The translations under genes were made by a program, and so were the position numbers. The notes below the pieces were generated by a model, which was given only the letters and a program-made list of their open reading frames with translations, did no database searches and was not told where the DNA came from. A DNA stretch of 64,000 nt from Saprospiraceae bacterium (GTDB lineage Bacteria; Bacteroidota; Bacteroidia; Chitinophagales; Saprospiraceae), in assembly GCA_020631355.1 (NCBI GenBank), contig JAHDHL010000002.1, positions 69,703-133,702 of the forward strand, written 5' to 3'. Of the stretch, positions 1 to 64,000 are shown piece by piece. Numbering within the stretch: the first letter of the stretch is position 1; each line of letters begins with the position of its first letter.

Positions 1-779
1 GATGACTCCGAATAGAATTGGATAAAATAAATACCTGCTGCTAATTCGGTGACTTGAATGGGTTTTCCTTTTTCCAGATCAATACCATTTTTCATCATTT
101 GGCCTGACGCATTAATGATGTTTGCCTTTACCTCCTTTACGTCTCCATCCCAATCTATGATAAGATAAGACTGAGAAGGATTCGGAAATATTCTGGGTTC
201 GAATGGAATCACACTGATTTCTTCAGTATCCACTTGATTCATCTGTTCTACTGTCACCCTGAATTTTCCATAATTATCCGAAGAATGCATATCCAAACTT
301 TTGAATTGCAGGGTTTGGCCCATGCCCTCAACTTCGAAAGTATAGGTATGGTCTGTATTATATGGCTCGTTGACTTCTGGCTTGAACCAATTCTCTCCAT
401 TATCCAATGAAACCGCTAGTCGGTAGAATTCCCGAGGCAAATCATTGCCATACATATTACAATACTCAATATTGGGTAGTGCGAAATTATATATGAAATC
501 GAATGCCACCGGCCCTGTCATCTGACCCGTATCAGAGGGCATTTGAGGAGCATCTTCTACATTCCCGCAAGTATGCCCTGTCCAACTAACCAAAGGCCAA
601 GGGCTGATTGTCCCCTCTATCTTTATGCTGTAGGTGGCACCTATTCCAAGCACTTCCCCTGTATCATAGATATGATAAGAGGAATTACCAATTTGATGAT
701 AGTCCAAGTCATATATCCTTTGTGAAAAGAGGGAGAAAGGCAATAGAAATGTCAGAAAACATATTAGATAATTATTCAT
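1..779 (-). CDS. Secreted protein with T9SS type A sorting domain (3' end outside window)
   Basis: The reading frame opens with ATG at 779 and stays open to the window edge, giving at least 259 residues. Residues 1-20 form a signal peptide ending near SLFSQ. The middle is a beta-rich extracellular domain with no family I recognise. It contains two cysteines and the stretch LDNGENWF, as in BNR/sialidase-like or CBM-like secreted proteins. From about residue 198 there is a T9SS C-terminal sorting signature: an FPNPSQSY motif, then ASGQMMKNG and LAAGIYFIQFYSES. Such proteins cross the outer membrane through the Por secretion system and are anchored or released. By comparison with the family only about 5-15 residues are missing. 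Function of the middle domain is unknown. Confidence 0.8.
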   Translation of the reverse strand, partial: MNNYLICFLTFLLPFSLFSQRIYDLDYHQIGNSSYHIYDTGEVLGIGATYSIKIEGTISPWPLVSWTGHTCGNVEDAPQMPSDTGQMTGPVAFDFIYNFALPNIEYCNMYGNDLPREFYRLAVSLDNGENWFKPEVNEPYNTDHTYTFEVEGMGQTLQFKSLDMHSSDNYGKFRVTVEQMNQVDTEEISVIPFEPRIFPNPSQSYLIIDWDGDVKEVKANIINASGQMMKNGIDLEKGKPIQVTELAAGIYFIQFYSES

Positions 780-865
780 AGGAGTTATGTTTTTATAGGT
801 CAATGAATGATTGAACTTCTTTGAAAAGGATTGATTCCCAAAATATTCATTGATGGATGCTTCTA

Positions 866-1714
866 TTACTTAGAATTGGTCGTTGTAATCCTTTCGTTCA
901 AAAAATGCACCATATCCATTATCTCAGGAAGCAGCTCAAAGGGTTGGTCATCCATGGTAGCCACCCATCTGACACCCTGTATGGCATTGGTCAGGAAAGC
1001 GGCCTCGAAATCAATCAGGTCTTCGGGTAATATGGGCCTTTCCAATACTTCCCATTGGTTGGAGGATAGAATATATTTACGGAGGGTTCCTGCTACACAA
1101 CCTGCCGATAAGGGAGGAGTATAAAAAATTCCATTTTTTATCAGGAATAAGTTGGCACTTAACCCCTCTGCCAATTCACCTTTCTGATTCCTTAGAATGA
1201 TGTCATCCCAATCGTTTCTTTTCCGTTCCAAGGCTGCATGAATATATGCTGTGGCACTTCCTTTTTTCAGATGTGAGTAAGGACTATGAAACAATAGTTG
1301 ATGCTCCGAAACACCAACCTCCAATCCTTTTTTATTAAGGGAAAAAAGGCTGGTTTCCAATGGGCTTGCCACCACTAGAAACTGGACATTGGAATCCACT
1401 GGTGTATATCGTCCTCCATCATTTCTGAACATCGTGAAACGGATACGCCAGTTACCGCTTTCCGACACGAGTTTCCGAATCTCATCCCTCATCCAACCTA
1501 AGCTCCATTTAGGCGGGGGGCACATTCCCATGACATCCATCCCTTCATCCAATCGTTCGAAATGAAAGGGCAAAAAAGGTATCCTACCATTGAATATCCG
1601 AATGGTTTCGAATAGGGAATCACCGTATTGGAATGCCCGGTTCGTCGCTGAGAACAAGGTACTATCTTGCGGAAGTAACCGACCATTCCAATTCACCTGA
1701 TTCATAAGGGCCAT
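866..1714 (-). CDS. Class IV aminotransferase (aminodeoxychorismate lyase / branched-chain aminotransferase-like)
   Basis: A 282-residue PLP-dependent fold-type IV enzyme. The N-terminus has the family pattern NRAFQYGDSLFETIR (residues 25-39) followed by the substrate loop. The Schiff-base lysine is K150 or K151 in SHLKKGSATAYIHA. ELAEGLSANLFLI (180-192) carries the conserved Glu and the Asn-Leu-Phe cofactor strand, and the cofactor phosphate loop is SAGCVAGTLRKYIL. Length is normal for PabC, IlvE and D-alanine aminotransferase, which cannot be told apart reliably by eye. Many Bacteroidota carry such a gene as the PabC of folate synthesis. It starts 3 bases after the stop of the TPR gene upstream, so it is probably co-transcribed with it. 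Confidence 0.8.
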   Translation of the reverse strand: MALMNQVNWNGRLLPQDSTLFSATNRAFQYGDSLFETIRIFNGRIPFLPFHFERLDEGMDVMGMCPPPKWSLGWMRDEIRKLVSESGNWRIRFTMFRNDGGRYTPVDSNVQFLVVASPLETSLFSLNKKGLEVGVSEHQLLFHSPYSHLKKGSATAYIHAALERKRNDWDDIILRNQKGELAEGLSANLFLIKNGIFYTPPLSAGCVAGTLRKYILSSNQWEVLERPILPEDLIDFEAAFLTNAIQGVRWVATMDDQPFELLPEIMDMVHFLNERITTTNSK

Positions 1715-1717
1715 GAA

Positions 1718-2752
1718 TTACTTCTTCTTGAGTTTGGCTCCCATTCTGACTTCTATGAAATAATCCAGTATACTTTCCCTCGCTTCAGGATTGATTTGGT
1801 AAGCAAAAACAGGGTCATTGGGCATTAGGATTTCAAAAATGATGAATTCATCCAGATATCCTTTCTTGATGGCAGCCTTCAATGCTTTCAATTGAGGATC
1901 CTTGACCTTTTCATTCTCAATAGCCACATATAATGACACCAATGCCTCCTTGAACGGAGCAGACATCGCATCATAACCAGAGACTCCTTCCAGCATTTCT
2001 TTCTGATATCCCGGTTCGTACAAGTATGCGGCATTACTCATGGCATAACCAATCCAATCAGAGTGCGCTTCTATCCTTACATTACCTGATGTAGAATCCT
2101 GTTCGATGCCTACCTGAGGAGTAAAGTGCCATTCTTCATAGTCCAATCCCAAATCGTCACTGATTCTTCCAATGGCTGTCTTGATGTTCGGATTGTTCCG
2201 ATTCAATATGATGGATTTTCCAATGTGGCTTATGATTTTGTTCTTCAGTTTTTTCTTGTTCTTGGATCTCAGATAATCATCTGCCAAGAACCAGTGGGCC
2301 ATATAATCCATTTTATTGGCCTTAACGGCCTTTTCCAACCATTTGGCAGCTTCTTCATAATCTTCCTCCATTTCATAGGTCTGGCCGATGTATGTCAGAA
2401 CTTGCGAGCAATCAGGTATATCCTTGATTACTTTCTTGTAGGATGCTCTGGCTTCCTTTGGGTTATCCTCTCGGAAGTGTGTTTGCCCGTCAACGAAATT
2501 CTTCTCGGTTTCTCCCACATATTCGTAAAAGCCCAGTTGGATATTCTGACTTTCGGGGTCTTTGAAATAATGTAAGCCGTGTTCGACCCTTGAGGCGGGT
2601 GGATTGAGTTCTATTTTCTGTTTTAGGATATTGATTTCATAGCTCAAATCAGATTCATTCAGAATCAATAGGACTTCCTGCGGAGACCGCAAGTGCTGTG
2701 CCATGAGAAGTGATGGAATCAGGAATAACGATAAGGCAACGAGTCGTTTCAT
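1718..2752 (-). CDS. Exported TPR-repeat protein, paralogue 1
   Basis: A 344-residue protein with a cleavable signal peptide (residues 1-18, ending LLMAQ). Residues about 90-170 hold two clear tetratricopeptide units, for example YEEAAKWLEKAVKANKMDYM. The C-terminal half is a helical domain shared with the next gene: SDWIGYAMSNAAYLYEPGY, then KEALVSLYVAIENEKVKDPQ and a DPVFAYQINPE segment. TPRs are protein-binding scaffolds, so a periplasmic or envelope partner is likely, but the role is unknown. The stop lies 3 bases before the aminotransferase start. The C-terminal tail is lysine-rich (GAKLKKK). Confidence 0.75.
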   Translation of the reverse strand: MKRLVALSLFLIPSLLMAQHLRSPQEVLLILNESDLSYEINILKQKIELNPPASRVEHGLHYFKDPESQNIQLGFYEYVGETEKNFVDGQTHFREDNPKEARASYKKVIKDIPDCSQVLTYIGQTYEMEEDYEEAAKWLEKAVKANKMDYMAHWFLADDYLRSKNKKKLKNKIISHIGKSIILNRNNPNIKTAIGRISDDLGLDYEEWHFTPQVGIEQDSTSGNVRIEAHSDWIGYAMSNAAYLYEPGYQKEMLEGVSGYDAMSAPFKEALVSLYVAIENEKVKDPQLKALKAAIKKGYLDEFIIFEILMPNDPVFAYQINPEARESILDYFIEVRMGAKLKKK

Positions 2753-2796
2753 AATTGAAGATTATAGTATATGAATAAAATCAAAGGCTTCGTATT

Positions 2797-2814
2797 GGAA
2801 TATGTACATATTCC
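2797..2814. repeat. 18-bp perfect palindrome between TPR paralogues
   Basis: GGAATATGTACATATTCC reads the same on both strands. It lies 44 bases upstream of the start of TPR paralogue 1 and 50 bases after the stop of paralogue 2. No T-tract follows, so it is not a convincing terminator. A symmetric operator for a dimeric regulator is possible but unproven. Confidence 0.3.
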
Positions 2815-2864
2815 TGATTGTGCCAGATGGTTTGGGTAGTTGAAAAGGAAGATTGGGGAACGTT

Positions 2865-3866
2865 TTATTTCTTCAAACCCAGCTTGACTTCCTTTACATA
2901 TCTATAGATATTACTTTTTTGGGTATCATCCAAGGAAAATAGCGTATAGGCATCCATGGGCAGGAAAATTTCATACATCATGAATTCTTCCAGCATTCCC
3001 AATTTCATCGTTTTCTTGAGTGCTTTCAACATTGGGTCCTTGACTTTCTTCTTACGGATGGTCTCATACAGCATCAACAACGATTCCCTGTATGGGGTAA
3101 TGGTGAGTAGCTCCTCGGTGCGGGCCATTTGTTCTTCCTTATATCCCGGTTCGAATAAGTATGCCGCTTGTGAAAGTGCGTATGACCTCCACAATTCATT
3201 TGAGATATCAATATTCACCTTATCCCCCTTATCGTTAATGGACATGAATGTCTTGGGCTTGAATTCCCAACCTGTATACTTGGACTTATTGGCCTTAGCC
3301 ACCTGTCGGAGTACATCCTCTATGCCCTGATCATTCCGATTCATGATAGAAGCTCTGATGATATGATCCAATGCTTGCTGTCTGGTTGTTTTTTCCTGTA
3401 CCAACACCCGGGCCATTCGTTTACGGGTATCAAAGGCAATGGTATTCCCATCCAATGATTTTTGGTACCATTCCTTTGCAGTCTCCAAATCCCCTTGTTT
3501 TTCGTGGGCATATCCCACTCTTGTCATCAGGTAGGTATCATTAGGAAACGAATCCAACAAGGTCAGATACTTGTCCAAGGCAGCTTCATACATCAATGAA
3601 TCCATATCCTTTTCGGCCTTGAGAAAAAAGATATCATTCTCACCGTGCAAACGGAAATAAGTCGTCTTATTGATACCGTCCACTTTCTTCCTACAAAGGA
3701 TATCAGGTAAGGGTTCGGATTTGGATAATGCTATCCCAGGATTCCCATTCACATCAAAGACATATTCGATATCGGAAGTATCCAAACGGGAAAGTAAATC
3801 CTCATATGTCTGGGAAAATGAAAAAAGGGTTAAAAAAAGGAATGGTATAGTTATGAATATGCGCAT
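2865..3866 (-). CDS. Exported TPR-repeat protein, paralogue 2
   Basis: A 333-residue paralogue of the following gene. The ATG at 3866 is chosen because it puts a clean signal peptide (MRIFITIPFLFLTLFSFSQ) at the N-terminus. An ATG 24 bases further upstream would add eight polar residues. The middle has TPR-like helices (AALDKYLTLLDSFPNDTYL, LETAKEWYQKSLDG). The C-terminal domain matches paralogue 1 motif by motif: ELWRSYALSQAAYLFEPGY, YRESLLMLYETIRKKKVKDP and FMMYEIFLPMDAYTLF. The two genes probably arose by tandem duplication. Function unknown. Confidence 0.75.
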   Translation of the reverse strand: MRIFITIPFLFLTLFSFSQTYEDLLSRLDTSDIEYVFDVNGNPGIALSKSEPLPDILCRKKVDGINKTTYFRLHGENDIFFLKAEKDMDSLMYEAALDKYLTLLDSFPNDTYLMTRVGYAHEKQGDLETAKEWYQKSLDGNTIAFDTRKRMARVLVQEKTTRQQALDHIIRASIMNRNDQGIEDVLRQVAKANKSKYTGWEFKPKTFMSINDKGDKVNIDISNELWRSYALSQAAYLFEPGYKEEQMARTEELLTITPYRESLLMLYETIRKKKVKDPMLKALKKTMKLGMLEEFMMYEIFLPMDAYTLFSLDDTQKSNIYRYVKEVKLGLKK

Positions 3867-3940
3867 AGTATTTACAGGTCTAATCTGCAACCCATAGTCA
3901 AAGGACCAGCGTCATCATAGACTACGGGTTGCTCTTATAT

Positions 3941-4597
3941 CTAATCCAATTGCATTTCGGGAATTTCTCCCTCGATGATGAGTCTACCCTCCGTAGCAGC
4001 CTGAATTTCTTCGACACTTACACCCGGAGCACGTTCCAATAAACGGAATCCGCCCTCGACTACATCCAGAACAGCCAGATTAGTAACGATTTTCTTGACA
4101 CAATTCACTCCCGTGAGTGGCAATGTACATTGTCTTAACAACTTGGATTTCCCTCTTTTGTTGGTGTGCATCATCGCTACGATGATATTTTCTGCGGAAG
4201 CCACCAAATCCATGGCTCCTCCCATTCCTTTCACCATCCTACCCGGAATCTTCCAATTGGCTATGTCACCATTATCAGAAACCTCCATGGCCCCCAACAC
4301 TGTCAGTTGGATATGACGACCACGTATCATGGCAAAACTCGTGGCTGAATCAAAGATGCAGGCCCCTTTCATTGCTGTGATGGTTTGCTTACCTGCATTG
4401 ATCAAATCCGCATCTTCTTCCCCATCGAATGGGAATGGTCCCATACCTAGGATACCATTTTCTGATTGGAATTCCACACTGACTCCATCAGGTACATAGT
4501 TGGCTATCAGAGTGGGTATACCGATGCCCAGATTCACATACCATCCGTCTTGTAATTCTTGGGCTATTCTTTTGGCTATGCCTTTCTTATCTAACAT
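3941..4597 (-). CDS. scoB: 3-oxoacid CoA-transferase, subunit B
   Basis: A 218-residue subunit of a class I CoA-transferase, which moves CoA between succinyl-CoA (or another acyl-CoA) and a 3-oxoacid such as acetoacetate. The [12 protein letters not shown] motif contains the glutamate that forms the thioester intermediate. [15 protein letters not shown] and TDPTIAM-type core motifs (here [14 protein letters not shown]) are intact. The ATG at 4597 ([15 protein letters not shown]) fits the family start; an in-frame codon at 4666 would add 23 atypical residues. It lies 97 bases downstream of subunit A and both are needed for a heterotetramer. The context suggests acetoacetate or branched-chain amino acid breakdown. 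Confidence 0.9.
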
Positions 4598-4694
4598 TCT
4601 TTCATAATTGGGAATGAATGGTTGGGAGCGACTCCATTCCGGATATCGTAATCCAGATAGTCCCAATCATTCACTAGTCATTATCAATAATTCG

Positions 4695-5393
4695 TTATTC
4701 CTTGGGTCGAACGGTTCGTTGTTCGATGCGTTTTTCGTACTTGGCTCCTTGGAAGATTCTTTGTACGAAAACACCCGGCGTATGGATATAATTCGGATCC
4801 AATTCACCCGGTTCTACCAATTCCTCTACTTCCGCAATGGTAATCTTACCTGCCATTGCCATCATCGGATTGAAATTCCTTGCGGTACCCTTGTATATCA
4901 AATTACCCAACCTATCTCCTTTCCATGCCTTGACAATGGCAAAATCAGCCGTTAGTGCATGCTCTAGGATATGAGGCTTCCCGTTGAAATATCGTACTTC
5001 CTTTCCCTCGCCCACTTCGGTACCATAACCTGCAGGAGTGAAGAATGCAGGGATTCCGGCACCTCCGGCACGGCAACGTTCAGCCAAGGAACCCTGAGGT
5101 ATCAAATCGACCTCAAGTTCACCACTCAACATTTGTCTTTCGAATTCGTCATTCTCCCCTACATAGGAAGAAATCATTTTCCTGATTTGTCTTTTTTGTA
5201 ATAATAATCCGAGACCGAAGTCATCTACCCCCGCATTGTTGGAGATACATGTCAGCCCCTTGATATTGGCTTCTACCATTGCGGCGATACAGTTTTCCGG
5301 TATACCACAAAGGCCAAAACCTCCCAGCATGAGGGTCATATTATCCTCGATGCCTTGTATAGCCTCTTGGGCATTGGCTACTACCTTATTCAT
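4695..5393 (-). CDS. scoA: 3-oxoacid CoA-transferase, subunit A
   Basis: A 232-residue partner of subunit B. The N-terminus has the CoA-binding glycine-rich segment [15 protein letters not shown]. The core shows [42 protein letters not shown] and [20 protein letters not shown], all typical of the alpha subunit. [14 protein letters not shown]-type sequence near the C-terminus (here [14 protein letters not shown]) is also canonical, and the length is normal. A TAnnTTTG -7 box lies 29 bases upstream. The A-B order on one strand indicates a two-gene operon. Confidence 0.92.
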
Positions 5394-5421
5394 AAGTTAG
5401 GACGATTTAATGTTTATCGTA

Positions 5422-5429
5422 CAAATGTA
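5422..5429 (-). promoter_or_regulatory. Bacteroidota -7 promoter box upstream of scoA
   Basis: TACATTTG on the minus strand matches the TAnnTTTG consensus of the Bacteroidota primary sigma factor. It lies 29 bases before the scoA ATG. No clear TTG -33 element is visible at 17-23 bases. Confidence 0.5.
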
Positions 5430-5507
5430 AGGAAAAAAGCAGATTGCATAGTCTCCGGAGAGGAGACAGTATTCCGGTCTTGGGAGGATGTGACTAAAGT
5501 AACTGAA

Positions 5508-6077
5508 TCAGATATCCAATCGTCTGGAGTACATCCGCTTTCCCAAAAGTGTATCCATGAGTCCCAAAGAGACGATTCCTATCAGGAGAACCATGCTCAG
5601 ATTCCAAACAGATGCAGGTATCTGGGGAAACTCGAACTGAGGTAATGATGGAGCATTTTCATTCAGAAAGAGCATGACTTGAGAAAGTGCTGTTCCTAGT
5701 GCATCCTGCATGGGAGATAATGCAACTACGGGTTCGGCAGCAGAGGGAGCACCTAAGAATGAGGGGGCCAACAATAAGGTACCGAAAATGAGGGTAACCA
5801 ATGTGATGAAGAACCATTTCATCTTGGCTGAAAGTAGCGGTTCTGTGGGTGTAATGGTTCGTTTTTCAGGTAGGGCTGCCATGACATTGGCGGTAAAGGA
5901 TGGACTTGGTGTTTCCATTTCCATGATAGACAATTCATCATGGAGGGTCTTACTCAATAGCCATTCCTCAGCCATTGAAGGATGTTCTTCAAGGAGGGAT
6001 TCCAATTGTAGCCTTTCTTCCTTGCTACATTCCCCATCCAAGTATCTCCACCATGTTTTTTCATCTATCTGCTTCAT
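5508..6077 (-). CDS. Membrane-anchored anti-sigma factor-like protein
   Basis: A 189-residue protein whose ATG overlaps the stop of the ECF sigma gene (ATGA, 4 bases), so the two are translationally coupled. The N-terminal 50 residues (WWRYLDGECSKEERLQLESL, HPSMAEEWLL) match the short helical sigma-binding domain common in Bacteroidota anti-sigma factors. No zinc-binding HxxxCxxC is seen. Two hydrophobic helices follow, about residues 87-108 and 157-178, placing it in the inner membrane. Expected role: hold the partner sigma inactive until an envelope signal. The assignment rests on context and fold pattern more than on a strong motif. Confidence 0.75.
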   Translation of the reverse strand: MKQIDEKTWWRYLDGECSKEERLQLESLLEEHPSMAEEWLLSKTLHDELSIMEMETPSPSFTANVMAALPEKRTITPTEPLLSAKMKWFFITLVTLIFGTLLLAPSFLGAPSAAEPVVALSPMQDALGTALSQVMLFLNENAPSLPQFEFPQIPASVWNLSMVLLIGIVSLGLMDTLLGKRMYSRRLDI

Positions 6078-6643
6078 AGCAAATCCTTTACTTCTGCCCT
6101 AAGATAACGAGATAATTTGTTTTTCAGTACTTCCCTGGTCCTATACAGTTTGACCTTAACATTGCTTTCTGTCAGATTCAGGGATTTGGCAATTTCCTTA
6201 ACGGACATTTCACCCTGATAGTATAACGTAACTATACCCGCTTCTGTTTCGGGTAAGGTAGCCACTACGGATTTCAATACGGATTTCAGATTCTTCCCTT
6301 CTGTCATTTCCAAGGGATTGGATGCATCATCCTTGATTTGGATGAACTTATCCTCATTATCTATGGAATCCGATTTCATTCTTTTCTTTCTGGAATGGTC
6401 AATGGCGGTTCGGTAAGCCACGGCATATAACCATGTCGAAAACTTGGAATCCTGCTTGAATGTCTTCAGTGTCTTGAATACCTTGACGAATACATCCTGA
6501 GCTGCTTCCTCGGCTTCTTCCTTACTTTTCAGAATCCTCCAACAAATCGTGAACACATAACTCTGGTAATGGGACACCAAGGCCGAAAAGGCGGGTCGGT
6601 TGCCCTCCAAGACCTGTTGTATGCATTCCCATTCGTTTTCCAT
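6074..6643 (-). CDS. RNA polymerase ECF sigma-70 factor
   Basis: A 189-residue ECF sigma factor. Region 2 reads AFSALVSHYQSYVFTICWRI and EEAEEAAQDVFVKVF with FSTWLYAVAYRTAIDHSRKK; region 4 reads TLPETEAGIVTLYYQGEMSV and EIAKSLNLTESNVKVKLYRT. The ATG at 6643 (MENEWECIQ) is chosen because an ECF-type promoter at 6670-6698 would start transcription near 6663, and because family members begin at this point. Further in-frame starts at 6679 and 6763 exist; the latter overlaps the esterase stop and would serve read-through mRNA. Region 4 is followed directly by the anti-sigma gene. It probably controls its own operon and the divergent membrane gene at 8128. Confidence 0.88.
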   Translation of the reverse strand: MENEWECIQQVLEGNRPAFSALVSHYQSYVFTICWRILKSKEEAEEAAQDVFVKVFKTLKTFKQDSKFSTWLYAVAYRTAIDHSRKKRMKSDSIDNEDKFIQIKDDASNPLEMTEGKNLKSVLKSVVATLPETEAGIVTLYYQGEMSVKEIAKSLNLTESNVKVKLYRTREVLKNKLSRYLRAEVKDLL

Positions 6644-6669
6644 GAGCTGTGAGTCAGTTTTGTTTCTGA

Positions 6670-6698
6670 GACGAGTCATCCTGCGGGGTTGGTTACAA
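6670..6698 (-). promoter_or_regulatory. ECF-type promoter in front of the sigma gene
   Basis: On the minus strand TTGTAACC (6698-6691) and CGTC (6673-6670) are separated by 17 bases. The same pair with 16 or 17 bases occurs at 7995-8022 and 8053-8081. Its location inside the unit, just before the sigma gene, suggests positive autoregulation. It also supports the 6643 start, since the expected transcript begins near 6663. Confidence 0.65.
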
Positions 6699-6762
6699 GA
6701 TTGTTGATTTTTCTTGAAAAATATATTTTTTGCCTGATGAATGGGTTCCATTACATGATTCA

Positions 6763-7653
6763 TCAATCATCCGAAACCATCCAAGGATATGATTTTTGGA
6801 AACCCTTTTCCCAAGTCATGTGCCAATGCCCCAGATCCTTTTCCACATCCAATTTCATATTTTTGGCAGGCATACCGAAATCAAGAAGTATCTGCTCCAT
6901 TTTCCTAATGCCATCCACCGTTGGGGTTTCCAATTCACCTGCATTGAAATAAATCTTCTGATGGATAAGATTCGGATTGTCCTCATGCAGGGTATAGACC
7001 ACCTCATTGACCCAATAGGAGGGAGAAAATACAAAGGCCTTTCCGAAAACATGTGAATATTCCATCAACATATAATATGACATCAGCCCACCTAGGGAAG
7101 CCCCTGCTATCATGGTTGACTCGGGCTGGGGTTGGGTCCTGTATCGTTGATCTATCCAAGGCTTTACTGTCTTGGCAATCCAGTCCGCATGTAGGTCACC
7201 ACTGACAATCCAATCAGAATACCATCGTGTAGATGGAAATGGCTTGTATTCTTTCATGCGCCTTTCGGAATTGTATATTCCGACAACGATGGCTTGCTGC
7301 TGTCCCAAAAGTCCCAGACTATCCAGTACTTCATCCACTTTCCATTCTGCTCCCTCATTGATTTTCTGGTCAAACAAAGATTGTCCATCCAAAAAATAAA
7401 TAACAGGATAATCCATACTATCCGACTCGTATCCTTTAGGGAGATACAAGGCCAATGTTCTTTTTTCATTCAAATAGGGAACATGAATGGTATCCGTAAG
7501 GATGTGAACATTAGGTGAGGCGGTATTCGGTAAGGTAGCTACCCATTCCTGATGTGCCTTTTCAGCTTTCCTTTTTTGGATATTTGCATATACCTTATAC
7601 CCCAGCCCCAATACCAACAAACCGATAATGGAGTATATGATGGTCTTTTTCAT
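6763..7653 (-). CDS. Membrane-anchored esterase (enterochelin esterase / esterase D-like fold)
   Basis: A 296-residue alpha/beta hydrolase of the putative-esterase family. An N-terminal hydrophobic helix (residues 4-20) anchors or exports it. YPVIYFLDGQSLFD is the family oxyanion segment. GASLGG (184-189) places the nucleophile at S186. A late LGHWHMTW motif provides the catalytic histidine. Substrates in this family include siderophore esters, acyl sugars and S-acylglutathione, so the substrate here is unknown. It lies between the small lipoprotein and the sigma gene on one strand; its stop TGA overlaps an in-frame ATG of the sigma frame. Envelope stress or acyl-ester removal is a reasonable but unproven role. 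Confidence 0.8.
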   Translation of the reverse strand: MKKTIIYSIIGLLVLGLGYKVYANIQKRKAEKAHQEWVATLPNTASPNVHILTDTIHVPYLNEKRTLALYLPKGYESDSMDYPVIYFLDGQSLFDQKINEGAEWKVDEVLDSLGLLGQQQAIVVGIYNSERRMKEYKPFPSTRWYSDWIVSGDLHADWIAKTVKPWIDQRYRTQPQPESTMIAGASLGGLMSYYMLMEYSHVFGKAFVFSPSYWVNEVVYTLHEDNPNLIHQKIYFNAGELETPTVDGIRKMEQILLDFGMPAKNMKLDVEKDLGHWHMTWEKGFQKSYPWMVSDD

Positions 7654-7711
7654 CTTGTTCTGTTTCTTCTATGTATAGCTTAGGAATGTGGGCCGTTCAT
7701 TCATTAGCCCA

Positions 7712-7963
7712 CTACATAATATAGATATCTTCCAGTGGAGTAAGTTGCTTCTGCAATCGACCTTGTGGTTCTACCTCATCTTCAGGTTCCACTTCACCCT
7801 TGGGTTCTGTTTCGTTCGCAGGTTCGGGGTTGACTTCTGCTTCCAGTTCTGTTTCATCCATCATTTCATCATGGTGTTCCCCTTGGTGGCAGGAAGCTTG
7901 GAAGCAAGCGGAAAATAGTGTCAATAAACCGAGTGATGCGATGGTAAGGAATTCAATCTTCAT
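7712..7963 (-). CDS. Small acidic lipoprotein, first gene of the ECF operon
   Basis: An 83-residue protein with a lipoprotein signal peptide (lipobox LFSAC, Cys 20). The mature part is short and strongly acidic, with repeating EP/EV/EPE units (about residues 41-68) and a HQGEHHDEMMDE stretch that could bind metal. No family is recognised. It is the first gene after the leftward ECF promoter at 7995-8022, and the esterase, sigma and anti-sigma genes follow. The histidine and acidic residues hint at a cation-related or stress-sensing role; this is inference only. Confidence 0.65.
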   Translation of the reverse strand: MKIEFLTIASLGLLTLFSACFQASCHQGEHHDEMMDETELEAEVNPEPANETEPKGEVEPEDEVEPQGRLQKQLTPLEDIYIM

Positions 7964-7994
7964 GGTATCTTACATTTTATGGTATGGCAGGTAG

Positions 7995-8022
7995 GACGAT
8001 AGCCCTTTTTATTCGGTTACAA
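7995..8022 (-). promoter_or_regulatory. ECF-type promoter of the lipoprotein-esterase-sigma operon
   Basis: TTGTAACC (8022-8015) and CGTC (7998-7995) on the minus strand, 16 bases apart. The transcript should start near 7988, leaving a leader of about 25 bases before the ATG at 7963. Together with 8053-8081 it forms a divergent pair, which appears as a 10-bp inverted repeat (8013-8022 and 8053-8062). Confidence 0.7.
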
Positions 8023-8052
8023 ATTTGTGGAAGAAAAAAAATATTCATTTTC

Positions 8053-8081
8053 TTGTAACCGATTCGAATCCTAGTCTCGTC
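8053..8081 (+). promoter_or_regulatory. ECF-type promoter of the divergent membrane protein gene
   Basis: TTGTAACC (8053-8060) and CGTC (8078-8081) on the plus strand, 17 bases apart. The transcript should start near 8088, giving a leader of about 40 bases to the ATG at 8128. Confidence 0.7.
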
Positions 8082-8127
8082 ATAGGTGTTGTTAATCATT
8101 TTGAAACAATTTTAAATTACATATATC

Positions 8128-8535
8128 ATGGCAGGCATATTAGTTCCCATCACTATGTTCATCTGTGGAGCATTGATGATTATCGTAACGACCTATATCA
8201 ATAGGACAGCCAAGCATAAGGAAAGAATGGCTTTGATTGAGAATGGCTTGGATGCCAGTATTTTTGATAAGCCCAAAAAGGAAAAGAAACGAAAGGCAGA
8301 TCGTCCCCATAACAAATACAAGGCCCTCAAATATGGAATGATGGCAGTCGGTTTGGGATTGGGATTGATATTGGGAACATTCCTTAATGTATTCTTGAGA
8401 ATAGAGCCACTACCCCAATTTGCTATGATGTTGATCTGTGGCGGCGGCGCCCTAATCCAATACTATAATATCGTTGCGAAGAAAGAACGAGAGGAAAAGG
8501 ACAGACAAATGTATCAAAATGATGATTTGGTCTAA
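8128..8535 (+). CDS. Small inner-membrane protein, DUF6249-like
   Basis: A 135-residue protein with a first membrane helix at residues 4-22, then the conserved-looking juxtamembrane motif KERMALIENGLDASIF, a Lys-rich cytoplasmic loop (KPKKEKKRKADR) and two further hydrophobic helices at about 68-90 and 95-112. The pattern fits DUF6249, a family common in Bacteroidota and often next to ECF sigma genes. Molecular function unknown. It is driven by an ECF-type promoter (8053-8081) that matches those of the neighbouring sigma operon, so it is probably a member of that regulon. A strong terminator follows at 8597. Confidence 0.75.
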   Translation: MAGILVPITMFICGALMIIVTTYINRTAKHKERMALIENGLDASIFDKPKKEKKRKADRPHNKYKALKYGMMAVGLGLGLILGTFLNVFLRIEPLPQFAMMLICGGGALIQYYNIVAKKEREEKDRQMYQNDDLV

Positions 8536-8596
8536 TCCATCGTTCAGATAAGGCATATAAGAATTTGAGTCAGTCTAAACTCGAAGTCAGTGATGT

Positions 8597-8627
8597 GCGG
8601 CATTTCTAAGGAAATGCCGCTTTTTTT
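8597..8627 (+). terminator. Rho-independent terminator
   Basis: A perfect 10-bp stem (GCGGCATTTC with GAAATGCCGC), loop TAAG, then seven T. It ends the transcript of the membrane protein gene at 8128. Confidence 0.9.
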
Positions 8628-8635
8628 GATGTTCA

Positions 8636-9466
8636 TTAGCTTTTACTATCCAACCATTCCGGAACTTGGGATAACTCCATTCTTTCGGGCTCCAATAGTT
8701 GTTGTCGGGATAAGTCCATGACTAATGTTTGGTTTTCCATGCCATTCGGATATCGGGCAAGTGTGAGCTCCAACTTCCCCTTCTTCTTCCATTCAATATC
8801 TCTTACACTCCAAAGGGAGTCATGCAAATCCAATAAACAAAGCCCCGTTTTCTTATCCACAATTTTGGGAGTATCCACCCAATGGGACATCCGCATCTCC
8901 CTACTCCGGATTTCGATTTCGTACTGTCTCTCCGGAGAAAGGGTTTGTAAATGACCATTCTTTATGTATGAATCACTCAATTCTGAGATAAGGGTTCCGA
9001 ATGGCTTGAATCTCAGAATATCCATATTAGAGATAACGGTTGTGTAGCCATCTTCCATTTCCAATTCATATGCGAGATAATTCAATTCTGAATTCTTTTT
9101 CAATCTGCACTTCTTAAGTCTTGCCAAATCAAGTTCTATTTTCTTGAATCGCAGTGGCATCCAGATGCGTAACATCCTTTTGTCCACAAGGGAATATAGG
9201 GCCGTATTGATAAGCATTAATCCACTTACGAACATGACCAAAAACATGGATAAGGTCTTCCATGACAACCAACCTAGGGTATGGATGAGTTGATTTTGCC
9301 CATAAATGGACAGAACCATTAAGAACAACAATCCCATTGTGAAAAAAATATTAGGGAAAAACCTGATGATATCTTTTTTCTTACCCAATTCCAATATATT
9401 TAGAATCAATTCGAATCTAAACACAATATACCCCGATAAATAACAATTCCTTGTTTCCTTGTTCAT
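8636..9466 (-). CDS. Unknown membrane protein with two helices
   Basis: A 276-residue protein. Hydrophobic helices lie at about residues 37-56 (FFTMGLLFLMVLSIYG) and 70-92 (LSMFLVMFVSGLMLINTALY). The remaining two-thirds is soluble and beta-rich, with AYELEMEDGYTTVISN and a DLARLKKCRLKKN segment, reminiscent of PH-like domains that follow paired helices. No family recognised. It faces a second unknown two-helix protein across 42 bases of shared upstream DNA; both have a helix pair and a PH-like soluble part, so a functional link is possible. Confidence 0.6.
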   Translation of the reverse strand: MNKETRNCYLSGYIVFRFELILNILELGKKKDIIRFFPNIFFTMGLLFLMVLSIYGQNQLIHTLGWLSWKTLSMFLVMFVSGLMLINTALYSLVDKRMLRIWMPLRFKKIELDLARLKKCRLKKNSELNYLAYELEMEDGYTTVISNMDILRFKPFGTLISELSDSYIKNGHLQTLSPERQYEIEIRSREMRMSHWVDTPKIVDKKTGLCLLDLHDSLWSVRDIEWKKKGKLELTLARYPNGMENQTLVMDLSRQQLLEPERMELSQVPEWLDSKS

Positions 9467-9508
9467 AGTCTTATTACCCTTTCTACGACAATAACAAAAC
9501 GAAAACTT

Positions 9509-10639
9509 ATGTCTGCTTTAAAAAAGCAATTGGAAGTACTGGCACCTATTCTTGATATTGATATTGAGGATAGGGAATTCCTGAAAGCTATCCTGAAAGA
9601 AAAAGATGATAGCAATTTTGAGTACAAGCCCTACCTTTCATTATTGGAAGAATTATCCACTATGGATGACATACATCATGTAATGAGTCTCCCCGGCAAT
9701 TTTTCCACAGGTTCATTTTCAGGAAGAAGAAATCTAATCAACCAATACCTATTCCAAAAATTATTTAAAATCATACGAACTGAAAATCACATTGACAAAA
9801 CAGCATATATCTTAAATGATAATAACTCCATCATTCTGAATATTGATAATCAACAGTATGATCTAGGAGAGTCCAAAACTTCATTCAATCCCAAGGAACA
9901 CGAAATACACCAATTGAAACCTTTCATCAAAAGAACAGGTGAGGTCATGGAGTCCTATCTTAATTCTGGTGTATTGTATATTGGTTATCCGAAAAGTGAT
10001 TTTGACAGGAAATTCTCAAAATTCGAATATATCATTCTATATGTGAAATATGGACAAGAAAATATACTCAAGAAAATATCTAATATAGTTTGGCAACCCC
10101 TTTTCTTCAAACATGAATCGGGAATCATCAAACAAGGAGAATTCAATGGCATTACTTATACCCAGTCAAATGACAGCTTAGATATCGAGTGGGTAGACCA
10201 TCGTTCGATTTGGTTTTTTATTTTCATTCTTTCGCTGATATTCTTTGTTGGTATATCCATTAACAGCTACATGAAAAACCCCGATTTCCAAGGCATCTAT
10301 TATTTTATTATTCCACTAATCATTGTGGTATGTTCCTTATTATTTTCAATCATCTCGCACATCAATAGGAAGCGGTCCATATTCATCAATGAACATGAAT
10401 TGGGAATGGACAAGGGTAAGATTAATATTCCTTGGGAATACAAAAAAATCAGAATTGCACGAACGGATATCCTCAAGGTATTCGTAGGTAAAGGAAGGAC
10501 GGTTGAGGACGGTTCGTTTTACAAAGTGAACATCACCCAACACCCCGGAAAAAACATCATCATAACTGACGACTTAAGTCATGAAAAAGCACATTTCATA
10601 AAAGACCTTATTGACGATTTTATAACCAAAAAGGAATAA
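9509..10639 (+). CDS. Unknown membrane protein with C-terminal PH-like region
   Basis: A 376-residue protein. Residues 1-230 are soluble, Asp/Lys/Ile-rich and mostly helical at the start. Two membrane helices follow at about 234-253 (SIWFFIFILSLIFFVGI) and 262-286 (YYFIIPLIIVVCSLLFSII). The last 80 residues look like a PH-like beta domain (IFINEHELGMDKGKINIPWE, ILKVFVGKGRTVEDGSFY). No signal peptide, no recognised family. The gene is visibly richer in A and T than its neighbours, with many AAA, AAT and ATT codons. Confidence 0.6.
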   Translation: MSALKKQLEVLAPILDIDIEDREFLKAILKEKDDSNFEYKPYLSLLEELSTMDDIHHVMSLPGNFSTGSFSGRRNLINQYLFQKLFKIIRTENHIDKTAYILNDNNSIILNIDNQQYDLGESKTSFNPKEHEIHQLKPFIKRTGEVMESYLNSGVLYIGYPKSDFDRKFSKFEYIILYVKYGQENILKKISNIVWQPLFFKHESGIIKQGEFNGITYTQSNDSLDIEWVDHRSIWFFIFILSLIFFVGISINSYMKNPDFQGIYYFIIPLIIVVCSLLFSIISHINRKRSIFINEHELGMDKGKINIPWEYKKIRIARTDILKVFVGKGRTVEDGSFYKVNITQHPGKNIIITDDLSHEKAHFIKDLIDDFITKKE

Positions 10640-10724
10640 TTATCATTTTCTATGGATAAAATAGAATTCTTTGGCATTTCGGTTTTTATTTTAAAAGAAT
10701 ATTTCCTTACCTTAATTTCAACTT

Positions 10725-10758
10725 ATAAGATGACACTCAACATAAGATGACACTCAAC
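10725..10758. repeat. 17-bp tandem duplication
   Basis: ATAAGATGACACTCAAC occurs twice head to tail, at 10725-10741 and 10742-10758, between the unknown membrane gene and the alpha/beta hydrolase gene. It looks like a recent slippage or duplication event. Confidence 0.8.
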
Positions 10759-10847
10759 AATCACCTGATTGTCATTCTAATTACTCTACCACAAGCTCTA
10801 CTTACCTTCAACTATTTATTTTTCTTTTGAATTAGTATATCTAAATC

Positions 10848-11720
10848 ATGAACACCAAGGAGTGGAAAAATCTGGGTGATTATTTCTTATTTGAAGAATA
10901 TAAAATTTTCTTCAGGGATAATAAAACCCATCACAAACCAGTCATTCTTTTATTGCATGGATTCCCAACTGCTTCCTGGGATTGGTATAAGATATGGAAT
11001 AAACTAAAGGACGATTTCCACTTGATTACATTTGATTTTCTTGGGTTCGGATTTTCAGATAAGCCAAGAAAAAATAATTATTCAATTCATCAACAATCGG
11101 ATATTGCACTAAATTTCCTACAACATCTAGGTATTGAAAAATACCACATCATAGCACATGATTATGGTGTTTCTGTTGCACAGGAATTATATGCCAGAAA
11201 TATTGAAAAGAATATTCATGACATACAATCCATTTGTTTTTTGAATGGTGGAATTTTTGCAGAGATGCATCGTCCGGTACTGATTCAAAAATTAATGATT
11301 AGTCCCATAGGAGGATTACTTCCTTTATTTATCGGAAAATCATCATTAAAAAGAAATTTCAAAAAAATATTCGGGAAAAACACCCAAGCCAGTGAAGAAG
11401 AAATACAATCCTTTTGGGAACTGGTATCCTTTAATAATGGAAAATGGGTATTTCCAAAATTGATTCGATATATGTTGGATAGAAAAAAATACAGGGACAG
11501 ATGGTGCTTGCCATTGATTCAGCCCCGCATTCCTATCCGACTCATCAATGGCAATCAGGACCCTATTTCAGGAAAGCATGTAGTCGAAAGGTATTTGGAA
11601 TTATACCCGGATGCAGACACCGTCAACTTGGCCTCCATTGGTCATTATCCCAATACGGAAGCTCCTGATGCAGTCATAAAATATTATAAGGAATTTTATC
11701 AAAATCATTTTAAGGAATGA
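10848..11720 (+). CDS. Alpha/beta hydrolase, MEST/haloalkane dehalogenase-like
   Basis: A 290-residue soluble hydrolase. LLLHGFPTASWDW (34-46) is the oxyanion region. The nucleophile is an aspartate, D105, in AHDYGVSVAQE, as in epoxide hydrolases and haloalkane dehalogenases. The acid is in NGNQDPIS and the histidine in ASIGHYPN. Colinear motifs CFLNGGIFAEMHRPVLIQKL and GNQDPI strongly recall the animal protein MEST/PEG1 and its bacterial relatives, whose substrates are unknown. It is 62 bases upstream of the lipoxygenase-fold gene. A second paralogue is at 39391. The gene is AT-rich like the one before it. Confidence 0.82.
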   Translation: MNTKEWKNLGDYFLFEEYKIFFRDNKTHHKPVILLLHGFPTASWDWYKIWNKLKDDFHLITFDFLGFGFSDKPRKNNYSIHQQSDIALNFLQHLGIEKYHIIAHDYGVSVAQELYARNIEKNIHDIQSICFLNGGIFAEMHRPVLIQKLMISPIGGLLPLFIGKSSLKRNFKKIFGKNTQASEEEIQSFWELVSFNNGKWVFPKLIRYMLDRKKYRDRWCLPLIQPRIPIRLINGNQDPISGKHVVERYLELYPDADTVNLASIGHYPNTEAPDAVIKYYKEFYQNHFKE

Positions 11721-11782
11721 TGTAAACTAGGAAGTTGCACATTTGAATAATGAAGCAAAATCCATATTAAATCTTAAAAATC

Positions 11783-13678
11783 ATGGAAACCAATGAAAAA
11801 TCAGTCATCTCCAAAATCTTCTCTTTTTTCAGGAAGCTTTTTGGCAAGGAGGAAGACCATGCCCATCCGAAAAAATTACCTGTCAAATTATTGTTTGGCT
11901 TCGACCAGGTACCAGCCATTCCATTTGATTTGGAAGAACTAATCGAAACACTCGTCCTCTTATCCCAGAGGGCCAAGGCTACAGAACAAGCCAAGAATGG
12001 CCTCACCAATGTCTATGAAATCAAAGGACACAAGGCCAATAGTTACAGTTATCTTTTCGGACAGACAGGCACACAACCAGACGAGGAGGCAAGAAAAAAA
12101 TTACTGGATAGTCTACGGAATCTGGGACCACTCGGCATCTTCAAGCATAAGTTGACTGAAAAGCATCTGACTGATTCAGAATTCGGTAGTGTTTCTCAAA
12201 ATAGTGATGACCTGACCCTACTCAGTCTTGATCATCCGGACCAATATGCCATGTCGTGGACCAATTATTTCGATCTTCACGACGAATACAAGGAAGAATA
12301 CCTGGCGGCTTACTCCAAGACCCTGACAGACCGTGAGGCAGCCAATAAGGCATTTTTCCCAATGTTAGCAGAAAACGGTCTGGCCATCAATCTTAGAATC
12401 ACAGAAAAGATAGGCAAGGAAAAAGCACTCGGACTCAAAGCAGACTTAGGAAGTGACTGGACGGATGAAATGCAACATTTGGCAGACAAGGATTTGCTCT
12501 ATGCCATAGATTTCAGGGATACATTCAATGATTTCGGCCCTGAGATGCTTCATAATTCCACTCATTTCACCCCAAGTACGCTCATGCTACTCAGACAGGA
12601 CGCCACTACCAAGGATTTGACACCATTTGCTATCCAAGTCAGTGGCCAGAATGGCACAGGTAAACAATTCTACCATGCGGATAAGACCAAGGACGGAGCA
12701 TGGCTGTATGCGATGCAAGCTGTAAAGGTATCAACCACGGTATACGGCATATGGCTCGGTCATGTGTATCATTGGCACATTGTCACTGCGGCCATGCAAA
12801 TGTGTATGTTGAATAATTTTGATAATGACCATCCGATTTACAAATTATTGGCCCCGCATTCTGAATATCTCATTGCTTTCGATGATGCATTATTATTACT
12901 CTGGAAAAATACGGCACCTCCGACCTCCATCGCTTCCAGTAAGTTATTCCTACAATTGTGCAACAACTTCGCTACGGGCAGGAACTTCTTTGATGATGAC
13001 CCTAAGCATAGCTTAGCCAATCTGGGAATTACTTTCGAGGACTTCACCGTAAATGAGCATTGGGACAAGTACCCCATCATCAAGCAGCAATTACAAATCT
13101 GGGATGCTACCGAAAGATACGTCAAGGTTTTTGTTGAGCAGAGTTATAAAACAAATGATGATGTTAAGAATGACACCCAACTACAAGCCTGGATTAAGGA
13201 CAGTGCTTCTCCTGATGAGGGCAATATCAAAGGGCTTCCTACCATGGATACCAAAGCTGCATTGAAGCAGGTACTGACCAGTTATCTGTATAGAATTACC
13301 ATGCATGGATGTTCCAGAATGAACAAGGCGGCCAATCCGGCATTGACCTTTGTAGGTAATTTTCCTCCTACACTACACAAGTCGGATATTCCAGGGCCAA
13401 ATGCAAATATCAGTACGGAGGAACTCCTGGAATATATGCCCCTTACGGGAACCATCGGCAGGATGATGACATTCTTCTTCACCTTTATTTTCTCGGCACC
13501 CTACAAACCATTCATTCCTATTGGAGGTATGGATGTGAATCTTCCTTTCGGTAATAGCTTGTCCGACCCAAGAAATGAGGCAGCGGTCAGGTTCAGGGAA
13601 GATATCGCTGAATTCATCCAGCAATTCGATACCGATTCTCCTATCGTCCACCAATGGCCCGCAAGTGTGGAAACATAA
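11783..13678 (+). CDS. Lipoxygenase-fold protein with missing iron ligands
   Basis: A 631-residue protein resembling the catalytic domain of lipoxygenases. DLLYAIDFRDTF, DLTPFAIQVSG, NDHPIYKLLAPHSEYLI and FVGNFPPTL line up with the canonical LLFVVDY, KPLAIEL, LHPIYKLLHPH and YVPNRPTL. An ungapped alignment over the first metal site places canonical His 1 at G322 and His 2 at H327 (LGHVYHWH). At the second site, MHGCSRMN, the expected H-x3-N appears as H508 or C510 with N514. The chain ends in SVET about 30 residues early, so the C-terminal isoleucine ligand is also absent. It may bind metal differently or be non-catalytic. No signal peptide. A terminator palindrome follows. Confidence 0.65.
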   Translation: METNEKSVISKIFSFFRKLFGKEEDHAHPKKLPVKLLFGFDQVPAIPFDLEELIETLVLLSQRAKATEQAKNGLTNVYEIKGHKANSYSYLFGQTGTQPDEEARKKLLDSLRNLGPLGIFKHKLTEKHLTDSEFGSVSQNSDDLTLLSLDHPDQYAMSWTNYFDLHDEYKEEYLAAYSKTLTDREAANKAFFPMLAENGLAINLRITEKIGKEKALGLKADLGSDWTDEMQHLADKDLLYAIDFRDTFNDFGPEMLHNSTHFTPSTLMLLRQDATTKDLTPFAIQVSGQNGTGKQFYHADKTKDGAWLYAMQAVKVSTTVYGIWLGHVYHWHIVTAAMQMCMLNNFDNDHPIYKLLAPHSEYLIAFDDALLLLWKNTAPPTSIASSKLFLQLCNNFATGRNFFDDDPKHSLANLGITFEDFTVNEHWDKYPIIKQQLQIWDATERYVKVFVEQSYKTNDDVKNDTQLQAWIKDSASPDEGNIKGLPTMDTKAALKQVLTSYLYRITMHGCSRMNKAANPALTFVGNFPPTLHKSDIPGPNANISTEELLEYMPLTGTIGRMMTFFFTFIFSAPYKPFIPIGGMDVNLPFGNSLSDPRNEAAVRFREDIAEFIQQFDTDSPIVHQWPASVET

Positions 13679-13703
13679 ACCATTGATGGGCCTATAATAC
13701 TTA

Positions 13704-13737
13704 AGAGGCGATGACATCATATGATGTCATCGCCTCT
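13704..13737. terminator. 34-bp perfect palindrome, bidirectional terminator
   Basis: A 17-bp arm beginning AGAGGCGATGACATCAT is followed directly by its reverse complement. It lies between the convergent lipoxygenase-fold gene and the persulfide dioxygenase gene. On the plus strand it is followed by CTTTGTTC. It would form a very stable hairpin in either transcript. Confidence 0.75.
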
Positions 13738-13766
13738 CTTTGTTCATATCTAATGGAATGGGAATC

Positions 13767-15176
13767 CTAGCTTTTGCTACAGGCCATTTCGACCGTAGGG
13801 AATCCGGCTGTCACCATATCCTTAAAACGTACTTGTACATTTATTAGGTTATGATATCCCCTGGTCTTTAGGATAGAAGCTGCGATAGTTGAACGGTATC
13901 CTCCTGCACAGTGGATATAGTATGCTGTTTCCTTATTGATTTCCGACATGTTATCATTAATGAAATCCAAGGGAAAGTTTTGTGCATTGACGATGTGCTG
14001 GCTGTCGTGTTCCCCTGGTTTCCTGACATCCAAAACAGGAACATCAGGATTTTCATTGAAGATTCCTTGGAATGTTGGGACATCGATACTGTGGACCGTA
14101 TCCATATCCTTTCCTGCGGCTACCCACGATTCGATACCTCCCTTGAGGTATCCCAATGTATGGTCGAAACCGACCCTTGCCAATCGTGTCACAGCTTCTT
14201 CTTCCTTACCCTCCGGACAAACCAATAGAATCGGTGTGGACAAATCAGGAATCAAGGCTCCAACCCAAGGAGCGAATCCTCCATTCAGTCCTATAAAAAT
14301 AGAATTGGGAATGAATCCCTTTACAAAATCCACCTGATGCCTGACATCCAGAATGAGTGCACCTGTAGAATCGGCCTTAGCTATAAAGGCATCGACGTCC
14401 AAGGCAACTGCTCCCCTATCCATCACTTCATAGAAGCTATCATATCCTTTTTTATTCATCATGGCATTCTGAGCGAAATACCTTGGCGGTGGAAGTAAGC
14501 CGTCCGTAAGTTCCTTAATGAATTCATCCCTAGTCATATCTGCCCTTAGGGCATAATTCATCTTTTTCTGATTGCCTAGGGTATCGAATGTTTCCTTTGA
14601 CATATTCTTACCACAAGCAGAACCGGCACCATGTGCAGGATAAACAATGACATCATCGGGTAAGGTCATGATTTTGGAACGTAGGCTATCAAATAACCAA
14701 CCTGCCAAATCCTCTTGGGTCAGGCCTGTTGCCTTTTGTGCCAAATCGGGTCGTCCCACATCTCCTATAAAGAGGGTGTCTCCCGTAAAGATGGCTTTTT
14801 CCTTACCGTTCTCATCCAAGAGCAAATAGGTTGTACTTTCTGGTGTATGGCCGGGAGTGTGTAAAACCTTAATCGTAATATTCCCTAACGAAAAAGTTTC
14901 CCCATCCTTGGCTTCATACTTCTCAAATTCAGTCTTTGCGCCCGGACCGAATACGATGGCAGCACCGGTTTTCTTGGAAAGGTCCAAGTGTCCGGATACA
15001 AAATCAGCGTGGAAATGGGTTTCAAAGATATATTTGATCTGAGCATTGGATGATTCTGCCTTCTTGATGTAAGGTTCAGGATTCCTGAGTGGGTCTATGA
15101 TAGCGACCTCACCATTACTCTCTATGAAGTAAGCGCCCTGTGCCAAACAACCTGTATATATCTGCTCTATTCTCAT
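13767..15176 (-). CDS. Persulfide dioxygenase-like metallo-beta-lactamase with two rhodanese domains
   Basis: A 469-residue protein joining an ETHE1/Blh-like MBL domain (about 1-240) to two rhodanese domains. The metal site is visible: THFHAD (H54, H56, D58), HTPGHT (H110), TGDTLF (D133) and YPAHGAG (H182). Rhodanese 1 (about 260-350) has a cysteine, C320, in VCPEGKEEEA. Rhodanese 2 (about 370-465) has a classic active loop HCAGGYRS with C423. Such CstB-like proteins oxidise persulfides to sulfite and thiosulfate, protecting against sulfide. The start is the ATG at 15176; an in-frame TTG lies 6 bases upstream. A full promoter is visible at 15219-15252. Confidence 0.88.
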   Translation of the reverse strand: MRIEQIYTGCLAQGAYFIESNGEVAIIDPLRNPEPYIKKAESSNAQIKYIFETHFHADFVSGHLDLSKKTGAAIVFGPGAKTEFEKYEAKDGETFSLGNITIKVLHTPGHTPESTTYLLLDENGKEKAIFTGDTLFIGDVGRPDLAQKATGLTQEDLAGWLFDSLRSKIMTLPDDVIVYPAHGAGSACGKNMSKETFDTLGNQKKMNYALRADMTRDEFIKELTDGLLPPPRYFAQNAMMNKKGYDSFYEVMDRGAVALDVDAFIAKADSTGALILDVRHQVDFVKGFIPNSIFIGLNGGFAPWVGALIPDLSTPILLVCPEGKEEEAVTRLARVGFDHTLGYLKGGIESWVAAGKDMDTVHSIDVPTFQGIFNENPDVPVLDVRKPGEHDSQHIVNAQNFPLDFINDNMSEINKETAYYIHCAGGYRSTIAASILKTRGYHNLINVQVRFKDMVTAGFPTVEMACSKS

Positions 15177-15218
15177 TATCAAAATTTTCTATTGGTACTA
15201 AAGTCCCCTAAGGGAGAA

Positions 15219-15252
15219 CAAAAGTAATAGATTTTGGAATGTATCCCTCCAA
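15219..15252 (-). promoter_or_regulatory. Promoter of the persulfide dioxygenase gene
   Basis: On the minus strand TACTTTTG (15226-15219) matches TAnnTTTG, and a TTG (15252-15250) lies 23 bases upstream. The transcript should start about 35 bases before the ATG at 15176. Confidence 0.55.
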
Positions 15253-15263
15253 TCCATTTGGGA

Positions 15264-16037
15264 TTAGCGACAATCCGCCTTGGAATGATAGGTGATACTT
15301 CGACGAATCGTATCCATACTGGTCTTACCCTTATAATGGTTTTCTTCTCTGGTATAACAAGTTATCCAATTCCCTTGTTCGTCATATTCATAACTGAGGT
15401 TATTTTTCCAGAACGGAATTCCATCCTCATCCAATTCCTCAATCACAACCCAATCTCCTTGTTCGTTCTTTAATCTGGTCTCGGTGCGGAGCAAGTCTTC
15501 TGAAACCTTTGCACCATCATCCCTACCCCATTTTTGGATTTCAACCTTACGGTTTCCATCATAACGATATATGATTTTTGAAATGAAATAAGGTTTCTTA
15601 TCTGCTACGACGGATTGGATTCTCTTTTCTTTCAGTCGGCCGGCTTCATCCCTAACCCATTCTTCCACATAGTAATCATACCATTCTGACTTGGATGTAT
15701 CCCATACCTTGGAAACATAACGACTCACCTTGCCCTGTTCATTCAGAATATAGAGTAATTTTTGTTGTGGAGCTATTTGGTTAATGATGGTATCTCCCTG
15801 GATATCGTACTGCCAGATTTCTTGCTTACTTGGCACGATTCTTTTTTGTAGGTTCCGGTCACAATCAAATATGAATTCCAAATCTCCTTCAGTCATCATT
15901 ATGGATCTGACCGGCCCCTCCAATTCTTCATCATAAATGGTTTCATATAGCGCATTGGATGTATATTCCCTTGGCTCATGGCAGGAAACCACCAAAAGGA
16001 TACAAAAAAACAGGAGTGGATTACGCAGGTGACTCAT
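15264..16037 (-). CDS. Lipoprotein with YD-type repeats
   Basis: A 257-residue protein. The ATG at 16037 gives a lipoprotein signal peptide with lipobox VVSC. An in-frame codon at 16100 would hide this signal behind 21 residues. The mature protein is built of repeating beta strands such as FDCDRNLQKR, YRYDGNRKVEIQK and YEYDEQGNWITCY, the spacing seen in YD/RHS-like sheet repeats of secreted proteins. The start overlaps the end of the SulP gene by 17 bases, so it is translationally coupled to it. Function unknown; it is probably anchored to the outer or inner membrane. Confidence 0.7.
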   Translation of the reverse strand: MSHLRNPLLFFCILLVVSCHEPREYTSNALYETIYDEELEGPVRSIMMTEGDLEFIFDCDRNLQKRIVPSKQEIWQYDIQGDTIINQIAPQQKLLYILNEQGKVSRYVSKVWDTSKSEWYDYYVEEWVRDEAGRLKEKRIQSVVADKKPYFISKIIYRYDGNRKVEIQKWGRDDGAKVSEDLLRTETRLKNEQGDWVVIEELDEDGIPFWKNNLSYEYDEQGNWITCYTREENHYKGKTSMDTIRRSITYHSKADCR

Positions 16038-17298
16038 TTCTATTCTTGAAAAATTTAATAATTTGATAGAATACAACCCCAATGATGATTCCCATTTCAA
16101 TACTGATGGTCAATACTGCAATGAACGTAACACAGTAGGTTGCAAAATCCCACTTGGAACTCTTATAAAAATCAATGGCATCCTGCACCTTTATCAATCT
16201 TGATATTGCTACGATAATGACAGAAGCAAGAATGGCCGTGGGTAAATAATAGAATACAGGTGTAAGGAACAGTAAAGTCAGGAAAATCAGGATGGAACTC
16301 ACAAGCAGCGACAAACCGGACTTCGCTCCTACCTGGTCATTCACCATTGTTCTCGACATACTACCATTCACTACAATACTGCCGAACATACCGCTGATAA
16401 TATTAGCCAATCCTAGTACCATTAGTTCTCGTCTGGGACGAACATCATTCAAGCCATTTTTCTGAGCCACAATCTTTGCAATGGAAATACTCACCGTAAA
16501 ACCGACCAGACATATCATGATGGCATTGGGTAGTAATTTCAATATCAGATTCCAATCCCATTCTATCTGAACCAGATTGGGCAATCCTTGTGGTACCGTG
16601 CCAATAATGGCTACACCACTCTGCTCCAATCCTAAGCCCCAAACCAGAAGTACGGATGCGATGATGACAATCAAGGCTATGGGAAAGGTTTTTTTCCATT
16701 TCGGAACCTTATACAACAGAATAATACCCACTACACCTATCGCAAAGGTTATCCAATTGGCATTACTGATTTCTGCTACCAATCGTTCTAATATCTCTAG
16801 GATATTGGAAGAACGTTTGATATCCAGACCGAATAAATACTTCAATTGGTTGAAGAAGATAATTAGTCCTCCCGAAGCTGCAAACCCCTTATTGACGGGA
16901 TCTTGTAACAAGTCCACCAGCTTGGCTAAACGAAGCAATAGTAAGGTAATATAGACCAACCCCGTCAGTATACTGGTCAGTGCGATGATATTGATATATT
17001 CAGGTGTCTGGGGTTCTGCAAGACCCGCAGCAGCCGAGCCTAATATGATACATGTAATAGCTGCAGGACCCACCGCCAAACGCCTGCTTGAACCCAACCA
17101 TACATAAATCAGTGTGGGAATAGCGGAGGCATACAATCCATATATGGGCGGCATTCCAGCTAACATTGCATAGGCCATTCCTTGGGGAATCAACATCACT
17201 CCGATGGTGAATCCTGCTATCATATCCCATTTCAGGAATGACGGCTCATATTCATCCCACCATACGGGAACCAATATTTTCCTAAGTAGCTGAACCAT
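16021..17298 (-). CDS. SulP-family anion transporter without STAS domain
   Basis: A 425-residue inner-membrane transporter of the SLC26/SulP family (sulfate, bicarbonate or related anions). GFTIGVMLIPQGMAYAMLAG and PPIYGLYASAIPTLIY are the N-terminal signature; AVGPAAITCIIL and VNGSMSRTMVNDQVGAKSGL are the core substrate-site motifs. The chain stops right after the last helix (IEMGIIIGVVFYQIIKFF) with a tail of ten residues. The cytoplasmic STAS domain of usual members (about 560 residues) is absent, and the DNA after the stop encodes a lipoprotein. The ATG at 17298 is preferred because an upstream in-frame start would overlap the DUF983 gene. Confidence 0.85.
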   Translation of the reverse strand: MVQLLRKILVPVWWDEYEPSFLKWDMIAGFTIGVMLIPQGMAYAMLAGMPPIYGLYASAIPTLIYVWLGSSRRLAVGPAAITCIILGSAAAGLAEPQTPEYINIIALTSILTGLVYITLLLLRLAKLVDLLQDPVNKGFAASGGLIIFFNQLKYLFGLDIKRSSNILEILERLVAEISNANWITFAIGVVGIILLYKVPKWKKTFPIALIVIIASVLLVWGLGLEQSGVAIIGTVPQGLPNLVQIEWDWNLILKLLPNAIMICLVGFTVSISIAKIVAQKNGLNDVRPRRELMVLGLANIISGMFGSIVVNGSMSRTMVNDQVGAKSGLSLLVSSILIFLTLLFLTPVFYYLPTAILASVIIVAISRLIKVQDAIDFYKSSKWDFATYCVTFIAVLTISIEMGIIIGVVFYQIIKFFKNRNESPA

Positions 17299-17299
17299 C

Positions 17300-17713
17300 C
17301 TAAGAATCTTTTGGGGAATCCCCCTCATTTATTTTGGAATATTTGGGATTGTACTTGACCCAAATGTGTATGTATAGTGACCTCGATATCCTGAAGAACC
17401 AAACAAACAGGATAGCACATATGATAAGTAGGACTCCAAATGATGTCCAAACAGACCAACCCAACACCAACATGAATAATCCAATCAAGCCAAGACAGAA
17501 CCAACCCGAAAGAATGTATGATATGAACATGGCTCCATAGTAAAAACCAGGTTCTAAAACATATTTCTGCCTACAATGCGGACACCGGGAAGGCATCTCA
17601 AATGACTTTTGAAATGAAAAGGTGGGTGTCTCAAACAAATCCCCTAGCCTACATCTAGGACATTTCATTCCTAGGATACTCGCCCACAAACCTTTGGTTT
17701 TCTTGTCTGACAT
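17300..17713 (-). CDS. DUF983 family membrane protein
   Basis: A 137-residue protein with an N-terminal zinc-ribbon-like pair of motifs (CPRCRLGDLF and CPHCRQKY) and then two long membrane helices (about 60-80 and 84-108). This is the standard DUF983 architecture, widespread in Bacteroidota and Alphaproteobacteria, with no known activity. It lies 20 bases after ogt, and the SulP start follows its stop directly, consistent with one long leftward operon. Confidence 0.85.
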   Translation of the reverse strand: MSDKKTKGLWASILGMKCPRCRLGDLFETPTFSFQKSFEMPSRCPHCRQKYVLEPGFYYGAMFISYILSGWFCLGLIGLFMLVLGWSVWTSFGVLLIICAILFVWFFRISRSLYIHIWVKYNPKYSKINEGDSPKDS

Positions 17714-17733
17714 ATCCGTTCCGTACTTTATGA

Positions 17734-18219
17734 TTAGAATAAGGAAGTTTGTTCCGCAAAATCCAGAGGTCTTTCCAATCCAAGGAGTTTGGCTTTCATA
17801 TCCAAGCCATAAGCAAAACCAGTCAGATGTCCATTCTTACCGATGACCCTATGGCACGGAATAATAATGGGGATGGGATTCCTAGCATTCGCACCTCCTA
17901 CGGCCCGTACCGCTTTGACATCACCCAATTCCTGTGCAATATCAGAATAAGATACCGTTTTCCCATAGGGAACCGTGGTTAGGTAAGTCCATACTTTCTT
18001 ATCGAATTCCCCTGCGCCAGACCAATCCAATTCCAAATCGAAAGATGCTCTCTTTCGTTCAAAATATTCCTCCAATTGTTGGACACAATCCTCTAATTCT
18101 GTAGGGACAGAACGCTCACGTACCTCATCCAGCCATTGGACGGATTGTATTCCCAAGGCAGAAGCCTTGACAAGGATGGTTCCGAAAGGTGATGGAAAAT
18201 ATGCCTTTGCTATGGTCAT
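17734..18219 (-). CDS. ogt: Methylated-DNA-protein cysteine methyltransferase
   Basis: A 161-residue suicide repair enzyme that takes alkyl groups off O6-alkylguanine or O4-alkylthymine. The acceptor cysteine sits in IPCHRVIGKNG. The DNA-binding helix-turn-helix is VWTYLTTVPYGKTVSYSDIA with the arginine finger in VRAVGGANARNP, and the tail LTGFAYGLDMKAKLLGLE is typical. The ATG at 18219 gives the normal length; the upstream in-frame codon at 18279 would add 20 non-conserved residues. It is in the leftward run with fluC and DUF983. Confidence 0.92.
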   Translation of the reverse strand: MTIAKAYFPSPFGTILVKASALGIQSVQWLDEVRERSVPTELEDCVQQLEEYFERKRASFDLELDWSGAGEFDKKVWTYLTTVPYGKTVSYSDIAQELGDVKAVRAVGGANARNPIPIIIPCHRVIGKNGHLTGFAYGLDMKAKLLGLERPLDFAEQTSLF

Positions 18220-18278
18220 AGTCTTGAATTCAAAATAGGAATACAAATGTAGGGAATTTGTACTTGCGGAGTACTTCA

Positions 18279-18641
18279 CTACCTCACTATTCTCATTCCA
18301 ATATAAATTCCTATCAGACAGATAAGAACACTAGCTACGATATTAACAAAAGCCAAGGTCGTATTACCTTGCTCGAATAACTTGAACGTCTCACTTGAAA
18401 ATGTGCTGAACGTGGAGAATCCGCCACAAAATCCAACCATGAATGTCCACTTGAATTCTTCCGACACGTCTGTTTTCCCAACATAAGCCATCAAACCTCC
18501 CAAAATGATACAGGCTAGGAAATTCGCCATCAGTGTTGCCCAAGGAAAGTCCAATGGGTACTGGCTCATGATTCGAGCAATTCCATATCGGACCATACTA
18601 CCCAGTCCTCCTCCTAGAAATACATAGAAAAAGGCCATCAT
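18279..18641 (-). CDS. crcB: Fluoride channel FluC (CrcB)
   Basis: A 120-residue four-helix membrane protein that exports fluoride as a dual-topology dimer. Key residues are present: GGGLGSMVRYG near the start, N40 in TLMANFLAC, and the phenylalanine-box motif GFCGGFSTFSTFSSET (residues 70-85, F75 and F78). Its ATG overlaps the stop of the upstream WecA-like gene by 4 bases, so it is translationally coupled. No fluoride riboswitch is visible in front of the unit. Confidence 0.93.
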   Translation of the reverse strand: MMAFFYVFLGGGLGSMVRYGIARIMSQYPLDFPWATLMANFLACIILGGLMAYVGKTDVSEEFKWTFMVGFCGGFSTFSTFSSETFKLFEQGNTTLAFVNIVASVLICLIGIYIGMRIVR

Positions 18642-19720
18642 ACGGACTTCGCTGCCTTACCTCTAGCAATCCTAATCCTCCGGGTATAGAGATATAGTAA
18701 TCCCGAGGATAGTGAAGCCAATACCAATAAAAATAGAATGAGGCTGAATGACCCCAAATCTTGTAGGAAGTATACCAGAACAATAAATAGAAGATTGACC
18801 ATCACCAAGGTAAGCGTTCCTTGCATGTGGCTCATTCCCGTATCCAGCATCAGGTGATGGATGTGGGTCTTATCCGGATAAAAGGGGGATTTCCCTTTCA
18901 GCATACGAGTAGTAAAAACCCTTAGGGTGTCAAAAAGAGGAAGAATCAGGATACCTATGGCCACAGCCGGTGTCGAATGGATAATCAGATTCGGGTGTTC
19001 TATTGCCAACATAGGGTCACCATTGTATTCGATGAATTTTACGGCAAGAATGGAACATATCAATCCTAATAACAACGAACCTGTATCCCCCATAAAAATC
19101 TTGGCAGGAGTGAAATTATAATTCAGGAATGCTACCGTAGCTCCGATCAATGAAAATGCAACCATTGCCATATCCATGCGGTCTACCAATAAAAACCAAA
19201 AACCGAAAGTCAAGGAAATCAGGACCGCCACACAACCGGCCAAACCATTGATTCCGTCTATCAGATTGAATGCATTGATAATGATGAATATGGTAAAGAC
19301 ACTGAGTAGAATGGCAAAAACTTCCGGTAATTCGGTAATACCGAATATCCCATACAAACTGGTCAATTTGATATTCGCCTTATATACAAGAATAAAAGCA
19401 GCGAACAATTGACCTATCATTTTCTTGTAAGGAGACATCGGGTCGATATCATCCTTTGCACCCATTAGAAAAATAATGACGAATGATGCCAATATGTATT
19501 GTAAATCACCAAATACCTCAAAGGGAGTCCACATGACTATGGAAAAGATAACACCTGCAAAAATACCTATGCCCCCCAAAGACGGTGTAATTTCCGTATG
19601 GGAGTGCCTCTCTGTGGGAATGTCCACCAAATTCTTTTTCTTAGCTACCTTTATGATGGAGGGGATAGCAAAGAATGTAATGGTAAACGCAGTGATGAAA
19701 CTTAGAATGACATCATACAT
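18638..19720 (-). CDS. WecA/TagO-like undecaprenyl-phosphate sugar-1-phosphate transferase
   Basis: A 360-residue polytopic enzyme of the MraY/WecA family, which links a sugar-1-phosphate (often GlcNAc-1-P) to undecaprenyl phosphate and starts a surface glycan. Active-site motifs: GAKDDIDPMSPYKK, INAFNLIDGINGLAG, FNYNFTPAKIFMGDTGSLLL and the DKTHIHHLMLD histidine motif. About ten membrane helices are visible. The first ATG is at 19720; a TTG 15 bases upstream is in frame. It heads the leftward run crcB-ogt-DUF983-sulP-lipoprotein. Confidence 0.9.
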   Translation of the reverse strand: MYDVILSFITAFTITFFAIPSIIKVAKKKNLVDIPTERHSHTEITPSLGGIGIFAGVIFSIVMWTPFEVFGDLQYILASFVIIFLMGAKDDIDPMSPYKKMIGQLFAAFILVYKANIKLTSLYGIFGITELPEVFAILLSVFTIFIIINAFNLIDGINGLAGCVAVLISLTFGFWFLLVDRMDMAMVAFSLIGATVAFLNYNFTPAKIFMGDTGSLLLGLICSILAVKFIEYNGDPMLAIEHPNLIIHSTPAVAIGILILPLFDTLRVFTTRMLKGKSPFYPDKTHIHHLMLDTGMSHMQGTLTLVMVNLLFIVLVYFLQDLGSFSLILFLLVLASLSSGLLYLYTRRIRIARGKAAKSV

Positions 19721-19813
19721 AGATCTAGGCGACAATTTGGGTGCTTAGGTCGTAAATTTACTCCAAAGGAAATAATTATTACCTTATTTATACTCCAAAT
19801 ACCCAGATAAGTT

Positions 19814-20998
19814 ATGAAATATTTATTATTCCATTTCATCCTAGTCGCCCTTTTGCTTCCCAACCTTACAGCCCAAACTGAGGGAGACCGTCTCATTAAT
19901 GATGGCATCCGCAATCATCAATCAGGCAAACATCAGGAAGCCATCGGTATATTCACACAGTACCTTAATCGTATTTCGAGTAAAAATCCGACAGTCTACA
20001 GACACCGGGGTTTCAGCTACTACTATACCCATCAATACGACCTTGCAATACAGGATTTCAAGAAAGCACAACAAATCGCACCCGGTCAGACAGATGCCGC
20101 ATTCGCACTGGGCAAGATTTACTATACCAAGGGGGATTACTCCTTGTCCATTTCCTATTTCAATGAGGAATTATCACTCCATCCTGATAATGCCAAGGCA
20201 CATAATGACAGGGGAATGGTCAAATGCAGAATCCGGGACTACGACAGTGCCATACACGATTTTGAGGAAGCATTCAGATTGGATTCCACTTTTGCCATGG
20301 CCTATAATAATGCAGGGGCTGCCAAATATTATAATCAGGACATTGACAACCCCATCAAGAAAGATATTGAGTTGGCTAGGAATTACTTTTCAAAAGCCAT
20401 CGAACTCGACCCGACCCTGGCCATTGCCTACCGAAACAGGGGGGCCATGCATCTATTCTTAAAGAAATATGAACAAGCACTCAATGACCTCAAAATAGCA
20501 GGCAAACTCCAACCCGACCTTGCTCTCATTCCATTCTATAGGGCCATTGTCCAGAATAAGATGGGAAAGAGCAGTGCAGCGTTGAAATCTTTGGAACAAG
20601 CCGTAGTACTCAATCATCAATTCCAATATGCCTACGAGGAAAAAGGGGATATTCATTTTGAATTGGAACAATATCCAGATGCGATTGAGGCATATGGAAA
20701 AGCCATCAGGTATACTTCGGATAAGAATGATATATACAAAGGGCTCATACATTTCAAGATTGCCAGAATAGAGGCAATCAGGAAAAACAGCTCCGAGATG
20801 CACAATCAATTGGCCATTGCCAAGCGATTGGGTGCATTCAGGGACAAAAAAGTATACCAACAGTTCCTTAAGGATAAATCATTCACATCTTATAGGAGTG
20901 ACAAAAAATTGAGAAAATTCACCAAATCAATCAATAAAATAAAAAAGGAATATAAATTCATTACCTCAGAATTGAGGTGGTTCAGAATGAATGATTGA
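19814..20998 (+). CDS. Exported TPR-repeat protein
   Basis: A 394-residue protein with a signal peptide (LLFHFILVALLLPNLTAQ) and about eight TPR units from residue 27 to 330, for example YDLAIQDFKKAQQIAPGQTD, YDSAIHDFEEAFRLDSTFAM and YPDAIEAYGKAIRY. The C-terminus is basic and charged (KLRKFTKSINKIKKEYKF). TPR stacks of this kind usually hold partner proteins in the periplasm or at the outer membrane. No specific partner can be named from the context. Confidence 0.8.
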   Translation: MKYLLFHFILVALLLPNLTAQTEGDRLINDGIRNHQSGKHQEAIGIFTQYLNRISSKNPTVYRHRGFSYYYTHQYDLAIQDFKKAQQIAPGQTDAAFALGKIYYTKGDYSLSISYFNEELSLHPDNAKAHNDRGMVKCRIRDYDSAIHDFEEAFRLDSTFAMAYNNAGAAKYYNQDIDNPIKKDIELARNYFSKAIELDPTLAIAYRNRGAMHLFLKKYEQALNDLKIAGKLQPDLALIPFYRAIVQNKMGKSSAALKSLEQAVVLNHQFQYAYEEKGDIHFELEQYPDAIEAYGKAIRYTSDKNDIYKGLIHFKIARIEAIRKNSSEMHNQLAIAKRLGAFRDKKVYQQFLKDKSFTSYRSDKKLRKFTKSINKIKKEYKFITSELRWFRMND

Positions 20999-21086
20999 TT
21001 TCGTATAAATTTAGCATTCCATATGTGAACATTATACAATTAATTATTGTACTTTGTACACTAATTGTAACCATACCTTTTACCTT

Positions 21087-22517
21087 ATGCAGATTGTAGA
21101 TCATCAGAGTACCAAAATTGTTGCTACGGTTGGACCGGCATCAGAATCATATGACAACCTTCTTAGACTCGTCCAAGCCGGTGTGAATGTATTCCGCTTG
21201 AATTTCTCACATGGTTCCCATGAGGACCACCTCAAGGTTATCAATAGGCTCAACTACATCAATGAGAAATACAATCTACACATTGGTATTCTTTGTGACC
21301 TCCAAGGTCCTAAGCTAAGAGTAGGAAAGATGGAGGGAGAGGGACTTCCCATCAAAGAGGGGGACATCCTGACATTCACCAATGAGGAATGCATTGGTAA
21401 TATGGAGAAAATCTACATGAGCTACGACCGTTTTGCACAGGATGTGAATCCGGGAGAAAACGTCCTTGTGGATGATGGTAAAATCGTACTGGAGGTTGTT
21501 GAGACCAACAACAAGGATGTTGTAAAACTGAAGGTTAAGTTCGGTGGTGTCCTGAAATCCAACAAAGGAGTCAACCTGCCAAATACCGATATTTCACTGC
21601 CATCCCTTACTCCGAAGGACGAACGGGACTTGGAGTTCATTCTCGGACAGAAAGTCCACTGGATTGCACTCTCATTCGTAAGACGGGCCAAGGATGTCAA
21701 GGACCTCATCAAGAGGATACAGGACAGAAACCATCCCGCCAAGGTGATTTCCAAGATTGAAAAACCGGAAGCCATCCAAAACCTGAAATCCATTATCAAG
21801 GCCTCTAACGGCATCATGGTGGCTCGTGGTGATTTGGGTATCGAAATGCCAATGGAGCAACTTCCATTATTACAAAAGGAAATCATCAAGCGCTGTATCC
21901 AAAGGGCCCGACCTGTCATCGTAGCTACACAGATGATGGATAGTATGATTACGAATCCATTCCCTACCCGAGCGGAAATCACGGATGTGGCCAATGCCGT
22001 ACTGGATGGTGCGGATGCAGTCATGCTCAGTGCTGAGACATCCGTAGGAAAACACCCGGTCAAGGTGGTGGAATCCATGAATAAAATCATTGAGGAGGCA
22101 GAGAGTTTCTACAATCCTACATTCCGTCCAAAGGCCAATACAAAGACGAGGACATTCTATTCCGATGTGGTATGCTTCAATGCCGCCAAGACTGCGGATG
22201 AAGTCAGTGCTAAGGCTATTATAGGAATGACCAGTTCGGGTTATACTGCATTCAAGGTTTCGAGTTATCGTCCTAAGGCCAAGGTATTCATCTTCTCTGA
22301 CCAACAACACATGCTTTCCATCCTCAATCTGGTATGGGGCGTAAAGTGTTTTTATTATGATAAGTTCACCACTACGGATGAGACCGTAGAGGATGTAACC
22401 GAAATACTGAAACGCGCCGGTGAGGTTGTAGAAGGTGATATTGTGGTGAATACAGGTAGTATGCCATTGCACAAGCGATACCGAACGAATATGCTGAAGA
22501 TTACACTCGTCGAGTAA
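21087..22517 (+). CDS. pyk: Pyruvate kinase
   Basis: A 476-residue glycolytic enzyme converting phosphoenolpyruvate and ADP to pyruvate and ATP. Motifs: KIVATVGPASESYDNLLRL, GVNVFRLNFSHGSHEDH, the domain B beta barrel after CDLQGPKLRVGKM, the catalytic ISKIEKPEAIQNL, MVARGDLGIEMPMEQLPLLQ and DGADAVMLSAETSVGKHPV. The ATG at 21087 (MQIVDHQSTKIVATVG) fits the family; an in-frame codon at 21054 would add 11 residues. A C-terminal regulatory domain is present. It is transcribed alone with dut downstream. Confidence 0.97.
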   Translation: MQIVDHQSTKIVATVGPASESYDNLLRLVQAGVNVFRLNFSHGSHEDHLKVINRLNYINEKYNLHIGILCDLQGPKLRVGKMEGEGLPIKEGDILTFTNEECIGNMEKIYMSYDRFAQDVNPGENVLVDDGKIVLEVVETNNKDVVKLKVKFGGVLKSNKGVNLPNTDISLPSLTPKDERDLEFILGQKVHWIALSFVRRAKDVKDLIKRIQDRNHPAKVISKIEKPEAIQNLKSIIKASNGIMVARGDLGIEMPMEQLPLLQKEIIKRCIQRARPVIVATQMMDSMITNPFPTRAEITDVANAVLDGADAVMLSAETSVGKHPVKVVESMNKIIEEAESFYNPTFRPKANTKTRTFYSDVVCFNAAKTADEVSAKAIIGMTSSGYTAFKVSSYRPKAKVFIFSDQQHMLSILNLVWGVKCFYYDKFTTTDETVEDVTEILKRAGEVVEGDIVVNTGSMPLHKRYRTNMLKITLVE

Positions 22518-22646
22518 TCATTCATTTTATCCTTTTCTTCACATTCTATTTACACTTATAGCGTAAGAAATAGCCTATCTTTACGCATTGGATAACCATG
22601 TCCCGATTCATTTGATGATGGTGGCAGGGTTATAACCACCAAGCGT

Positions 22647-23081
22647 ATGAAAGTAAAAATCGTCAATCACTCCTCCAATGAGTTGCCTCACTACGAGACT
22701 TCCGGTAGTGCAGGTATGGATATCAGAGCCAATCTTGATACCCCCATACAGTTATCACCTTTAGAAAGAAAATTGATTCCTACCGGAATCCATATCGAAT
22801 TACCCGTGGGGTATGAGGCCCAAATCAGGCCCAGAAGTGGCTTATCATTCAAAAGAGGACTAACTTGCATCAATACTCCGGGAACCATTGATAGTGACTA
22901 TCGAGGTGAAATCAAAGTCATAATGATAAACCTATCCCAAGAAATCCAGGAAATTTGTCATGGTGAACGCATTGCCCAAATGGTCATTGCACAATATGAA
23001 ACCGTGGAGTGGAATCCTGTGGACACCCTAGGAACAACAGAACGAGGTGCGGGAGGTTTCGGTAGTACCGGAACAAAATAG
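22647..23081 (+). CDS. dut: dUTP diphosphatase
   Basis: A 144-residue trimeric dUTPase that hydrolyses dUTP to dUMP and pyrophosphate, keeping uracil out of DNA. All five motifs are visible: SGSAGMDIRA, RPRSGLSFKRGL, INTPGTIDSDYRGEIKV, GERIAQMVIA and the arginine/glycine arm RGAGGFGSTG at the C-terminus. It lies between pyk and a sugar nucleotidyltransferase on the plus strand. The 129-base upstream gap contains GCGTAAG and CTTTACGC as an imperfect inverted repeat. Confidence 0.96.
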   Translation: MKVKIVNHSSNELPHYETSGSAGMDIRANLDTPIQLSPLERKLIPTGIHIELPVGYEAQIRPRSGLSFKRGLTCINTPGTIDSDYRGEIKVIMINLSQEIQEICHGERIAQMVIAQYETVEWNPVDTLGTTERGAGGFGSTGTK

Positions 23082-23151
23082 TGAAACTCCTGTTTCCTTG
23101 GAATGCATTGAATCATCATTAAAATAAAATCAAAATAACCATTACCATCTT

Positions 23152-24156
23152 ATGAAGATTATTATTCCTATGGCCGGCAGAGGCTCCAGACTTAGACCAC
23201 ATACCTTGACCGTACCCAAACCATTGGTACCTGTGGCAGGAAAGCCTATTGTGCAGAGATTGGTGGAGGATTTATCGGCCTCCTTTAGGGATGAAGTGGA
23301 GGAAATCGCATTCATCATTGGTGATTTCGGCGAACAAGTGGAAAAGGACCTCATGGAAATTGCAGCCGGATTAGGAGCCAAGGGATCTGTTTATCATCAG
23401 GACCAACCACTGGGTACGGCACATGCTATTCTTTGTGCGGAACCTAGTCTCGACGGTAATGTCATCGTAGCTTTTGCAGATACCCTATTCAAGGCGGATT
23501 TCAACTTTGATAAGAATCTGGATGGTATCATCTGGACCCAAAGAGTACCCGACCCATCCGCTTATGGTGTCGTCCAGTTGGATGATGAGGGTTTCATCAC
23601 CGATTTCGTGGAAAAGCCGGAAACATTCGTTTCTGATATGGCTATCGTAGGAATTTATTATTTTAGTGACGGAAACAACCTAAAGAAGGAGTTGAGATAC
23701 CTTTTGGACAATGATATCAAGGATAAGGGAGAATACCAATTGACCAATGCCTTGGAAAACATGAAATCAAAAGGATTGAAGTTCAAACCCGGCATTATCG
23801 ACGAATGGTTGGATTGCGGAAATAAAAAGGCCGTTGTCCATGCCAATCAAAGGGTTTTGGAATTCAACAAGGATCAGGATTGGGTCGATTCATCCGCAGA
23901 TACTGACGGATCCATCATCATCCAGCCCTGTTTCATTGGAAAGGGAGCCAAAATCAAGAATTCCATCATAGGTCCCCATGTTTCCATTGGTCATAATACA
24001 TGCATAGAGAACTCCGTTATCAAGAATAGCGTTATACAAAACGATACCGTTGTGAGAGATGCCCATTTGGTGGATTCCATGTTGGGCAACAAGGCAGAAT
24101 TCACGGGAAAAGCCATGAATATCAGCCTTGGGGATTACTCAAATTTCAGTATATGA
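23152..24156 (+). CDS. NDP-sugar pyrophosphorylase-like nucleotidyltransferase
   Basis: A 334-residue enzyme with the nucleotide-binding motif PMAGRGSRLRPHTLTVPKPL at the N-terminus, then GTAHAILCAE and VAFADTLF (metal-binding Asp), then DFVEKPETF. The C-terminus has left-handed beta-helix hexapeptides (IKNSIIGPHVSIGHNTCIEN). This is the layout of glucose-1-phosphate thymidylyl- or uridylyltransferases and relatives that activate sugars for surface polysaccharide. The exact sugar and nucleotide are not readable. Its stop overlaps the start of the following TPR gene (ATGA). Confidence 0.88.
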   Translation: MKIIIPMAGRGSRLRPHTLTVPKPLVPVAGKPIVQRLVEDLSASFRDEVEEIAFIIGDFGEQVEKDLMEIAAGLGAKGSVYHQDQPLGTAHAILCAEPSLDGNVIVAFADTLFKADFNFDKNLDGIIWTQRVPDPSAYGVVQLDDEGFITDFVEKPETFVSDMAIVGIYYFSDGNNLKKELRYLLDNDIKDKGEYQLTNALENMKSKGLKFKPGIIDEWLDCGNKKAVVHANQRVLEFNKDQDWVDSSADTDGSIIIQPCFIGKGAKIKNSIIGPHVSIGHNTCIENSVIKNSVIQNDTVVRDAHLVDSMLGNKAEFTGKAMNISLGDYSNFSI

Positions 24157-25865
24157 TCGGATTATTTAAAACAAGTCTTACATTCTGCTTGGTCATACTT
24201 ATGGCCTCCCCCAGCCTCCAAGCGCAAAAGGATAGACCACTTCTGGCGGATGTGGAAATCCAGAAGATCTTCATTGATGCCAATAGGGAAAAAATCCTGC
24301 AGCATTATCAGGATGCCGCCTATCTATTCAGGGAGGTTCTCAAAAAGGACCCACAGAATCACTCTGCTGCCTATGAGCTGGCCAGAATGTATGATGTGCT
24401 GGAGGAAGACGCCCTTTCTCTGAAAGCCATTGAAAAGGCCGTGAAGTTGGCTCCTGATAATATTTGGTACAAGGACTTCTATGCCCAGGTCTTGGAACGC
24501 AATAACAAACCAGGAAAGGCTGCTGAGGTATACGGCGAATTGGCCAAGGCCTATCCTGATAATGAGTATTTCCAATTCCAGCAAGCATTCTTTTATGTCA
24601 AGGCCAACAAGCCTGAAAAAGCTGTCATTGTCTACGACAAGCTAGAGAAGAAATTAGGTGTGAATGAGGAATTGACCCGTAAGAAGTACACCCTTTATTA
24701 TGGAATGGGAGACAATAAGGCTGCCATAGCTGAAATCGAGAAATTGATCAAGGCATTTCCGGAGGAAGTCAGTTACCTCCATATCCTAGCTGAATTCTAT
24801 GCTGAGGAAGGCAATACATCTGATGCAAAGAAGATATATAGTAAGATACTCAGACTCAACCCACAGGATGCGGAAGCCAAGATGGCATTGGCCGATTCTT
24901 ATAAGAATAGTGGGAATCATATGGAATTTCTCAAATCCATTGAGGGTATCATCAATAAGACGGATGTCGGAATAGACATCAAGGTCAAGGAGTTGATTCC
25001 CTATATCACATTGGTGGGGGAAACGAATGACAACGAGCTGAAGATGGCAGCATTGTCATTGGGTCAGGCATTGACGGATGCACATCCGCAGGAAGCCAAG
25101 GCGCATTCCCTTTATGCGGATATGCTATATCATGCCGGGCAGCCTCGTAATGCCCTCGCACATTATCAAACCACACTGAGTTTGGATAAGAGCGTATTCG
25201 CCGTATGGGAACAAATCATGTATCTCAAACTGGAAACGAATGATTTCAATGGATTGATCAATACTTCCGAAGAAGCCATGGACCTTTTCCCCAACCAAGC
25301 CAAGGTCTATTATATGAATGGTATCGGCAATAGCTCTCTTGGGAATCATGGAGAGGCTGCCAATATGTTCGAACAGGCCCTAATGATGTCAGGGAAGAAC
25401 AGTGCAATGAAATATGATGTATGCAATCGCCTAGGAATCGAATATGCCAATCTGAAAAAATATGACCGTTCGGATAAGATGTTCGAGCGTGCCTTGGAAC
25501 TGGCTCCGGACGGATATTCTGTCCTACATAATTATAGTCATCAATTGGCCAAACGTGGACAAGGTCTTCAGAAAGCACGTGAAATGGCTTTCAAGGCCAA
25601 TCAAATCAAGCCGAACCAACCTCTTTTCCTTGCAAATCTGGGTCACATCCATTTCTTGTTGAAAAATTACAAGGAAGCAGAGAACTGGTTGGAAAAATCC
25701 ATGCAAACAGGTGGGGATAGATTACCTGAGGCATTGGAGGTTTATGGTGATATCCTTTATCAGAATGGTAAGAAAGACAAGGCTTTGGAGAGCTGGAAAA
25801 AAGCCAAGGACCTAGGCAGTTCTTCCAAGGATTTGGATAAGAAAATCAATGATATGAAAAGTTGA
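24153..25865 (+). CDS. Exported TPR-repeat protein, coupled to the nucleotidyltransferase
   Basis: A 570-residue protein with a signal peptide (LTFCLVILMASPSLQAQ) and TPR units through most of its length, for example YLFREVLKKDPQNHSAAYEL, DAKKIYSKILRLNPQDAEAK, FERALELAPDGYSVLHNYSH and ENWLEKSMQTGGDRLPEALE. Its ATG overlaps the nucleotidyltransferase stop by 4 bases, so production of the two is linked. The combination is common in Bacteroidota, suggesting a role in envelope polysaccharide or outer-membrane assembly. This role is inferred, not shown. A strong terminator follows. Confidence 0.85.
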   Translation: MIGLFKTSLTFCLVILMASPSLQAQKDRPLLADVEIQKIFIDANREKILQHYQDAAYLFREVLKKDPQNHSAAYELARMYDVLEEDALSLKAIEKAVKLAPDNIWYKDFYAQVLERNNKPGKAAEVYGELAKAYPDNEYFQFQQAFFYVKANKPEKAVIVYDKLEKKLGVNEELTRKKYTLYYGMGDNKAAIAEIEKLIKAFPEEVSYLHILAEFYAEEGNTSDAKKIYSKILRLNPQDAEAKMALADSYKNSGNHMEFLKSIEGIINKTDVGIDIKVKELIPYITLVGETNDNELKMAALSLGQALTDAHPQEAKAHSLYADMLYHAGQPRNALAHYQTTLSLDKSVFAVWEQIMYLKLETNDFNGLINTSEEAMDLFPNQAKVYYMNGIGNSSLGNHGEAANMFEQALMMSGKNSAMKYDVCNRLGIEYANLKKYDRSDKMFERALELAPDGYSVLHNYSHQLAKRGQGLQKAREMAFKANQIKPNQPLFLANLGHIHFLLKNYKEAENWLEKSMQTGGDRLPEALEVYGDILYQNGKKDKALESWKKAKDLGSSSKDLDKKINDMKS

Positions 25866-25892
25866 TATTTCCATCTTTTGATATCTGATATG

Positions 25893-25931
25893 AATCCCGA
25901 ATTTTCCAAATTAGAAAATTCGGGATTTTTT
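25893..25931 (+). terminator. Rho-independent terminator
   Basis: A perfect 14-bp stem (AATCCCGAATTTTC with its complement), 7-base loop, and a T-run beginning in the last stem bases. It ends the nucleotidyltransferase-TPR transcript. Confidence 0.88.
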
Positions 25932-26025
25932 ATGGTTGTAAAATCACTAACATTCCACACCTCATACATCATTTGGTCATCTCATCCTATTTTATATTCA
26001 TCATGAATCCCTTACATACAATATC

Positions 26026-26671
26026 ATGAATTCGTCCAACCAGTTAATACTATCCCTACTGCTGGGAATAATTTGTCCAATCGTTGTGTATAGTCAGAGT
26101 ATCACTCTCAACTCACAAACAGACGTAGATAATTTCGATTCAGCACTTACGCACATCAACAACTCCCTCACCATCGAAACGACGGATATTGATGATCCGA
26201 TCTTTGACTTATCCAACCTTTCCAATATCATTTCGATTAATTATGATATAAAAATCAGGAATAATAATTCGATGAATCATTTAGATGGATTATCTAATAT
26301 TTCTTCTGTCGGACATAATCTGTGGATTCTCGATAATGATGCAATTACTCACCTTGATGATTTGAACAATATTATTTCAGTTGAAGATGAATTATTCATT
26401 CGCCAAAATACATCACTTACGGATTGTTGTGCTATCCATACCTTATTAACATCGGGCTATATAGGTGGTGAAATAAAAATTTATGATAACCCCTCGGCTT
26501 GCAGCGATGAAAATGAAATTATTGCAACGTGCTCCTCTACTTCTACTGATAATATCGAATCAAATTTCCTTACAACCCGCCGATTGGCCTCAAGGAATTT
26601 ATTGGATTTCAATCCTAAATCATCAAGGAGAAATAATAGAGCATAAGAGCATATTAAAACTTGGTTTTTGA
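26026..26671 (+). pseudogene. Secreted repeat protein with frameshifted, partly deleted T9SS sorting domain
   Basis: The first frame (26026-26646, 206 residues) has a signal peptide and leucine/isoleucine-rich repeats of the receptor-L type (LSNIISINYDIKIRNNNSMN, LNNIISVEDELFIRQNTSL) ending in DCCAIHTLL. The same layout occurs in the large gene at 54044 (DCCGIQHLL). After STDNIESN this frame turns into a basic, Arg/Ser/Asn-rich tail. The +1 frame from about 26550 to 26671 reads ISLQPADWPQGIYWISIL and then HKSILKLGF. That is the last half of a T9SS sorting domain, and the first half with its PNP motif is missing. A deletion not divisible by three, or a frameshift plus deletion, has broken the export signal. 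The truncated 206-residue product may still be made. Confidence 0.7.
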
Positions 26672-26674
26672 TAA

Positions 26675-26702
26675 GAAAACCGGTTTTTACAAACCAGTTT
26701 TC
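26675..26702. terminator. Bidirectional terminator hairpin
   Basis: GAAAACCGGTTT and AAACCAGTTTTC form a 12-bp stem with one mismatch around TTAC. It lies between convergent genes (broken secreted protein on plus, unknown protein on minus). An upstream GGTTTT repeat (26663-26668) could pair in an alternative hairpin. Confidence 0.6.
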
Positions 26703-26740
26703 CAAATCTGAATTCGCCTTAATATTTCAAGTAAAATATA

Positions 26741-27712
26741 TCATCCCAATTTCATGGATTCCATTTCCAATAATTCGGAATTAAAGTTCTCGATATCCTT
26801 CCTGATTCCTTGCAACTGATTTCTTGTAAATCCAAATTGGGAATAATCCCCACTTACCAACAATTCAAACGATTGGATAATGACCTGATAATATTTCCCT
26901 TTCACATTCCTAGCCATCACCAATAACTGTCGCAATTCATTTATTTGACCGGATAAATAATAATGGTATAAATTCACAATAATTAAAGGATTATAGATAG
27001 CTCTTACATTATCATACTGAAAATAATCACTATCCTTATTCATCATAAGTGCGAATATTTCATCCAAATCAATTCTTATATCATGCTTGCCTATCCTTAA
27101 TTCTTCCACATCCATTCCATGCATCAAATCCTTTACGGCCCTACTAATGGAAAAATAGGAAATCTTCCTCATGGAACTCAAATTACGAGAAAGTCCCAAG
27201 GAGGATAAATCCAAATTGTTAATTATCTCATCCAATACATCTGGAAATCCGGGAATAGAATGATATTGATATATTTCATTCAATTTTTTAATTCGGATAA
27301 ATTCTCCCATCAGGCATTCATGATCATAAAATGCGACATCACTATCTTCCCTTGTAAATGATGCGAAATAGGAATTCCCGGTGCCATCCAAACATAAAAA
27401 TAAATAAGGTGTAAAAAAACCTATGGATTCCGAATAGGTGTATTGGGTAACCCAATGTCCTTGTAATTGTTTGTACTTATCCAAATGATCCAAGAAGTCC
27501 CTTGAAGTATAAAACATAAAGAATACTCCTTGGTGATTAAATTGTAAATCTTCCTTGAATACCCTACTGAATACAAGCCATTTTACTAGGGACAAATGGC
27601 CTCTATATCCGTATGCTTCTTCAAATTTCTGGAGTAATGGGTGTAATTCGTTTTCTAGGAAAGCTGTAAGGTGGGCTTGTTTTTCCGGGGATAACTGATG
27701 GATTAAATTCAT
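26741..27712 (-). CDS. Unknown protein paired with WD40 protein
   Basis: A 323-residue cytoplasmic protein with no signal or membrane segment. The ATG at 27712 (MNLIHQLSPEKQAHLTAFLE) is chosen; an in-frame start at 27796 would add a hydrophobic stretch without family logic. Residues 1-70 are helical. The middle reads GHWVTQYTYSESIGFFTPYL and FLCLDGTGNSYFASFTREDSDVAF, a beta-rich fold reminiscent of SMI1/KNR4-like or SUKH domains, though I cannot assign it. The C-terminus is helical. It lies 129 bases after the WD40 gene on the same strand and shares its AT-rich composition. Confidence 0.6.
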   Translation of the reverse strand: MNLIHQLSPEKQAHLTAFLENELHPLLQKFEEAYGYRGHLSLVKWLVFSRVFKEDLQFNHQGVFFMFYTSRDFLDHLDKYKQLQGHWVTQYTYSESIGFFTPYLFLCLDGTGNSYFASFTREDSDVAFYDHECLMGEFIRIKKLNEIYQYHSIPGFPDVLDEIINNLDLSSLGLSRNLSSMRKISYFSISRAVKDLMHGMDVEELRIGKHDIRIDLDEIFALMMNKDSDYFQYDNVRAIYNPLIIVNLYHYYLSGQINELRQLLVMARNVKGKYYQVIIQSFELLVSGDYSQFGFTRNQLQGIRKDIENFNSELLEMESMKLG

Positions 27713-27841
27713 ATGGTATTTTAATGATAAAAAATTCGTTAATAATAAAAACCAGTTATCAGAAGAATAATCCACATTCTCCTGACAACTGGCCATTAGG
27801 ACATGAATAATAAAATCATATCCTAATTTCTATACTAACCA

Positions 27842-29971
27842 CTAATTACTGAAAACATAAACCTTACCGTCTTCTGTTCCCATAATTATTTTATCATCCA
27901 CGAATTCCAATTGTCTATAATCGGTAATCGTTTCATTAAATACTATTGCTCTGGATTTCAAATTCAATACAATCAAATTCTCTCCTGACCTGTAATATAC
28001 ATGTTCATTATCGGGAGCTATTTTTAAATTTCTTTTATCTGCTCCCACTGAACTCCATTCTTCCAAGGAATCCTCAGAAAGATGATACTCAAAAATCTTA
28101 TCTGATTTACCATCAAAAATAAAATAAGTATTTTCGACCCTGAAAAATCCCATTCCATAATCATCTCCGGGAAAATCCAGAATATTATTACACTCCTGTT
28201 TTTCGACATTCCATCTTTTGATACTGGAATCACTATATCCTATAATTAAATTACCATTATTATATTCCAATAATTTATTAGGATAAAAAGTACCGTCTGA
28301 TTTTTCCAATTTTTTCTTCAACCAAAAATGGTTTTTGATTTTCAAGGATTGTGTATCAAAAATCATTAGAGGAGAAAAATTCTTATACTTTTTGGCAGTT
28401 CCTTCAGCATCTACATTGATGGAATTCAACTGCATGCCTTCTTCCACTTCATCATCATCATATTTGATATCCAATGGTTCAGTCGGATAAGATGTGAATG
28501 CAACCAATCCATCTTCCATTTCCATATGATGGGTAAACGAACAAAAGGTCTCCAAGATCGTAATCGCACCTGTTTCCACATTGATTATCCTAGGACGATA
28601 GGATAAGGTATATCCTATGAATCGTTCATTATCTATCCAATATGCACCATCAAATTCAATCAACTTATTATCAATCGAAATAACCTTGACCTCCTCCATT
28701 TTTTCAATATCATAGATTACCACTTTCCCATAAGTGGTAAGGATATGCAAGTGTTCCTTTCCGGGAATGGCACCCAATGGTTTGGTACTGTCAGAAAAAT
28801 TGGAAAATTGCTTGAGGGGCTTACCTTTTCCATCCCAGAAAATCACACTATTATCATAACTTCCGGAGATGATACGGTTCCTTTCCAAATCGACCTGAAT
28901 ATCCGTAATGGACCAACTGTGCTGAATTTTATTTCCTCCCTGAAGCAAACTATTTAGACTCCAAGCATTGATATTCCCTTTTTCATCACCCGTATAAAGG
29001 ATATCATTACTCGCATAGCAGCTATAAATCTGATTTCCATCATGTCCAACCTGACTGAACATCTTTTCTCCCGTATCCACATTCCAGCCGTCCACTGTTG
29101 CAGAAGCCGTCACAATCATATTTCTGGATTCATCGTAGTATACAGCCTTGATTTCCTTATTCTGCTGCTCACCTTTCCAGAGTACTTCCCAAGTATTCTC
29201 ATCCCAAACCACAACCTCATGTGCACAAGTCACAATCCTACCATTGGGAAGCCAAGCAGAACAAGCCGTGGCCTTATCATTTCCGATGCCGGAACTATTA
29301 CCACCCCCTACGGTCATCCCCATCACATACATCAGCATCGAACCCTTAATCAGGTCCTTGACACATTCCCCCGATTCCAGATTCCAGACCTTAAGGCTAC
29401 TGTTCAATGCACCTGTAATAGCCAGTGGTTTGGTAGGGTGGACGGATAATGAATAGACCCATTCCTCATGCCCTTGCAATTCGTGCATCAATCGACCATT
29501 CTCATAATCCCATACACAGACCTTCCCATCCTTTGAAATGGAAACCAAATGCCCTTGTTGGGAGAATGCAACCTTGGAAACATAATTATCATGATTACTG
29601 AGATTATGTACCAACTTCATACTTGGGATTTCGTATAACTTGGCTGTGTAATCATCACAGGCTGCTGCCAAATATCTGCCACAGGGAGAAAGGGCCAGAT
29701 AATTCACGCAGGTTTCAGGATGTAGGGTTACGACCTCATCCAATTCGTCACCACCCCATACGGAAATGGTCTCGTCTTCGGAAGATGTGAATAAATATTG
29801 CTCGTTCGATACCAATCCACCTATGAAATTGCTATGTGCAGCACCTCCATCATTCATGGAATCAGGTTGGCCCACAAAAGTACTAACCGGCCTAACATAA
29901 GCAGATTTGATGAGTGGATGTTCCAGTTGGTTGGTTTTCCAGAGTTCTAAATATGTCTTGTTCTCCGCCAT
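27842..29971 (-). CDS. Cytoplasmic WD40-repeat protein
   Basis: A 709-residue protein of WD40 beta-propeller repeats with no signal peptide and no catalytic domain. Clear units include LVSISKDGKVCVWDYENGRL, LQGHEEWVYSLSVHPTKPLA, GALNSSLKVWNLESGE, ISGSYDNSVIFWDGKGKPL and IIGYSDSSIKRWNVEKQE. The length allows two propellers of about seven blades each. An acidic insert YDDDEVEEGMQ lies near residue 500. WD40 proteins act as scaffolds. A stand-alone cytoplasmic double propeller next to an unknown partner gene is unusual for a bacterial housekeeping region. The 3' half of the gene is AT-rich. Confidence 0.85.
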   Translation of the reverse strand: MAENKTYLELWKTNQLEHPLIKSAYVRPVSTFVGQPDSMNDGGAAHSNFIGGLVSNEQYLFTSSEDETISVWGGDELDEVVTLHPETCVNYLALSPCGRYLAAACDDYTAKLYEIPSMKLVHNLSNHDNYVSKVAFSQQGHLVSISKDGKVCVWDYENGRLMHELQGHEEWVYSLSVHPTKPLAITGALNSSLKVWNLESGECVKDLIKGSMLMYVMGMTVGGGNSSGIGNDKATACSAWLPNGRIVTCAHEVVVWDENTWEVLWKGEQQNKEIKAVYYDESRNMIVTASATVDGWNVDTGEKMFSQVGHDGNQIYSCYASNDILYTGDEKGNINAWSLNSLLQGGNKIQHSWSITDIQVDLERNRIISGSYDNSVIFWDGKGKPLKQFSNFSDSTKPLGAIPGKEHLHILTTYGKVVIYDIEKMEEVKVISIDNKLIEFDGAYWIDNERFIGYTLSYRPRIINVETGAITILETFCSFTHHMEMEDGLVAFTSYPTEPLDIKYDDDEVEEGMQLNSINVDAEGTAKKYKNFSPLMIFDTQSLKIKNHFWLKKKLEKSDGTFYPNKLLEYNNGNLIIGYSDSSIKRWNVEKQECNNILDFPGDDYGMGFFRVENTYFIFDGKSDKIFEYHLSEDSLEEWSSVGADKRNLKIAPDNEHVYYRSGENLIVLNLKSRAIVFNETITDYRQLEFVDDKIIMGTEDGKVYVFSN

Positions 29972-30129
29972 TGTTCATGTTATGATTTACAAAATAAATA
30001 ACCTTATAAATATACGCAAATTATTTCAATTTTAAAAGTTTTTTGCGTACAAAAGTATTAAAATTATAGGGCTGGGGAACCTATCATCATTCCTATACGT
30101 CTATACATAACATTAAACATACTTGAGTC

Positions 30130-31173
30130 ATGAAACAGCTTATTCTCATCATCCTGATGGCTACCTACACTTCCTTATGGGCCTGGGAAACCCAATACGG
30201 ATTGGCTTCCATCTATTCGGATGACTTCCAATATATGCTGACACAATCAGGGGAACAGTACGAAACCCAATCCCTGACAGCTGCACATCCCAGTTTGCCT
30301 TTCGGGACCATCGTACAAGTGACGAATATCCGAAAGGGAACCAAGGTGAATGTCAGAATCAATGACCGTGGGCCATTCATCAAGGGATTCATCATAGAAA
30401 TATCCAATGAGGCCGCAACAGCACTGGGTATAAAAGGAAAGGATGCCAAGGTTAAGGTCAAGGTCATCCAGGAACCCCGCAAACTCCCCGATATGATTCC
30501 AAGTATCATCATTCCTGAAAAGGATAGTCTAATTGAAGATAGTACCAGTGTACCTGAAACAATTATTGAGCACAATCACTCTGTATTCAATGTTATTAAT
30601 GAAAGGGATTATCCTCCAAGGAATCTCTACAAAGTACAGTTGAACCCCATCCTCCCGAAAGGATATGGTATACAAATTGGCATTTATGCCAATTTGTATA
30701 ATGCACTCAGAAAAGCTGCAATGCTACAGGAAAACTGGGGGAGTGATATTATTCTTATCCGTAAGGAAAAGGAAACACAATCCATTTATGTCCTTCTAAT
30801 CGGCTCTTTTGTGGAAAGGGATGATGCCGTGGAATACAAAAAACGAATAGCAGAAACAGGCACCGAAGGTTTTATCGTAAGGGTTCCTTTCCAAGAAGGC
30901 GAACACTACAACATGCATTCACTGGTGACATCCAAGGTAGGCTATGCCATCCGACTCAGGGATTTCGATGAAAAGGAAAGCATCTTTGCAGAAGTAGAGC
31001 CCCTAAGGAAGCAATGGTTCAAGAATATCATGATTAATGTCATACTCATTGACAATATGGAATCAAAATACCAACTCCTACTAGGCCCCTTTCCTACTGA
31101 GGACTTAGGAAGAAGCTATTTGGAAAATCTTAGGAAGAAAGGAATAAAGGGCAACTTGGCCCAATTGGACTAA
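30130..31173 (+). CDS. RlpA-like protein with double-psi beta-barrel and SPOR-like repeats
   Basis: A 347-residue exported protein (signal peptide ending SLWAW). Residues about 20-115 form the RlpA double-psi beta-barrel: GLASIYSDDF, TAAHPSLPFGTIVQVTN and VRINDRGPFIKG with the conserved Asp. After a Ser/Pro/Glu linker come two SPOR-like repeats (about 180-255, YGIQIGIYANLYNALRKA and VLLIGSFVERDDAVEYKKRI; about 270-345, NVILIDNMESKYQLLLGPFP). SPOR domains bind denuded peptidoglycan, and RlpA can be a lytic transglycosylase. Two SPOR units in one protein are less common. It likely acts at the cell wall during division or remodelling. Confidence 0.85.
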   Translation: MKQLILIILMATYTSLWAWETQYGLASIYSDDFQYMLTQSGEQYETQSLTAAHPSLPFGTIVQVTNIRKGTKVNVRINDRGPFIKGFIIEISNEAATALGIKGKDAKVKVKVIQEPRKLPDMIPSIIIPEKDSLIEDSTSVPETIIEHNHSVFNVINERDYPPRNLYKVQLNPILPKGYGIQIGIYANLYNALRKAAMLQENWGSDIILIRKEKETQSIYVLLIGSFVERDDAVEYKKRIAETGTEGFIVRVPFQEGEHYNMHSLVTSKVGYAIRLRDFDEKESIFAEVEPLRKQWFKNIMINVILIDNMESKYQLLLGPFPTEDLGRSYLENLRKKGIKGNLAQLD

Positions 31174-31180
31174 GCCGTTA

Positions 31181-31426
31181 TTATCCGACGTATTTTTGAT
31201 AAACGGCCTCGATATCCTTGGCCAAATCATAATCTTTTTGAGTGACCGTATTACCCGCATCGTGGGTCGTAAGATGGATATCAACCGTATTCCAGACATT
31301 GGACCAATTGGGATGATGATGGTGTTGCTCTGCCAAAAAAGCCACATGGGTCATGAAAGAGAATGCCTCCTTGAAATCCTTGAATCCGAATTGGGCATAC
31401 AATGTATTATCCTGTTCCTTAAACAT
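31181..31426 (-). CDS. 4a-hydroxytetrahydrobiopterin dehydratase (pterin-4a-carbinolamine dehydratase)
   Basis: An 81-residue enzyme that dehydrates pterin-4a-carbinolamine, recycling the pterin cofactor of aromatic amino acid hydroxylases. The active-site histidines are in LAEQHHHHPNWSNVWN (residues 31-46), followed by HLTTHDAGNTVTQKDYDLA, both diagnostic. The start is the ATG at 31426 (MFKEQDNTLYAQFGF), which overlaps the end of the upstream membrane gene by 8 bases. The same frame is open much further upstream, but that part is only a shadow of the membrane gene. Confidence 0.92.
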   Translation of the reverse strand: MFKEQDNTLYAQFGFKDFKEAFSFMTHVAFLAEQHHHHPNWSNVWNTVDIHLTTHDAGNTVTQKDYDLAKDIEAVYQKYVG

Positions 31427-31904
31427 ATCTTTCCAAATAACTGAATCCCTTGACCAAGGGAATAATAATGATGAATTTGATAAAGATAACAAAGAGCGTG
31501 ATGAGGTGTTCATAATTCTGGGACCAGAAAGAGAATCCTTGTTCATATGCCACCTGATCCCTAAGGAGTATATTGGAAGCCAATTCAAAAGAAGCGCCCA
31601 GAAAAAAGAATCCCGATACGAATAACAGAAAATAGAATCCTCCTTTCCTTGACTTATCCTCTCGGTTCCGTGCATAGGAGAAATGAAAGAACAACATACC
31701 CAACAATTGATGCAGAACGGATATGCTATCCTTTACGATGGTCGTCTTGTAAATACTTTCGTATTGAATCCCATCCACCACCAGAATGTAAAAAGGTGTG
31801 TAAAAAACCGTAGCAAACAAAATCGCTGTGAACAACTGTACATAGAACGCCCCTGAATTACCCCTTGGTTGGGCTAGTTCATCGTCCAGTATCTCATGAT
31901 CCAT
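31419..31904 (-). CDS. Small polytopic membrane protein
   Basis: A 161-residue protein with four membrane helices (about 22-43, 63-80, 90-110 and 131-152). Short motifs are GMLFFHFSYARNRED and KGGFYFLLFVSGFFFLG. No family recognised. The ATG at 31904 lies 15 bases after the dihydroorotase-like stop, and its own end overlaps the pterin dehydratase start, so the three genes are probably one leftward operon. Confidence 0.75.
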   Translation of the reverse strand: MDHEILDDELAQPRGNSGAFYVQLFTAILFATVFYTPFYILVVDGIQYESIYKTTIVKDSISVLHQLLGMLFFHFSYARNREDKSRKGGFYFLLFVSGFFFLGASFELASNILLRDQVAYEQGFSFWSQNYEHLITLFVIFIKFIIIIPLVKGFSYLERYV

Positions 31905-31919
31905 CAAAAAGAAAATGAA

Positions 31920-33185
31920 TTAGGAAAAGGATGAATACTTACCATTCACAACTCCTATTACTTTCCCTTTCAATTCATGGCCTAACAATGGTGTGTTCTT
32001 GGATTTGGAACGAATCATATCAGATGCGTAGGTAAATTGCTCATTCGGTTGGAAAATCGTCAGATTTGCTACGGAACCTATATTCACAGTAGGGATGTCC
32101 TGATTCAATAGTTTTCTGGGAGCCACTGCCAACTTATCCACGATTTCTTCCAGTGAAAGCTGGTCAGTCAGTATCCTATTGGCCAAGCCAAAGGTCGTTC
32201 CCAGGCCTATCGCACCAAATTCCGCATATAGGAATTCCACGTCCTTTGCCTCCTCGTTCCAAGGAGTATGGTTGGATGTTATACAATCAATGGTTCCATC
32301 CTTGAGTCCCTTTACCAAGGCTTCCGCATCCTTTTTTTCCCGTAAGGGAGGGAGGACTTTCATATTGGTATCGAATTCGGAAAGTGCCTCATCCTGAAAA
32401 GCCAGGTTCATCACAGCCACGGATGCCGTTACTTGGAGTCCCTTACGTTTGGCTTCCCTAATCAGGCGGACACCATTGGCAGTGGATACATTGTGGATGT
32501 GTAATCGGGATTCTGTGTAATCCACCAATTGCAAATCCCTGTAAATCATCAATTCCTCGGAAAGGGAGGGTATCCCCTTAAGTCCCAAACTGGTACTGAT
32601 CATTCCCTCGTGCATCTGTCCGGAATGGGCTGTGGCCGCATCATGGGGATGATTGAAAATCACTCCACCGAAAGGTTTGACATATTGTAGGGCCCGAAGC
32701 ATCATTCCGTTATCCGTAATCGGATACTTACCATCCGAAAAAGCTACGGCACCGGAAAACTTCATATCGTACATCTCAGTGATGTCCTTACCGTTACAAT
32801 GTTCGGTTACGGCACCAATCGGATGGAAATCCACTGCTCCGTCCTTGGTATTCTTAATGATGTACTTGACCTGCGACTTATTGTGAATGGTCGGTTGGGT
32901 ATTCGGGAAACAGGCCACTGCGGTATATCCGCCTGCCATTGCCGATTCTGTGGCAGATTCGAGGTCTTCCCTGTGTTCCAATCCAGGATCACATATCTGT
33001 GCCCCCAAATCCATCCATCCTATGGAGACATGCAAATCCTTTTCATCAATCCGAGTGGCATTGGGAGCCGTTATTTCTTCTCCTATTCGTTCTATCATAC
33101 CATTTGAAACAAGGATGTCCCTTTGTTGATGATGGTAAGGGGAAGATGGGTCTATGATAGTAGCATTCTTAATCAGCAACTGCAT
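31920..33185 (-). CDS. Dihydroorotase-like protein lacking metal ligands
   Basis: A 421-residue amidohydrolase-fold protein, colinear with bacterial PyrC. The usual metal motif DxHVHLRDPG is here DLGAQICDPG (residues 59-68): G61 and Q63 replace both histidines and C65 replaces the substrate arginine. The catalytic Asp motif DHxP reads NHTP, with N305. LEHREDLESATESAMAGGYT, HPIGAVTE and SFSDGKYPI-like core segments remain. This is the pattern of the non-catalytic dihydroorotase-like proteins known from some bacteria to support aspartate transcarbamoylase. It may be structural rather than an enzyme. A -7 promoter box lies 38 bases upstream. Confidence 0.85.
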   Translation of the reverse strand: MQLLIKNATIIDPSSPYHHQQRDILVSNGMIERIGEEITAPNATRIDEKDLHVSIGWMDLGAQICDPGLEHREDLESATESAMAGGYTAVACFPNTQPTIHNKSQVKYIIKNTKDGAVDFHPIGAVTEHCNGKDITEMYDMKFSGAVAFSDGKYPITDNGMMLRALQYVKPFGGVIFNHPHDAATAHSGQMHEGMISTSLGLKGIPSLSEELMIYRDLQLVDYTESRLHIHNVSTANGVRLIREAKRKGLQVTASVAVMNLAFQDEALSEFDTNMKVLPPLREKKDAEALVKGLKDGTIDCITSNHTPWNEEAKDVEFLYAEFGAIGLGTTFGLANRILTDQLSLEEIVDKLAVAPRKLLNQDIPTVNIGSVANLTIFQPNEQFTYASDMIRSKSKNTPLLGHELKGKVIGVVNGKYSSFS

Positions 33186-33222
33186 GATATGGTCTGATGG
33201 TTAAACGGTTTCTAACTGGCCG

Positions 33223-33230
33223 CAAAGATA
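33223..33230 (-). promoter_or_regulatory. -7 promoter box of the dihydroorotase-like operon
   Basis: TATCTTTG on the minus strand is an exact TAnnTTTG match, 38 bases before the ATG at 33185. No clear -33 TTG is seen. Confidence 0.5.
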
Positions 33231-33282
33231 AGGAAGTGAATCTAAAGTCGATAGTGTTTGTACTACCGTAGATGATTTATTT

Positions 33283-35313
33283 CTAGGTCTTCCAAAATCT
33301 AAGCAACAACGTTTCAAAAGCTAGGAATATCAATGCAATAATCAGGCACCATTTCCATAATACCACTCCTCTGCTTCTTTCACCGATATACTGTGTAAAA
33401 TCGGTTTCAGCATTGGATGATAATACCTGAATGCTTCCTCCTACCTTTTCCTTGAGTTCGGATTCATTGAAATAATCCAACTCGGACTCCCTACGGTCAA
33501 AATTGTAGGCATATTTCTCAGTGATGTCCTCCTCGTTGTAAAACAAGTCATAGAAACCTGCCTCCTTGATCTGGTTATTCACCCCAATGATGACCTTGGC
33601 GCCCAATTTCCTCTGTTCAGGAATAAACTCCTCACTACTGCCTTTCATCTTGTATACCGTCTCTGCTCCTGTCAGGGAATTGGAAGCTTCCAAAACCTCA
33701 TCCTTTCCGATGAACTGGGCTACCTGCTTCGATTTCGCGGAGGAAAGAGACATCTTATACAACATCGGAACGAATACCTCAGCATTCCGTACCAAATCAC
33801 TGTAATCATCACCCAATGGAGCTGCACACAAATACAAATGGCCCTGGTCTTTCCTGTACTTACCCAAAAAAGTAGCACCATCCCTGTATGTAAGCAATTG
33901 CTCCTCTCCCCTACTTCCGAACTTCGTAAGGGTAAAATTACCCTTGGTGCTCGGTAGTCTCAAATTGGAACGGGTATTCTCATATACATTCTCAAAGATG
34001 AATTCTTCCGTATTGATTCTTCCTACCGTCCTATCCTTTTCTTCGAAAGCCATCAATTCATTAGCGGGAAAACCCTCTAGGAATGATTTGTAAGAATCGA
34101 CATTCGCCCTTGGATTAGGGAAGACAAGCAGGTTACCACCATTGGATACATAATTCTTCAGTTCGAATGCCAAACCTGAAGATACGGATGCCAATTCATC
34201 CAATACAATCAGGTTATAAGATGGAAGTTGGGAATAATCCAAACCATTACTCCTTTCATTCTTGATGTTGAATACACTGATTCCACTAAAGAGTGCCTTA
34301 AGATAGCGGTTGGGGGTTCCCTCGTCAATCACTAGGATATTAATTTCCTCAGGTACATTGAATGTGAAGTATAGCTTATCATCAAACTGAATCGGATAAT
34401 CGGTAATCGACAGGGTCGCTTCGTGCCATCCGGGTTTCAGAACCGTGATGTTAACAGTATCAATAATTTCTGATTGAGGTGGTATGGTCAGCGTTCCCAT
34501 AGGTTTGGTCTGACCACCGTGCTGTAACTCCAGTCGGACATTCTCGGCTTTCTCATCCGATAGGTTCCTTACCTTGACCAATAGTGGATTATTCTGATTC
34601 AGCATTTGGACGGGAGCTGCAAACCAGGCGGAATCCAAACTGATATTTTGCTTCCGAATGGATTGTAACGGAACCAGATTGAAACTGATGCTCGTATCCG
34701 TCTCCACTCCCAAGTCCGTAATATTCTTCTGGAAATCAGAAATGACATAAGCCGTTCTGTTTTCCAATTTCGTATTATTCAATGCCTGCTTTACCCGACT
34801 TACAACCTTGGACATATTCCTAACTGCAGGAGTAATCTCGATTTCATCAATCAGAGCCAGTGCATCTTCCTTACTCACCAACCTTTGGTGCCTCCCCTCA
34901 AAATCATGAGTAAGAATCTGGAATCGATCCTCTACACTGAATGCTTCTACGATTTCCCTTGCCCGTTGCTTGGCTTTTTCCAGAAGTGGCACATCCGAAC
35001 TCAGGGAACTCATACTGTAAGAATTGTCAACAAAGACACTTACGGCCTTATCTCCTGTCTTGACCTCATCTCCTTGCGGAATGAATGGCTGTGCAAAGGC
35101 AAACACCAGACCTGCTATGGCCATGATTCTTGAGAACAATATCAGCAAGTGCTTCAATCTGTTCCTAGTCGATGTTTCTTCCTTGACCTCCTTAAGGAAT
35201 CTGACATTGGTAAAATATACCTTCTTGAATCTCCTGAAATGAAACAGGTGGATAATGATAGGTATAAGGATAGCTGCAAGAGCTAATAAAAATGTAGGGT
35301 ATAAAAACTGCAT
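33283..35313 (-). CDS. BatA-domain VWA membrane protein
   Basis: A 676-residue protein with the aerotolerance BatA N-terminus: membrane helix 1 (about 3-23, LYPTFLLALAAILIPIIIHL), the conserved FRRFKKVYFTNVRFLKEVKE segment and helix 2 (about 54-75). A VWA-like domain follows (VFVDNSYSMSSLS, residues about 90-200) with a DxSxS metal site. The centre is a long extracytoplasmic part with a type 1 glutamine amidotransferase-like region (GTPNRYLKALFSGI, NLIVLDELASVSSGL). A last helix spans 653-671. Such proteins are widespread in Bacteroidota, and their role is poorly known. It is transcribed alone from a TACTTTTG promoter. Confidence 0.85.
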   Translation of the reverse strand: MQFLYPTFLLALAAILIPIIIHLFHFRRFKKVYFTNVRFLKEVKEETSTRNRLKHLLILFSRIMAIAGLVFAFAQPFIPQGDEVKTGDKAVSVFVDNSYSMSSLSSDVPLLEKAKQRAREIVEAFSVEDRFQILTHDFEGRHQRLVSKEDALALIDEIEITPAVRNMSKVVSRVKQALNNTKLENRTAYVISDFQKNITDLGVETDTSISFNLVPLQSIRKQNISLDSAWFAAPVQMLNQNNPLLVKVRNLSDEKAENVRLELQHGGQTKPMGTLTIPPQSEIIDTVNITVLKPGWHEATLSITDYPIQFDDKLYFTFNVPEEINILVIDEGTPNRYLKALFSGISVFNIKNERSNGLDYSQLPSYNLIVLDELASVSSGLAFELKNYVSNGGNLLVFPNPRANVDSYKSFLEGFPANELMAFEEKDRTVGRINTEEFIFENVYENTRSNLRLPSTKGNFTLTKFGSRGEEQLLTYRDGATFLGKYRKDQGHLYLCAAPLGDDYSDLVRNAEVFVPMLYKMSLSSAKSKQVAQFIGKDEVLEASNSLTGAETVYKMKGSSEEFIPEQRKLGAKVIIGVNNQIKEAGFYDLFYNEEDITEKYAYNFDRRESELDYFNESELKEKVGGSIQVLSSNAETDFTQYIGERSRGVVLWKWCLIIALIFLAFETLLLRFWKT

Positions 35314-35320
35314 ACGACTG

Positions 35321-35328
35321 CAAAAGTA
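35321..35328 (-). promoter_or_regulatory. -7 promoter box of the BatA/VWA gene
   Basis: TACTTTTG on the minus strand, an exact TAnnTTTG match, 8 bases before the ATG at 35313. The transcript would therefore be leaderless or nearly so. Confidence 0.45.
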
Positions 35329-35866
35329 AGGGAAAAATGTAATTAATGTTTGATACGTTTCAAAGCAATGAATTGTTCTTTAAAAACAAATCCAACACAA
35401 CCTTTTTTGTCATGCAATTTCCAATCCAAGAATAGTCCCAAAGTACCATATCCAACATCCTCTTTGTTTTTCCTGTATTAATATTATCAGATAAGGCATC
35501 CAGTGTTCTTTTTTGAATCCTAACAACCAATTCAAACCATACAATACCTAATTCCGATTCAGGCATCCTACCCTATCCCGGGCCTGATGCCACATATGAT
35601 GGATACAAATTTTATGACAACAGAATCGAATTCAGGACTAAATTCAAACATACAGAAGTGGAAAGAATGTATAATTTCCATTAACTTGGTCACAAAATCT
35701 TCCCATTCGTAGTTTTCACTACTATTTTGATTGAAAGGAACAACTTCCTTTTCAATATTTCGTTTTTACTTTAGGACAGATTAAAGAAGTATGCCTGAAA
35801 TGGTCCAATTCCATTACCAAGGAATATCCCAACCAATTCTTATCCCTCTTTAATCCGTTCTTAATG

Positions 35867-35874
35867 TATATTTG
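35867..35874 (+). promoter_or_regulatory. -7 promoter box upstream of the type B secreted protein
   Basis: TATATTTG on the plus strand, an exact TAnnTTTG match, 12 bases before ATG 35887 and 21 before ATG 35896. A start point near 35880 favours the ATG at 35896. Confidence 0.45.
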
Positions 35875-35895
35875 TCCTTTACCTAAATGGATTAT

Positions 35896-38661
35896 ATGAG
35901 CATTTCCTCTACATCTTTCATTGGTCTAATCCTATCCCTTTTCCTAACTGTCGTTTTTACCCAAAACGCACGAGCCACCCATAACAGGGCAGGTGAAATC
36001 ACCATTGAACAAATCGGTGACCTTACCATCCGTGCCACAATCACGACCTACACCAAAACCAGTAGTGTACCGGCAGATAAGGATAGTCTGGAAATCGTTT
36101 GGGGGGATGGTTCCTCACAATGGCTTGTCCGTACGAACGGAGGAGGACAGGGCCAACCCTTGGATAATGATATCAAATTCAACACCTATGTAGGAGAACA
36201 TACCTATCCGGGTAGGGCTACCTATACCATATCCATGCGTGACCCCAACAGGAACGGACAGGTATTGAATATCAATGGAGGTAGCTCTGATCAGATTGCA
36301 TTCTACATCCAAACCGAATACACATTCCTAAATCCGCAGTTCCAAGGATACAATAATTCACCTTTGCTCCTACAACCCCCGATTGATGTGGGTTATGTGG
36401 GACAACCATTCATACATAATCCCAATGCATTCGACCAAGAGGGCGACAGTTTGGCTTATGAACTCATCACTCCCAGTATGGCCGACGGACAGATTGCCAC
36501 CGGTTATGTGGACCCTGATATGATTATGCCCGGACCGGACAATCAGATTTTTCTAGATGAGATTACAGGGGATTTTCTTTGGGATGCTCCCCAACAAATC
36601 GGAGAATACAACATTGCCATACTCATTAAGGAATATCGAGAGGGAGTCCTTATCAGTTCCATTGTCAGGGATATGCAGATTCGTATTCTGGAAGGCAATA
36701 ACATGCCTCCCCAAATACAAACCATAGATGAGATATGTGTTGTTGCAGGAGAAGTCATTCAATTTTCCGTTACGGCTACCGACCCTGACATTCCACAACA
36801 GCAAATCGAGCTTACGGCATTGGGCGGCCCCTTACAATTCCCTGTGAGTCCCGCTACATTCTCAGCACCTAGCGGATTCAACCAACAAGCTGTGGTAGGT
36901 GTATTCTACTGGGAAACACCTTGTGAAGCCATTTCCGACCAATTCTATTCGGTAGTTTTCAAAGCAGAGGATGATTTTGACACTTCACTGGATACATTTG
37001 GTTTGAGTACACTGAAAACAGTCCGTATCAAAGTCGTAGGACCTCCACCCGAGGACTTACAGGCAGAAACCGGTAATGGATTAGTGGACTTGAGTTGGGA
37101 AAGCCCATATGGTTGCCAGAATGCTGCTGACAATTATTTCCAGGGATTCTCCGTATGGAGGAGAAATAGTAGTCTCAACGTACCACTTGACACCTGTAAT
37201 CCGGGCATATTCGGCTATGAACTATTGGCTGTTGATGTATTGGACCAAGACAATGGCCGATATGTCTACACAGACAATAGTGTGGAAAGAGGAAAAAGTT
37301 ATTGCTATCGGGTAGTTGCTGAATTCGCCCAAACTTCATTAGGTGGCAATCCTTATAATAGAGTACAGAGCCTAAGGTCTGAGGAAATCTGTGTCCAATT
37401 GAGTCGGGACGTACCACTGATTACGAATGTGAGTGTCCTCAGTACAGATGTAGCCAATGGAACCATGGAAATCAGATGGTCCAAACCACTACCAGAAGAT
37501 CTTGACACCCTGATGAATCCCGGGCCTTATACCTATAGGGTGCTTAGGGCTGAGGGTTTCACGACAACAGGACTGACTCCTGTTCCCGGAGCTACATTTA
37601 CCGTTAATAATTTCTTTGAGGCCAATGATACGATATTTGTGGATACGGGTTTGAATACCCTTCAGAATCCATATAGTTATCAAATTGAATTCTATGTGAA
37701 TGGTGACCTTTCAGAACCTTTGGGTTCAACTAATGTGGCATCATCGGTATATTTGAGTATCGCATCCACGGATGAATTGAATATCCTCACATGGGAGGAA
37801 GATGTTCCCTGGGATAATTATGAATATCATATTTTCAGGCAGGATCTGGGAACCGGAATCTTCGATTCTATAGGTCTGAGTACCACACAGGAATATTTTG
37901 ATGAGGGATTGGTGAATGGACAGGAATATTGCTATTATGTCCGCTCTAAGGGTACATATAGTATTCCGGGTATCATTGACCCCATATTCAATCTTTCACA
38001 GGAAAATTGCGGTACGCCATTGGATAGTATTCCTCCATGTACAACTGTTCTGGAAGTCAGTAATATCTGTGATACCGCAGACCCTTCAACTCCATCCGAC
38101 CTGTTTGAGAATAATCTCATTTGGAATAATCCGAATAATCTCTGTCCAGAAACGGATGATGTAGCCCAGTATAATATTTATTATGCTCCTACACCCGATA
38201 GTGATTTTACGATTATAGAGACTTTGAATAATGCAACGGATACAACACTGATTCATCAGCCCAGTTTCACTTCTGTTGCGGGTTGCTATGCGGTAACGTC
38301 AATTGACTCCGTAGGGAATGAAAGTGTATTCAGTAACATCGTATGTGTGGATAATTGCCCATATTACAGTTTACCGAATGTATTCACCCCCAACGGTGAT
38401 GGTGATAATGAATTGTATATACCTTTCCCTTATCGTTTCATTGAAAGTATTGATATCAAGATATATGACCGTTGGGGAGGATTGGTTTTTGAAACCAATG
38501 ACCCGGACATCAATTGGGATGGTACCAATCTACAAGGAAATGCCTTGGCTGAGGGAACATTCTTCTATGTTTGTAAGGTCTTTGAACAACGGGTGGATGG
38601 TATCGTACAGCAACCGGGTGAACCTTTGAGCGGTTATATCCATTTGTTTAGGGGGAATTAG
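35896..38661 (+). CDS. Large secreted protein with gliding-type (T9SS type B) C-terminal domain
   Basis: A 921-residue protein. The signal peptide spans about residues 1-28 (SFIGLILSLFLTVVFTQNARA). An ATG 9 bases upstream is also in frame. After HNRAGEITIEQIGDLTIRAT come PKD/cadherin-like and fibronectin III-like domains: NPNAFDQEGDSLAYELITPS at about 180, a PDIPQQQIELTALG segment, and repeated SYCYRVVAEF/EYCYYVRSKG strands typical of FnIII. The last 100 residues, from NVFTPNGDGDNELYIPF through IKIYDRWGGLVFETND to GTFFYVCKV, are the gliding motility-associated C-terminal domain, which targets the chain through T9SS to the cell surface. Adhesin or gliding function is likely. Confidence 0.88.
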   Translation: MSISSTSFIGLILSLFLTVVFTQNARATHNRAGEITIEQIGDLTIRATITTYTKTSSVPADKDSLEIVWGDGSSQWLVRTNGGGQGQPLDNDIKFNTYVGEHTYPGRATYTISMRDPNRNGQVLNINGGSSDQIAFYIQTEYTFLNPQFQGYNNSPLLLQPPIDVGYVGQPFIHNPNAFDQEGDSLAYELITPSMADGQIATGYVDPDMIMPGPDNQIFLDEITGDFLWDAPQQIGEYNIAILIKEYREGVLISSIVRDMQIRILEGNNMPPQIQTIDEICVVAGEVIQFSVTATDPDIPQQQIELTALGGPLQFPVSPATFSAPSGFNQQAVVGVFYWETPCEAISDQFYSVVFKAEDDFDTSLDTFGLSTLKTVRIKVVGPPPEDLQAETGNGLVDLSWESPYGCQNAADNYFQGFSVWRRNSSLNVPLDTCNPGIFGYELLAVDVLDQDNGRYVYTDNSVERGKSYCYRVVAEFAQTSLGGNPYNRVQSLRSEEICVQLSRDVPLITNVSVLSTDVANGTMEIRWSKPLPEDLDTLMNPGPYTYRVLRAEGFTTTGLTPVPGATFTVNNFFEANDTIFVDTGLNTLQNPYSYQIEFYVNGDLSEPLGSTNVASSVYLSIASTDELNILTWEEDVPWDNYEYHIFRQDLGTGIFDSIGLSTTQEYFDEGLVNGQEYCYYVRSKGTYSIPGIIDPIFNLSQENCGTPLDSIPPCTTVLEVSNICDTADPSTPSDLFENNLIWNNPNNLCPETDDVAQYNIYYAPTPDSDFTIIETLNNATDTTLIHQPSFTSVAGCYAVTSIDSVGNESVFSNIVCVDNCPYYSLPNVFTPNGDGDNELYIPFPYRFIESIDIKIYDRWGGLVFETNDPDINWDGTNLQGNALAEGTFFYVCKVFEQRVDGIVQQPGEPLSGYIHLFRGN

Positions 38662-38726
38662 AATGAGGACATTAAAATATCATTCTGGTTCTCGAGGATT
38701 TATTTCAAATTATATTCAACTGCGTC

Positions 38727-39332
38727 ATGTTTACAGGTATTATCAGGTCATTAGGGAAAGTCAAGGGTATCGAAAAAGAAGGAACGAATCTACATTTTAC
38801 CATTGGAACGGAACTATCCAAGGAATTGAATATAGATGAGAGTGTTTCCCATAATGGAACCTGCCTGACGGTTGTATCCAAAACGGATACGGAATATGTG
38901 GTCACTGCCATTCAGGAAACCCTTGAAAAAACCAACCTTTCAGATCTGAAAGTCGGGGATACTGTGAATCTGGAAAGAGCAATGGTATCCGGTGCAAGAC
39001 TGGACGGACACATTGTCCAAGGCCATGTTGACCTCACTGGTACCTGTACATCCGTGGAGGAAAAAGATGGCTCATGGCATTTCTCATTCGAGTATCCGCC
39101 TAATGAGGACTTAGTATTGGTGGATAAGGGCTCCATTTGTCTGAACGGTGTGAGTCTGACGGTTGTAGATCCTACCATGCATCAATTTTCCGTAGCCATC
39201 ATACCCTACACCTACGAACATACGACATTCAAACACCTCAAACCAGGACATCGGGTTAATCTGGAATTTGACGTACTTGGGAAATATATTGCCAAGTATA
39301 TGAAGGCATATATGCCGCACTTCAGTAAATAA
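38727..39332 (+). CDS. ribE: Riboflavin synthase, alpha subunit
   Basis: A 201-residue enzyme that dismutates two 6,7-dimethyl-8-ribityllumazine molecules to riboflavin. The duplicated lumazine-binding barrels both start with characteristic motifs: MFTGIIRSLGKV and SVSHNGTCLTVV in the first, DGHIVQGHVDLTG and GSICLNGVSLTVV in the second. Length is normal. No FMN riboswitch is seen in the 65 bases upstream. It is followed by an alpha/beta hydrolase and an FMN reductase on the same strand. Confidence 0.96.
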   Translation: MFTGIIRSLGKVKGIEKEGTNLHFTIGTELSKELNIDESVSHNGTCLTVVSKTDTEYVVTAIQETLEKTNLSDLKVGDTVNLERAMVSGARLDGHIVQGHVDLTGTCTSVEEKDGSWHFSFEYPPNEDLVLVDKGSICLNGVSLTVVDPTMHQFSVAIIPYTYEHTTFKHLKPGHRVNLEFDVLGKYIAKYMKAYMPHFSK

Positions 39333-39390
39333 TTTCTATTTACTACAGGATTCTGAGTAATTTAGGACTCATTACCAATACTATAAGTTC

Positions 39391-40299
39391 ATGTCCGTTC
39401 AGTTATCCCAATGGAAAGCTTCCGGCTCATTCATGCCATTCGGTCCTTTCCAACATCAAGTGTTCATCAAGGAACTTGGTTCATCGGATGCACAACCTGA
39501 CGATACCTTACTACTCATACACGGTTTCCCGGAATCCTCCTATTCCTACCATGCCGTAGTTGATGGGTTGATGAAGCATTTCCAGAGGATTATCCTCTTT
39601 GATCTGATAGGATATGGCTGGAGCGACAAACCCAAACATCATTACTCCTATTCCTTATTCGAACAAGCTGATGTGGCTCTTACGGTATGGAAACACTTCG
39701 GAATCCAAGGCGGCCATTTACTGGCCCATGATATGGGAGACAGTGTAGCTACCGAATTATTGGCCAGGCATGAGCATGGATTATTGCCCCAGTGGTTTTC
39801 CAAGGGCTTCAAAAGTATCACATTCACCAATGGTAGTATGGTTTTGGACTTGGCCCAATTGCGAACCACACAAAAGATCCTGTTGTCCCGTTTCGGTCCT
39901 TGGATGGGACAATTGACCCGTTTTCAATTATTCCAACAACAAATCCGAAGTGCACATGGCAATAATCGGCTTTCGGAAGAAAACATCTACAACCTTTGGG
40001 CCGGGAATACACTACAGGATGGCCACAAGAAATCCTATCTGACCATCAAGTATCTGAATGACAGAAAACGCTTTGAAAAAACGCGATGGTTGCCAGCCCT
40101 AGGACAGACCCAGCTTCCCATTCATCTTTGTTGGGGAAATGAGGATGCTGTAGCCAGGGTAGAAATGGCCCATTATCTTAAGAATGAAGTTTGTAAGAAT
40201 GCCCAACTGACCATCATGGAAGGGTTAGGGCATTTCTGCCAATTGGGTAGCCCGGAACAATGGACGGAACACATTCTGGATTATTTCAAGATGGATTAA
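39391..40299 (+). CDS. Alpha/beta hydrolase, second MEST-like paralogue
   Basis: A 302-residue hydrolase with the same plan as the gene at 10848. LLLIHGFPESSYSYHAVV (40-57) is the oxyanion region; AHDMGDSVATELLAR carries the nucleophile aspartate D114; LCWGNEDAVARVE the acid; EGLGHFCQLGS the histidine. FDLIGYGWSDKPKHHYSYSL parallels FDFLGFGFSDKPRKNNYSI of the first copy. The substrate is unknown. Aspartate nucleophiles in this superfamily imply hydrolysis of an epoxide, a haloalkane or a similar bond. No signal peptide. Codon use is GC-richer than in the first copy, so the two have different histories. Confidence 0.82.
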   Translation: MSVQLSQWKASGSFMPFGPFQHQVFIKELGSSDAQPDDTLLLIHGFPESSYSYHAVVDGLMKHFQRIILFDLIGYGWSDKPKHHYSYSLFEQADVALTVWKHFGIQGGHLLAHDMGDSVATELLARHEHGLLPQWFSKGFKSITFTNGSMVLDLAQLRTTQKILLSRFGPWMGQLTRFQLFQQQIRSAHGNNRLSEENIYNLWAGNTLQDGHKKSYLTIKYLNDRKRFEKTRWLPALGQTQLPIHLCWGNEDAVARVEMAHYLKNEVCKNAQLTIMEGLGHFCQLGSPEQWTEHILDYFKMD

Positions 40300-40366
40300 T
40301 CCAAATCCGAGCTTATTTGTTGTAAACATATTATTCAATCTTATTCACAAACATTCAAACTAAAAG

Positions 40367-40903
40367 ATGTCTAAGAAAATCGTTGCATTAGGTGCCAGCA
40401 ATAGCAAGCATTCCATCAATAAACAACTCGCATCATTTGCCGCTTCCAAAATCGAGGATGCAGCAATCAACCTATTGGATCTCAATGACTATGAAATGCC
40501 ACTATATGGTATTGACCGTGAGAATGAGTCCGGAATCCCCGAATTAGCACATCAGTTCAAGGCCCAATTAAAGGACAGTGATGGTATTATCATTTCCTTT
40601 GCTGAACACAATGGAGCCTATACGGTAGCTTTCAAGAATGTCATGGATTGGATTTCCAGAATAGAGAAAGATGTATGGTACAATAAGCCCATGTTCCTAT
40701 TGGCTACTTCGCCCGGAGGCCGGGGAGCCATTACTGTTCTGGAGATTGCGGTGAATAAGTTCAAGCATATGAATTCGAATAGTATCGTATCTTTCTCGCT
40801 TCCCTTTTTCCAACAAAATTTCAATACTGAGAGTGGTATTACGAATGAAGAACTGGCGGATGCATTCCAAGAGAAATTGAATGCCTTTGTTGCAGCCTTA
40901 TAG
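40367..40903 (+). CDS. NAD(P)H-dependent FMN reductase-like flavoprotein
   Basis: A 178-residue flavodoxin-fold protein. The FMN-phosphate loop is VALGASNSKHSINKQLASFA (residues 6-25), and SFAEHNGAYTVAFKNVMDWI is the flavin-ring motif of the FMN_red family. LLATSPGGRGAITVLE is also typical. Such enzymes reduce FMN, quinones or azo compounds with NAD(P)H. It shares a strand with riboflavin synthase, which is consistent with flavin metabolism but is not proof of an operon. It ends 6 bases before the convergent histidine kinase gene. Confidence 0.88.
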   Translation: MSKKIVALGASNSKHSINKQLASFAASKIEDAAINLLDLNDYEMPLYGIDRENESGIPELAHQFKAQLKDSDGIIISFAEHNGAYTVAFKNVMDWISRIEKDVWYNKPMFLLATSPGGRGAITVLEIAVNKFKHMNSNSIVSFSLPFFQQNFNTESGITNEELADAFQEKLNAFVAAL

Positions 40904-40909
40904 CTTGTC

Positions 40910-42838
40910 TTAGAAAGGTTTCCTAATTAGGAATACGAACTCTGAGCCTTTTCCGGGTTCGGAGTTCACTTTGATTTCCCCCTCGTGCTGCTCTACGATT
41001 TTCTTGACCAAAGCCAAGCCGATACCAGTTCCCTCATAGTCCGTTACACCGTGTAATCGCTTAAAAAGTAAGAATATTTTCTCCTTGAATTCGTCAGGAA
41101 TTCCTATACCATTATCCTTGACGGAAAATTGCCACCATTCATCCGTTTCCTCCCCTGTCACTAATACCTCGGGCGAAGTTCCCTCCTTTGAGAACTTGAT
41201 GGCATTCCCTATTAAGTTTTGAAAAACCTGCTTGATTTTAGTCCTATCAGCCACAATCGAATCAGGAACCATTTCTATATTGACATAGGCATCCTTTTCC
41301 CTGATGAGACTACTCATTTCGGAATTGATTTGGAATAGTAATTTCTTCAGATTGATTTTTTCCAGATTAATCTTATTGGTATTGACCCTAGAATAAGATA
41401 GGAGGTCATTCACCAAATTCCGCATACTATGTCCCGATTGGATGATGAAATCCAAATATTCCCGTGCTTCGTCATCTATACTCTCCCCTATTCTTCTTTC
41501 CAACAATTGTGTGAAACTAATCATGGAACGCAATGGCGTCTGGAGGTCGTGGGAGGCGAGATAGGCGAAGTTTTCCAATTCAAGGTTGGAATCTATGTAT
41601 TTCTTCAGTTCCTTATTCTTCTGATTGAGCTTATCCTGTGCCTCATACAAGTGTGTGATATCACGGATGAATGCAATAATCTTAGGGCGGTTCTTATCTG
41701 AGTTCTCAGCAATGAACACCACATTGATTCTTATGATTTCCCCATTCACCCGCCTAGCCCACATTTCGAATTCGGTTCTACCCTTTTCGAATGCCTCGGC
41801 TACTTTCATCGGGAAATAATCCTCTTTCTTGATATCCGTATTCAGTAATTCCCTGTCTGCTATAAAATCATGGGGCAATATATTATCGAATTCCTTGATA
41901 TCGTTCAATCCCATGAGTTCCAAGGCATTCTCATTGGAGAGAATGGGTTCGAAGCGATTGGCTTCAAGGTAGATAATCCCTTCGTGTGAGTTCTCGAAGA
42001 TTACCTTATAACGCTTTTCAATGGCCTTATTGTTGATGTCCGCCTCTATGGACTTGGTAATATCGTTGAAGATAATGAATGCCTCTCCGTACTCATGGAA
42101 TGTGGGAATGACATTCGCACGCACGAAGAATTTCCTATCCTCATACCCCTGGAATATTCCAGGAACATTGAATGCCTCTCCTTTCTTCACCCTTTCAGCG
42201 TGTTTATCCGTTAGTTTGTGTAGATCCATCTTTGGGAAATACTCGGATGATTGGGGTACGAATTGGAACCTATCCTTGGAGAGGAATTGTTCCTTTTTGG
42301 GATAACCGAAAAAGTCCAGGGCTTTTTGATTACAGTCTATAATCTTATCTATCTCATAATTGTAAATGAAGATACCTGCGATATCATTCTCATACAAGGA
42401 AGCAAAGCGGGATTTTTCGATGCTTAGCTTGATACTCTTGGTTACCCGACTGGTTGCATCCCTAGAAGCTCCCGCCATTTCCACTATTCCGTCCCTACGA
42501 TTCACTACTTTCAGGTGAATGGAAAAGTAGACATTTTCCTCATCGTTCCTATTCAGGGACAAATCCTTACTGAAACGATTGGAATGCCCCTTCTTGATCT
42601 CATCAATCGCATTGCGAAGGATTTCCCTATCCTCGCCCTTAGCCTTATTAATAATGGAAGTACCGATAATAGAAGTAACGGTTGAACCCAATACTTCAAC
42701 AAATGCCGGATTGGCATAAACGATTCTATCATTCTCAAGATAGAACAGACCCGCCTCGTTGTCTTCAATGATACTCTGGAACGGGATGGGATTCCCGTTA
42801 GACAGCTTCATTTGTTGACTTTCATCACTACTATACAT
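40910..42838 (-). CDS. Soluble PAS-domain sensor histidine kinase
   Basis: A 642-residue kinase without membrane helices. Three PAS domains occupy about residues 18-130, 145-265 and 280-405 (NDEAGLFYLENDRIVYANPA-type starts, KRYKVIFENSHEGIIYLEAN in the third). A short coiled coil leads to the dimerisation domain with the phospho-accepting H430 in LASHDLQTPLRSMISFTQLL. The ATPase domain has the N box NLIGNAIKFSKEG, G1 DNGIGIP and G2 GTGIGLALVKKIVEQHEG. It senses a cytoplasmic signal. No response regulator gene is adjacent, so the partner is encoded elsewhere. Confidence 0.92.
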   Translation of the reverse strand: MYSSDESQQMKLSNGNPIPFQSIIEDNEAGLFYLENDRIVYANPAFVEVLGSTVTSIIGTSIINKAKGEDREILRNAIDEIKKGHSNRFSKDLSLNRNDEENVYFSIHLKVVNRRDGIVEMAGASRDATSRVTKSIKLSIEKSRFASLYENDIAGIFIYNYEIDKIIDCNQKALDFFGYPKKEQFLSKDRFQFVPQSSEYFPKMDLHKLTDKHAERVKKGEAFNVPGIFQGYEDRKFFVRANVIPTFHEYGEAFIIFNDITKSIEADINNKAIEKRYKVIFENSHEGIIYLEANRFEPILSNENALELMGLNDIKEFDNILPHDFIADRELLNTDIKKEDYFPMKVAEAFEKGRTEFEMWARRVNGEIIRINVVFIAENSDKNRPKIIAFIRDITHLYEAQDKLNQKNKELKKYIDSNLELENFAYLASHDLQTPLRSMISFTQLLERRIGESIDDEAREYLDFIIQSGHSMRNLVNDLLSYSRVNTNKINLEKINLKKLLFQINSEMSSLIREKDAYVNIEMVPDSIVADRTKIKQVFQNLIGNAIKFSKEGTSPEVLVTGEETDEWWQFSVKDNGIGIPDEFKEKIFLLFKRLHGVTDYEGTGIGLALVKKIVEQHEGEIKVNSEPGKGSEFVFLIRKPF

Positions 42839-43047
42839 TGAATGTCCTCTTTCTAGCTAGTATGCTTATCAAAAAATCACTAGGATTTTCCTTAGTCTTT
42901 GAAAGCCATTTACATCAGTGTTATAAGTATACGGAGAATTTTGATTTTTGTTGTCAACAAATGTCATTGTTCCCATAGCTTTTGTATGAATAAAGAAACT
43001 TTGGGAGTCATATTTTAAATATATACAATGCGTTGATTACCAAATTA

Positions 43048-43080
43048 AATGAGGTCTTGCGATATACGCAAGACCTCATT
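43048..43080 (-). terminator. Rho-independent terminator of the DUF2795 gene
   Basis: AATGAGGTCTTGCG pairs perfectly with its complement (14 bp) around a 5-base loop, followed on the minus strand by TTAATTTG. It lies 53 bases after the DUF2795 stop. Confidence 0.8.
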
Positions 43081-43132
43081 CCTAGAAATATTCCGACTTG
43101 TTTGGTTTCGATTACTAGAAGACGATTCTCAT

Positions 43133-43354
43133 TTAGTGTTCATCCTCGTTAAAGAAGAAATCATCATACCTAGGGTAATCCGGCCAGATATCCTCGATAC
43201 CTTCATATCTTTCCTCATCCTCCTCGATTTGGTTGAGGTTCTCTATGACTTCCAGAGGTGATCCTGAGCGCATAGCATAATCGATTAGTTCATCACGGGT
43301 AGCAGGCCAAGGTGCCTCTTCCAAGTATGATGCTAACTCAATCGTCCAATACAT
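43133..43354 (-). CDS. DUF2795 family protein
   Basis: A 73-residue cytoplasmic protein that is nearly all conserved motif: YWTIELASYLEEAPWPATRD, ELIDYAMRSGSPLEVIENL and the acidic end EDIWPDYPRYDDFFFNEDE. The family is highly conserved in Bacteroidota, but its function is unknown. The very acidic C-terminus suggests binding to a nucleic-acid-binding partner or to RNA polymerase; this is inference. A near-perfect promoter is found about 190 bases upstream, so a long leader is expected. Confidence 0.88.
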   Translation of the reverse strand: MYWTIELASYLEEAPWPATRDELIDYAMRSGSPLEVIENLNQIEEDEERYEGIEDIWPDYPRYDDFFFNEDEH

Positions 43355-43656
43355 AATTATCTTTATTTTGAAGTTTGTACTAACCTAAAGATGTAATCTT
43401 TTTGATTAAACTTTATAAAAAACATCCTTCTTTAGGGTGCATTCAATTTTCTTAACGCATGGATATCTCAAAAGGTTTCGATATCTATACAACTATTTCA
43501 CATAAAATTCAATGCCCTAAAAAGGCGCTGGATTTGCCGCAAAAGTAACAATTGAAACTTAGAAATGCAACAAGAATTTTAAAAGTCACAATTTTCTGAT
43601 TATCAACAGATTACAGGATTACAAATCTATTTATATTGTTAGATGGCGAAGAACGG
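43355..43656. other. 302-bp upstream region with promoter and long leader
   Basis: Contains no gene. It holds the promoter at 43540-43573 and about 175 bases of presumed 5' leader for the DUF2795 gene, mostly A/T, with TTTATAAAGTTTAATC-like runs but no strong hairpin that I can see. Confidence 0.5.
43540..43573 (-). promoter_or_regulatory. Promoter with both Bacteroidota boxes
   Basis: On the minus strand TTGTTG (43573-43568) and TACTTTTG (43547-43540) are separated by 20 bases, matching the -33 TTG and -7 TAnnTTTG consensus. The start would be near 43533. Confidence 0.65.
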
Positions 43657-44823
43657 TTACAATTCTCCGAGAACTTCTCCTTTTCTCAATTCTGTCCTAA
43701 AGGGAAATACACCTATGGAATCATCGTTCTCGGGACCTGTCGGGTCACATATTGTATACTTTCGGCCCTTGAATCTGAATGTCTCTCCCTCAGCTTCCTT
43801 GAAGTATACACCAAAGGACAAATGGTTCGGTAATGCCAATACAATCCCTTCCAAATCCGTTAATTCCTTAAGCAGGTTATAGAACACGGCTACCTTATCC
43901 TCACAATCCACCTTTTCATAATAGAGGCTTTCCTCAGCAGTCAAAGGTTTGTTCTTTTTTCCGAATCCTCTCCTATCACTTCCATAAAGGAGTCCCCTAC
44001 GGGTAAAGGATAGCAGGAACTTTATTCTTTGTTTTTCAGACATTCCTTTCATTGCATCTTCCAATGCAGGAATGAGTGTTTTCCTGGTCGTTGCGGAAAA
44101 AGGGGCCGTAACAAAATATATCTCATCGAAACTCGGATATTCCCTCATGACCTCAATAATGGTTTCATCCACCTGGGCGGACAACTCATAATCCTTACCC
44201 TCGAAATCAAAATAGAATTTCCTCTTACTCAACCGGGGTTCGAGCTTCGGATGTTGGTCCAAAATGAATGAGAAATCCTTTCCCTTATCATTGGGGATGA
44301 ATTGGACTTCATATACAGTATTCACATAACGCCCCTCATATAGGATGACTGATAAATTTGCGAATAATTCACCTCTCATCTCGAACATGGGAGATTCAAA
44401 TAAATCTTCCTTGGTCGCAACGTTCACAAAAATCCTCGACTTAGTGAATGTAATCCTTGCATCATATCCGGATTGTACCAAAATAAACCACGAAACCACA
44501 CTTTGGAACCGGTCAGAACGGGAGCGGCACAAATCATCCAAGGACTGTTCCAACAATCTATAATAAAGCCAATCATTCAACTGGTAAGTAGATTTGGCTT
44601 TCTGGAGAGCATTCAGGTATGTGGTATAAGGTCTTGACTCTAAATCCTTATAAAAGTCCACAATTCCTTGTTCCCTCGATATGTCCTCATTATATCTTGC
44701 AAATAGGGCTTCGTCATAGGACAAACGGATGGATTCACCATAAAAATCGACGTCTTGCTGGGCGGCATGGATTGTTTGAATAAACAATGTTCCCAAGCAT
44801 AAAGCGGTGGTTATCCATCTCAT
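43657..44823 (-). CDS. Exported transglutaminase-fold protein
   Basis: A 388-residue protein with a signal peptide (ALCLGTLFIQTIHAA). The C-terminal third has the transglutaminase-like triad: C307 in EKVDCEDKVAVFYNLL, H334 in ALPNHLSFGVYF and D360 in YTICDPTG. SWFILVQSGYDARITFT (111-127) is an earlier conserved strand of the same superfamily. It may be a periplasmic protease, amidase or crosslinking enzyme; members of the fold cannot be told apart by eye. It is alone on the minus strand. No operon partner is apparent. Confidence 0.75.
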   Translation of the reverse strand: MRWITTALCLGTLFIQTIHAAQQDVDFYGESIRLSYDEALFARYNEDISREQGIVDFYKDLESRPYTTYLNALQKAKSTYQLNDWLYYRLLEQSLDDLCRSRSDRFQSVVSWFILVQSGYDARITFTKSRIFVNVATKEDLFESPMFEMRGELFANLSVILYEGRYVNTVYEVQFIPNDKGKDFSFILDQHPKLEPRLSKRKFYFDFEGKDYELSAQVDETIIEVMREYPSFDEIYFVTAPFSATTRKTLIPALEDAMKGMSEKQRIKFLLSFTRRGLLYGSDRRGFGKKNKPLTAEESLYYEKVDCEDKVAVFYNLLKELTDLEGIVLALPNHLSFGVYFKEAEGETFRFKGRKYTICDPTGPENDDSIGVFPFRTELRKGEVLGEL

Positions 44824-44895
44824 CTATCTTGTCATTTTAATTCTCAAACGCAATGTCAAGCATTTTATTTTAATGGATGGAAAACTAAACAAAAC

Positions 44896-45831
44896 CTAAT
44901 CGAAAGGTACAATCTCCTCATAGTATTTGGCAGCATATCCACCCCAAATACCCAATCCCCCGTCAACGTTTGAAGTGATTCGGGTATAGGATGCAAAAGG
45001 GCCTTGGTTAGCGGCATTGAATTCCAGTGTATTCCAAAAATCAAAATGAGCCTGGTCGATGGCACACCACTTGACCACCACAGTATCTCCCTCTAAAAAA
45101 TAACCGTAGGTAAAGGGATCTATTTCCTCTGTTCGACGTTGTGCCTTTGGGATAGGAAACTCGAAGGATTGTCCATCAAAAATCTTATCATCCACAACGG
45201 AACTGAGCCCTGGAAGTAAGCCCTCCTCATTCACCGCAGTGAAATATCTATAATAATTAGCGGTACCCGCAGGGTCAGAAAATGCACCTGTTAGCTCCTG
45301 CAAGGTATCATTATCAGGATCAGGAATCGGGTCGAAAATCAGGGAATCAATCTCACTCAATGGAGGTATGGTCGTTACCGCTTCCAATACTTCTCCCTCC
45401 GTTTCGATATTCAATTCATAACTCTTTCCCACTTGCCCTATCATAGAGAATGTAAGGTCTGTGTATACACAAAAATTCAATCCCAAACTATCCGAGCTTG
45501 TACCCAGAAAACCAGCAAGGGTTTCCTGCTGTTCGGGCGTTAGGTCATTCAGGCATATCTCAGTAAGGGAAACGGTTTGGTCTCCATCCGAAACGGTCAT
45601 CTCTGCATTATGAATGAACAATTCCTCAAAATTATTGATGTTCAACTCTGAAAAATAGGGCTGGCTCCTTGTAAGGATAACATAGGGCGGTGTGGGTCTA
45701 TCCCCAGCTTCGATGTATCCCTCCACAACTACTTCTGGTTCATATTCTGAATCATCGGGTGTGAATTGGGTTTCGCAAGCGTAAAGCCCTAGGAATAAAA
45801 GTGCTGCTAAAATATATTGTATCTTATTCAT
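44896..45831 (-). CDS. DUF4249 lipoprotein
   Basis: A 311-residue lipoprotein. The ATG at 45831 gives MNKIQYILAALLFLGLYACE with lipobox LYAC. The family signature is EPEVVVEGYIEAGDRPTPPY, then VILTRSQPYFSE, NAEMTVSDGDQTVSLTE and YELNIETEGEVLEAVTTIPP. DUF4249 proteins almost always follow a TonB-dependent receptor gene and are thought to be its surface-exposed partner, like the SusD role in other pairs. Here it starts 60 bases after the receptor stop. The substrate is unknown. Confidence 0.88.
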   Translation of the reverse strand: MNKIQYILAALLFLGLYACETQFTPDDSEYEPEVVVEGYIEAGDRPTPPYVILTRSQPYFSELNINNFEELFIHNAEMTVSDGDQTVSLTEICLNDLTPEQQETLAGFLGTSSDSLGLNFCVYTDLTFSMIGQVGKSYELNIETEGEVLEAVTTIPPLSEIDSLIFDPIPDPDNDTLQELTGAFSDPAGTANYYRYFTAVNEEGLLPGLSSVVDDKIFDGQSFEFPIPKAQRRTEEIDPFTYGYFLEGDTVVVKWCAIDQAHFDFWNTLEFNAANQGPFASYTRITSNVDGGLGIWGGYAAKYYEEIVPFD

Positions 45832-45890
45832 TTCTGTATGTGTGGTATCCATTTGTTATTCAAATATTTGGTCAGGTATTGGCTGAAACA

Positions 45891-48245
45891 TTACATACGA
45901 GGTTTTTGCTTCCATTTGAAATTCCATGTGACGGATGGAATAACGGGAAACAGAGAAACCTTGTATGCACCAATTTCCGCCGTACCTGTGGATACATCCG
46001 TTTCTGGCAAATAATAGATGAAGAATACATTCTTCCTGTTGTAGGCATTGTAAACGGAAAACGTCCAACTTTGGTCAATCTTCTTATTGGGTTTATTGGG
46101 TTTGGGTGTAAGTGTTGCGGACAAATCCAATCGGTGATAAGCATCTATCCTTGCATTGTTCCTAACGCCATATTCCGGGACAAAATTACCCTCGATAAAG
46201 TAGAAACTCTTGACAGGTGTGAATGCATTCCCTGTTCCGTAAACGAATACAGCACCGAAATTCCACTTATCATTGAGTTTGTAATTGGCTACCACGGACA
46301 AATCATGTCTTCTATCGTAGGTTGCCGGATAGGTCAGCCCGTTATTGATATCAGGAAAGGTCCTTTCTGTTCTGGAAAGGGTATATCCTATCCATCCTGT
46401 AAGGTCCCCTTTTCTCTTATTCACAAAGAATTCCACACCATAGGAACGTCCCTTTCCGAAAACGAAATTATCTTCCACGTCCTCACTGGGTTGATTGACG
46501 TAGCTTTCCTGGAAATCAATCTGATTCTCAAGATTCTTATAATATACCTCTACGGATGTTTCATACATATTGTCCTTGAAATTCCTGAAATATCCCAGTG
46601 CATATTGTTGGGCTCTCTGAGGACGAATCAACTCGGAACTGGGCACCCAGATATCGCTTGGCAGTGTGGAAGTCGAACTGGACACCAAATGTAGGTACTG
46701 ATTGGTTTGTGCAAATCCTCCCTTGATGGATGAATTATCAGGAAATGAGTATTTGGCGGAAATTCGAGGTTCAGGGCCAATATAAGTCTTTACGGGTTCG
46801 CCTTTTCCATATTCCGTTTCATCAATCTTGGACGTATAGGGCCCCACTTGGGTAAAAGATGACAGCCTGAAACCTAAGTTAACAGTAAGGTCATCGGATA
46901 TTTTCCAATCATCCATGATATAGATTCCCAATTCGTGGGCAAATTTGGGATCAAATGCCAATTCGAATTCAGTATCCCCAGAATTAGCCGACAAATTCTG
47001 AGGTGTTAGTTTGTGGTGGGTATAATTAACACCGAATTTCATCTCATGTTTGGGGTGTGGGAAATAATCGAAATCCACCTTGCCATTCCAGTCCCTTATT
47101 CCTGATACCACCTTGGCAGCAAATTGGTCCTGACTGAATTTCACCTCAAAATCGTAGCTATTATAAATAGCGGAAACATTCATGAATAGCTTATCATTGA
47201 ACAAGTGATTCCACCTGACGGTGGTTGTAAGATTACCATAAGGGATATTCAATTGGAAGTCCCTGGCATTGGTCTGATAATTCAAGACATCATCCCCCCA
47301 ATATGTACTGACGAACAATCTATCCTTATCGGAAAATTTATAGTTGAATTTTCCATTGACGTCATAGAAATAATAATTCGTACCCGCAGCATCCGTATTA
47401 TTAATCAGTGGTTGCGCCAAATCGAATGCATATGTTCTTCTTCCAGAAAGGATGAATGAACTCTTATCCTTGACGATAGGCCCCTGAATGGCCAATCTTG
47501 ATGCAATCAATCCTACTCCACCCTCTACTTCATAGGCCTTATTGTTTCCTTCTTTCATCTGTACATCCACAACGGATGAAAGCCGACCTCCGTAATTGGC
47601 GGGCATACTTCCCTTGATAAGCGTCGTATTCTTTACCACATCAGGGTTGAAAACCGAAAAGAACCCTAGTAGGTGTCCCGTATTATATACAACGGCCTCA
47701 TCCAACAATACCAGATTCTGATCTGGGCCACCACCACGGACATAAAAACCACTATTTCCCTCTCCTGCGGACTGTACACCCGGAAGTAACTGCATGGCCT
47801 TGAAGATATCCACCTCACCAAGTAGTGTAGGTAATGTCTTGATTTGTTCGATATCCATTTCTACCGTACCCATATTGGTACTCTGGACATTCTGGTCGGG
47901 TGCATCCGCATATACCACGACCTCCTCTATCTCTATACCCAAACCCATTTCGACATTGAGCCTCTGGTCCTCTATCAGATTCACCTCCACTTCCTTATCC
48001 GTATAACCCAGATAAGAGAACACCAAGGTGTATTGGCCTTCGGGTAGGGTCAGGGAATAAAAACCATAGATGTTACTGGTTGTTCCCTTTGAAGCTTCTT
48101 CCTTAACATAAACATTGGCTTCTATCAGGTCCTCACCTGTAGATGCATCCTTAATGTAGCCACTGACAGTAAAATTATTCTGGGAAAAGACAACTCCTGT
48201 AACCATGCACAGGAATAGTGTGAACAGATTGTTCTTCAATTTCAT
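45891..48245 (-). CDS. TonB-dependent outer-membrane receptor with carboxypeptidase-like N-terminal domain
   Basis: A 784-residue receptor. After the signal peptide (ending GVVFSQ), residues about 24-105 form the carboxypeptidase D regulatory-like domain (FTVSGYIKDASTGEDLIEAN). The plug follows (LPTLLGEVDIFKAMQLLPGV and GFYVRGGGPDQNLVLLDEAV), then a 22-strand barrel with alternating aromatic strands to the C-terminus. It imports a large or scarce nutrient with TonB energy. The DUF4249 lipoprotein gene follows. This pairing in Bacteroidota is often linked to peptides, siderophores or metals; the ligand is not readable here. Confidence 0.93.
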   Translation of the reverse strand: MKLKNNLFTLFLCMVTGVVFSQNNFTVSGYIKDASTGEDLIEANVYVKEEASKGTTSNIYGFYSLTLPEGQYTLVFSYLGYTDKEVEVNLIEDQRLNVEMGLGIEIEEVVVYADAPDQNVQSTNMGTVEMDIEQIKTLPTLLGEVDIFKAMQLLPGVQSAGEGNSGFYVRGGGPDQNLVLLDEAVVYNTGHLLGFFSVFNPDVVKNTTLIKGSMPANYGGRLSSVVDVQMKEGNNKAYEVEGGVGLIASRLAIQGPIVKDKSSFILSGRRTYAFDLAQPLINNTDAAGTNYYFYDVNGKFNYKFSDKDRLFVSTYWGDDVLNYQTNARDFQLNIPYGNLTTTVRWNHLFNDKLFMNVSAIYNSYDFEVKFSQDQFAAKVVSGIRDWNGKVDFDYFPHPKHEMKFGVNYTHHKLTPQNLSANSGDTEFELAFDPKFAHELGIYIMDDWKISDDLTVNLGFRLSSFTQVGPYTSKIDETEYGKGEPVKTYIGPEPRISAKYSFPDNSSIKGGFAQTNQYLHLVSSSTSTLPSDIWVPSSELIRPQRAQQYALGYFRNFKDNMYETSVEVYYKNLENQIDFQESYVNQPSEDVEDNFVFGKGRSYGVEFFVNKRKGDLTGWIGYTLSRTERTFPDINNGLTYPATYDRRHDLSVVANYKLNDKWNFGAVFVYGTGNAFTPVKSFYFIEGNFVPEYGVRNNARIDAYHRLDLSATLTPKPNKPNKKIDQSWTFSVYNAYNRKNVFFIYYLPETDVSTGTAEIGAYKVSLFPVIPSVTWNFKWKQKPRM

Positions 48246-48361
48246 ATCGCGTTCTTCTAATTTCTAGATGTAGAACGTTCATCAATCGCTTTTGATTAAT
48301 AATAATCCTTGTTTTTTGTACGAAAACAGTATTAAAAAACGACAGTTGTCATGTAGAATGA

Positions 48362-48396
48362 GTCAGGGGTGCCTCCATACCGGAGACACCCCTGAC
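48362..48396 (-). terminator. Hairpin after the DUF4476 gene
   Basis: GTCAGGGGTG and CACCCCTGAC form a 10-bp stem, then a mismatch and CTCC/GGAG around ATACC. It starts 36 bases after the DUF4476 stop. No T-run follows directly on the minus strand (a TTTTTT run comes 45 bases later), so it may be a terminator or a stability element before the receptor gene. Confidence 0.55.
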
Positions 48397-48431
48397 AATG
48401 ATGCGTTCAAACGCCTCATCCTAAGTACTGC

Positions 48432-49445
48432 TTAGGGTCTTTTGATATACTCATTCAAGTCATCAATAGATGAATCGAACTGGAATGCATCATTCACCAT
48501 GTAATAATTCTTCTTATCTGTTACTCTATTGTATGCATATTGTGCAAATTCCAAACGAGTGCTTTCATGAACAAAAATCTTCATGATATCCCTCACCTGC
48601 TCGGATGAAAGGCAGTTCGCATCGGAAACCTGCTTGGATACTGTCAACTTATCTTCTTCGTGTACCTTGCTTGACACAGACTTTTTCACATTACCGAAAT
48701 CGTATCCGGACATTGCATAATAGCATTGACCGTCATCGACCACTGGTTCGGTATCAATACCCATATCCATGTCCATATCGACATCCATGTCTACATCCAT
48801 ACCAGTCGTTGTAGTAGTGGTGGTAGTGGTAGTGGTCACAGTAGTCGAAGATGAGATATCATCATCAATCCTAACATCTGTATCCATGTTACCATCCATA
48901 TCCACATTGACATCCATATCCACATCAATTCCACCCATATTCACATCAATACTGATTTCATCCCTATCCACATCCCCCTTGGAAGTGGAAGTCGTCGTGG
49001 TTGTTTCCGTAACGGAAATGGAAGTACTGGTTTCTATTCTAGGAGTGGTTGTGTATTCCACAGTAGTTGTTTCTGCAGGTGCAGGAGGAGCACTTGCAAT
49101 GGGAATTGCAGAGTAGAACTTCAACTTGAATCTTCCTTTCTTATCCTGCTTGATGACGTAGGTTACCTCTGCATTGGTACCATCGGCATCCATCACCATC
49201 ATATGTTTCTTTTCCAATGGTTCAATGGTCGCTTCCTTAAAAAGGATTTTAGTAGAATAGTATGGTTGAGTCAATCCTTCCACCCTGATATTCGTTTCAG
49301 GCTCTGCATTTTGTTGTACACCATTAAGGATAAGATGGAAAGGATGTCCGTCTTCAGCAAATACTATAACAGTGGAAGTATTCTGTGCTTCAACAGTACA
49401 AAACAAACCTATTGTGAAAGCAAATAAGGTAAAAATGTTCTTCAT
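48432..49445 (-). CDS. Exported DUF4476 protein with Thr-rich and Asp/Met-rich repeats
   Basis: A 337-residue protein with a signal peptide (ending TVEAQ). Residues 22-115 form a beta domain (VIVFAEDGHPFHLILNGVQQ). Then come two threonine-rich tracts (ETTTVEYTTT..., an 11-13 Thr run near 205) and two Asp/Met/Val repeat tracts of the type DVDMDVNVDMDG and DVDMDVDMDMDM. The C-terminal DUF4476 domain (CLSSEQVRDIMKIFVHESTR, LEFAQYAYNRVTDKKNYYMV) is intact. The acidic Asp/Met stretches could bind divalent metal such as calcium or copper. A TATATTTG promoter box lies 68 bases upstream. Confidence 0.85.
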   Translation of the reverse strand: MKNIFTLFAFTIGLFCTVEAQNTSTVIVFAEDGHPFHLILNGVQQNAEPETNIRVEGLTQPYYSTKILFKEATIEPLEKKHMMVMDADGTNAEVTYVIKQDKKGRFKLKFYSAIPIASAPPAPAETTTVEYTTTPRIETSTSISVTETTTTTSTSKGDVDRDEISIDVNMGGIDVDMDVNVDMDGNMDTDVRIDDDISSSTTVTTTTTTTTTTTGMDVDMDVDMDMDMGIDTEPVVDDGQCYYAMSGYDFGNVKKSVSSKVHEEDKLTVSKQVSDANCLSSEQVRDIMKIFVHESTRLEFAQYAYNRVTDKKNYYMVNDAFQFDSSIDDLNEYIKRP

Positions 49446-49512
49446 TAGTCCAAGTTTTTGAAATGAATAAAAAGATTGGGTATAGCTTGTTGGATGCTCT
49501 ACTTTACGAGGG

Positions 49513-49520
49513 CAAATATA
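49513..49520 (-). promoter_or_regulatory. -7 promoter box of the DUF4476 gene
   Basis: TATATTTG on the minus strand, an exact TAnnTTTG match, 68 bases before the ATG at 49445. Confidence 0.5.
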
Positions 49521-49654
49521 ACTGATATGTTCGGTTTCAGGACGTTATGATTATCATAAACTTGCTTTCAAAAATTTAATTATTTCATAATTCGAGTGAC
49601 CACTTTGTTCTTCTGCCCTAGAATATCCCTTGAGAATCGTGTATATTGAATGAT

Positions 49655-50377
49655 ATGAGTTACAACCAAATTTTCGAGGGTTTATCCGAAAGGGCCCAAC
49701 ACTTGCTTCAGAAGGAGGAGGGAAGTGATATGGATTTCAAAAGGAGTGTCAGTAGTTTCAAATCCGATGATTTGGTCGCATTTGCCAATTCTGAAACAGG
49801 AGGAACCCTGATGTTGGGGATTGATGAGGCAACAGATGAAAGGGGTCGCCAATACGGAAAGATTGTCGGTTGTAAGATTGATGACGAAGCCAAGATGACT
49901 ATCCTGAATCGGGCTAATAGCTGTATTCCACCCATAGATGTGGAAATCTATGTGGAAAATGATGGGGACATTCCATTTTATAGGGTGGAAATTCCATCAG
50001 GTAAGAACAAACCGTACTGTACATCAGGGGGAACCTATAAAATCAGGGACGATGGACAAAATAGGACATTAGACCCTACCCTACTCCTTGAGTTGTTCCT
50101 ACAACAGGAAAACAACACGTTCTCCAATCGTTTTCAATCCGTTACTACCCAATTGGACACCTTGCTCAAGGTGACCCACAATTTGGTGCATCATCATCGT
50201 AAGGATTTGGAGAAGGAAATGAAAAAAATCAAGCAGAAAGTATTGAATATTTCGGAAGAAGCAAAGGGTGCTACCAAAATTTCAATGGATGCCTCTAGGT
50301 ATTCCGAAGAAAATCATAAGCTATTATTGGAACTTGTAGCGGAGGTGAAAGCATTGAAGAATAAAAAACAAGCATGA
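49655..50377 (+). CDS. AlbA_2 (Schlafen-type) domain protein
   Basis: A 240-residue protein, start ATG 49655 (an in-frame TTG lies 9 bases upstream). Residues about 20-140 are the AlbA_2 domain: EEGSDMDFKRSV, DDLVAFANSETGGTLMLGID, RVEIPSGKNKPYCTSGGTYK and IRDDGQNRTLD. AlbA_2 is found in Schlafen-like RNases, helicases and transcription regulators. The rest (about 150-240) is a coiled coil (KDLEKEMKKIKQKVLNISEE). There is no helicase, so it probably works as a binding or oligomerising partner. It overlaps the DUF434 fusion gene by 4 bases (ATGA), so the two are translationally coupled. Confidence 0.85.
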   Translation: MSYNQIFEGLSERAQHLLQKEEGSDMDFKRSVSSFKSDDLVAFANSETGGTLMLGIDEATDERGRQYGKIVGCKIDDEAKMTILNRANSCIPPIDVEIYVENDGDIPFYRVEIPSGKNKPYCTSGGTYKIRDDGQNRTLDPTLLLELFLQQENNTFSNRFQSVTTQLDTLLKVTHNLVHHHRKDLEKEMKKIKQKVLNISEEAKGATKISMDASRYSEENHKLLLELVAEVKALKNKKQA

Positions 50378-51450
50378 GGAATCGAGGACAAGCTCCCAAC
50401 GATCATCAATTATTCAATCCCAAATCCCAACTGGTGTACTATGAGGCCATCAGGGATATGTCATATCTACTCAGTAGGGGCTATGGCCCTAAATCTAGTT
50501 TGCAAATCGTAGGAAATCGATATCGGTTGAATGCTCGTCAGCAAAAAGCCCTACTTGGAATGTCAGCATCCGATACTGCTGTCAAAATGAGGAAAGACAA
50601 GGAGGTCCGAGCCCATGAACTAAGAGGAAAAAAAGTCTGCATTGATGGATTCAATCTTTTGATTATCCTTGAAAGTGCGATTTCGGGTGCTTTCCTTTTC
50701 AAGGGGATGGATGGAGCTTACAGGGACGTAACTTCCGTGCATGGTGGCTACAAACGGGTCAAGCAGACGGAAGAAGCCATTATTCTTATCGGAAAGATAC
50801 TGAATGAATTGGGCGTGAGTGAAGCGACTTGGTACTTGGATGCTCCCATTTCAAATAGTGGTCGGTTGAAAACATTCCTTAGGGAAATAGCAGTACGAGA
50901 ACGATTCAATTGGACATTCGAATTGGTGAATAATCCCGATAAGGAATTAGCGGAAGGTGATGATATCATCATCAGTTCTGATGCCTGGGTCATCGAGGAG
51001 GGGAAACTCTGGTTCAATATGATGGGATACCTCATCAAGCATCATTTACAGGATGTGGAAATCATTTATTCCCAAGCCCGGAAACGCATTGCCCTCGTAA
51101 CTTGTGTCAAGGAAAAGGCGGATTCCTCCTGTGCAGCCAAGGATTTATATCAGGGCCAACTATTCAATCAATTCATGCAGGAGGCTCACGACCAGAATGC
51201 GGACGAAATATACATCCTTTCAGGGAAACATGGTCTTTTGGAATTGGAGGACATCATTGCTCCATATGATTTGAATCTGAATGAACAAAGTAGTGCTTTT
51301 GTCATGGATTGGTCCCGTCAAGTATTGACAGCCTTGGACAAAAGAACGAACTTGGATAATGATCATTTTATTTTCATTACCAATCCTACATATCGTCAAT
51401 TTCTTGTTCCTGAGGTAAGGCATTATTCGGTGCCTTTGGATATTAGCTAA
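50374..51450 (+). CDS. DUF434-DUF5616 fused to DUF6884-like domain
   Basis: A 358-residue protein. Residues 1-75 are DUF434 (NRGQAPNDHQLFNPKSQLVY, DMSYLLSRGYGPKSSLQIVG). Residues 80-235 are DUF5616 with a pattern like a PIN/NYN nuclease fold: CIDGFNLLI (D91), WYLDAPISNSGRLK (D156) and ISSDAWVIE (D203). Residues 236-358 resemble DUF6884 (LVTCVKEKADSSCAAKDLYQ, ILSGKHGLLELEDIIAPYD), a domain related to enzymes that act on bases or nucleotides. The fusion of the two is unusual. Context: coupled to the AlbA_2 gene before it, and followed 25 bases later by an outer-membrane protein. An RNA-acting, stress- or defence-related role is inference. Confidence 0.75.
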   Translation: MRNRGQAPNDHQLFNPKSQLVYYEAIRDMSYLLSRGYGPKSSLQIVGNRYRLNARQQKALLGMSASDTAVKMRKDKEVRAHELRGKKVCIDGFNLLIILESAISGAFLFKGMDGAYRDVTSVHGGYKRVKQTEEAIILIGKILNELGVSEATWYLDAPISNSGRLKTFLREIAVRERFNWTFELVNNPDKELAEGDDIIISSDAWVIEEGKLWFNMMGYLIKHHLQDVEIIYSQARKRIALVTCVKEKADSSCAAKDLYQGQLFNQFMQEAHDQNADEIYILSGKHGLLELEDIIAPYDLNLNEQSSAFVMDWSRQVLTALDKRTNLDNDHFIFITNPTYRQFLVPEVRHYSVPLDIS

Positions 51451-51475
51451 GCGATTTCATCTAATCGAATCAACT

Positions 51476-52237
51476 ATGGAAAGAACAATACTCATGCTAG
51501 TCCTCTTATTTCCCGTGCTTGTCTTTGCACAGGAAGAAGAACAGGTTTATGAAACAGATGAGTCTGAAAAACTCAACGCATATTTTGTGGAATCCAGTCT
51601 GCATTTTTCAATGGGGCTACCCATCAACCAATCCAAAGGGAGTATGGAAAGCGGATTTGGTCTGGGTTTGAATGCATTGCTGGGAAAAGATGGATTCCCT
51701 TTAAGTGGAGGGTTCGATTTCGGTTTCCATTGGCATAGCCAAGTCAATGCAGATGCTTATTTCTGGAATGGGTACTTTGATGAGTTGCATGATTTGAAAA
51801 CCACCAGTTATAGTATTACGGGAGATATCCTAATTCGGGGTGAACCCGACCTTGACTTTCCCGTCCGACCTTATGCGGACCTTTTTATCGGATTCAACCG
51901 ATTGGTCACCTGGTCTTCCATAGAGGGCGATAGTGATTACGAGGATGATCCGGATTTGGATAATTTCGATGAGACCTATAGAGAACAGGGGGACTGGACC
52001 CGCGCTTATGGTGCAGCTGTAGGATGCAAGATTTCAGTATACGAATCCGAATATCCGGATGAGCCCAAGGTTTATGTAAATCTAAGGGTCGCATACAGAA
52101 AAGGCGGAGCTGCTACCTATCTGGCCCGAATGGATGATTATACCATTATAGACAATACTGTAGAAGCCTACGAAGAACGACGTTCGCCTACGGATATGCT
52201 CATGATTCAATTGGGTGTGAATATTAAAATTCAATAG
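51476..52237 (+). CDS. Outer-membrane beta-barrel-like protein
   Basis: A 253-residue protein with a signal peptide (ILMLVLLFPVLVFAQEE). Repeated amphipathic strands (FVESSLHFSMGLPINQSKG, GFPLSGGFDFGFHWHSQVNA, RPYADLFIGFNRLVTWSSIE, KVYVNLRVAYRKGGAATYLA) end in LMIQLGVNIKIQ, typical of small outer-membrane barrels. An acidic loop (EGDSDYEDDPDLDNFDE) lies near residues 145-162. No specific family recognised. It is 25 bases after the DUF434 fusion and 31 bases before the nucleotidyltransferase gene, so it is probably in the same transcript, though functionally it may be a passenger. Confidence 0.75.
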   Translation: MERTILMLVLLFPVLVFAQEEEQVYETDESEKLNAYFVESSLHFSMGLPINQSKGSMESGFGLGLNALLGKDGFPLSGGFDFGFHWHSQVNADAYFWNGYFDELHDLKTTSYSITGDILIRGEPDLDFPVRPYADLFIGFNRLVTWSSIEGDSDYEDDPDLDNFDETYREQGDWTRAYGAAVGCKISVYESEYPDEPKVYVNLRVAYRKGGAATYLARMDDYTIIDNTVEAYEERRSPTDMLMIQLGVNIKIQ

Positions 52238-52268
52238 AATGCCCCATCAACTAAAAAATTAAATACTC

Positions 52269-53081
52269 ATGGAACAGCGAATCAAAAAAACAGGGAGTGT
52301 ACAACCCTTATCCGAGGAAGGATATGTCATCAACAACCTATCTCTCCAACTCATCCAACCAGAATATCAGGCTGTCATTGATGATACCCTTGCATTCTAT
52401 CATAAGTATTTCGGGGAACGTACACATAGTATTTATCTTAGGGGAAGTGTGGCCAAGGGAATGGCAATCCCATATATTTCCGATTTGGATACAATAGCTA
52501 TCTCACATGTTACAATCCCGAAAAAGGAACTCTATGAAAAAGAATTTTTCTGGATTGAAATGAAACAGAAACATCCGTTCCTGAATGGAGTGGAAGTTCA
52601 TTTTGAAACCATGGAACAACTGGAATCATCCGAGAGGCTCCAATTCCTACTCAAGACACAGTGCATTTGCATCCATGGAGAGGATGTCAGGCCGGAACTC
52701 CCCGAATTCGGATTAGGTACTTGGGCCTATGCCCATTCCAATCATATTCAAGATGGTATTGACCAAGTAAGAAAATGGTTGGATGAGGAAGAAAATAATG
52801 AGGAGGAATACAAGGAAATTTGTTGCTGGATTATGAAACGTACCGTCAGGATTGGGTTTGAATTGATTATGGAAAAAGAACAATGCTTCACTCGGGATCT
52901 ATATCCTTGTTATGAACGTTTCATTAAACATTATCCTCAAAAAGCGAATGAAATGATGGCTGCATTGGAACTGGCTGTATTCCCTACATCAGATATGAAT
53001 CATATGTGGAATGTTCTGGATAATCTAACAGACTTCTTGATAACTGAAGCACAGAAACGCAATAAGGGGGTAGATGTATAG
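52269..53081 (+). CDS. MNT-type nucleotidyltransferase
   Basis: A 270-residue protein with the polymerase-beta-type nucleotidyltransferase motif GS-x11-DxD: YLRGSVAKGMAIPYISDLDT (G59, S60, D72, D74), followed by a likely third acidic residue in VEVHFETMEQ. The C-terminal half is helical (EICCWIMKRTVRIGFELIME) and could be a HEPN-like or substrate-binding bundle as in aminoglycoside adenylyltransferases. It may adenylylate a small molecule, RNA or protein. As the last gene of the AlbA_2/DUF434 run it could belong to that system. It ends 5 bases before a convergent lipoprotein gene. Confidence 0.82.
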   Translation: MEQRIKKTGSVQPLSEEGYVINNLSLQLIQPEYQAVIDDTLAFYHKYFGERTHSIYLRGSVAKGMAIPYISDLDTIAISHVTIPKKELYEKEFFWIEMKQKHPFLNGVEVHFETMEQLESSERLQFLLKTQCICIHGEDVRPELPEFGLGTWAYAHSNHIQDGIDQVRKWLDEEENNEEEYKEICCWIMKRTVRIGFELIMEKEQCFTRDLYPCYERFIKHYPQKANEMMAALELAVFPTSDMNHMWNVLDNLTDFLITEAQKRNKGVDV

Positions 53082-53086
53082 GCTTG

Positions 53087-53605
53087 TTAATCATCAATAT
53101 ACACAACGAATTCTCCATTAAAGGATTGCATACCACCCTCTAAAAGGCCATTTTCGAGTTCACCGGATATTTCACCAATGAGTTTTTCTCCCGTTTGGCC
53201 ATATTCGTGGATAGTGACTTGCATACTCCCATTACATCCCCATTCCGTGCAATCCATCGCCAATGTAGGATAGGCATCAGGAACCAAAGGATAATCCAAA
53301 TAATTGAAACTTAGCTGTTCGGCTTGGAATATCCCTAGCGCGGGTTCTTTCAATTCCAATATAAAATGTGTGTAGGTTCCTTCTTCAGGCCAAAGTGAAA
53401 TATGTAATCTGGACTCATCATCCGATATCTGATGTACAACCTCAATGTAATTATCCGAAGTATAGATTCGCTCGTTCCCATCCACTTTCATGAGTACATA
53501 TTCATCTAGTTCCAATGATGGTACAAAGCCGTCATTCCCAACGTCCTGACAAGATTGAATGAGTAAGAGTATCGGAATTAAAATGATTAATGGTATCTTC
53601 TTCAT
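53087..53605 (-). CDS. Small lipoprotein of unknown function
   Basis: A 172-residue lipoprotein. The ATG at 53605 (MKKIPLIILIPILLLIQSCQ) gives a lipobox IQSC; an in-frame TTG lies 6 bases upstream. The mature part is beta-rich (LDEYVLMKVDGNERIYTSDN, SFNYLDYPLVPDAYPTLAMD) with two cysteines (DCTEWGCNGS) that may form a disulfide. No family recognised. It is isolated, downstream of the two hairpin elements. Confidence 0.65.
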   Translation of the reverse strand: MKKIPLIILIPILLLIQSCQDVGNDGFVPSLELDEYVLMKVDGNERIYTSDNYIEVVHQISDDESRLHISLWPEEGTYTHFILELKEPALGIFQAEQLSFNYLDYPLVPDAYPTLAMDCTEWGCNGSMQVTIHEYGQTGEKLIGEISGELENGLLEGGMQSFNGEFVVYIDD

Positions 53606-53729
53606 AACCAACAGATTCTGGTATTTAATCCAAAATAACCAAATACTAGATGAATTAAAAATCCATTATATGGTTTCAATCCTTATGGTCTGACTGAAGT
53701 CAATTCTTTTGTTAGTAAGCATAACAAAA

Positions 53730-53759
53730 AATCGCCCAATCATTTAGGATTGGGCGATT
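53730..53759 (-). terminator. Terminator A of the duplicated element
   Basis: AATCGCCCAATC pairs perfectly with its complement around a 6-base loop, and on the minus strand it is followed by TTTTTTG. It is a strong intrinsic terminator that follows conserved hairpin A directly. Confidence 0.85.
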
Positions 53760-53801
53760 ACACACTTGTTCCCGCAGGTGTGATTGGAAGTAATATAGTT
53801 G
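53759..53801 (-). ncRNA. Candidate structured RNA, copy A
   Basis: Read leftwards, CAACTATA (53801-53794), 9 bases, then a 26-base block (53784-53759) that is identical in copy B. The block folds as CACACCTG paired with CAAGTGTG (one G-T wobble) around the loop CGGGAA. Terminator A follows without a gap. Together they make a unit of about 70 bases that looks like the 3' end of a small RNA or of a regulated transcript. No protein gene precedes it closely, so copy A may be an independent small RNA. Known RNA families were not matched. Confidence 0.5.
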
Positions 53802-53953
53802 AAGTTTGGGTTATTTCCTATTGGATAATGAATTTTCATGTAATGAACCTTTGATTCACTGCTTTCATCCCATGAATGGAGATGTTCTTATCCTGTTTCT
53901 TCCCTGATTCAGTGCATCCGAATCTTCCGGTTACAAATACGTTCCAACAAGAA

Positions 53954-53982
53954 AGCCGCCCCATCAAAATGATGAAACGGCT
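53954..53982 (-). terminator. Terminator-like hairpin B
   Basis: On the minus strand AGCCGTTTCATCA pairs with TGATGGGGCGGCT over 13 positions, including three G-T wobble pairs, around TTT, followed by TTCTTGTT. It ends the transcript of the large secreted protein and follows conserved hairpin B directly. Confidence 0.65.
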
Positions 53983-54023
53983 ACACACTTGTTCCCGCAG
54001 GTGTGATAAGATACTTATAGTTG
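53982..54023 (-). ncRNA. Candidate structured RNA, copy B
   Basis: Same 26-base block as copy A (54007-53982), preceded by the same CAACTATA octamer (54023-54016) at 8 bases instead of 9. The spacer bases differ and the following hairpin sequence differs, so only the block and octamer are conserved. It starts 20 bases after the stop of the large secreted-protein gene, inside its 3' untranslated region. Whether it is an RNA stability element, a sponge or an sRNA 3' end is not known. Confidence 0.5.
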
Positions 54024-54043
54024 CGGGGTAGATTAAAACTTAT

Positions 54044-57000
54044 CTATCGAATCATCATTTTACCGATAGCCAATGGCTTTCCTTCTATGCTGATTTCATA
54101 GATGTACATCCCCTCATTCAGATTTCCCCTATGAAAACTGAATGTAGACGAATGAAAATATTGTTTGGATAATTCATGCCCCAATAAATCGAATACACGC
54201 AACTCCACTGTCTGATTCAATCCTTTCAATTCGAAGTGTATGGATTCCGAAAACGGATTGGGAAAAGCCCTGACGGATTGGATTTGGTACTGTTCGGCTA
54301 TATCGTCTATGAGATTCACTTCCACGAATTTCTCCCCTATCGTATGGAAAGTCGTATTGGTAAAAATGGGTGGATTGAAATCAAAGTAAATTCCAGCAGT
54401 ATTTTCTATGACTGTTCCTAGAGGCAAATCAGGTTGTTGGGAAATCTTAAATTTCACAAATCCATGAGAAGCAGGTTCGTTCGTAGTACTATCCACCAAA
54501 TAAATATCATTAAAGATGAACGCTACAGTATCGTTCTCCACTTCGAATACATAAGGATGGCTACTCACTCCAGGATTTATGGATAACAAATCCAAATCCG
54601 CTTGAATAACATCCTTGATTACTACCTTGAAAGCCGTATCGGTTCCGGTATTCTGGAACCGAATGAGATATTCGATATCCTGTCCCCTTTCTATATAATG
54701 TTCAGGGCCATAACCCGTAGGAAAGGCTTGCTTATCGTTGGGGTCATAGGAACCTGTCACTTCCCTGCATTCTATCGAAACGAAACCATCATTATCATCC
54801 TGTCCGAATTGGTTGTAAAGTCCCAAGCTGAATGCATCCGAGGGCCCACAGGCCTCCACTGTCGTACTCGGGCTACTACCTCCGGGATGACCGATAGCCT
54901 GTGCGGCTTCCAGTCTATATAAATTACCTGTAGCCTCGATGGCAAAATTGAATTCTCCACCAGATGGTAATTGGTAGTCATCCTGTAGGAATATCACTTG
55001 GTCTTCAATCACATAATAAGTTCTGGGGTTTAGCATATTCCCTACTCCGACATTCTGTATCCTAAACCGAATCGAATCACCAACGCATTCACTACTTACC
55101 AGCGTACTGGATCCGTCCCAGTTAGGGTCAGGAGTTCCACAAAAATCATCCGGATAAATGTGTGCATCGACACAATAGGTACGACCATAATATTCACCTG
55201 CAAAACCATCACAAGGCAATTGTATATCCACTTTGAAATCACCACAATCACCCACAGGTACCGTACCCAGATAAAAAGTATAAACATGATTCGTATCTGG
55301 TCCTGAGAATGGGACTTCAGAATTCTCAATGAATAAATCAGCATCCAATGTCAGTTCGATATAAGCATCATTCGCCTCAATGGTCCCCTGATTACAATAT
55401 TCAATATAGTAGTCATTGGATACACATTCCCGAAGTGCCCAAGTAGCAACATCGACTTCCAGCTGCGGGCACAATGTATTGACATCAAGAATAATGTCCT
55501 CTATTATGTCCGCATTTCCTATAGCTGTCAAATCGATATCAATGGAGCCACATGTCTCTGCATAGAACGACTCAGGATATACATTAATCTGATACAATCC
55601 TGTATCCACGAAAATCTCATAGGCCCCAGAAGCATCCGTTATGACAGAATAGATATTTTCAGAACTGATGAATTCAACCAGGGTTTGGGCTGCAACGGGT
55701 AAGGATTGACCATCCAGCTGACAGTCGGAATCATAATCAAAGTACACTTGTCCTCTGACAGTTTTTGAGTCTTGGCTACAAAAAGCTTCAATAATGGCTT
55801 CTGAGCTACATTCATTAGCATTAAAGTTGATAAAGGGAGTACCTAACAATCCGTTGGGGTCGGATAATAAATGTTGGATTCCGCAGCAGTCTACAAGGTT
55901 GGGATTATTGTCCAAATACAAATTCCCTCCAATGGATAGGATGTGCTCAAAATCATCCAGATGAAGCATATTATCACAAAAACGGAAGAATACATTACCT
56001 GGAATATATTCGATTCCATCGAGCATATCCAAGCTGGAAACCCCCAAATCATATATACCGAATTCATTCCCTATCGTATCCAATTGGGACAAACCGGAGA
56101 CATCCGTTAAGGAACCAATGGAAATCAGACTGAGGCTGCCATATATACTGGTTAGATTGGAGAAAACATCCAAATCCGTGATACCCATACTAGAAAATTC
56201 CAGATTATTCCCTATCGAAACCAATCCCGAAAGACTGGAAATATCAGTCAGGTTTCCCGAATTCAAAATCCTTAGATTACCCGGAATGACCGTTAATAAT
56301 TGGAATGCATCCAATGAGGACAACTCGGGATTCGCTGCTATACTAATCTCATCCCCTATGGACTGTAATTGGTGCAGACCATAAAGCGTACTTAGGCTAT
56401 CATTAAATCTGATACTAATACTTCCTTGTATCTCTGTGATATTCTGAAATCCTGAAATATCGAATAACATTAGATTCGGTTCGGCAACTGGTGTTCCTCC
56501 TGGATTGATTATGTCACCAATAATTAAATTTTCTGGAATAGTCGTTAGGTTGGGGAATGCATTTGCCATGATGTTGGTCAAATTGTCCATTCCCATTATA
56601 ATCAATGATTCACCTATGGAGTTAAGACTACTAAAACCGTCTATGTAAGACCATACACTATTGCTTATCTCCAGGCTTCCTCCTATGGAAATAACACTTG
56701 AGAATAAATAATTAGGTAGGTTTCCTTGATTACTAATAACCAGATTTCCCCCAATGCTGTCCAAGTTCGATAATTGCCCCTGAACAATCGCATTATCATT
56801 CTGAATAATAAAACTACCTCCAATGGTCGATAGCATCGGCATATCCAGAGCCGTGAAAGCTGCCATACTATCGAGAACGAAATCACCGTTGATTGTTATG
56901 ATACCAGAGAGGGGACTGATATCATTAATGGGGTCATCCAAACCACTATTGATTACGAGGTCGCCCAGTATCGTAGTAGTGGCGGGGTTAAAGGCATTCA

Positions 57001-57088
57001 CCTCGGATTGGGTATTAAGTTCCACATCCTGCGCAGATCCACTACTAAAAAGAAAAAATAAAAGAATAAGTGTGCTTATCAATCTCAT
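54044..57088 (-). CDS. Large secreted repeat protein with T9SS type A sorting domain
   Basis: A 1014-residue protein. The ATG at 57088 gives a clean signal peptide (MRLISTLILLFFLFSSGSAQ). Residues about 25-420 are receptor-L/leucine-rich-like repeats of 25-30 residues (LSGIITINGDFVLDSMAAFT, LSQLDTIGNEFGIYDLGVSS), closed by DCCGIQHLLSDP. A beta-sandwich domain (GQVYFDYDSDCQLDGQSLPV) follows, then a SYDPNDKQAFPTGYGPEHYI module with DUF11-like strands (IEYLIRFQNTGTDTAFKVVI). The last 75 residues are a complete T9SS sorting domain (VRAFPNPFSESIHFELKG to GKMMIR). Probably a cell-surface adhesin. The gene at 26026 is a decayed relative. Confidence 0.88.
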   Translation of the reverse strand: MRLISTLILLFFLFSSGSAQDVELNTQSEVNAFNPATTTILGDLVINSGLDDPINDISPLSGIITINGDFVLDSMAAFTALDMPMLSTIGGSFIIQNDNAIVQGQLSNLDSIGGNLVISNQGNLPNYLFSSVISIGGSLEISNSVWSYIDGFSSLNSIGESLIIMGMDNLTNIMANAFPNLTTIPENLIIGDIINPGGTPVAEPNLMLFDISGFQNITEIQGSISIRFNDSLSTLYGLHQLQSIGDEISIAANPELSSLDAFQLLTVIPGNLRILNSGNLTDISSLSGLVSIGNNLEFSSMGITDLDVFSNLTSIYGSLSLISIGSLTDVSGLSQLDTIGNEFGIYDLGVSSLDMLDGIEYIPGNVFFRFCDNMLHLDDFEHILSIGGNLYLDNNPNLVDCCGIQHLLSDPNGLLGTPFINFNANECSSEAIIEAFCSQDSKTVRGQVYFDYDSDCQLDGQSLPVAAQTLVEFISSENIYSVITDASGAYEIFVDTGLYQINVYPESFYAETCGSIDIDLTAIGNADIIEDIILDVNTLCPQLEVDVATWALRECVSNDYYIEYCNQGTIEANDAYIELTLDADLFIENSEVPFSGPDTNHVYTFYLGTVPVGDCGDFKVDIQLPCDGFAGEYYGRTYCVDAHIYPDDFCGTPDPNWDGSSTLVSSECVGDSIRFRIQNVGVGNMLNPRTYYVIEDQVIFLQDDYQLPSGGEFNFAIEATGNLYRLEAAQAIGHPGGSSPSTTVEACGPSDAFSLGLYNQFGQDDNDGFVSIECREVTGSYDPNDKQAFPTGYGPEHYIERGQDIEYLIRFQNTGTDTAFKVVIKDVIQADLDLLSINPGVSSHPYVFEVENDTVAFIFNDIYLVDSTTNEPASHGFVKFKISQQPDLPLGTVIENTAGIYFDFNPPIFTNTTFHTIGEKFVEVNLIDDIAEQYQIQSVRAFPNPFSESIHFELKGLNQTVELRVFDLLGHELSKQYFHSSTFSFHRGNLNEGMYIYEISIEGKPLAIGKMMIR

Positions 57089-57385
57089 GCTTAGGTCTGA
57101 TTGCATTAATAATTAATACACTTGCTAGTTGTTTTTAATCAAAATTTTAAGGTAATACTCTGCATGTCATCTACATAATAGATTCATTCAAGACGAATCT
57201 GGCAGATGTGGGAACTAGTGTATGTGATTTAAACATTCAACAATCCAAAGATGGGACTTCTTGGACCTTACCCAAAGTACAGATTCTATTAATTATCACA
57301 AAAAATTTAAACAAAACAACATTAACTACCTATTTATCATATATTTACAATAAATAAAATCACAAAAATAATTTACTACTAGACG

Positions 57386-58786
57386 ATGAAAAGCCATAGG
57401 TTATATGAATTATTCTACACCCTAGAGGACGAAGAACTCAGAAAAGTATCCAAATTCATCAATTCCCCCATTTTTAACAGGAGGGAAATTGTAGTGAAAT
57501 TATTCCGTTTCATGGTCAAAAATAAGTCCAAGGGATGGAAGATGGAAAAACTATTCGAACATCTTTATCCTAATGAGCCCTATCAAATAAAAAAGCTACA
57601 TCATGCACATTCATTCCTATTACAACGTATGGAATCCTACCTGATTTGGAAATCCACTTCAGATGATATTCCATCCTCCCAACTGGAGTTATTGAAATTA
57701 TATAGGCAATTGAAAGTGGATAAATTATTCAATAAGCAATTGAAAATTGCGGACAACCAAATCCATAAGCATCCGCTGAAGAATGCTCGGCATCTATCCC
57801 TCAAATACGATTTCCTCAAGGAGGAATTCTATCACAAGAGGGAACATGGACGGAATATAGAATTCAATCTTCAGGAATTATCTGACATGCAGGATATTGC
57901 TTTCATGGCAGACAAGTTAAAGAGTGCCTGTACCCTGCTCTCCCATCAGGCGATGAAGAAGAAAGAATACGATGCCGGACTTCTACAAGCTGTTCTGGAC
58001 CGGATCGAACAGGAAGAAAAATATTTGGAGTATCCTGCCATTAGCCTTTACTACTTTGCATTCCGAGCCTTGACCCAATTCGAGGAGGAAAGTCATTATT
58101 TCCAGCTTAAATCCTTATTGAAAATACATATTGATGCATTCCCTCCCCAAGAAAAAAGGGATATCATCATCCTTACGGCCAATTATTGTATCCGGAGGTT
58201 GAACAAGGGAGATAAGGGTTTTATCCGGGAAGCCTTTGATACTTACAGGTACGGATTGGAGAAGAATGCCCTGATTGAGAACAACCAACTTTCCCGCTGG
58301 ACCTACAATAATATTATCCTATTGGGATTACGACTGAATGAATTCGATTGGGTGGAACCATTCATTCACAAGTATAAATCCTCCCTTAACCCAAAGGTCA
58401 GGGAGGATACGTATAATTTCAATCTATCCAAGTACTATGTGGAAAAACAGGATTATCAAAAGGCCATGCCTCTCCTATTACAAACCAAATATGATGATGT
58501 CCTACATAACCTGGGGGCCAAGAACATGCTTATCAAAATGTATTTTGAATTGGGAGAATGGGATGCTTTGGAAAGTCTGATCGAGAATTTCAAAACCTAC
58601 ATTTCCCGCCAAAAGGATTTAGGATATCATAAGGAAAATTACCTGAACACCATAACCATTATTAGAAAAATCATGAGACTCCAACCCTATGACCAACAAG
58701 GAAAAGAGGATGTCAGGGATGAAATCATTCAGACAAAAATACTGATTGCACGGGAATGGCTATTGGAGCAGGTAGATAAGATTTAA
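57386..58786 (+). CDS. Helical-repeat protein of unknown function
   Basis: A 466-residue soluble protein made almost entirely of alpha helices. The N-terminal 90 residues are a distinct domain (LYELFYTLEDEELRKVSKFI, SPIFNRREIVVKLFRFMV, KLFEHLYPNEPYQIKKLHHA) that recurs in unannotated Bacteroidota proteins as I recall them. The rest looks like TPR/SEL1-type helix pairs (ALTQFEEESHYFQLKSLLKI, YYVEKQDYQKAMPLLLQTKY). No enzyme motif and no signal peptide. Probably a scaffold. It ends 5 bases before a convergent envelope gene. The 297-base upstream region is A/T-rich and empty. Confidence 0.65.
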   Translation: MKSHRLYELFYTLEDEELRKVSKFINSPIFNRREIVVKLFRFMVKNKSKGWKMEKLFEHLYPNEPYQIKKLHHAHSFLLQRMESYLIWKSTSDDIPSSQLELLKLYRQLKVDKLFNKQLKIADNQIHKHPLKNARHLSLKYDFLKEEFYHKREHGRNIEFNLQELSDMQDIAFMADKLKSACTLLSHQAMKKKEYDAGLLQAVLDRIEQEEKYLEYPAISLYYFAFRALTQFEEESHYFQLKSLLKIHIDAFPPQEKRDIIILTANYCIRRLNKGDKGFIREAFDTYRYGLEKNALIENNQLSRWTYNNIILLGLRLNEFDWVEPFIHKYKSSLNPKVREDTYNFNLSKYYVEKQDYQKAMPLLLQTKYDDVLHNLGAKNMLIKMYFELGEWDALESLIENFKTYISRQKDLGYHKENYLNTITIIRKIMRLQPYDQQGKEDVRDEIIQTKILIAREWLLEQVDKI

Positions 58787-58791
58787 CCGGT

Positions 58792-59547
58792 TCAATCCGT
58801 TATCCTGTAACTGATTCCCATACTGGCTTGTAAGCGAGTAATGCCGAAAGTACTTTCCCATGATTTCTGTACGGTACTATCCGGCCACCTATAATTCAAC
58901 TCAGCCCTTTCGAACGTATGACGATTAATAGACAATGGAAATTGGATACTCATGTGGAGTTTCTTTGCCAATCTTATATCTACTCTAGGATTCACATTCA
59001 TATCCACTCCTATTTGATATGCCTTGAGGCCCGAATCCAATGAAGTAAGTGGTATCATTTTGAAATAATCAAAAAATGGATCAAAGGCGATACTAAAACC
59101 AAGCATTACCTTACCATTTGAAGTAACCGGAAAAAGTTTACCGTACTCATATCTGAGTCTGATTTCCACATCATATTTTTCATTTCCTGAGCTCGGGTAC
59201 ATGATACCCTGTGCAGGAATCTCACTGATGATGACATCCTCATCCTTTCCGAATCCTAGTGAAACCAATGAATACTCACTGAACCAGCCCCTTTCACCCA
59301 CATGGGTAGCATGAAGTCCCAGTTGTATCATTCTGGTACCAGAATCCTGAATTACCCATGTTTCATACTCATCTACCGGAAATCTCCAATCAAAAGATTC
59401 CACTAGCGGATAGTTGGCATTCATATCCGCTCCAATACGCCATCCCGAATCATATTCGGATGGTAGGGATTCACTTTGGGCTGAAAGGATAGAGGTAAAT
59501 AATAGAAGTGTAGCTGTAACAGCTAGGTTGAAATTTAGAATTGACAT
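58792..59547 (-). CDS. Exported beta-rich envelope protein
   Basis: A 251-residue protein with a signal peptide (LAVTATLLLFTSILSAQ). The rest alternates hydrophobic and polar residues in strands (LGLHATHVGERGWFSEYSLV, DVEIRLRYEYGKLFPVTSNG, LGFSIAFDPFFDYFKMIPLT, MNVNPRVDIRLAKKLHMSIQ) and ends ASMGISYRITD, as in small outer-membrane barrels. No family recognised. It is alone, in a convergent arrangement with the helical-repeat gene. Confidence 0.65.
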   Translation of the reverse strand: MSILNFNLAVTATLLLFTSILSAQSESLPSEYDSGWRIGADMNANYPLVESFDWRFPVDEYETWVIQDSGTRMIQLGLHATHVGERGWFSEYSLVSLGFGKDEDVIISEIPAQGIMYPSSGNEKYDVEIRLRYEYGKLFPVTSNGKVMLGFSIAFDPFFDYFKMIPLTSLDSGLKAYQIGVDMNVNPRVDIRLAKKLHMSIQFPLSINRHTFERAELNYRWPDSTVQKSWESTFGITRLQASMGISYRITD

Positions 59548-59731
59548 TGTTGTAAAAGATTATGGGACGAATTATTAAAAGAACACCTCAATCTGCCATA
59601 TTCGATATAGGCCAAGAGGTATTTAAGTATCATAAAAACAACGTCCTACTTTTCAACCCTATTTAAATTTAAGGAAATTTTAAGATTTTGGATTCATCCA
59701 TGAATAATCACATCATATAGTCATAAAACAA

Positions 59732-59756
59732 CAAAAGCGGCTCAAGGCCGCTTTTG
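59732..59756 (-). terminator. Terminator of the ATP synthase operon
   Basis: CAAAAGCGGC pairs perfectly with GCCGCTTTTG around a 5-base loop. On the minus strand it is followed by TTGTTTTATG. It lies 36 bases after the atpG stop. Confidence 0.85.
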
Positions 59757-59792
59757 CTGTATAGGTTAGTCCTAGGACTATTGATATCGTGA

Positions 59793-60674
59793 TTAGGAAC
59801 CGGATTCCATGGCAGCTGCACCACCAACGATTTCCGAAAGTTCCTTTGTAATCGCTTCCTGACGAGCTTTGTTGTAAGAAATCTTCAAATCTTTCAATAG
59901 CTCCTCGGCATTCTCTGTTGCATTATCCATGGCTGTCATACGAGCACCGTGTTCGGATGCATGCGTATCCAACAAATATTTCTGGAATGTAATCTTCAGG
60001 ATACTTGGGATAAGGTATTCCAACAATTGATCCTTGCTCGGTTCAAAGATATAGTCGGCCTTAGCACTACTTTCACCCTCTGATTCAATTTTCTCTACTG
60101 GCAAGTATTGGGTTGTGACAGGCTCCTGTAGAATGGCATTCTGGAAACGGCCATAAGACACAGAAACACTATCATATTTACCTTCTGAGAAAGCATCCAT
60201 GATGGATTGGGATACCTGAGAAACATTATCAAAACTCAAATCATCGAATAATTCCACATGATCACTGATAAGTTGGCCAGCGTAATCACCTTTCTTGAAA
60301 TAATCATTACACTTCTTACCGATGCACATGATATCCACATCAACGCCAGCATACTTTTCTTTCATGTTGGCCACAGCGGATTTGATAACGTTGTTATTGA
60401 AAGCACCACAAAGGCCACGGCTGGAAGTTACCACTACGACCAATGCTTTCTTTACCTCACGTTCTACTCCGAATGATGAATTCACATCCCCATCCAAATT
60501 GGAAAGGATATTCCTCAACATATCGTTTAACTTATCAGAATAAGGACGCATTTGAGTGATGGCTTGCTGGGCTCTACGCAATTTTGCAGCAGAAACCATT
60601 TTCATCGCCTTGGTAATCTGTTGTGTAGACTTTACAGATTCGATACGTTCCCTTACTTCTTTTAAATTAGCCAT
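59793..60674 (-). CDS. atpG: ATP synthase F1 subunit gamma
   Basis: A 293-residue central-stalk subunit, which turns inside the alpha3-beta3 head to couple proton flow to ATP synthesis. The N-terminal helix NLKEVRERIESVKSTQQITK and AMKMVSAAKLRRAQ, the TSSRGLCGAFNNNVIK core motif, and the C-terminal helix HGARMTAMDNATENAEELLK and YNKARQEAITKELSEIVGGA are all canonical. It is the last gene of the operon here; atpD and atpC are not downstream. Confidence 0.97.
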   Translation of the reverse strand: MANLKEVRERIESVKSTQQITKAMKMVSAAKLRRAQQAITQMRPYSDKLNDMLRNILSNLDGDVNSSFGVEREVKKALVVVVTSSRGLCGAFNNNVIKSAVANMKEKYAGVDVDIMCIGKKCNDYFKKGDYAGQLISDHVELFDDLSFDNVSQVSQSIMDAFSEGKYDSVSVSYGRFQNAILQEPVTTQYLPVEKIESEGESSAKADYIFEPSKDQLLEYLIPSILKITFQKYLLDTHASEHGARMTAMDNATENAEELLKDLKISYNKARQEAITKELSEIVGGAAAMESGS

Positions 60675-60700
60675 GCTTAATAATTAAGAATGAACAATGA

Positions 60701-60734
60701 ATAATGAATGATGGGATTCCCCATCGTTCATTAT
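60701..60734 (-). repeat. Imperfect inverted repeat between atpA and atpG
   Basis: ATAATGAATGATGGG and CCCATCGTTCATTAT pair over 15 positions (one G-T) around ATTC. The flanks TTAAGAAT (left) and ATTCTTAA (right) extend the symmetry across nearly all of the 79-base gap. Likely an mRNA hairpin that sets relative expression or stability. Confidence 0.65.
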
Positions 60735-60753
60735 CCATTTCAAATTATTATTC

Positions 60754-62337
60754 TTAAGAAAACTGCTTAGCTACATCAGCAGCTACTTCAGCAGTGATTT
60801 TCTGATCTTCCTTGTTCCACTTACCAGAAGCGAAGTTAGCCATAACCTCAGGCTGTAATTGCTTCATTTTCAATAGGAACAATTCTTCGAACTCCTTAAC
60901 CTTACCGGTAGGGATACTTCTAAGAAGATTATTGGTACCACAATAGATGATAGCGATTTGCTCCTCTACCCTTAGTGGTGAATACTGACCTTGCTTCAGG
61001 ATTTCCACGTTTCTGGCACCCTTATCCAATACTAGCTTAGTGGCTGCATCCAAGTCAGAACCGAATTTGGAGAATGCCTCCAACTCACGATACTGAGCCT
61101 GATCCAGTTTCAATGTACCAGATACTTTCTTCATGGACTTGATCTGTGCGGATCCACCTACACGAGATACGGAGATACCTACGTTAATCGCTGGACGAAC
61201 ACCTGAGTTGAACAAGTTGGATTCCAAGAAAATCTGACCATCCGTAATGGAGATTACGTTGGTTGGGATATATGCAGAAACGTCACCCGCTTGTGTTTCG
61301 ATGATTGGAAGAGCAGTCAATGAACCACCACCTTTCACCAAACCAGCATCCTTCAAGGAAGCAGGCAAGTCATTCATATCATTGGCAATAGCATCATTGT
61401 TGATAACCTTGGCAGCACGCTCCAATAAACGGGAGTGAAGGTAGAATACATCACCAGGATATGCCTCACGACCCGGAGGACGTCTCAACAACAAAGATAC
61501 CTCACGGTATGCAACCGCTTGCTTGGACAAGTCATCGTATACGATCAATGCAGGACGACCTGTATCACGGAAAAACTCACCGATTGCAGCTCCTGCGAAT
61601 GGCGCATAGAACTGAAGTGGTGCAGGATCAGAAGCAGAAGCGGAAACGATTACAGTGTAATCCATTGCTCCGTTAGCTTCCAAGGTACGAGCTACGTTTG
61701 CAACTGTAGATGCTTTCTGACCAGAAGCCACATAGATACAGAATACAGGCTCTCCCTTTTCGTAGAATTCCTTTTGGTTGATGATGGTATCGATAGCAAT
61801 CGCTGTCTTACCAGTCTGACGGTCACCAATAATCAACTCACGCTGACCCCTTCCGATAGGAATCATGGAATCAATCGCCTTGATACCTGTCTGTAATGGC
61901 TCAGCCACAGGTTCTCTGTAGATTACACCAGGAGCCTTACGCTCGATTGGCATATCATAAGTATCACCAGTGATAGGACCCTTACCATCAATAGGTTGTC
62001 CTAGTGTATTCACAACACGACCAACCATACCCTCTCCTACCTTGATAGAAGCGATACGACCAGTACGGCTTACAGTTGAACCTTCCTTGATTCCGTCTGA
62101 TGGTCCCATAAGTACCACACCAACGTTATCTTCCTCAAGGTTCAAAACGATAGCCTGAACACCATTGGCAAACTCAACAAGCTCACCTGCCTTGGCATTA
62201 TTCAAACCATAAACACGTGCAATACCGTCACCTACCTGCAATACAGTTCCTACTTCTTCCAATTCAGTAGCTGTATTGAAACCGGATAACTGCTGCTTCA
62301 GGATCGCACTTATTTCATCAGGTTTTACATCAACCAT
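60754..62337 (-). CDS. atpA: ATP synthase F1 subunit alpha
   Basis: A 527-residue catalytic-head subunit. The P-loop is [14 protein letters not shown], and [40 protein letters not shown] and the arginine-finger region [17 protein letters not shown]-type sequence (here [17 protein letters not shown]) are intact. The N-terminus [20 protein letters not shown] and length match Bacteroidota proteins. It is followed by atpG. Confidence 0.98.
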
Positions 62338-62432
62338 TTTCCGAGTATTTAATAATTATCTAAATGTAGCCTAAGTTGCCATCATCCGAATTTCCAGAAT
62401 TTCGAATGGATGGGTAGTAACAGAGACTAGGA

Positions 62433-62993
62433 TTAAAATTCTTTTACATATTGATTCTGCTCGAACTCTTTCTTCAAAAGAGCCAATTTGTGAGCTACGC
62501 TTGAATCGTAACGTTTGTTATCGAATTCGATAACGAATCCTCCAATGAGGCTTTCATCCACTGCCACTTCCAACTCAACATTCTCATCCGTAGCTTCAGA
62601 AGCTAGGATACTTTTGCGCAATGCTTCTAATCCGTCTTCTGACAAAGGAGTGGCCGTAGTCAACTTGACGGAAGAAATATGCTTCAAGGTCTTGTACTGC
62701 AAACGGAATTCCTTTGCAATGGCAGGCAAATAAGCTTCCCTCCCTTTCTTCAGAATCAAATCGAAGAACAAGGATGTCAGTTTACTCAACTTATCGCCGA
62801 ATACAGCCTTAAATATGGATTGCTTCTTATCTGACTTAATGATGGGACTATTCAACATCAAGGAAAAATCCTTATTGCTAGCCACTTGGTCAAAAAGGTC
62901 AAAGTCTGCCAAAACCGTATCCAAACTATCTTTTTCGATAGCAAGGTCAATCAATGATTTGGCATATCTGGAAGCGATTCTTTGTACACTCAT
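62433..62993 (-). CDS. atpH: ATP synthase F1 subunit delta
   Basis: A 186-residue peripheral-stalk subunit. The N-terminal helical domain starts RIASRYAKSLIDLAIEKDSL and the C-terminal motif VDESLIGGFVIEFDNKRYDS is the family signature. It connects the b subunits to the F1 head. Located between atpF and atpA as usual. Confidence 0.93.
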   Translation of the reverse strand: MSVQRIASRYAKSLIDLAIEKDSLDTVLADFDLFDQVASNKDFSLMLNSPIIKSDKKQSIFKAVFGDKLSKLTSLFFDLILKKGREAYLPAIAKEFRLQYKTLKHISSVKLTTATPLSEDGLEALRKSILASEATDENVELEVAVDESLIGGFVIEFDNKRYDSSVAHKLALLKKEFEQNQYVKEF

Positions 62994-63008
62994 GTTGTTA
63001 GATTTTAA

Positions 63009-63081
63009 GATTCAAAGATTATGAGATCTTGAGATATAATATCTCATCATCCCGATATCTGATCATCTCGATATCTTAATC
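63009..63081 (-). repeat. Long imperfect inverted repeat between atpF and atpH
   Basis: The gap starts and ends with AAGATT/AATCTT and carries nested GAGAT/ATCTC and GATATC-type units (GAGATATAATATCTC at 63031-63045). It folds on itself across the whole gap, like the atpA-atpG spacer. Confidence 0.5.
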
Positions 63082-63591
63082 TTAATTCAACTTAATATCA
63101 TCCACTAAGCCTTTCACGAAAGCTTCCTGCTCCGCATTGCCTTTCAATTCCTTACGAAGAATCTTTTCGGCAATATCCAAGGCCATGGTACCTGCGTCGT
63201 TCTTGATGGTCACCATTGCTTCCATCTTACGGTTTTCGATTTCCTCCAAGGCACTATCCACCTTGATACGGAATTCCTCGTCCGCCTTAGCTTTCTGCTC
63301 CTTACGGTAAGCTTCAGCTGCTTCCTTAGCTTCCAGAAGAATATTGGAACGTTCTTCCTTAGCCTCATCCAACAACTTTTGGTGCTCAGACTTCAAGTTT
63401 GCCATTTCCTGACGAGCCTTAGTAGCCTCATCCAATGCATTTTGGATATCATCTTCCCTTTCTCTCAAAGCCTTGGCAATCGGCTTGAATGCGAAACGGG
63501 ACATCAATAACCAGAACAAAGAAAAGATAAGGATAGTCCATATCATCAAACCCGGCTCGGGGATAAAGGGATAAAATTTTGCTAAAATCAT
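63082..63591 (-). CDS. atpF: ATP synthase F0 subunit b
   Basis: A 169-residue peripheral-stalk subunit. One N-terminal membrane helix (PGLMIWTILIFSLFWLLMSR, residues 13-32) is followed by a long coiled coil (EREDDIQNALDEATKARQEM, AEEYRKEQKAKADEEFRIKV-type sequence) to the C-terminus. This is the standard b subunit. It follows atpE after a 103-base gap that contains a strong hairpin. Confidence 0.95.
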   Translation of the reverse strand: MILAKFYPFIPEPGLMIWTILIFSLFWLLMSRFAFKPIAKALREREDDIQNALDEATKARQEMANLKSEHQKLLDEAKEERSNILLEAKEAAEAYRKEQKAKADEEFRIKVDSALEEIENRKMEAMVTIKNDAGTMALDIAEKILRKELKGNAEQEAFVKGLVDDIKLN

Positions 63592-63637
63592 TTCTAATAT
63601 GAATTATATATCGAACTAAAATGATGTCTTTGAAAGA

Positions 63638-63672
63638 GGGCGGCCATATAACCAACCGTTATACCGCCACCC
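63638..63672 (-). repeat. Hairpin between atpE and atpF
   Basis: On the minus strand GGGTGGCGGTATAAC pairs with GTTATATGGCCGCCC over 15 positions (one mismatch, two wobbles) around GGTTG. It lies just after atpE, the subunit needed in the most copies. It may protect the upstream atpE mRNA or reduce read-through to atpF. Confidence 0.65.
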
Positions 63673-63694
63673 TGTTTTTTTGTGATGGCCTTTC

Positions 63695-63934
<240 letters not shown>

Positions 63935-63944
63935 TTATTCAATA

Positions 63945-64000
63945 TTAGTGGTGTGCCTCCTCTACTGCCGCACTAAAATAAGCTGCAGATAGAATACAGA
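63945..64000 (-). CDS. atpB: ATP synthase F0 subunit a (3' end only)
   Basis: The last 17 codons before the stop at 63945 read ILSAAYFSAAVEEAHH preceded by a cysteine. This matches the C-terminal end of subunit a in Bacteroidota, where an AVEEH-like tail follows the last helix. The gene continues beyond the window edge. Position directly upstream of atpE supports the call. Confidence 0.8.
   Translation of the reverse strand, partial: CILSAAYFSAAVEEAHH

Follow-up and report, generated by a model that had tools for sequence, protein, structure and literature searches.

A paired AlbA_2 gene and DUF434-DUF5616-DUF6884 fusion gene in a group of uncultured Saprospiraceae: an apparently new combination of nucleic-acid processing parts

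A group of uncultured Saprospiraceae carries, side by side, an AlbA_2 gene and a DUF434-DUF5616-DUF6884 fusion gene, which together seem to combine nucleic-acid processing parts in a new way. The reading tentatively put forward here, with a probability somewhat short of even, is that the pair is a lineage-specific unit of one Saprospiraceae genus for the processing or repair of nucleic acid, probably RNA. The pair is found in the window, i.e. the whole stretch of 64,000 nucleotides that was analyzed, at a location where the original prediction had placed a system of four genes. Open reading frame calling of positions 49655–53081 gives four open reading frames, all on the + strand. The start of the fusion and the AlbA_2 stop overlap by 4 bases and the following gaps are 25 and 31 bases, exactly as had been claimed. 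The predicted domain names were matched in the Pfam search, and judged as sequence similarities these matches are far beyond chance (Table 1). An alternative TTG start of the AlbA_2 gene is possible at position 49646. A scan of the gene set found 9 promoter-like sites vs 10.7 expected and 6 terminator-like sites vs 3.3 expected, with none of the latter between genes of the set.

Table 1. Features of the AlbA_2/fusion locus, with positions in the window.
Feature	Position	Strand	Remarks
AlbA_2 (Schlafen-type) gene	49655..50377	+	240 aa; first of pair; SLFN_AlbA_2 Pfam match
DUF434-DUF5616-DUF6884 fusion	50374..51450	+	358 aa; second of pair; Pfam
DUF434 domain, residues 24–76	50443..50601	+	Pfam 9.4e-18; helical in model
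FEN1/PIN-like nuclease fold (predicted), residues 67–225, mainly DUF5616	50572..51048	+	VIA-align Z 11.6
DUF6884 domain, residues 239–350, YaaA-like fold	51088..51423	+	Pfam 1.5e-30; VIA-align Z 8.3
Outer-membrane-like gene	51476..52237	+	253 aa; no Pfam family
Nucleotidyltransferase gene	52269..53081	+	270 aa; PF01909, 21.2 bits
Convergent lipoprotein-like gene	53087..53611	-	context, outside module

The four genes do not form one system. The outer-membrane-like gene is near only one of the five other pairs in the genus and a nucleotidyltransferase relative is near none of them, and the four-gene system was rejected because these two genes do not follow the pair. Relatives of the outer-membrane-like gene are present in five of nine genus genomes; in G122 the relative is separated from the fusion by one gene on the opposite strand, and in G120 it is on another contig. 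This gene is probably a loose neighbour. The nucleotidyltransferase displays the predicted GS-x11-DxD motif, starting at residue 59, and its match to NTP_transf_2 is only just above the cut-off of 21 bits. It has relatives in 30 of 199 genomes of the family, in G121 on a different contig from the fusion, and probably stands outside the pair. Identification of this protein as RlaP (PF10127) was also rejected; there was no Pfam match up to E 1, and phmmer gave E 0.22 to an RlaP from another locus (L160). Relatives of the lipoprotein-like gene adjoin the fusion at two loci (L087 and L088) and are one gene removed at L085; two more relatives are found at L203, the G120 locus with the outer-membrane-like relative.

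The fusion sequence matches DUF5616 with an E-value of 2.7e-50 in addition to the DUF434 and DUF6884 matches. In the AlphaFold model of the fusion (pLDDT 85.8), residues 67–225 resemble FEN1 (9rci_B, Z 11.6, rmsd 3.0 over 126 residues), and 19 of the top 20 VIA-align rows are FEN1, XPG, GEN1, Rad2 or Pol1 chains with Z values of 7.3–11.6. The first Foldseek match of the model is also a FEN-1 (4wa8, probability 1.00, E 7.7e-3), and no Foldseek match is found at E <= 0.001. An hhalign comparison of DUF5616 with 30 PolA 5′-nuclease stretches, which represent the PolA branch only, gave no match (probability 0.4), and the fusion profile found no match among the sequences of solved structures. Residues D91, N94, E100, D113, D118, D156 and N161 are invariant in 54 of 54 sequences, and D189 and D203 in 53 of 53, where only distinct sequences were counted. 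The PIN/NYN-like aspartate pattern of the original prediction (D91, D156 and D203) is borne out by a predicted PIN/FEN-like fold and by the invariance of all three residues. D91, D156, D189 and D203 are candidate metal ligands.

The C-terminal part of the fusion is a DUF6884 domain (106.5 bits vs a cut-off of 30). Residues 235–354 of the predicted model are similar to E. coli YaaA (5caj_A, Z 8.3, rmsd 3.0 over 111 residues), and the Pfam YaaA match is weak and below the cut-off (2.6e-4). This YaaA-like fold agrees with the earlier assignment of the second domain to a group related to base- or nucleotide-acting enzymes. The domain carries C244-x3-K248 and L282-S283-G284, and both C244 and K248 are invariant (alignment A3). 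The motifs CxxxK and LSAxxG are named in passages of PMC11701544, which also describe DUF6884 as occurring alone or with other domains, the DUF6884 protein YfjM as one of the interactors of abasic and RNA-base lesions, modelled as flipping a nucleotide, and YaaA as a DNA-binding protein linked to oxidative stress.

Related to possible substrate, the parts of the fusion are separate genes outside of the genus. At 6 of 15 drawn loci, all six from two genera of one family and with the queries for the count taken from such loci, the separate DUF434-DUF5616 gene is located among RNA-repair genes, vs none of 40 control stretches of like length, taken at hand-picked rather than random places in 14 of these 15 genomes. 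The neighbours seen are the PNKP ligase, the PNKP kinase-phosphatase, RlaP, RtcB, TROVE and Rnl1- and Rnl2-type ligases. Further RNA-repair neighbours of the separate gene are found in Aquimarina sediminis (RtcB) and Leptobacterium flavescens (KptA). KptA is present in 13 of 17 genomes with DUF5616 vs 34 of 378 others; counted by genus, the figures are 4 of 7 vs 16 of 164 (p 0.004). In the reciprocal test DUF5616 was not found within 1.5 kb at any of 30 KptA loci, thus the KptA adjacency in Leptobacterium may be due to chance. DUF5616 itself occurs in both bacteria and archaea, e.g. in the control genomes of M. jannaschii, S. acidocaldarius and M. acetivorans. No mention of DUF434 or DUF5616 was found in the papers searched.

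In some relatives the genes around the separate gene are consistent with the RNA or tRNA processing that had been proposed. This does not extend to the Saprospiraceae, where RNA-repair genes are absent from 25 separate-gene loci and from the five fusion loci outside the window, and no RNA ligase, RtcB, PNKP, RlaP or KptA gene is near the fusion within it. Conserved neighbours of the separate gene in this family form clusters of up to five loci; most are ordinary genes, and one cluster is RecQ-like.

A somewhat unlikely alternative is that the pair repairs lesions in DNA. DUF6884 would then recognize a damaged base, or a ribonucleotide within DNA, the flap or nicked end would be taken off by the FEN1-like part, and AlbA_2 would do no more than bind nucleic acid. 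The closest folds are those of FEN1, XPG and GEN1. FEN1 acts on DNA flaps, and this, together with the ties of DUF6884 to DNA lesions and a RecQ-like neighbour, points to DNA. The RecQ-like helicase gene (in our reading) is found at L045, where it adjoins the separate gene and lies on the opposite strand, and it clusters with a neighbour at L052. Among the neighbour families of the separate gene the most frequent is the DNase family TatD, with 5 of 130 neighbours. The RNA-repair neighbours, present at the six drawn loci as well as in Aquimarina and Leptobacterium, argue against DNA as the substrate.

The AlbA_2 protein displays the SLFN_AlbA_2 domain at residues 22–139 (E 4.4e-16, 59.9 bits vs a cut-off of 25.3), followed by a C-terminal tail that is probably helical. 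Its structure model has a pLDDT of 42.9, too poor for use. Sequence matches to chains named as RecG-related, SAMD9 and SLFN11 are weak (E 0.04–0.44). Residues E22, D27 and D57 show no variation across four orthologs, and the E22/D27 spacing is that of E205/E210 of SLFN13, a comparison to be read with the SLFN match being weak. As given in passages of PMC5862951, E205, E210 and D248 form the triad of SLFN13, a Schlafen protein that is a tRNA/rRNA-cutting RNase.

AlbA_2 is present in seven of nine genus genomes and directly precedes the fusion in six. The spacing between the two is -4 bases in G000, 2 in G126, 3 in G121, 12 in G120, 15 in G122 and 73 in G033. The upstream genes differ between G000, G126 and the group of G033, G121, G120 and G122, and the order of the pair is kept. 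The full-length fusion is found in this genus only; in a draw of 396 genomes of the order the single occurrence is the window's own. The pairing foreseen by the original prediction is thus real, and the two genes lie close to each other in six genomes, but it is confined to one genus, a restriction to close relatives which that prediction had counted against itself.

Could the two genes be chance or merely co-transcribed neighbours, with AlbA_2 acting alone as a regulator or RNA-binding protein and the fusion being a housekeeping enzyme in its own right? This is unlikely, since the order is kept in six of nine genomes, five of them with a spacing of 15 bases or less, despite the differing upstream genes. 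On the other side are AlbA_2 orthologs in three genomes outside the genus, none of which adjoins DUF5616 (G005 and G099 have both genes and G115 has AlbA_2 only, a sample too small to assess co-occurrence). Within the genus, G125 has AlbA_2 next to the outer-membrane-like gene with the fusion absent, and in G033, the genome with the widest gap, a RidA-family gene directly follows the pair.

The least probable explanation is an anti-phage or abortive infection system in which AlbA_2 and the fusion cut RNA or tRNA upon infection; the RNase activity of SLFN13, a match of the DUF6884 part to the PADLOC candidate family PDC-M57A (1.4e-35) and a weak one to DpdC (7.3e-7, DUF6884 part only), and relatives of this part in 14 phage records and in plasmids are consistent with it, but the full fusion is limited to one genus, neither the fusion nor AlbA_2 or DUF6884 had relatives in three scans of viral contigs, and the four separate DUF6884 genes of Saprospiraceae adjoin genes that in our reading are ordinary. 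The predicted defence context is not supported in the window itself either. Among the 49 other window proteins PADLOC shows three families, each by one weak single-protein match (best E 3.2e-9), and NCBIfam shows core functions among the best 25 of 188 families. A defence island was rejected, as no defence system appears in these matches and the chromosomal neighbours around the pair are common to several relatives of the genus. Partner genes of the Dpd system of 7-deazapurine DNA modification were likewise not found, no Dpd model being among the three PADLOC families.

In the preferred reading, processing or repair of nucleic acid, AlbA_2 and the fusion would be a two-gene, vertically inherited pair whose products may form a physical complex. 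The DUF434-DUF5616 part would be a metal-dependent nuclease of FEN1/PIN fold. The YaaA-like DUF6884 part most likely grips an end or base that is damaged or modified, which would confine the nuclease to that place, and AlbA_2, co-translated with the fusion, may be a Schlafen-type partner that binds or cuts RNA. Broken or modified RNA (tRNA) would be the likeliest substrate because the separate DUF434-DUF5616 gene is found among RNA-repair genes in some Flavobacteriaceae-like relatives. A more specific proposal, that DUF434-DUF5616 is a previously undescribed FEN1-like nuclease of bacterial RNA repair which, in this genus, fusion to a YaaA-like damage-recognizing domain and association with a Schlafen-type RNase have turned into a self-contained surveillance module for tRNA/RNA damage, cutting damaged ends for repair or destruction, is quite unlikely as it stands.

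The FEN1-like predicted fold and the RNA-repair neighbours together offer a first testable function for DUF5616, and the fusion ties this domain to the YaaA/DUF6884 domain. The Schlafen partner, if true, would connect bacterial AlbA_2 proteins to responses to nucleic-acid damage.

Comparison with known systems shows both likenesses and differences. The stand-alone DUF434-DUF5616 proteins share the same two domains, with about 39%–56% identity over the first 220–230 residues of the fusion, but DUF6884 is missing from them and none was seen beside an AlbA_2 gene. The bacterial RNA-repair sets (PNKP, RtcB, RNA ligase, RlaP and KptA) adjoin the separate gene at some loci of some Flavobacteriaceae-like genomes, unlike the fusion in the window and at the five genus loci, where none is nearby. 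Residues 235–354 share their fold with E. coli YaaA and resemble it and the DUF6884 proteins, B. subtilis YfjM among them, in the CxxxK motif and in an LSG that stands where these have LSA; here, however, the domain is joined to a nuclease fold. The structure-specific 5′-nucleases FEN1, XPG and GEN1 of the PIN-like superfamily are comparable in the predicted fold of residues 67–225 and possibly in the invariant acidic residues, the candidate metal ligands, whereas the fusion displays no sequence-profile match to the PolA 5′-nuclease and carries a YaaA-like domain. The Schlafen/AlbA_2 nucleases SLFN13 and PUCH have in common with this locus the AlbA_2 domain as recognized by Pfam, but here AlbA_2 is a single small domain with a tail and its partner is a FEN-like fusion.

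The AlbA_2 (Schlafen-type) gene and the gene for the DUF434-DUF5616-DUF6884 fusion do form a pair, which is limited to one lineage and arranges its domains in a new way. The function of the pair is most likely nucleic-acid processing or repair, probably of RNA. The original prediction had placed these genes in a candidate new four-gene stress or phage-defence system, together with an outer-membrane-like (OM-like) gene and a nucleotidyltransferase gene. The four genes are indeed on one strand with a first overlap of 4 bases followed by gaps of 25 and 31 bases, and they fill the predicted span of 49655-53081.

Features of the window (positions alone) and of related loci (L-handles)
Feature	Position	Strand	Matches and setting
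DUF4476 protein	48432-49445		Thr/Asp-rich low-complexity middle; divergent from AlbA_2 gene
AlbA_2 gene	49655-50377	+	Pfam SLFN_AlbA_2 4.4e-16
Fusion gene	50374-51450	+	Pfam DUF434 9.4e-18, DUF5616 2.7e-50, DUF6884 1.5e-30
OM-like gene	51476-52237	+	Pfam: no match
Nucleotidyltransferase gene	52269-53081	+	Pfam NTP_transf_2, 21.2 bits (cut-off 21, barely above)
Lipoprotein-like gene	53087-53611	convergent	
1020-aa protein	54044-57106		Receptor-L-type repeats, DUF7619; C-terminal sorting-domain match slightly below cut-off
G125, AlbA_2 and OM-like genes	L202 2296-3800		OM-like gene directly after AlbA_2; fusion absent
G033, RidA-family gene	L028 1602-1991		Pfam Ribonuc_L-PSP 3.3e-27; directly after fusion
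RecQ-like helicase gene (our reading)	L045 5723-7948	opposite	Adjoins separate DUF434-DUF5616 gene
Hymenobacter volaticus plasmid, annotated RidA gene	L173 7805-8197		Adjoins DUF434 gene
Treponema saccharophilum plasmid pTS2, DUF5616 gene	L174 7001-7699		Near immunity-protein and leucine-rich-repeat genes

The comparison covered nine genomes of one Saprospiraceae genus, that of the genome holding the window, and absences among them are soft because several are only 72–91% complete. The fusion is intact in G000 (the genome of the window), G121, G120 and G033; a frame change, accompanied by unknown bases, interrupts it in G126, and it contains a stretch of unknown bases in G122. G124 has the DUF434-DUF5616 and DUF6884 genes on separate contigs, G125 has DUF434-DUF5616 only, and G123 gave no match. 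AlbA_2 is present in 7/9 genomes and is immediately upstream of the fusion in six, at spacings of −4 (G000), 3 (G121), 12 (G120), 73 (G033), 2 (G126) and 15 bases (G122). Relatives of the OM-like gene are scattered over five of the nine genomes; that of G123 is weaker, that of G122 is separated from the fusion by one opposite-strand gene and that of G120 is on a different contig from the fusion. From the G125 arrangement, AlbA_2 may also be able to pair with the OM-like gene. Nucleotidyltransferase relatives occur in 30 of 199 family genomes; the one in G121 is on another contig than the fusion, and none was found at the remaining genus loci examined. The best match outside the genus is in G071, a genome with no DUF5616 match. 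Neither gene tracks the pair in the genus, and the four-gene defence system is unsupported.

The pair seems to belong to a chromosomal block passed on by inheritance, since lipoprotein-, amidase- and thioredoxin-like neighbors recur at the genus loci. G126 and G122 each have a relative of the convergent lipoprotein-like gene adjoining the fusion, and in G121 one is a single gene away. Upstream of the pair, G033, G121 and G120 share a thioredoxin-like gene and an amidase-like gene (our reading); the amidase-like gene also precedes it in G122. G000 has different upstream genes; there the OM-like and nucleotidyltransferase genes sit between the pair and the lipoprotein gene.

No support emerged for a defence island around the pair. 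A PADLOC scan of the 49 other window proteins gave three families, each with one protein and each weak. NCBIfam matches of 49 window proteins (best 25 of 188 families) are to ATP synthase, pyruvate kinase, dihydroorotase, sulfate permease and similar functions, and three viral-contig scans found no relatives of the fusion, AlbA_2 or DUF6884. The DUF6884 part of the fusion matches PADLOC PDC-M57A (1.4e-35) and, weakly, DpdC; 14 phage records contain relatives of this part, as do plasmids.

The fusion was modeled from a 12-row alignment (mean pLDDT 85.8, pTM 0.79); the AlbA_2 model (pLDDT 42.9) is too low for use. The top Foldseek match of the fusion model is FEN-1 nuclease (probability 1.00, E 7.7e-3), with no match at E 0.001 or better. 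VIA-align, which re-examines Foldseek candidates and is not an independent search, aligns residues 67–225 of the predicted model with FEN1 9rci_B (Z 11.6, rmsd 3.0, 126 residues), and 19 of its top 20 rows are FEN1, XPG, GEN1, Rad2 or Pol1 chains. Residues 235–354 align with E. coli YaaA 5caj_A (Z 8.3, rmsd 3.0, 111 residues). D91, N94, E100, D113, D118, D156 and N161 are invariant in 54/54 distinct sequences, and D189 and D203 in 53/53. The order strand-Asp-Gly, then strand-Asp and Ser-Asp, is what we take to be reminiscent of FEN/PIN metal sites. Profile comparison of DUF5616 with 30 PolA 5′-nuclease stretches showed no sequence relation.

Beyond the genus the domains were found apart. A scan of 120 family genomes turned up DUF5616 in 27, as two fusions (G000, G033), 24 separate genes without the DUF6884 part and one broken gene (G091). 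Among 396 genomes drawn from the order, the fusion protein has some match in 48, full-length in G000 only; the others match the whole or part of either the DUF434-DUF5616 or the DUF6884 stretch. The phylum draw has DUF5616 in 17/395 genomes, and none of the 15 outside the family has the fusion. DUF6884 exceeds 100 bits in 6/120 family genomes; 93 match it in all, mostly weakly (<40 bits) and YaaA-looking, and the four separate DUF6884 genes have ordinary neighbors by our reading. AlbA_2 orthologs of 52–56% identity are present outside the genus in G005, G099 and G115; none adjoins DUF5616.

The 15 separate-gene loci of the phylum draw outside the family were each read over ~11 kb, and six display RNA-repair genes: PNKP ligase, PNKP kinase-phosphatase and RlaP (L157), RtcB and TROVE (L158, L162), RlaP and a T4 Rnl2-like ligase (L159, L160), and a T4 Rnl1-like ligase with PNK (L166). 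Such genes were found in 0/40 equal-length control stretches, picked by hand in 14 of the same 15 genomes (Fisher p 1.7e-4). The six loci stem from two genera of one family, thus the independent events are few. Two Flavobacteriaceae loci agree with this neighborhood: in Aquimarina sediminis RtcB neighbors the separate gene, with a WYL regulator on the opposite side, and in Leptobacterium flavescens KptA, itself preceded by an ADP-ribosylglycohydrolase, ends at the base preceding the DUF434 gene start. Counting against the RNA-repair link, such genes are absent from the other nine drawn loci, from the Echinicola, Flammeovirga, Hymenobacter and Treponema loci examined, from 25 Saprospiraceae separate-gene loci and from five fusion loci. 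KptA is present in 13/17 DUF5616 genomes vs 34/378 others (4/7 vs 16/164 by genus), and G000 carries it on a different contig from the window; also against the link, DUF5616 was within 1.5 kb at 0/30 KptA loci. The RecQ-like neighbor at L045, a clustered relative of which occurs near L052, points to DNA rather than RNA.

A family of 215–242 aa proteins is encoded downstream of the separate gene at nine loci (first gene at L157, L161, L163, L165, L166 and L169, second at L159, L160 and L101) and is a candidate further partner of the predicted nuclease; two members scanned individually (L166, L157) gave no Pfam match. RidA is beside a DUF434-type gene in two cases only, G033 and the H. volaticus plasmid.

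No paper on DUF434, DUF5616, COG2454, PF04256 or PF18481 was found in a partial literature collection, which does not establish novelty in print. A Pfam update gives DUF6884 CxxxK and LSAxxG motifs and similarity to YaaA, and reports that the DUF6884 protein YfjM interacts with abasic and RNA-base lesions (PMC11701544). Another paper names DUF6884 dpdC.
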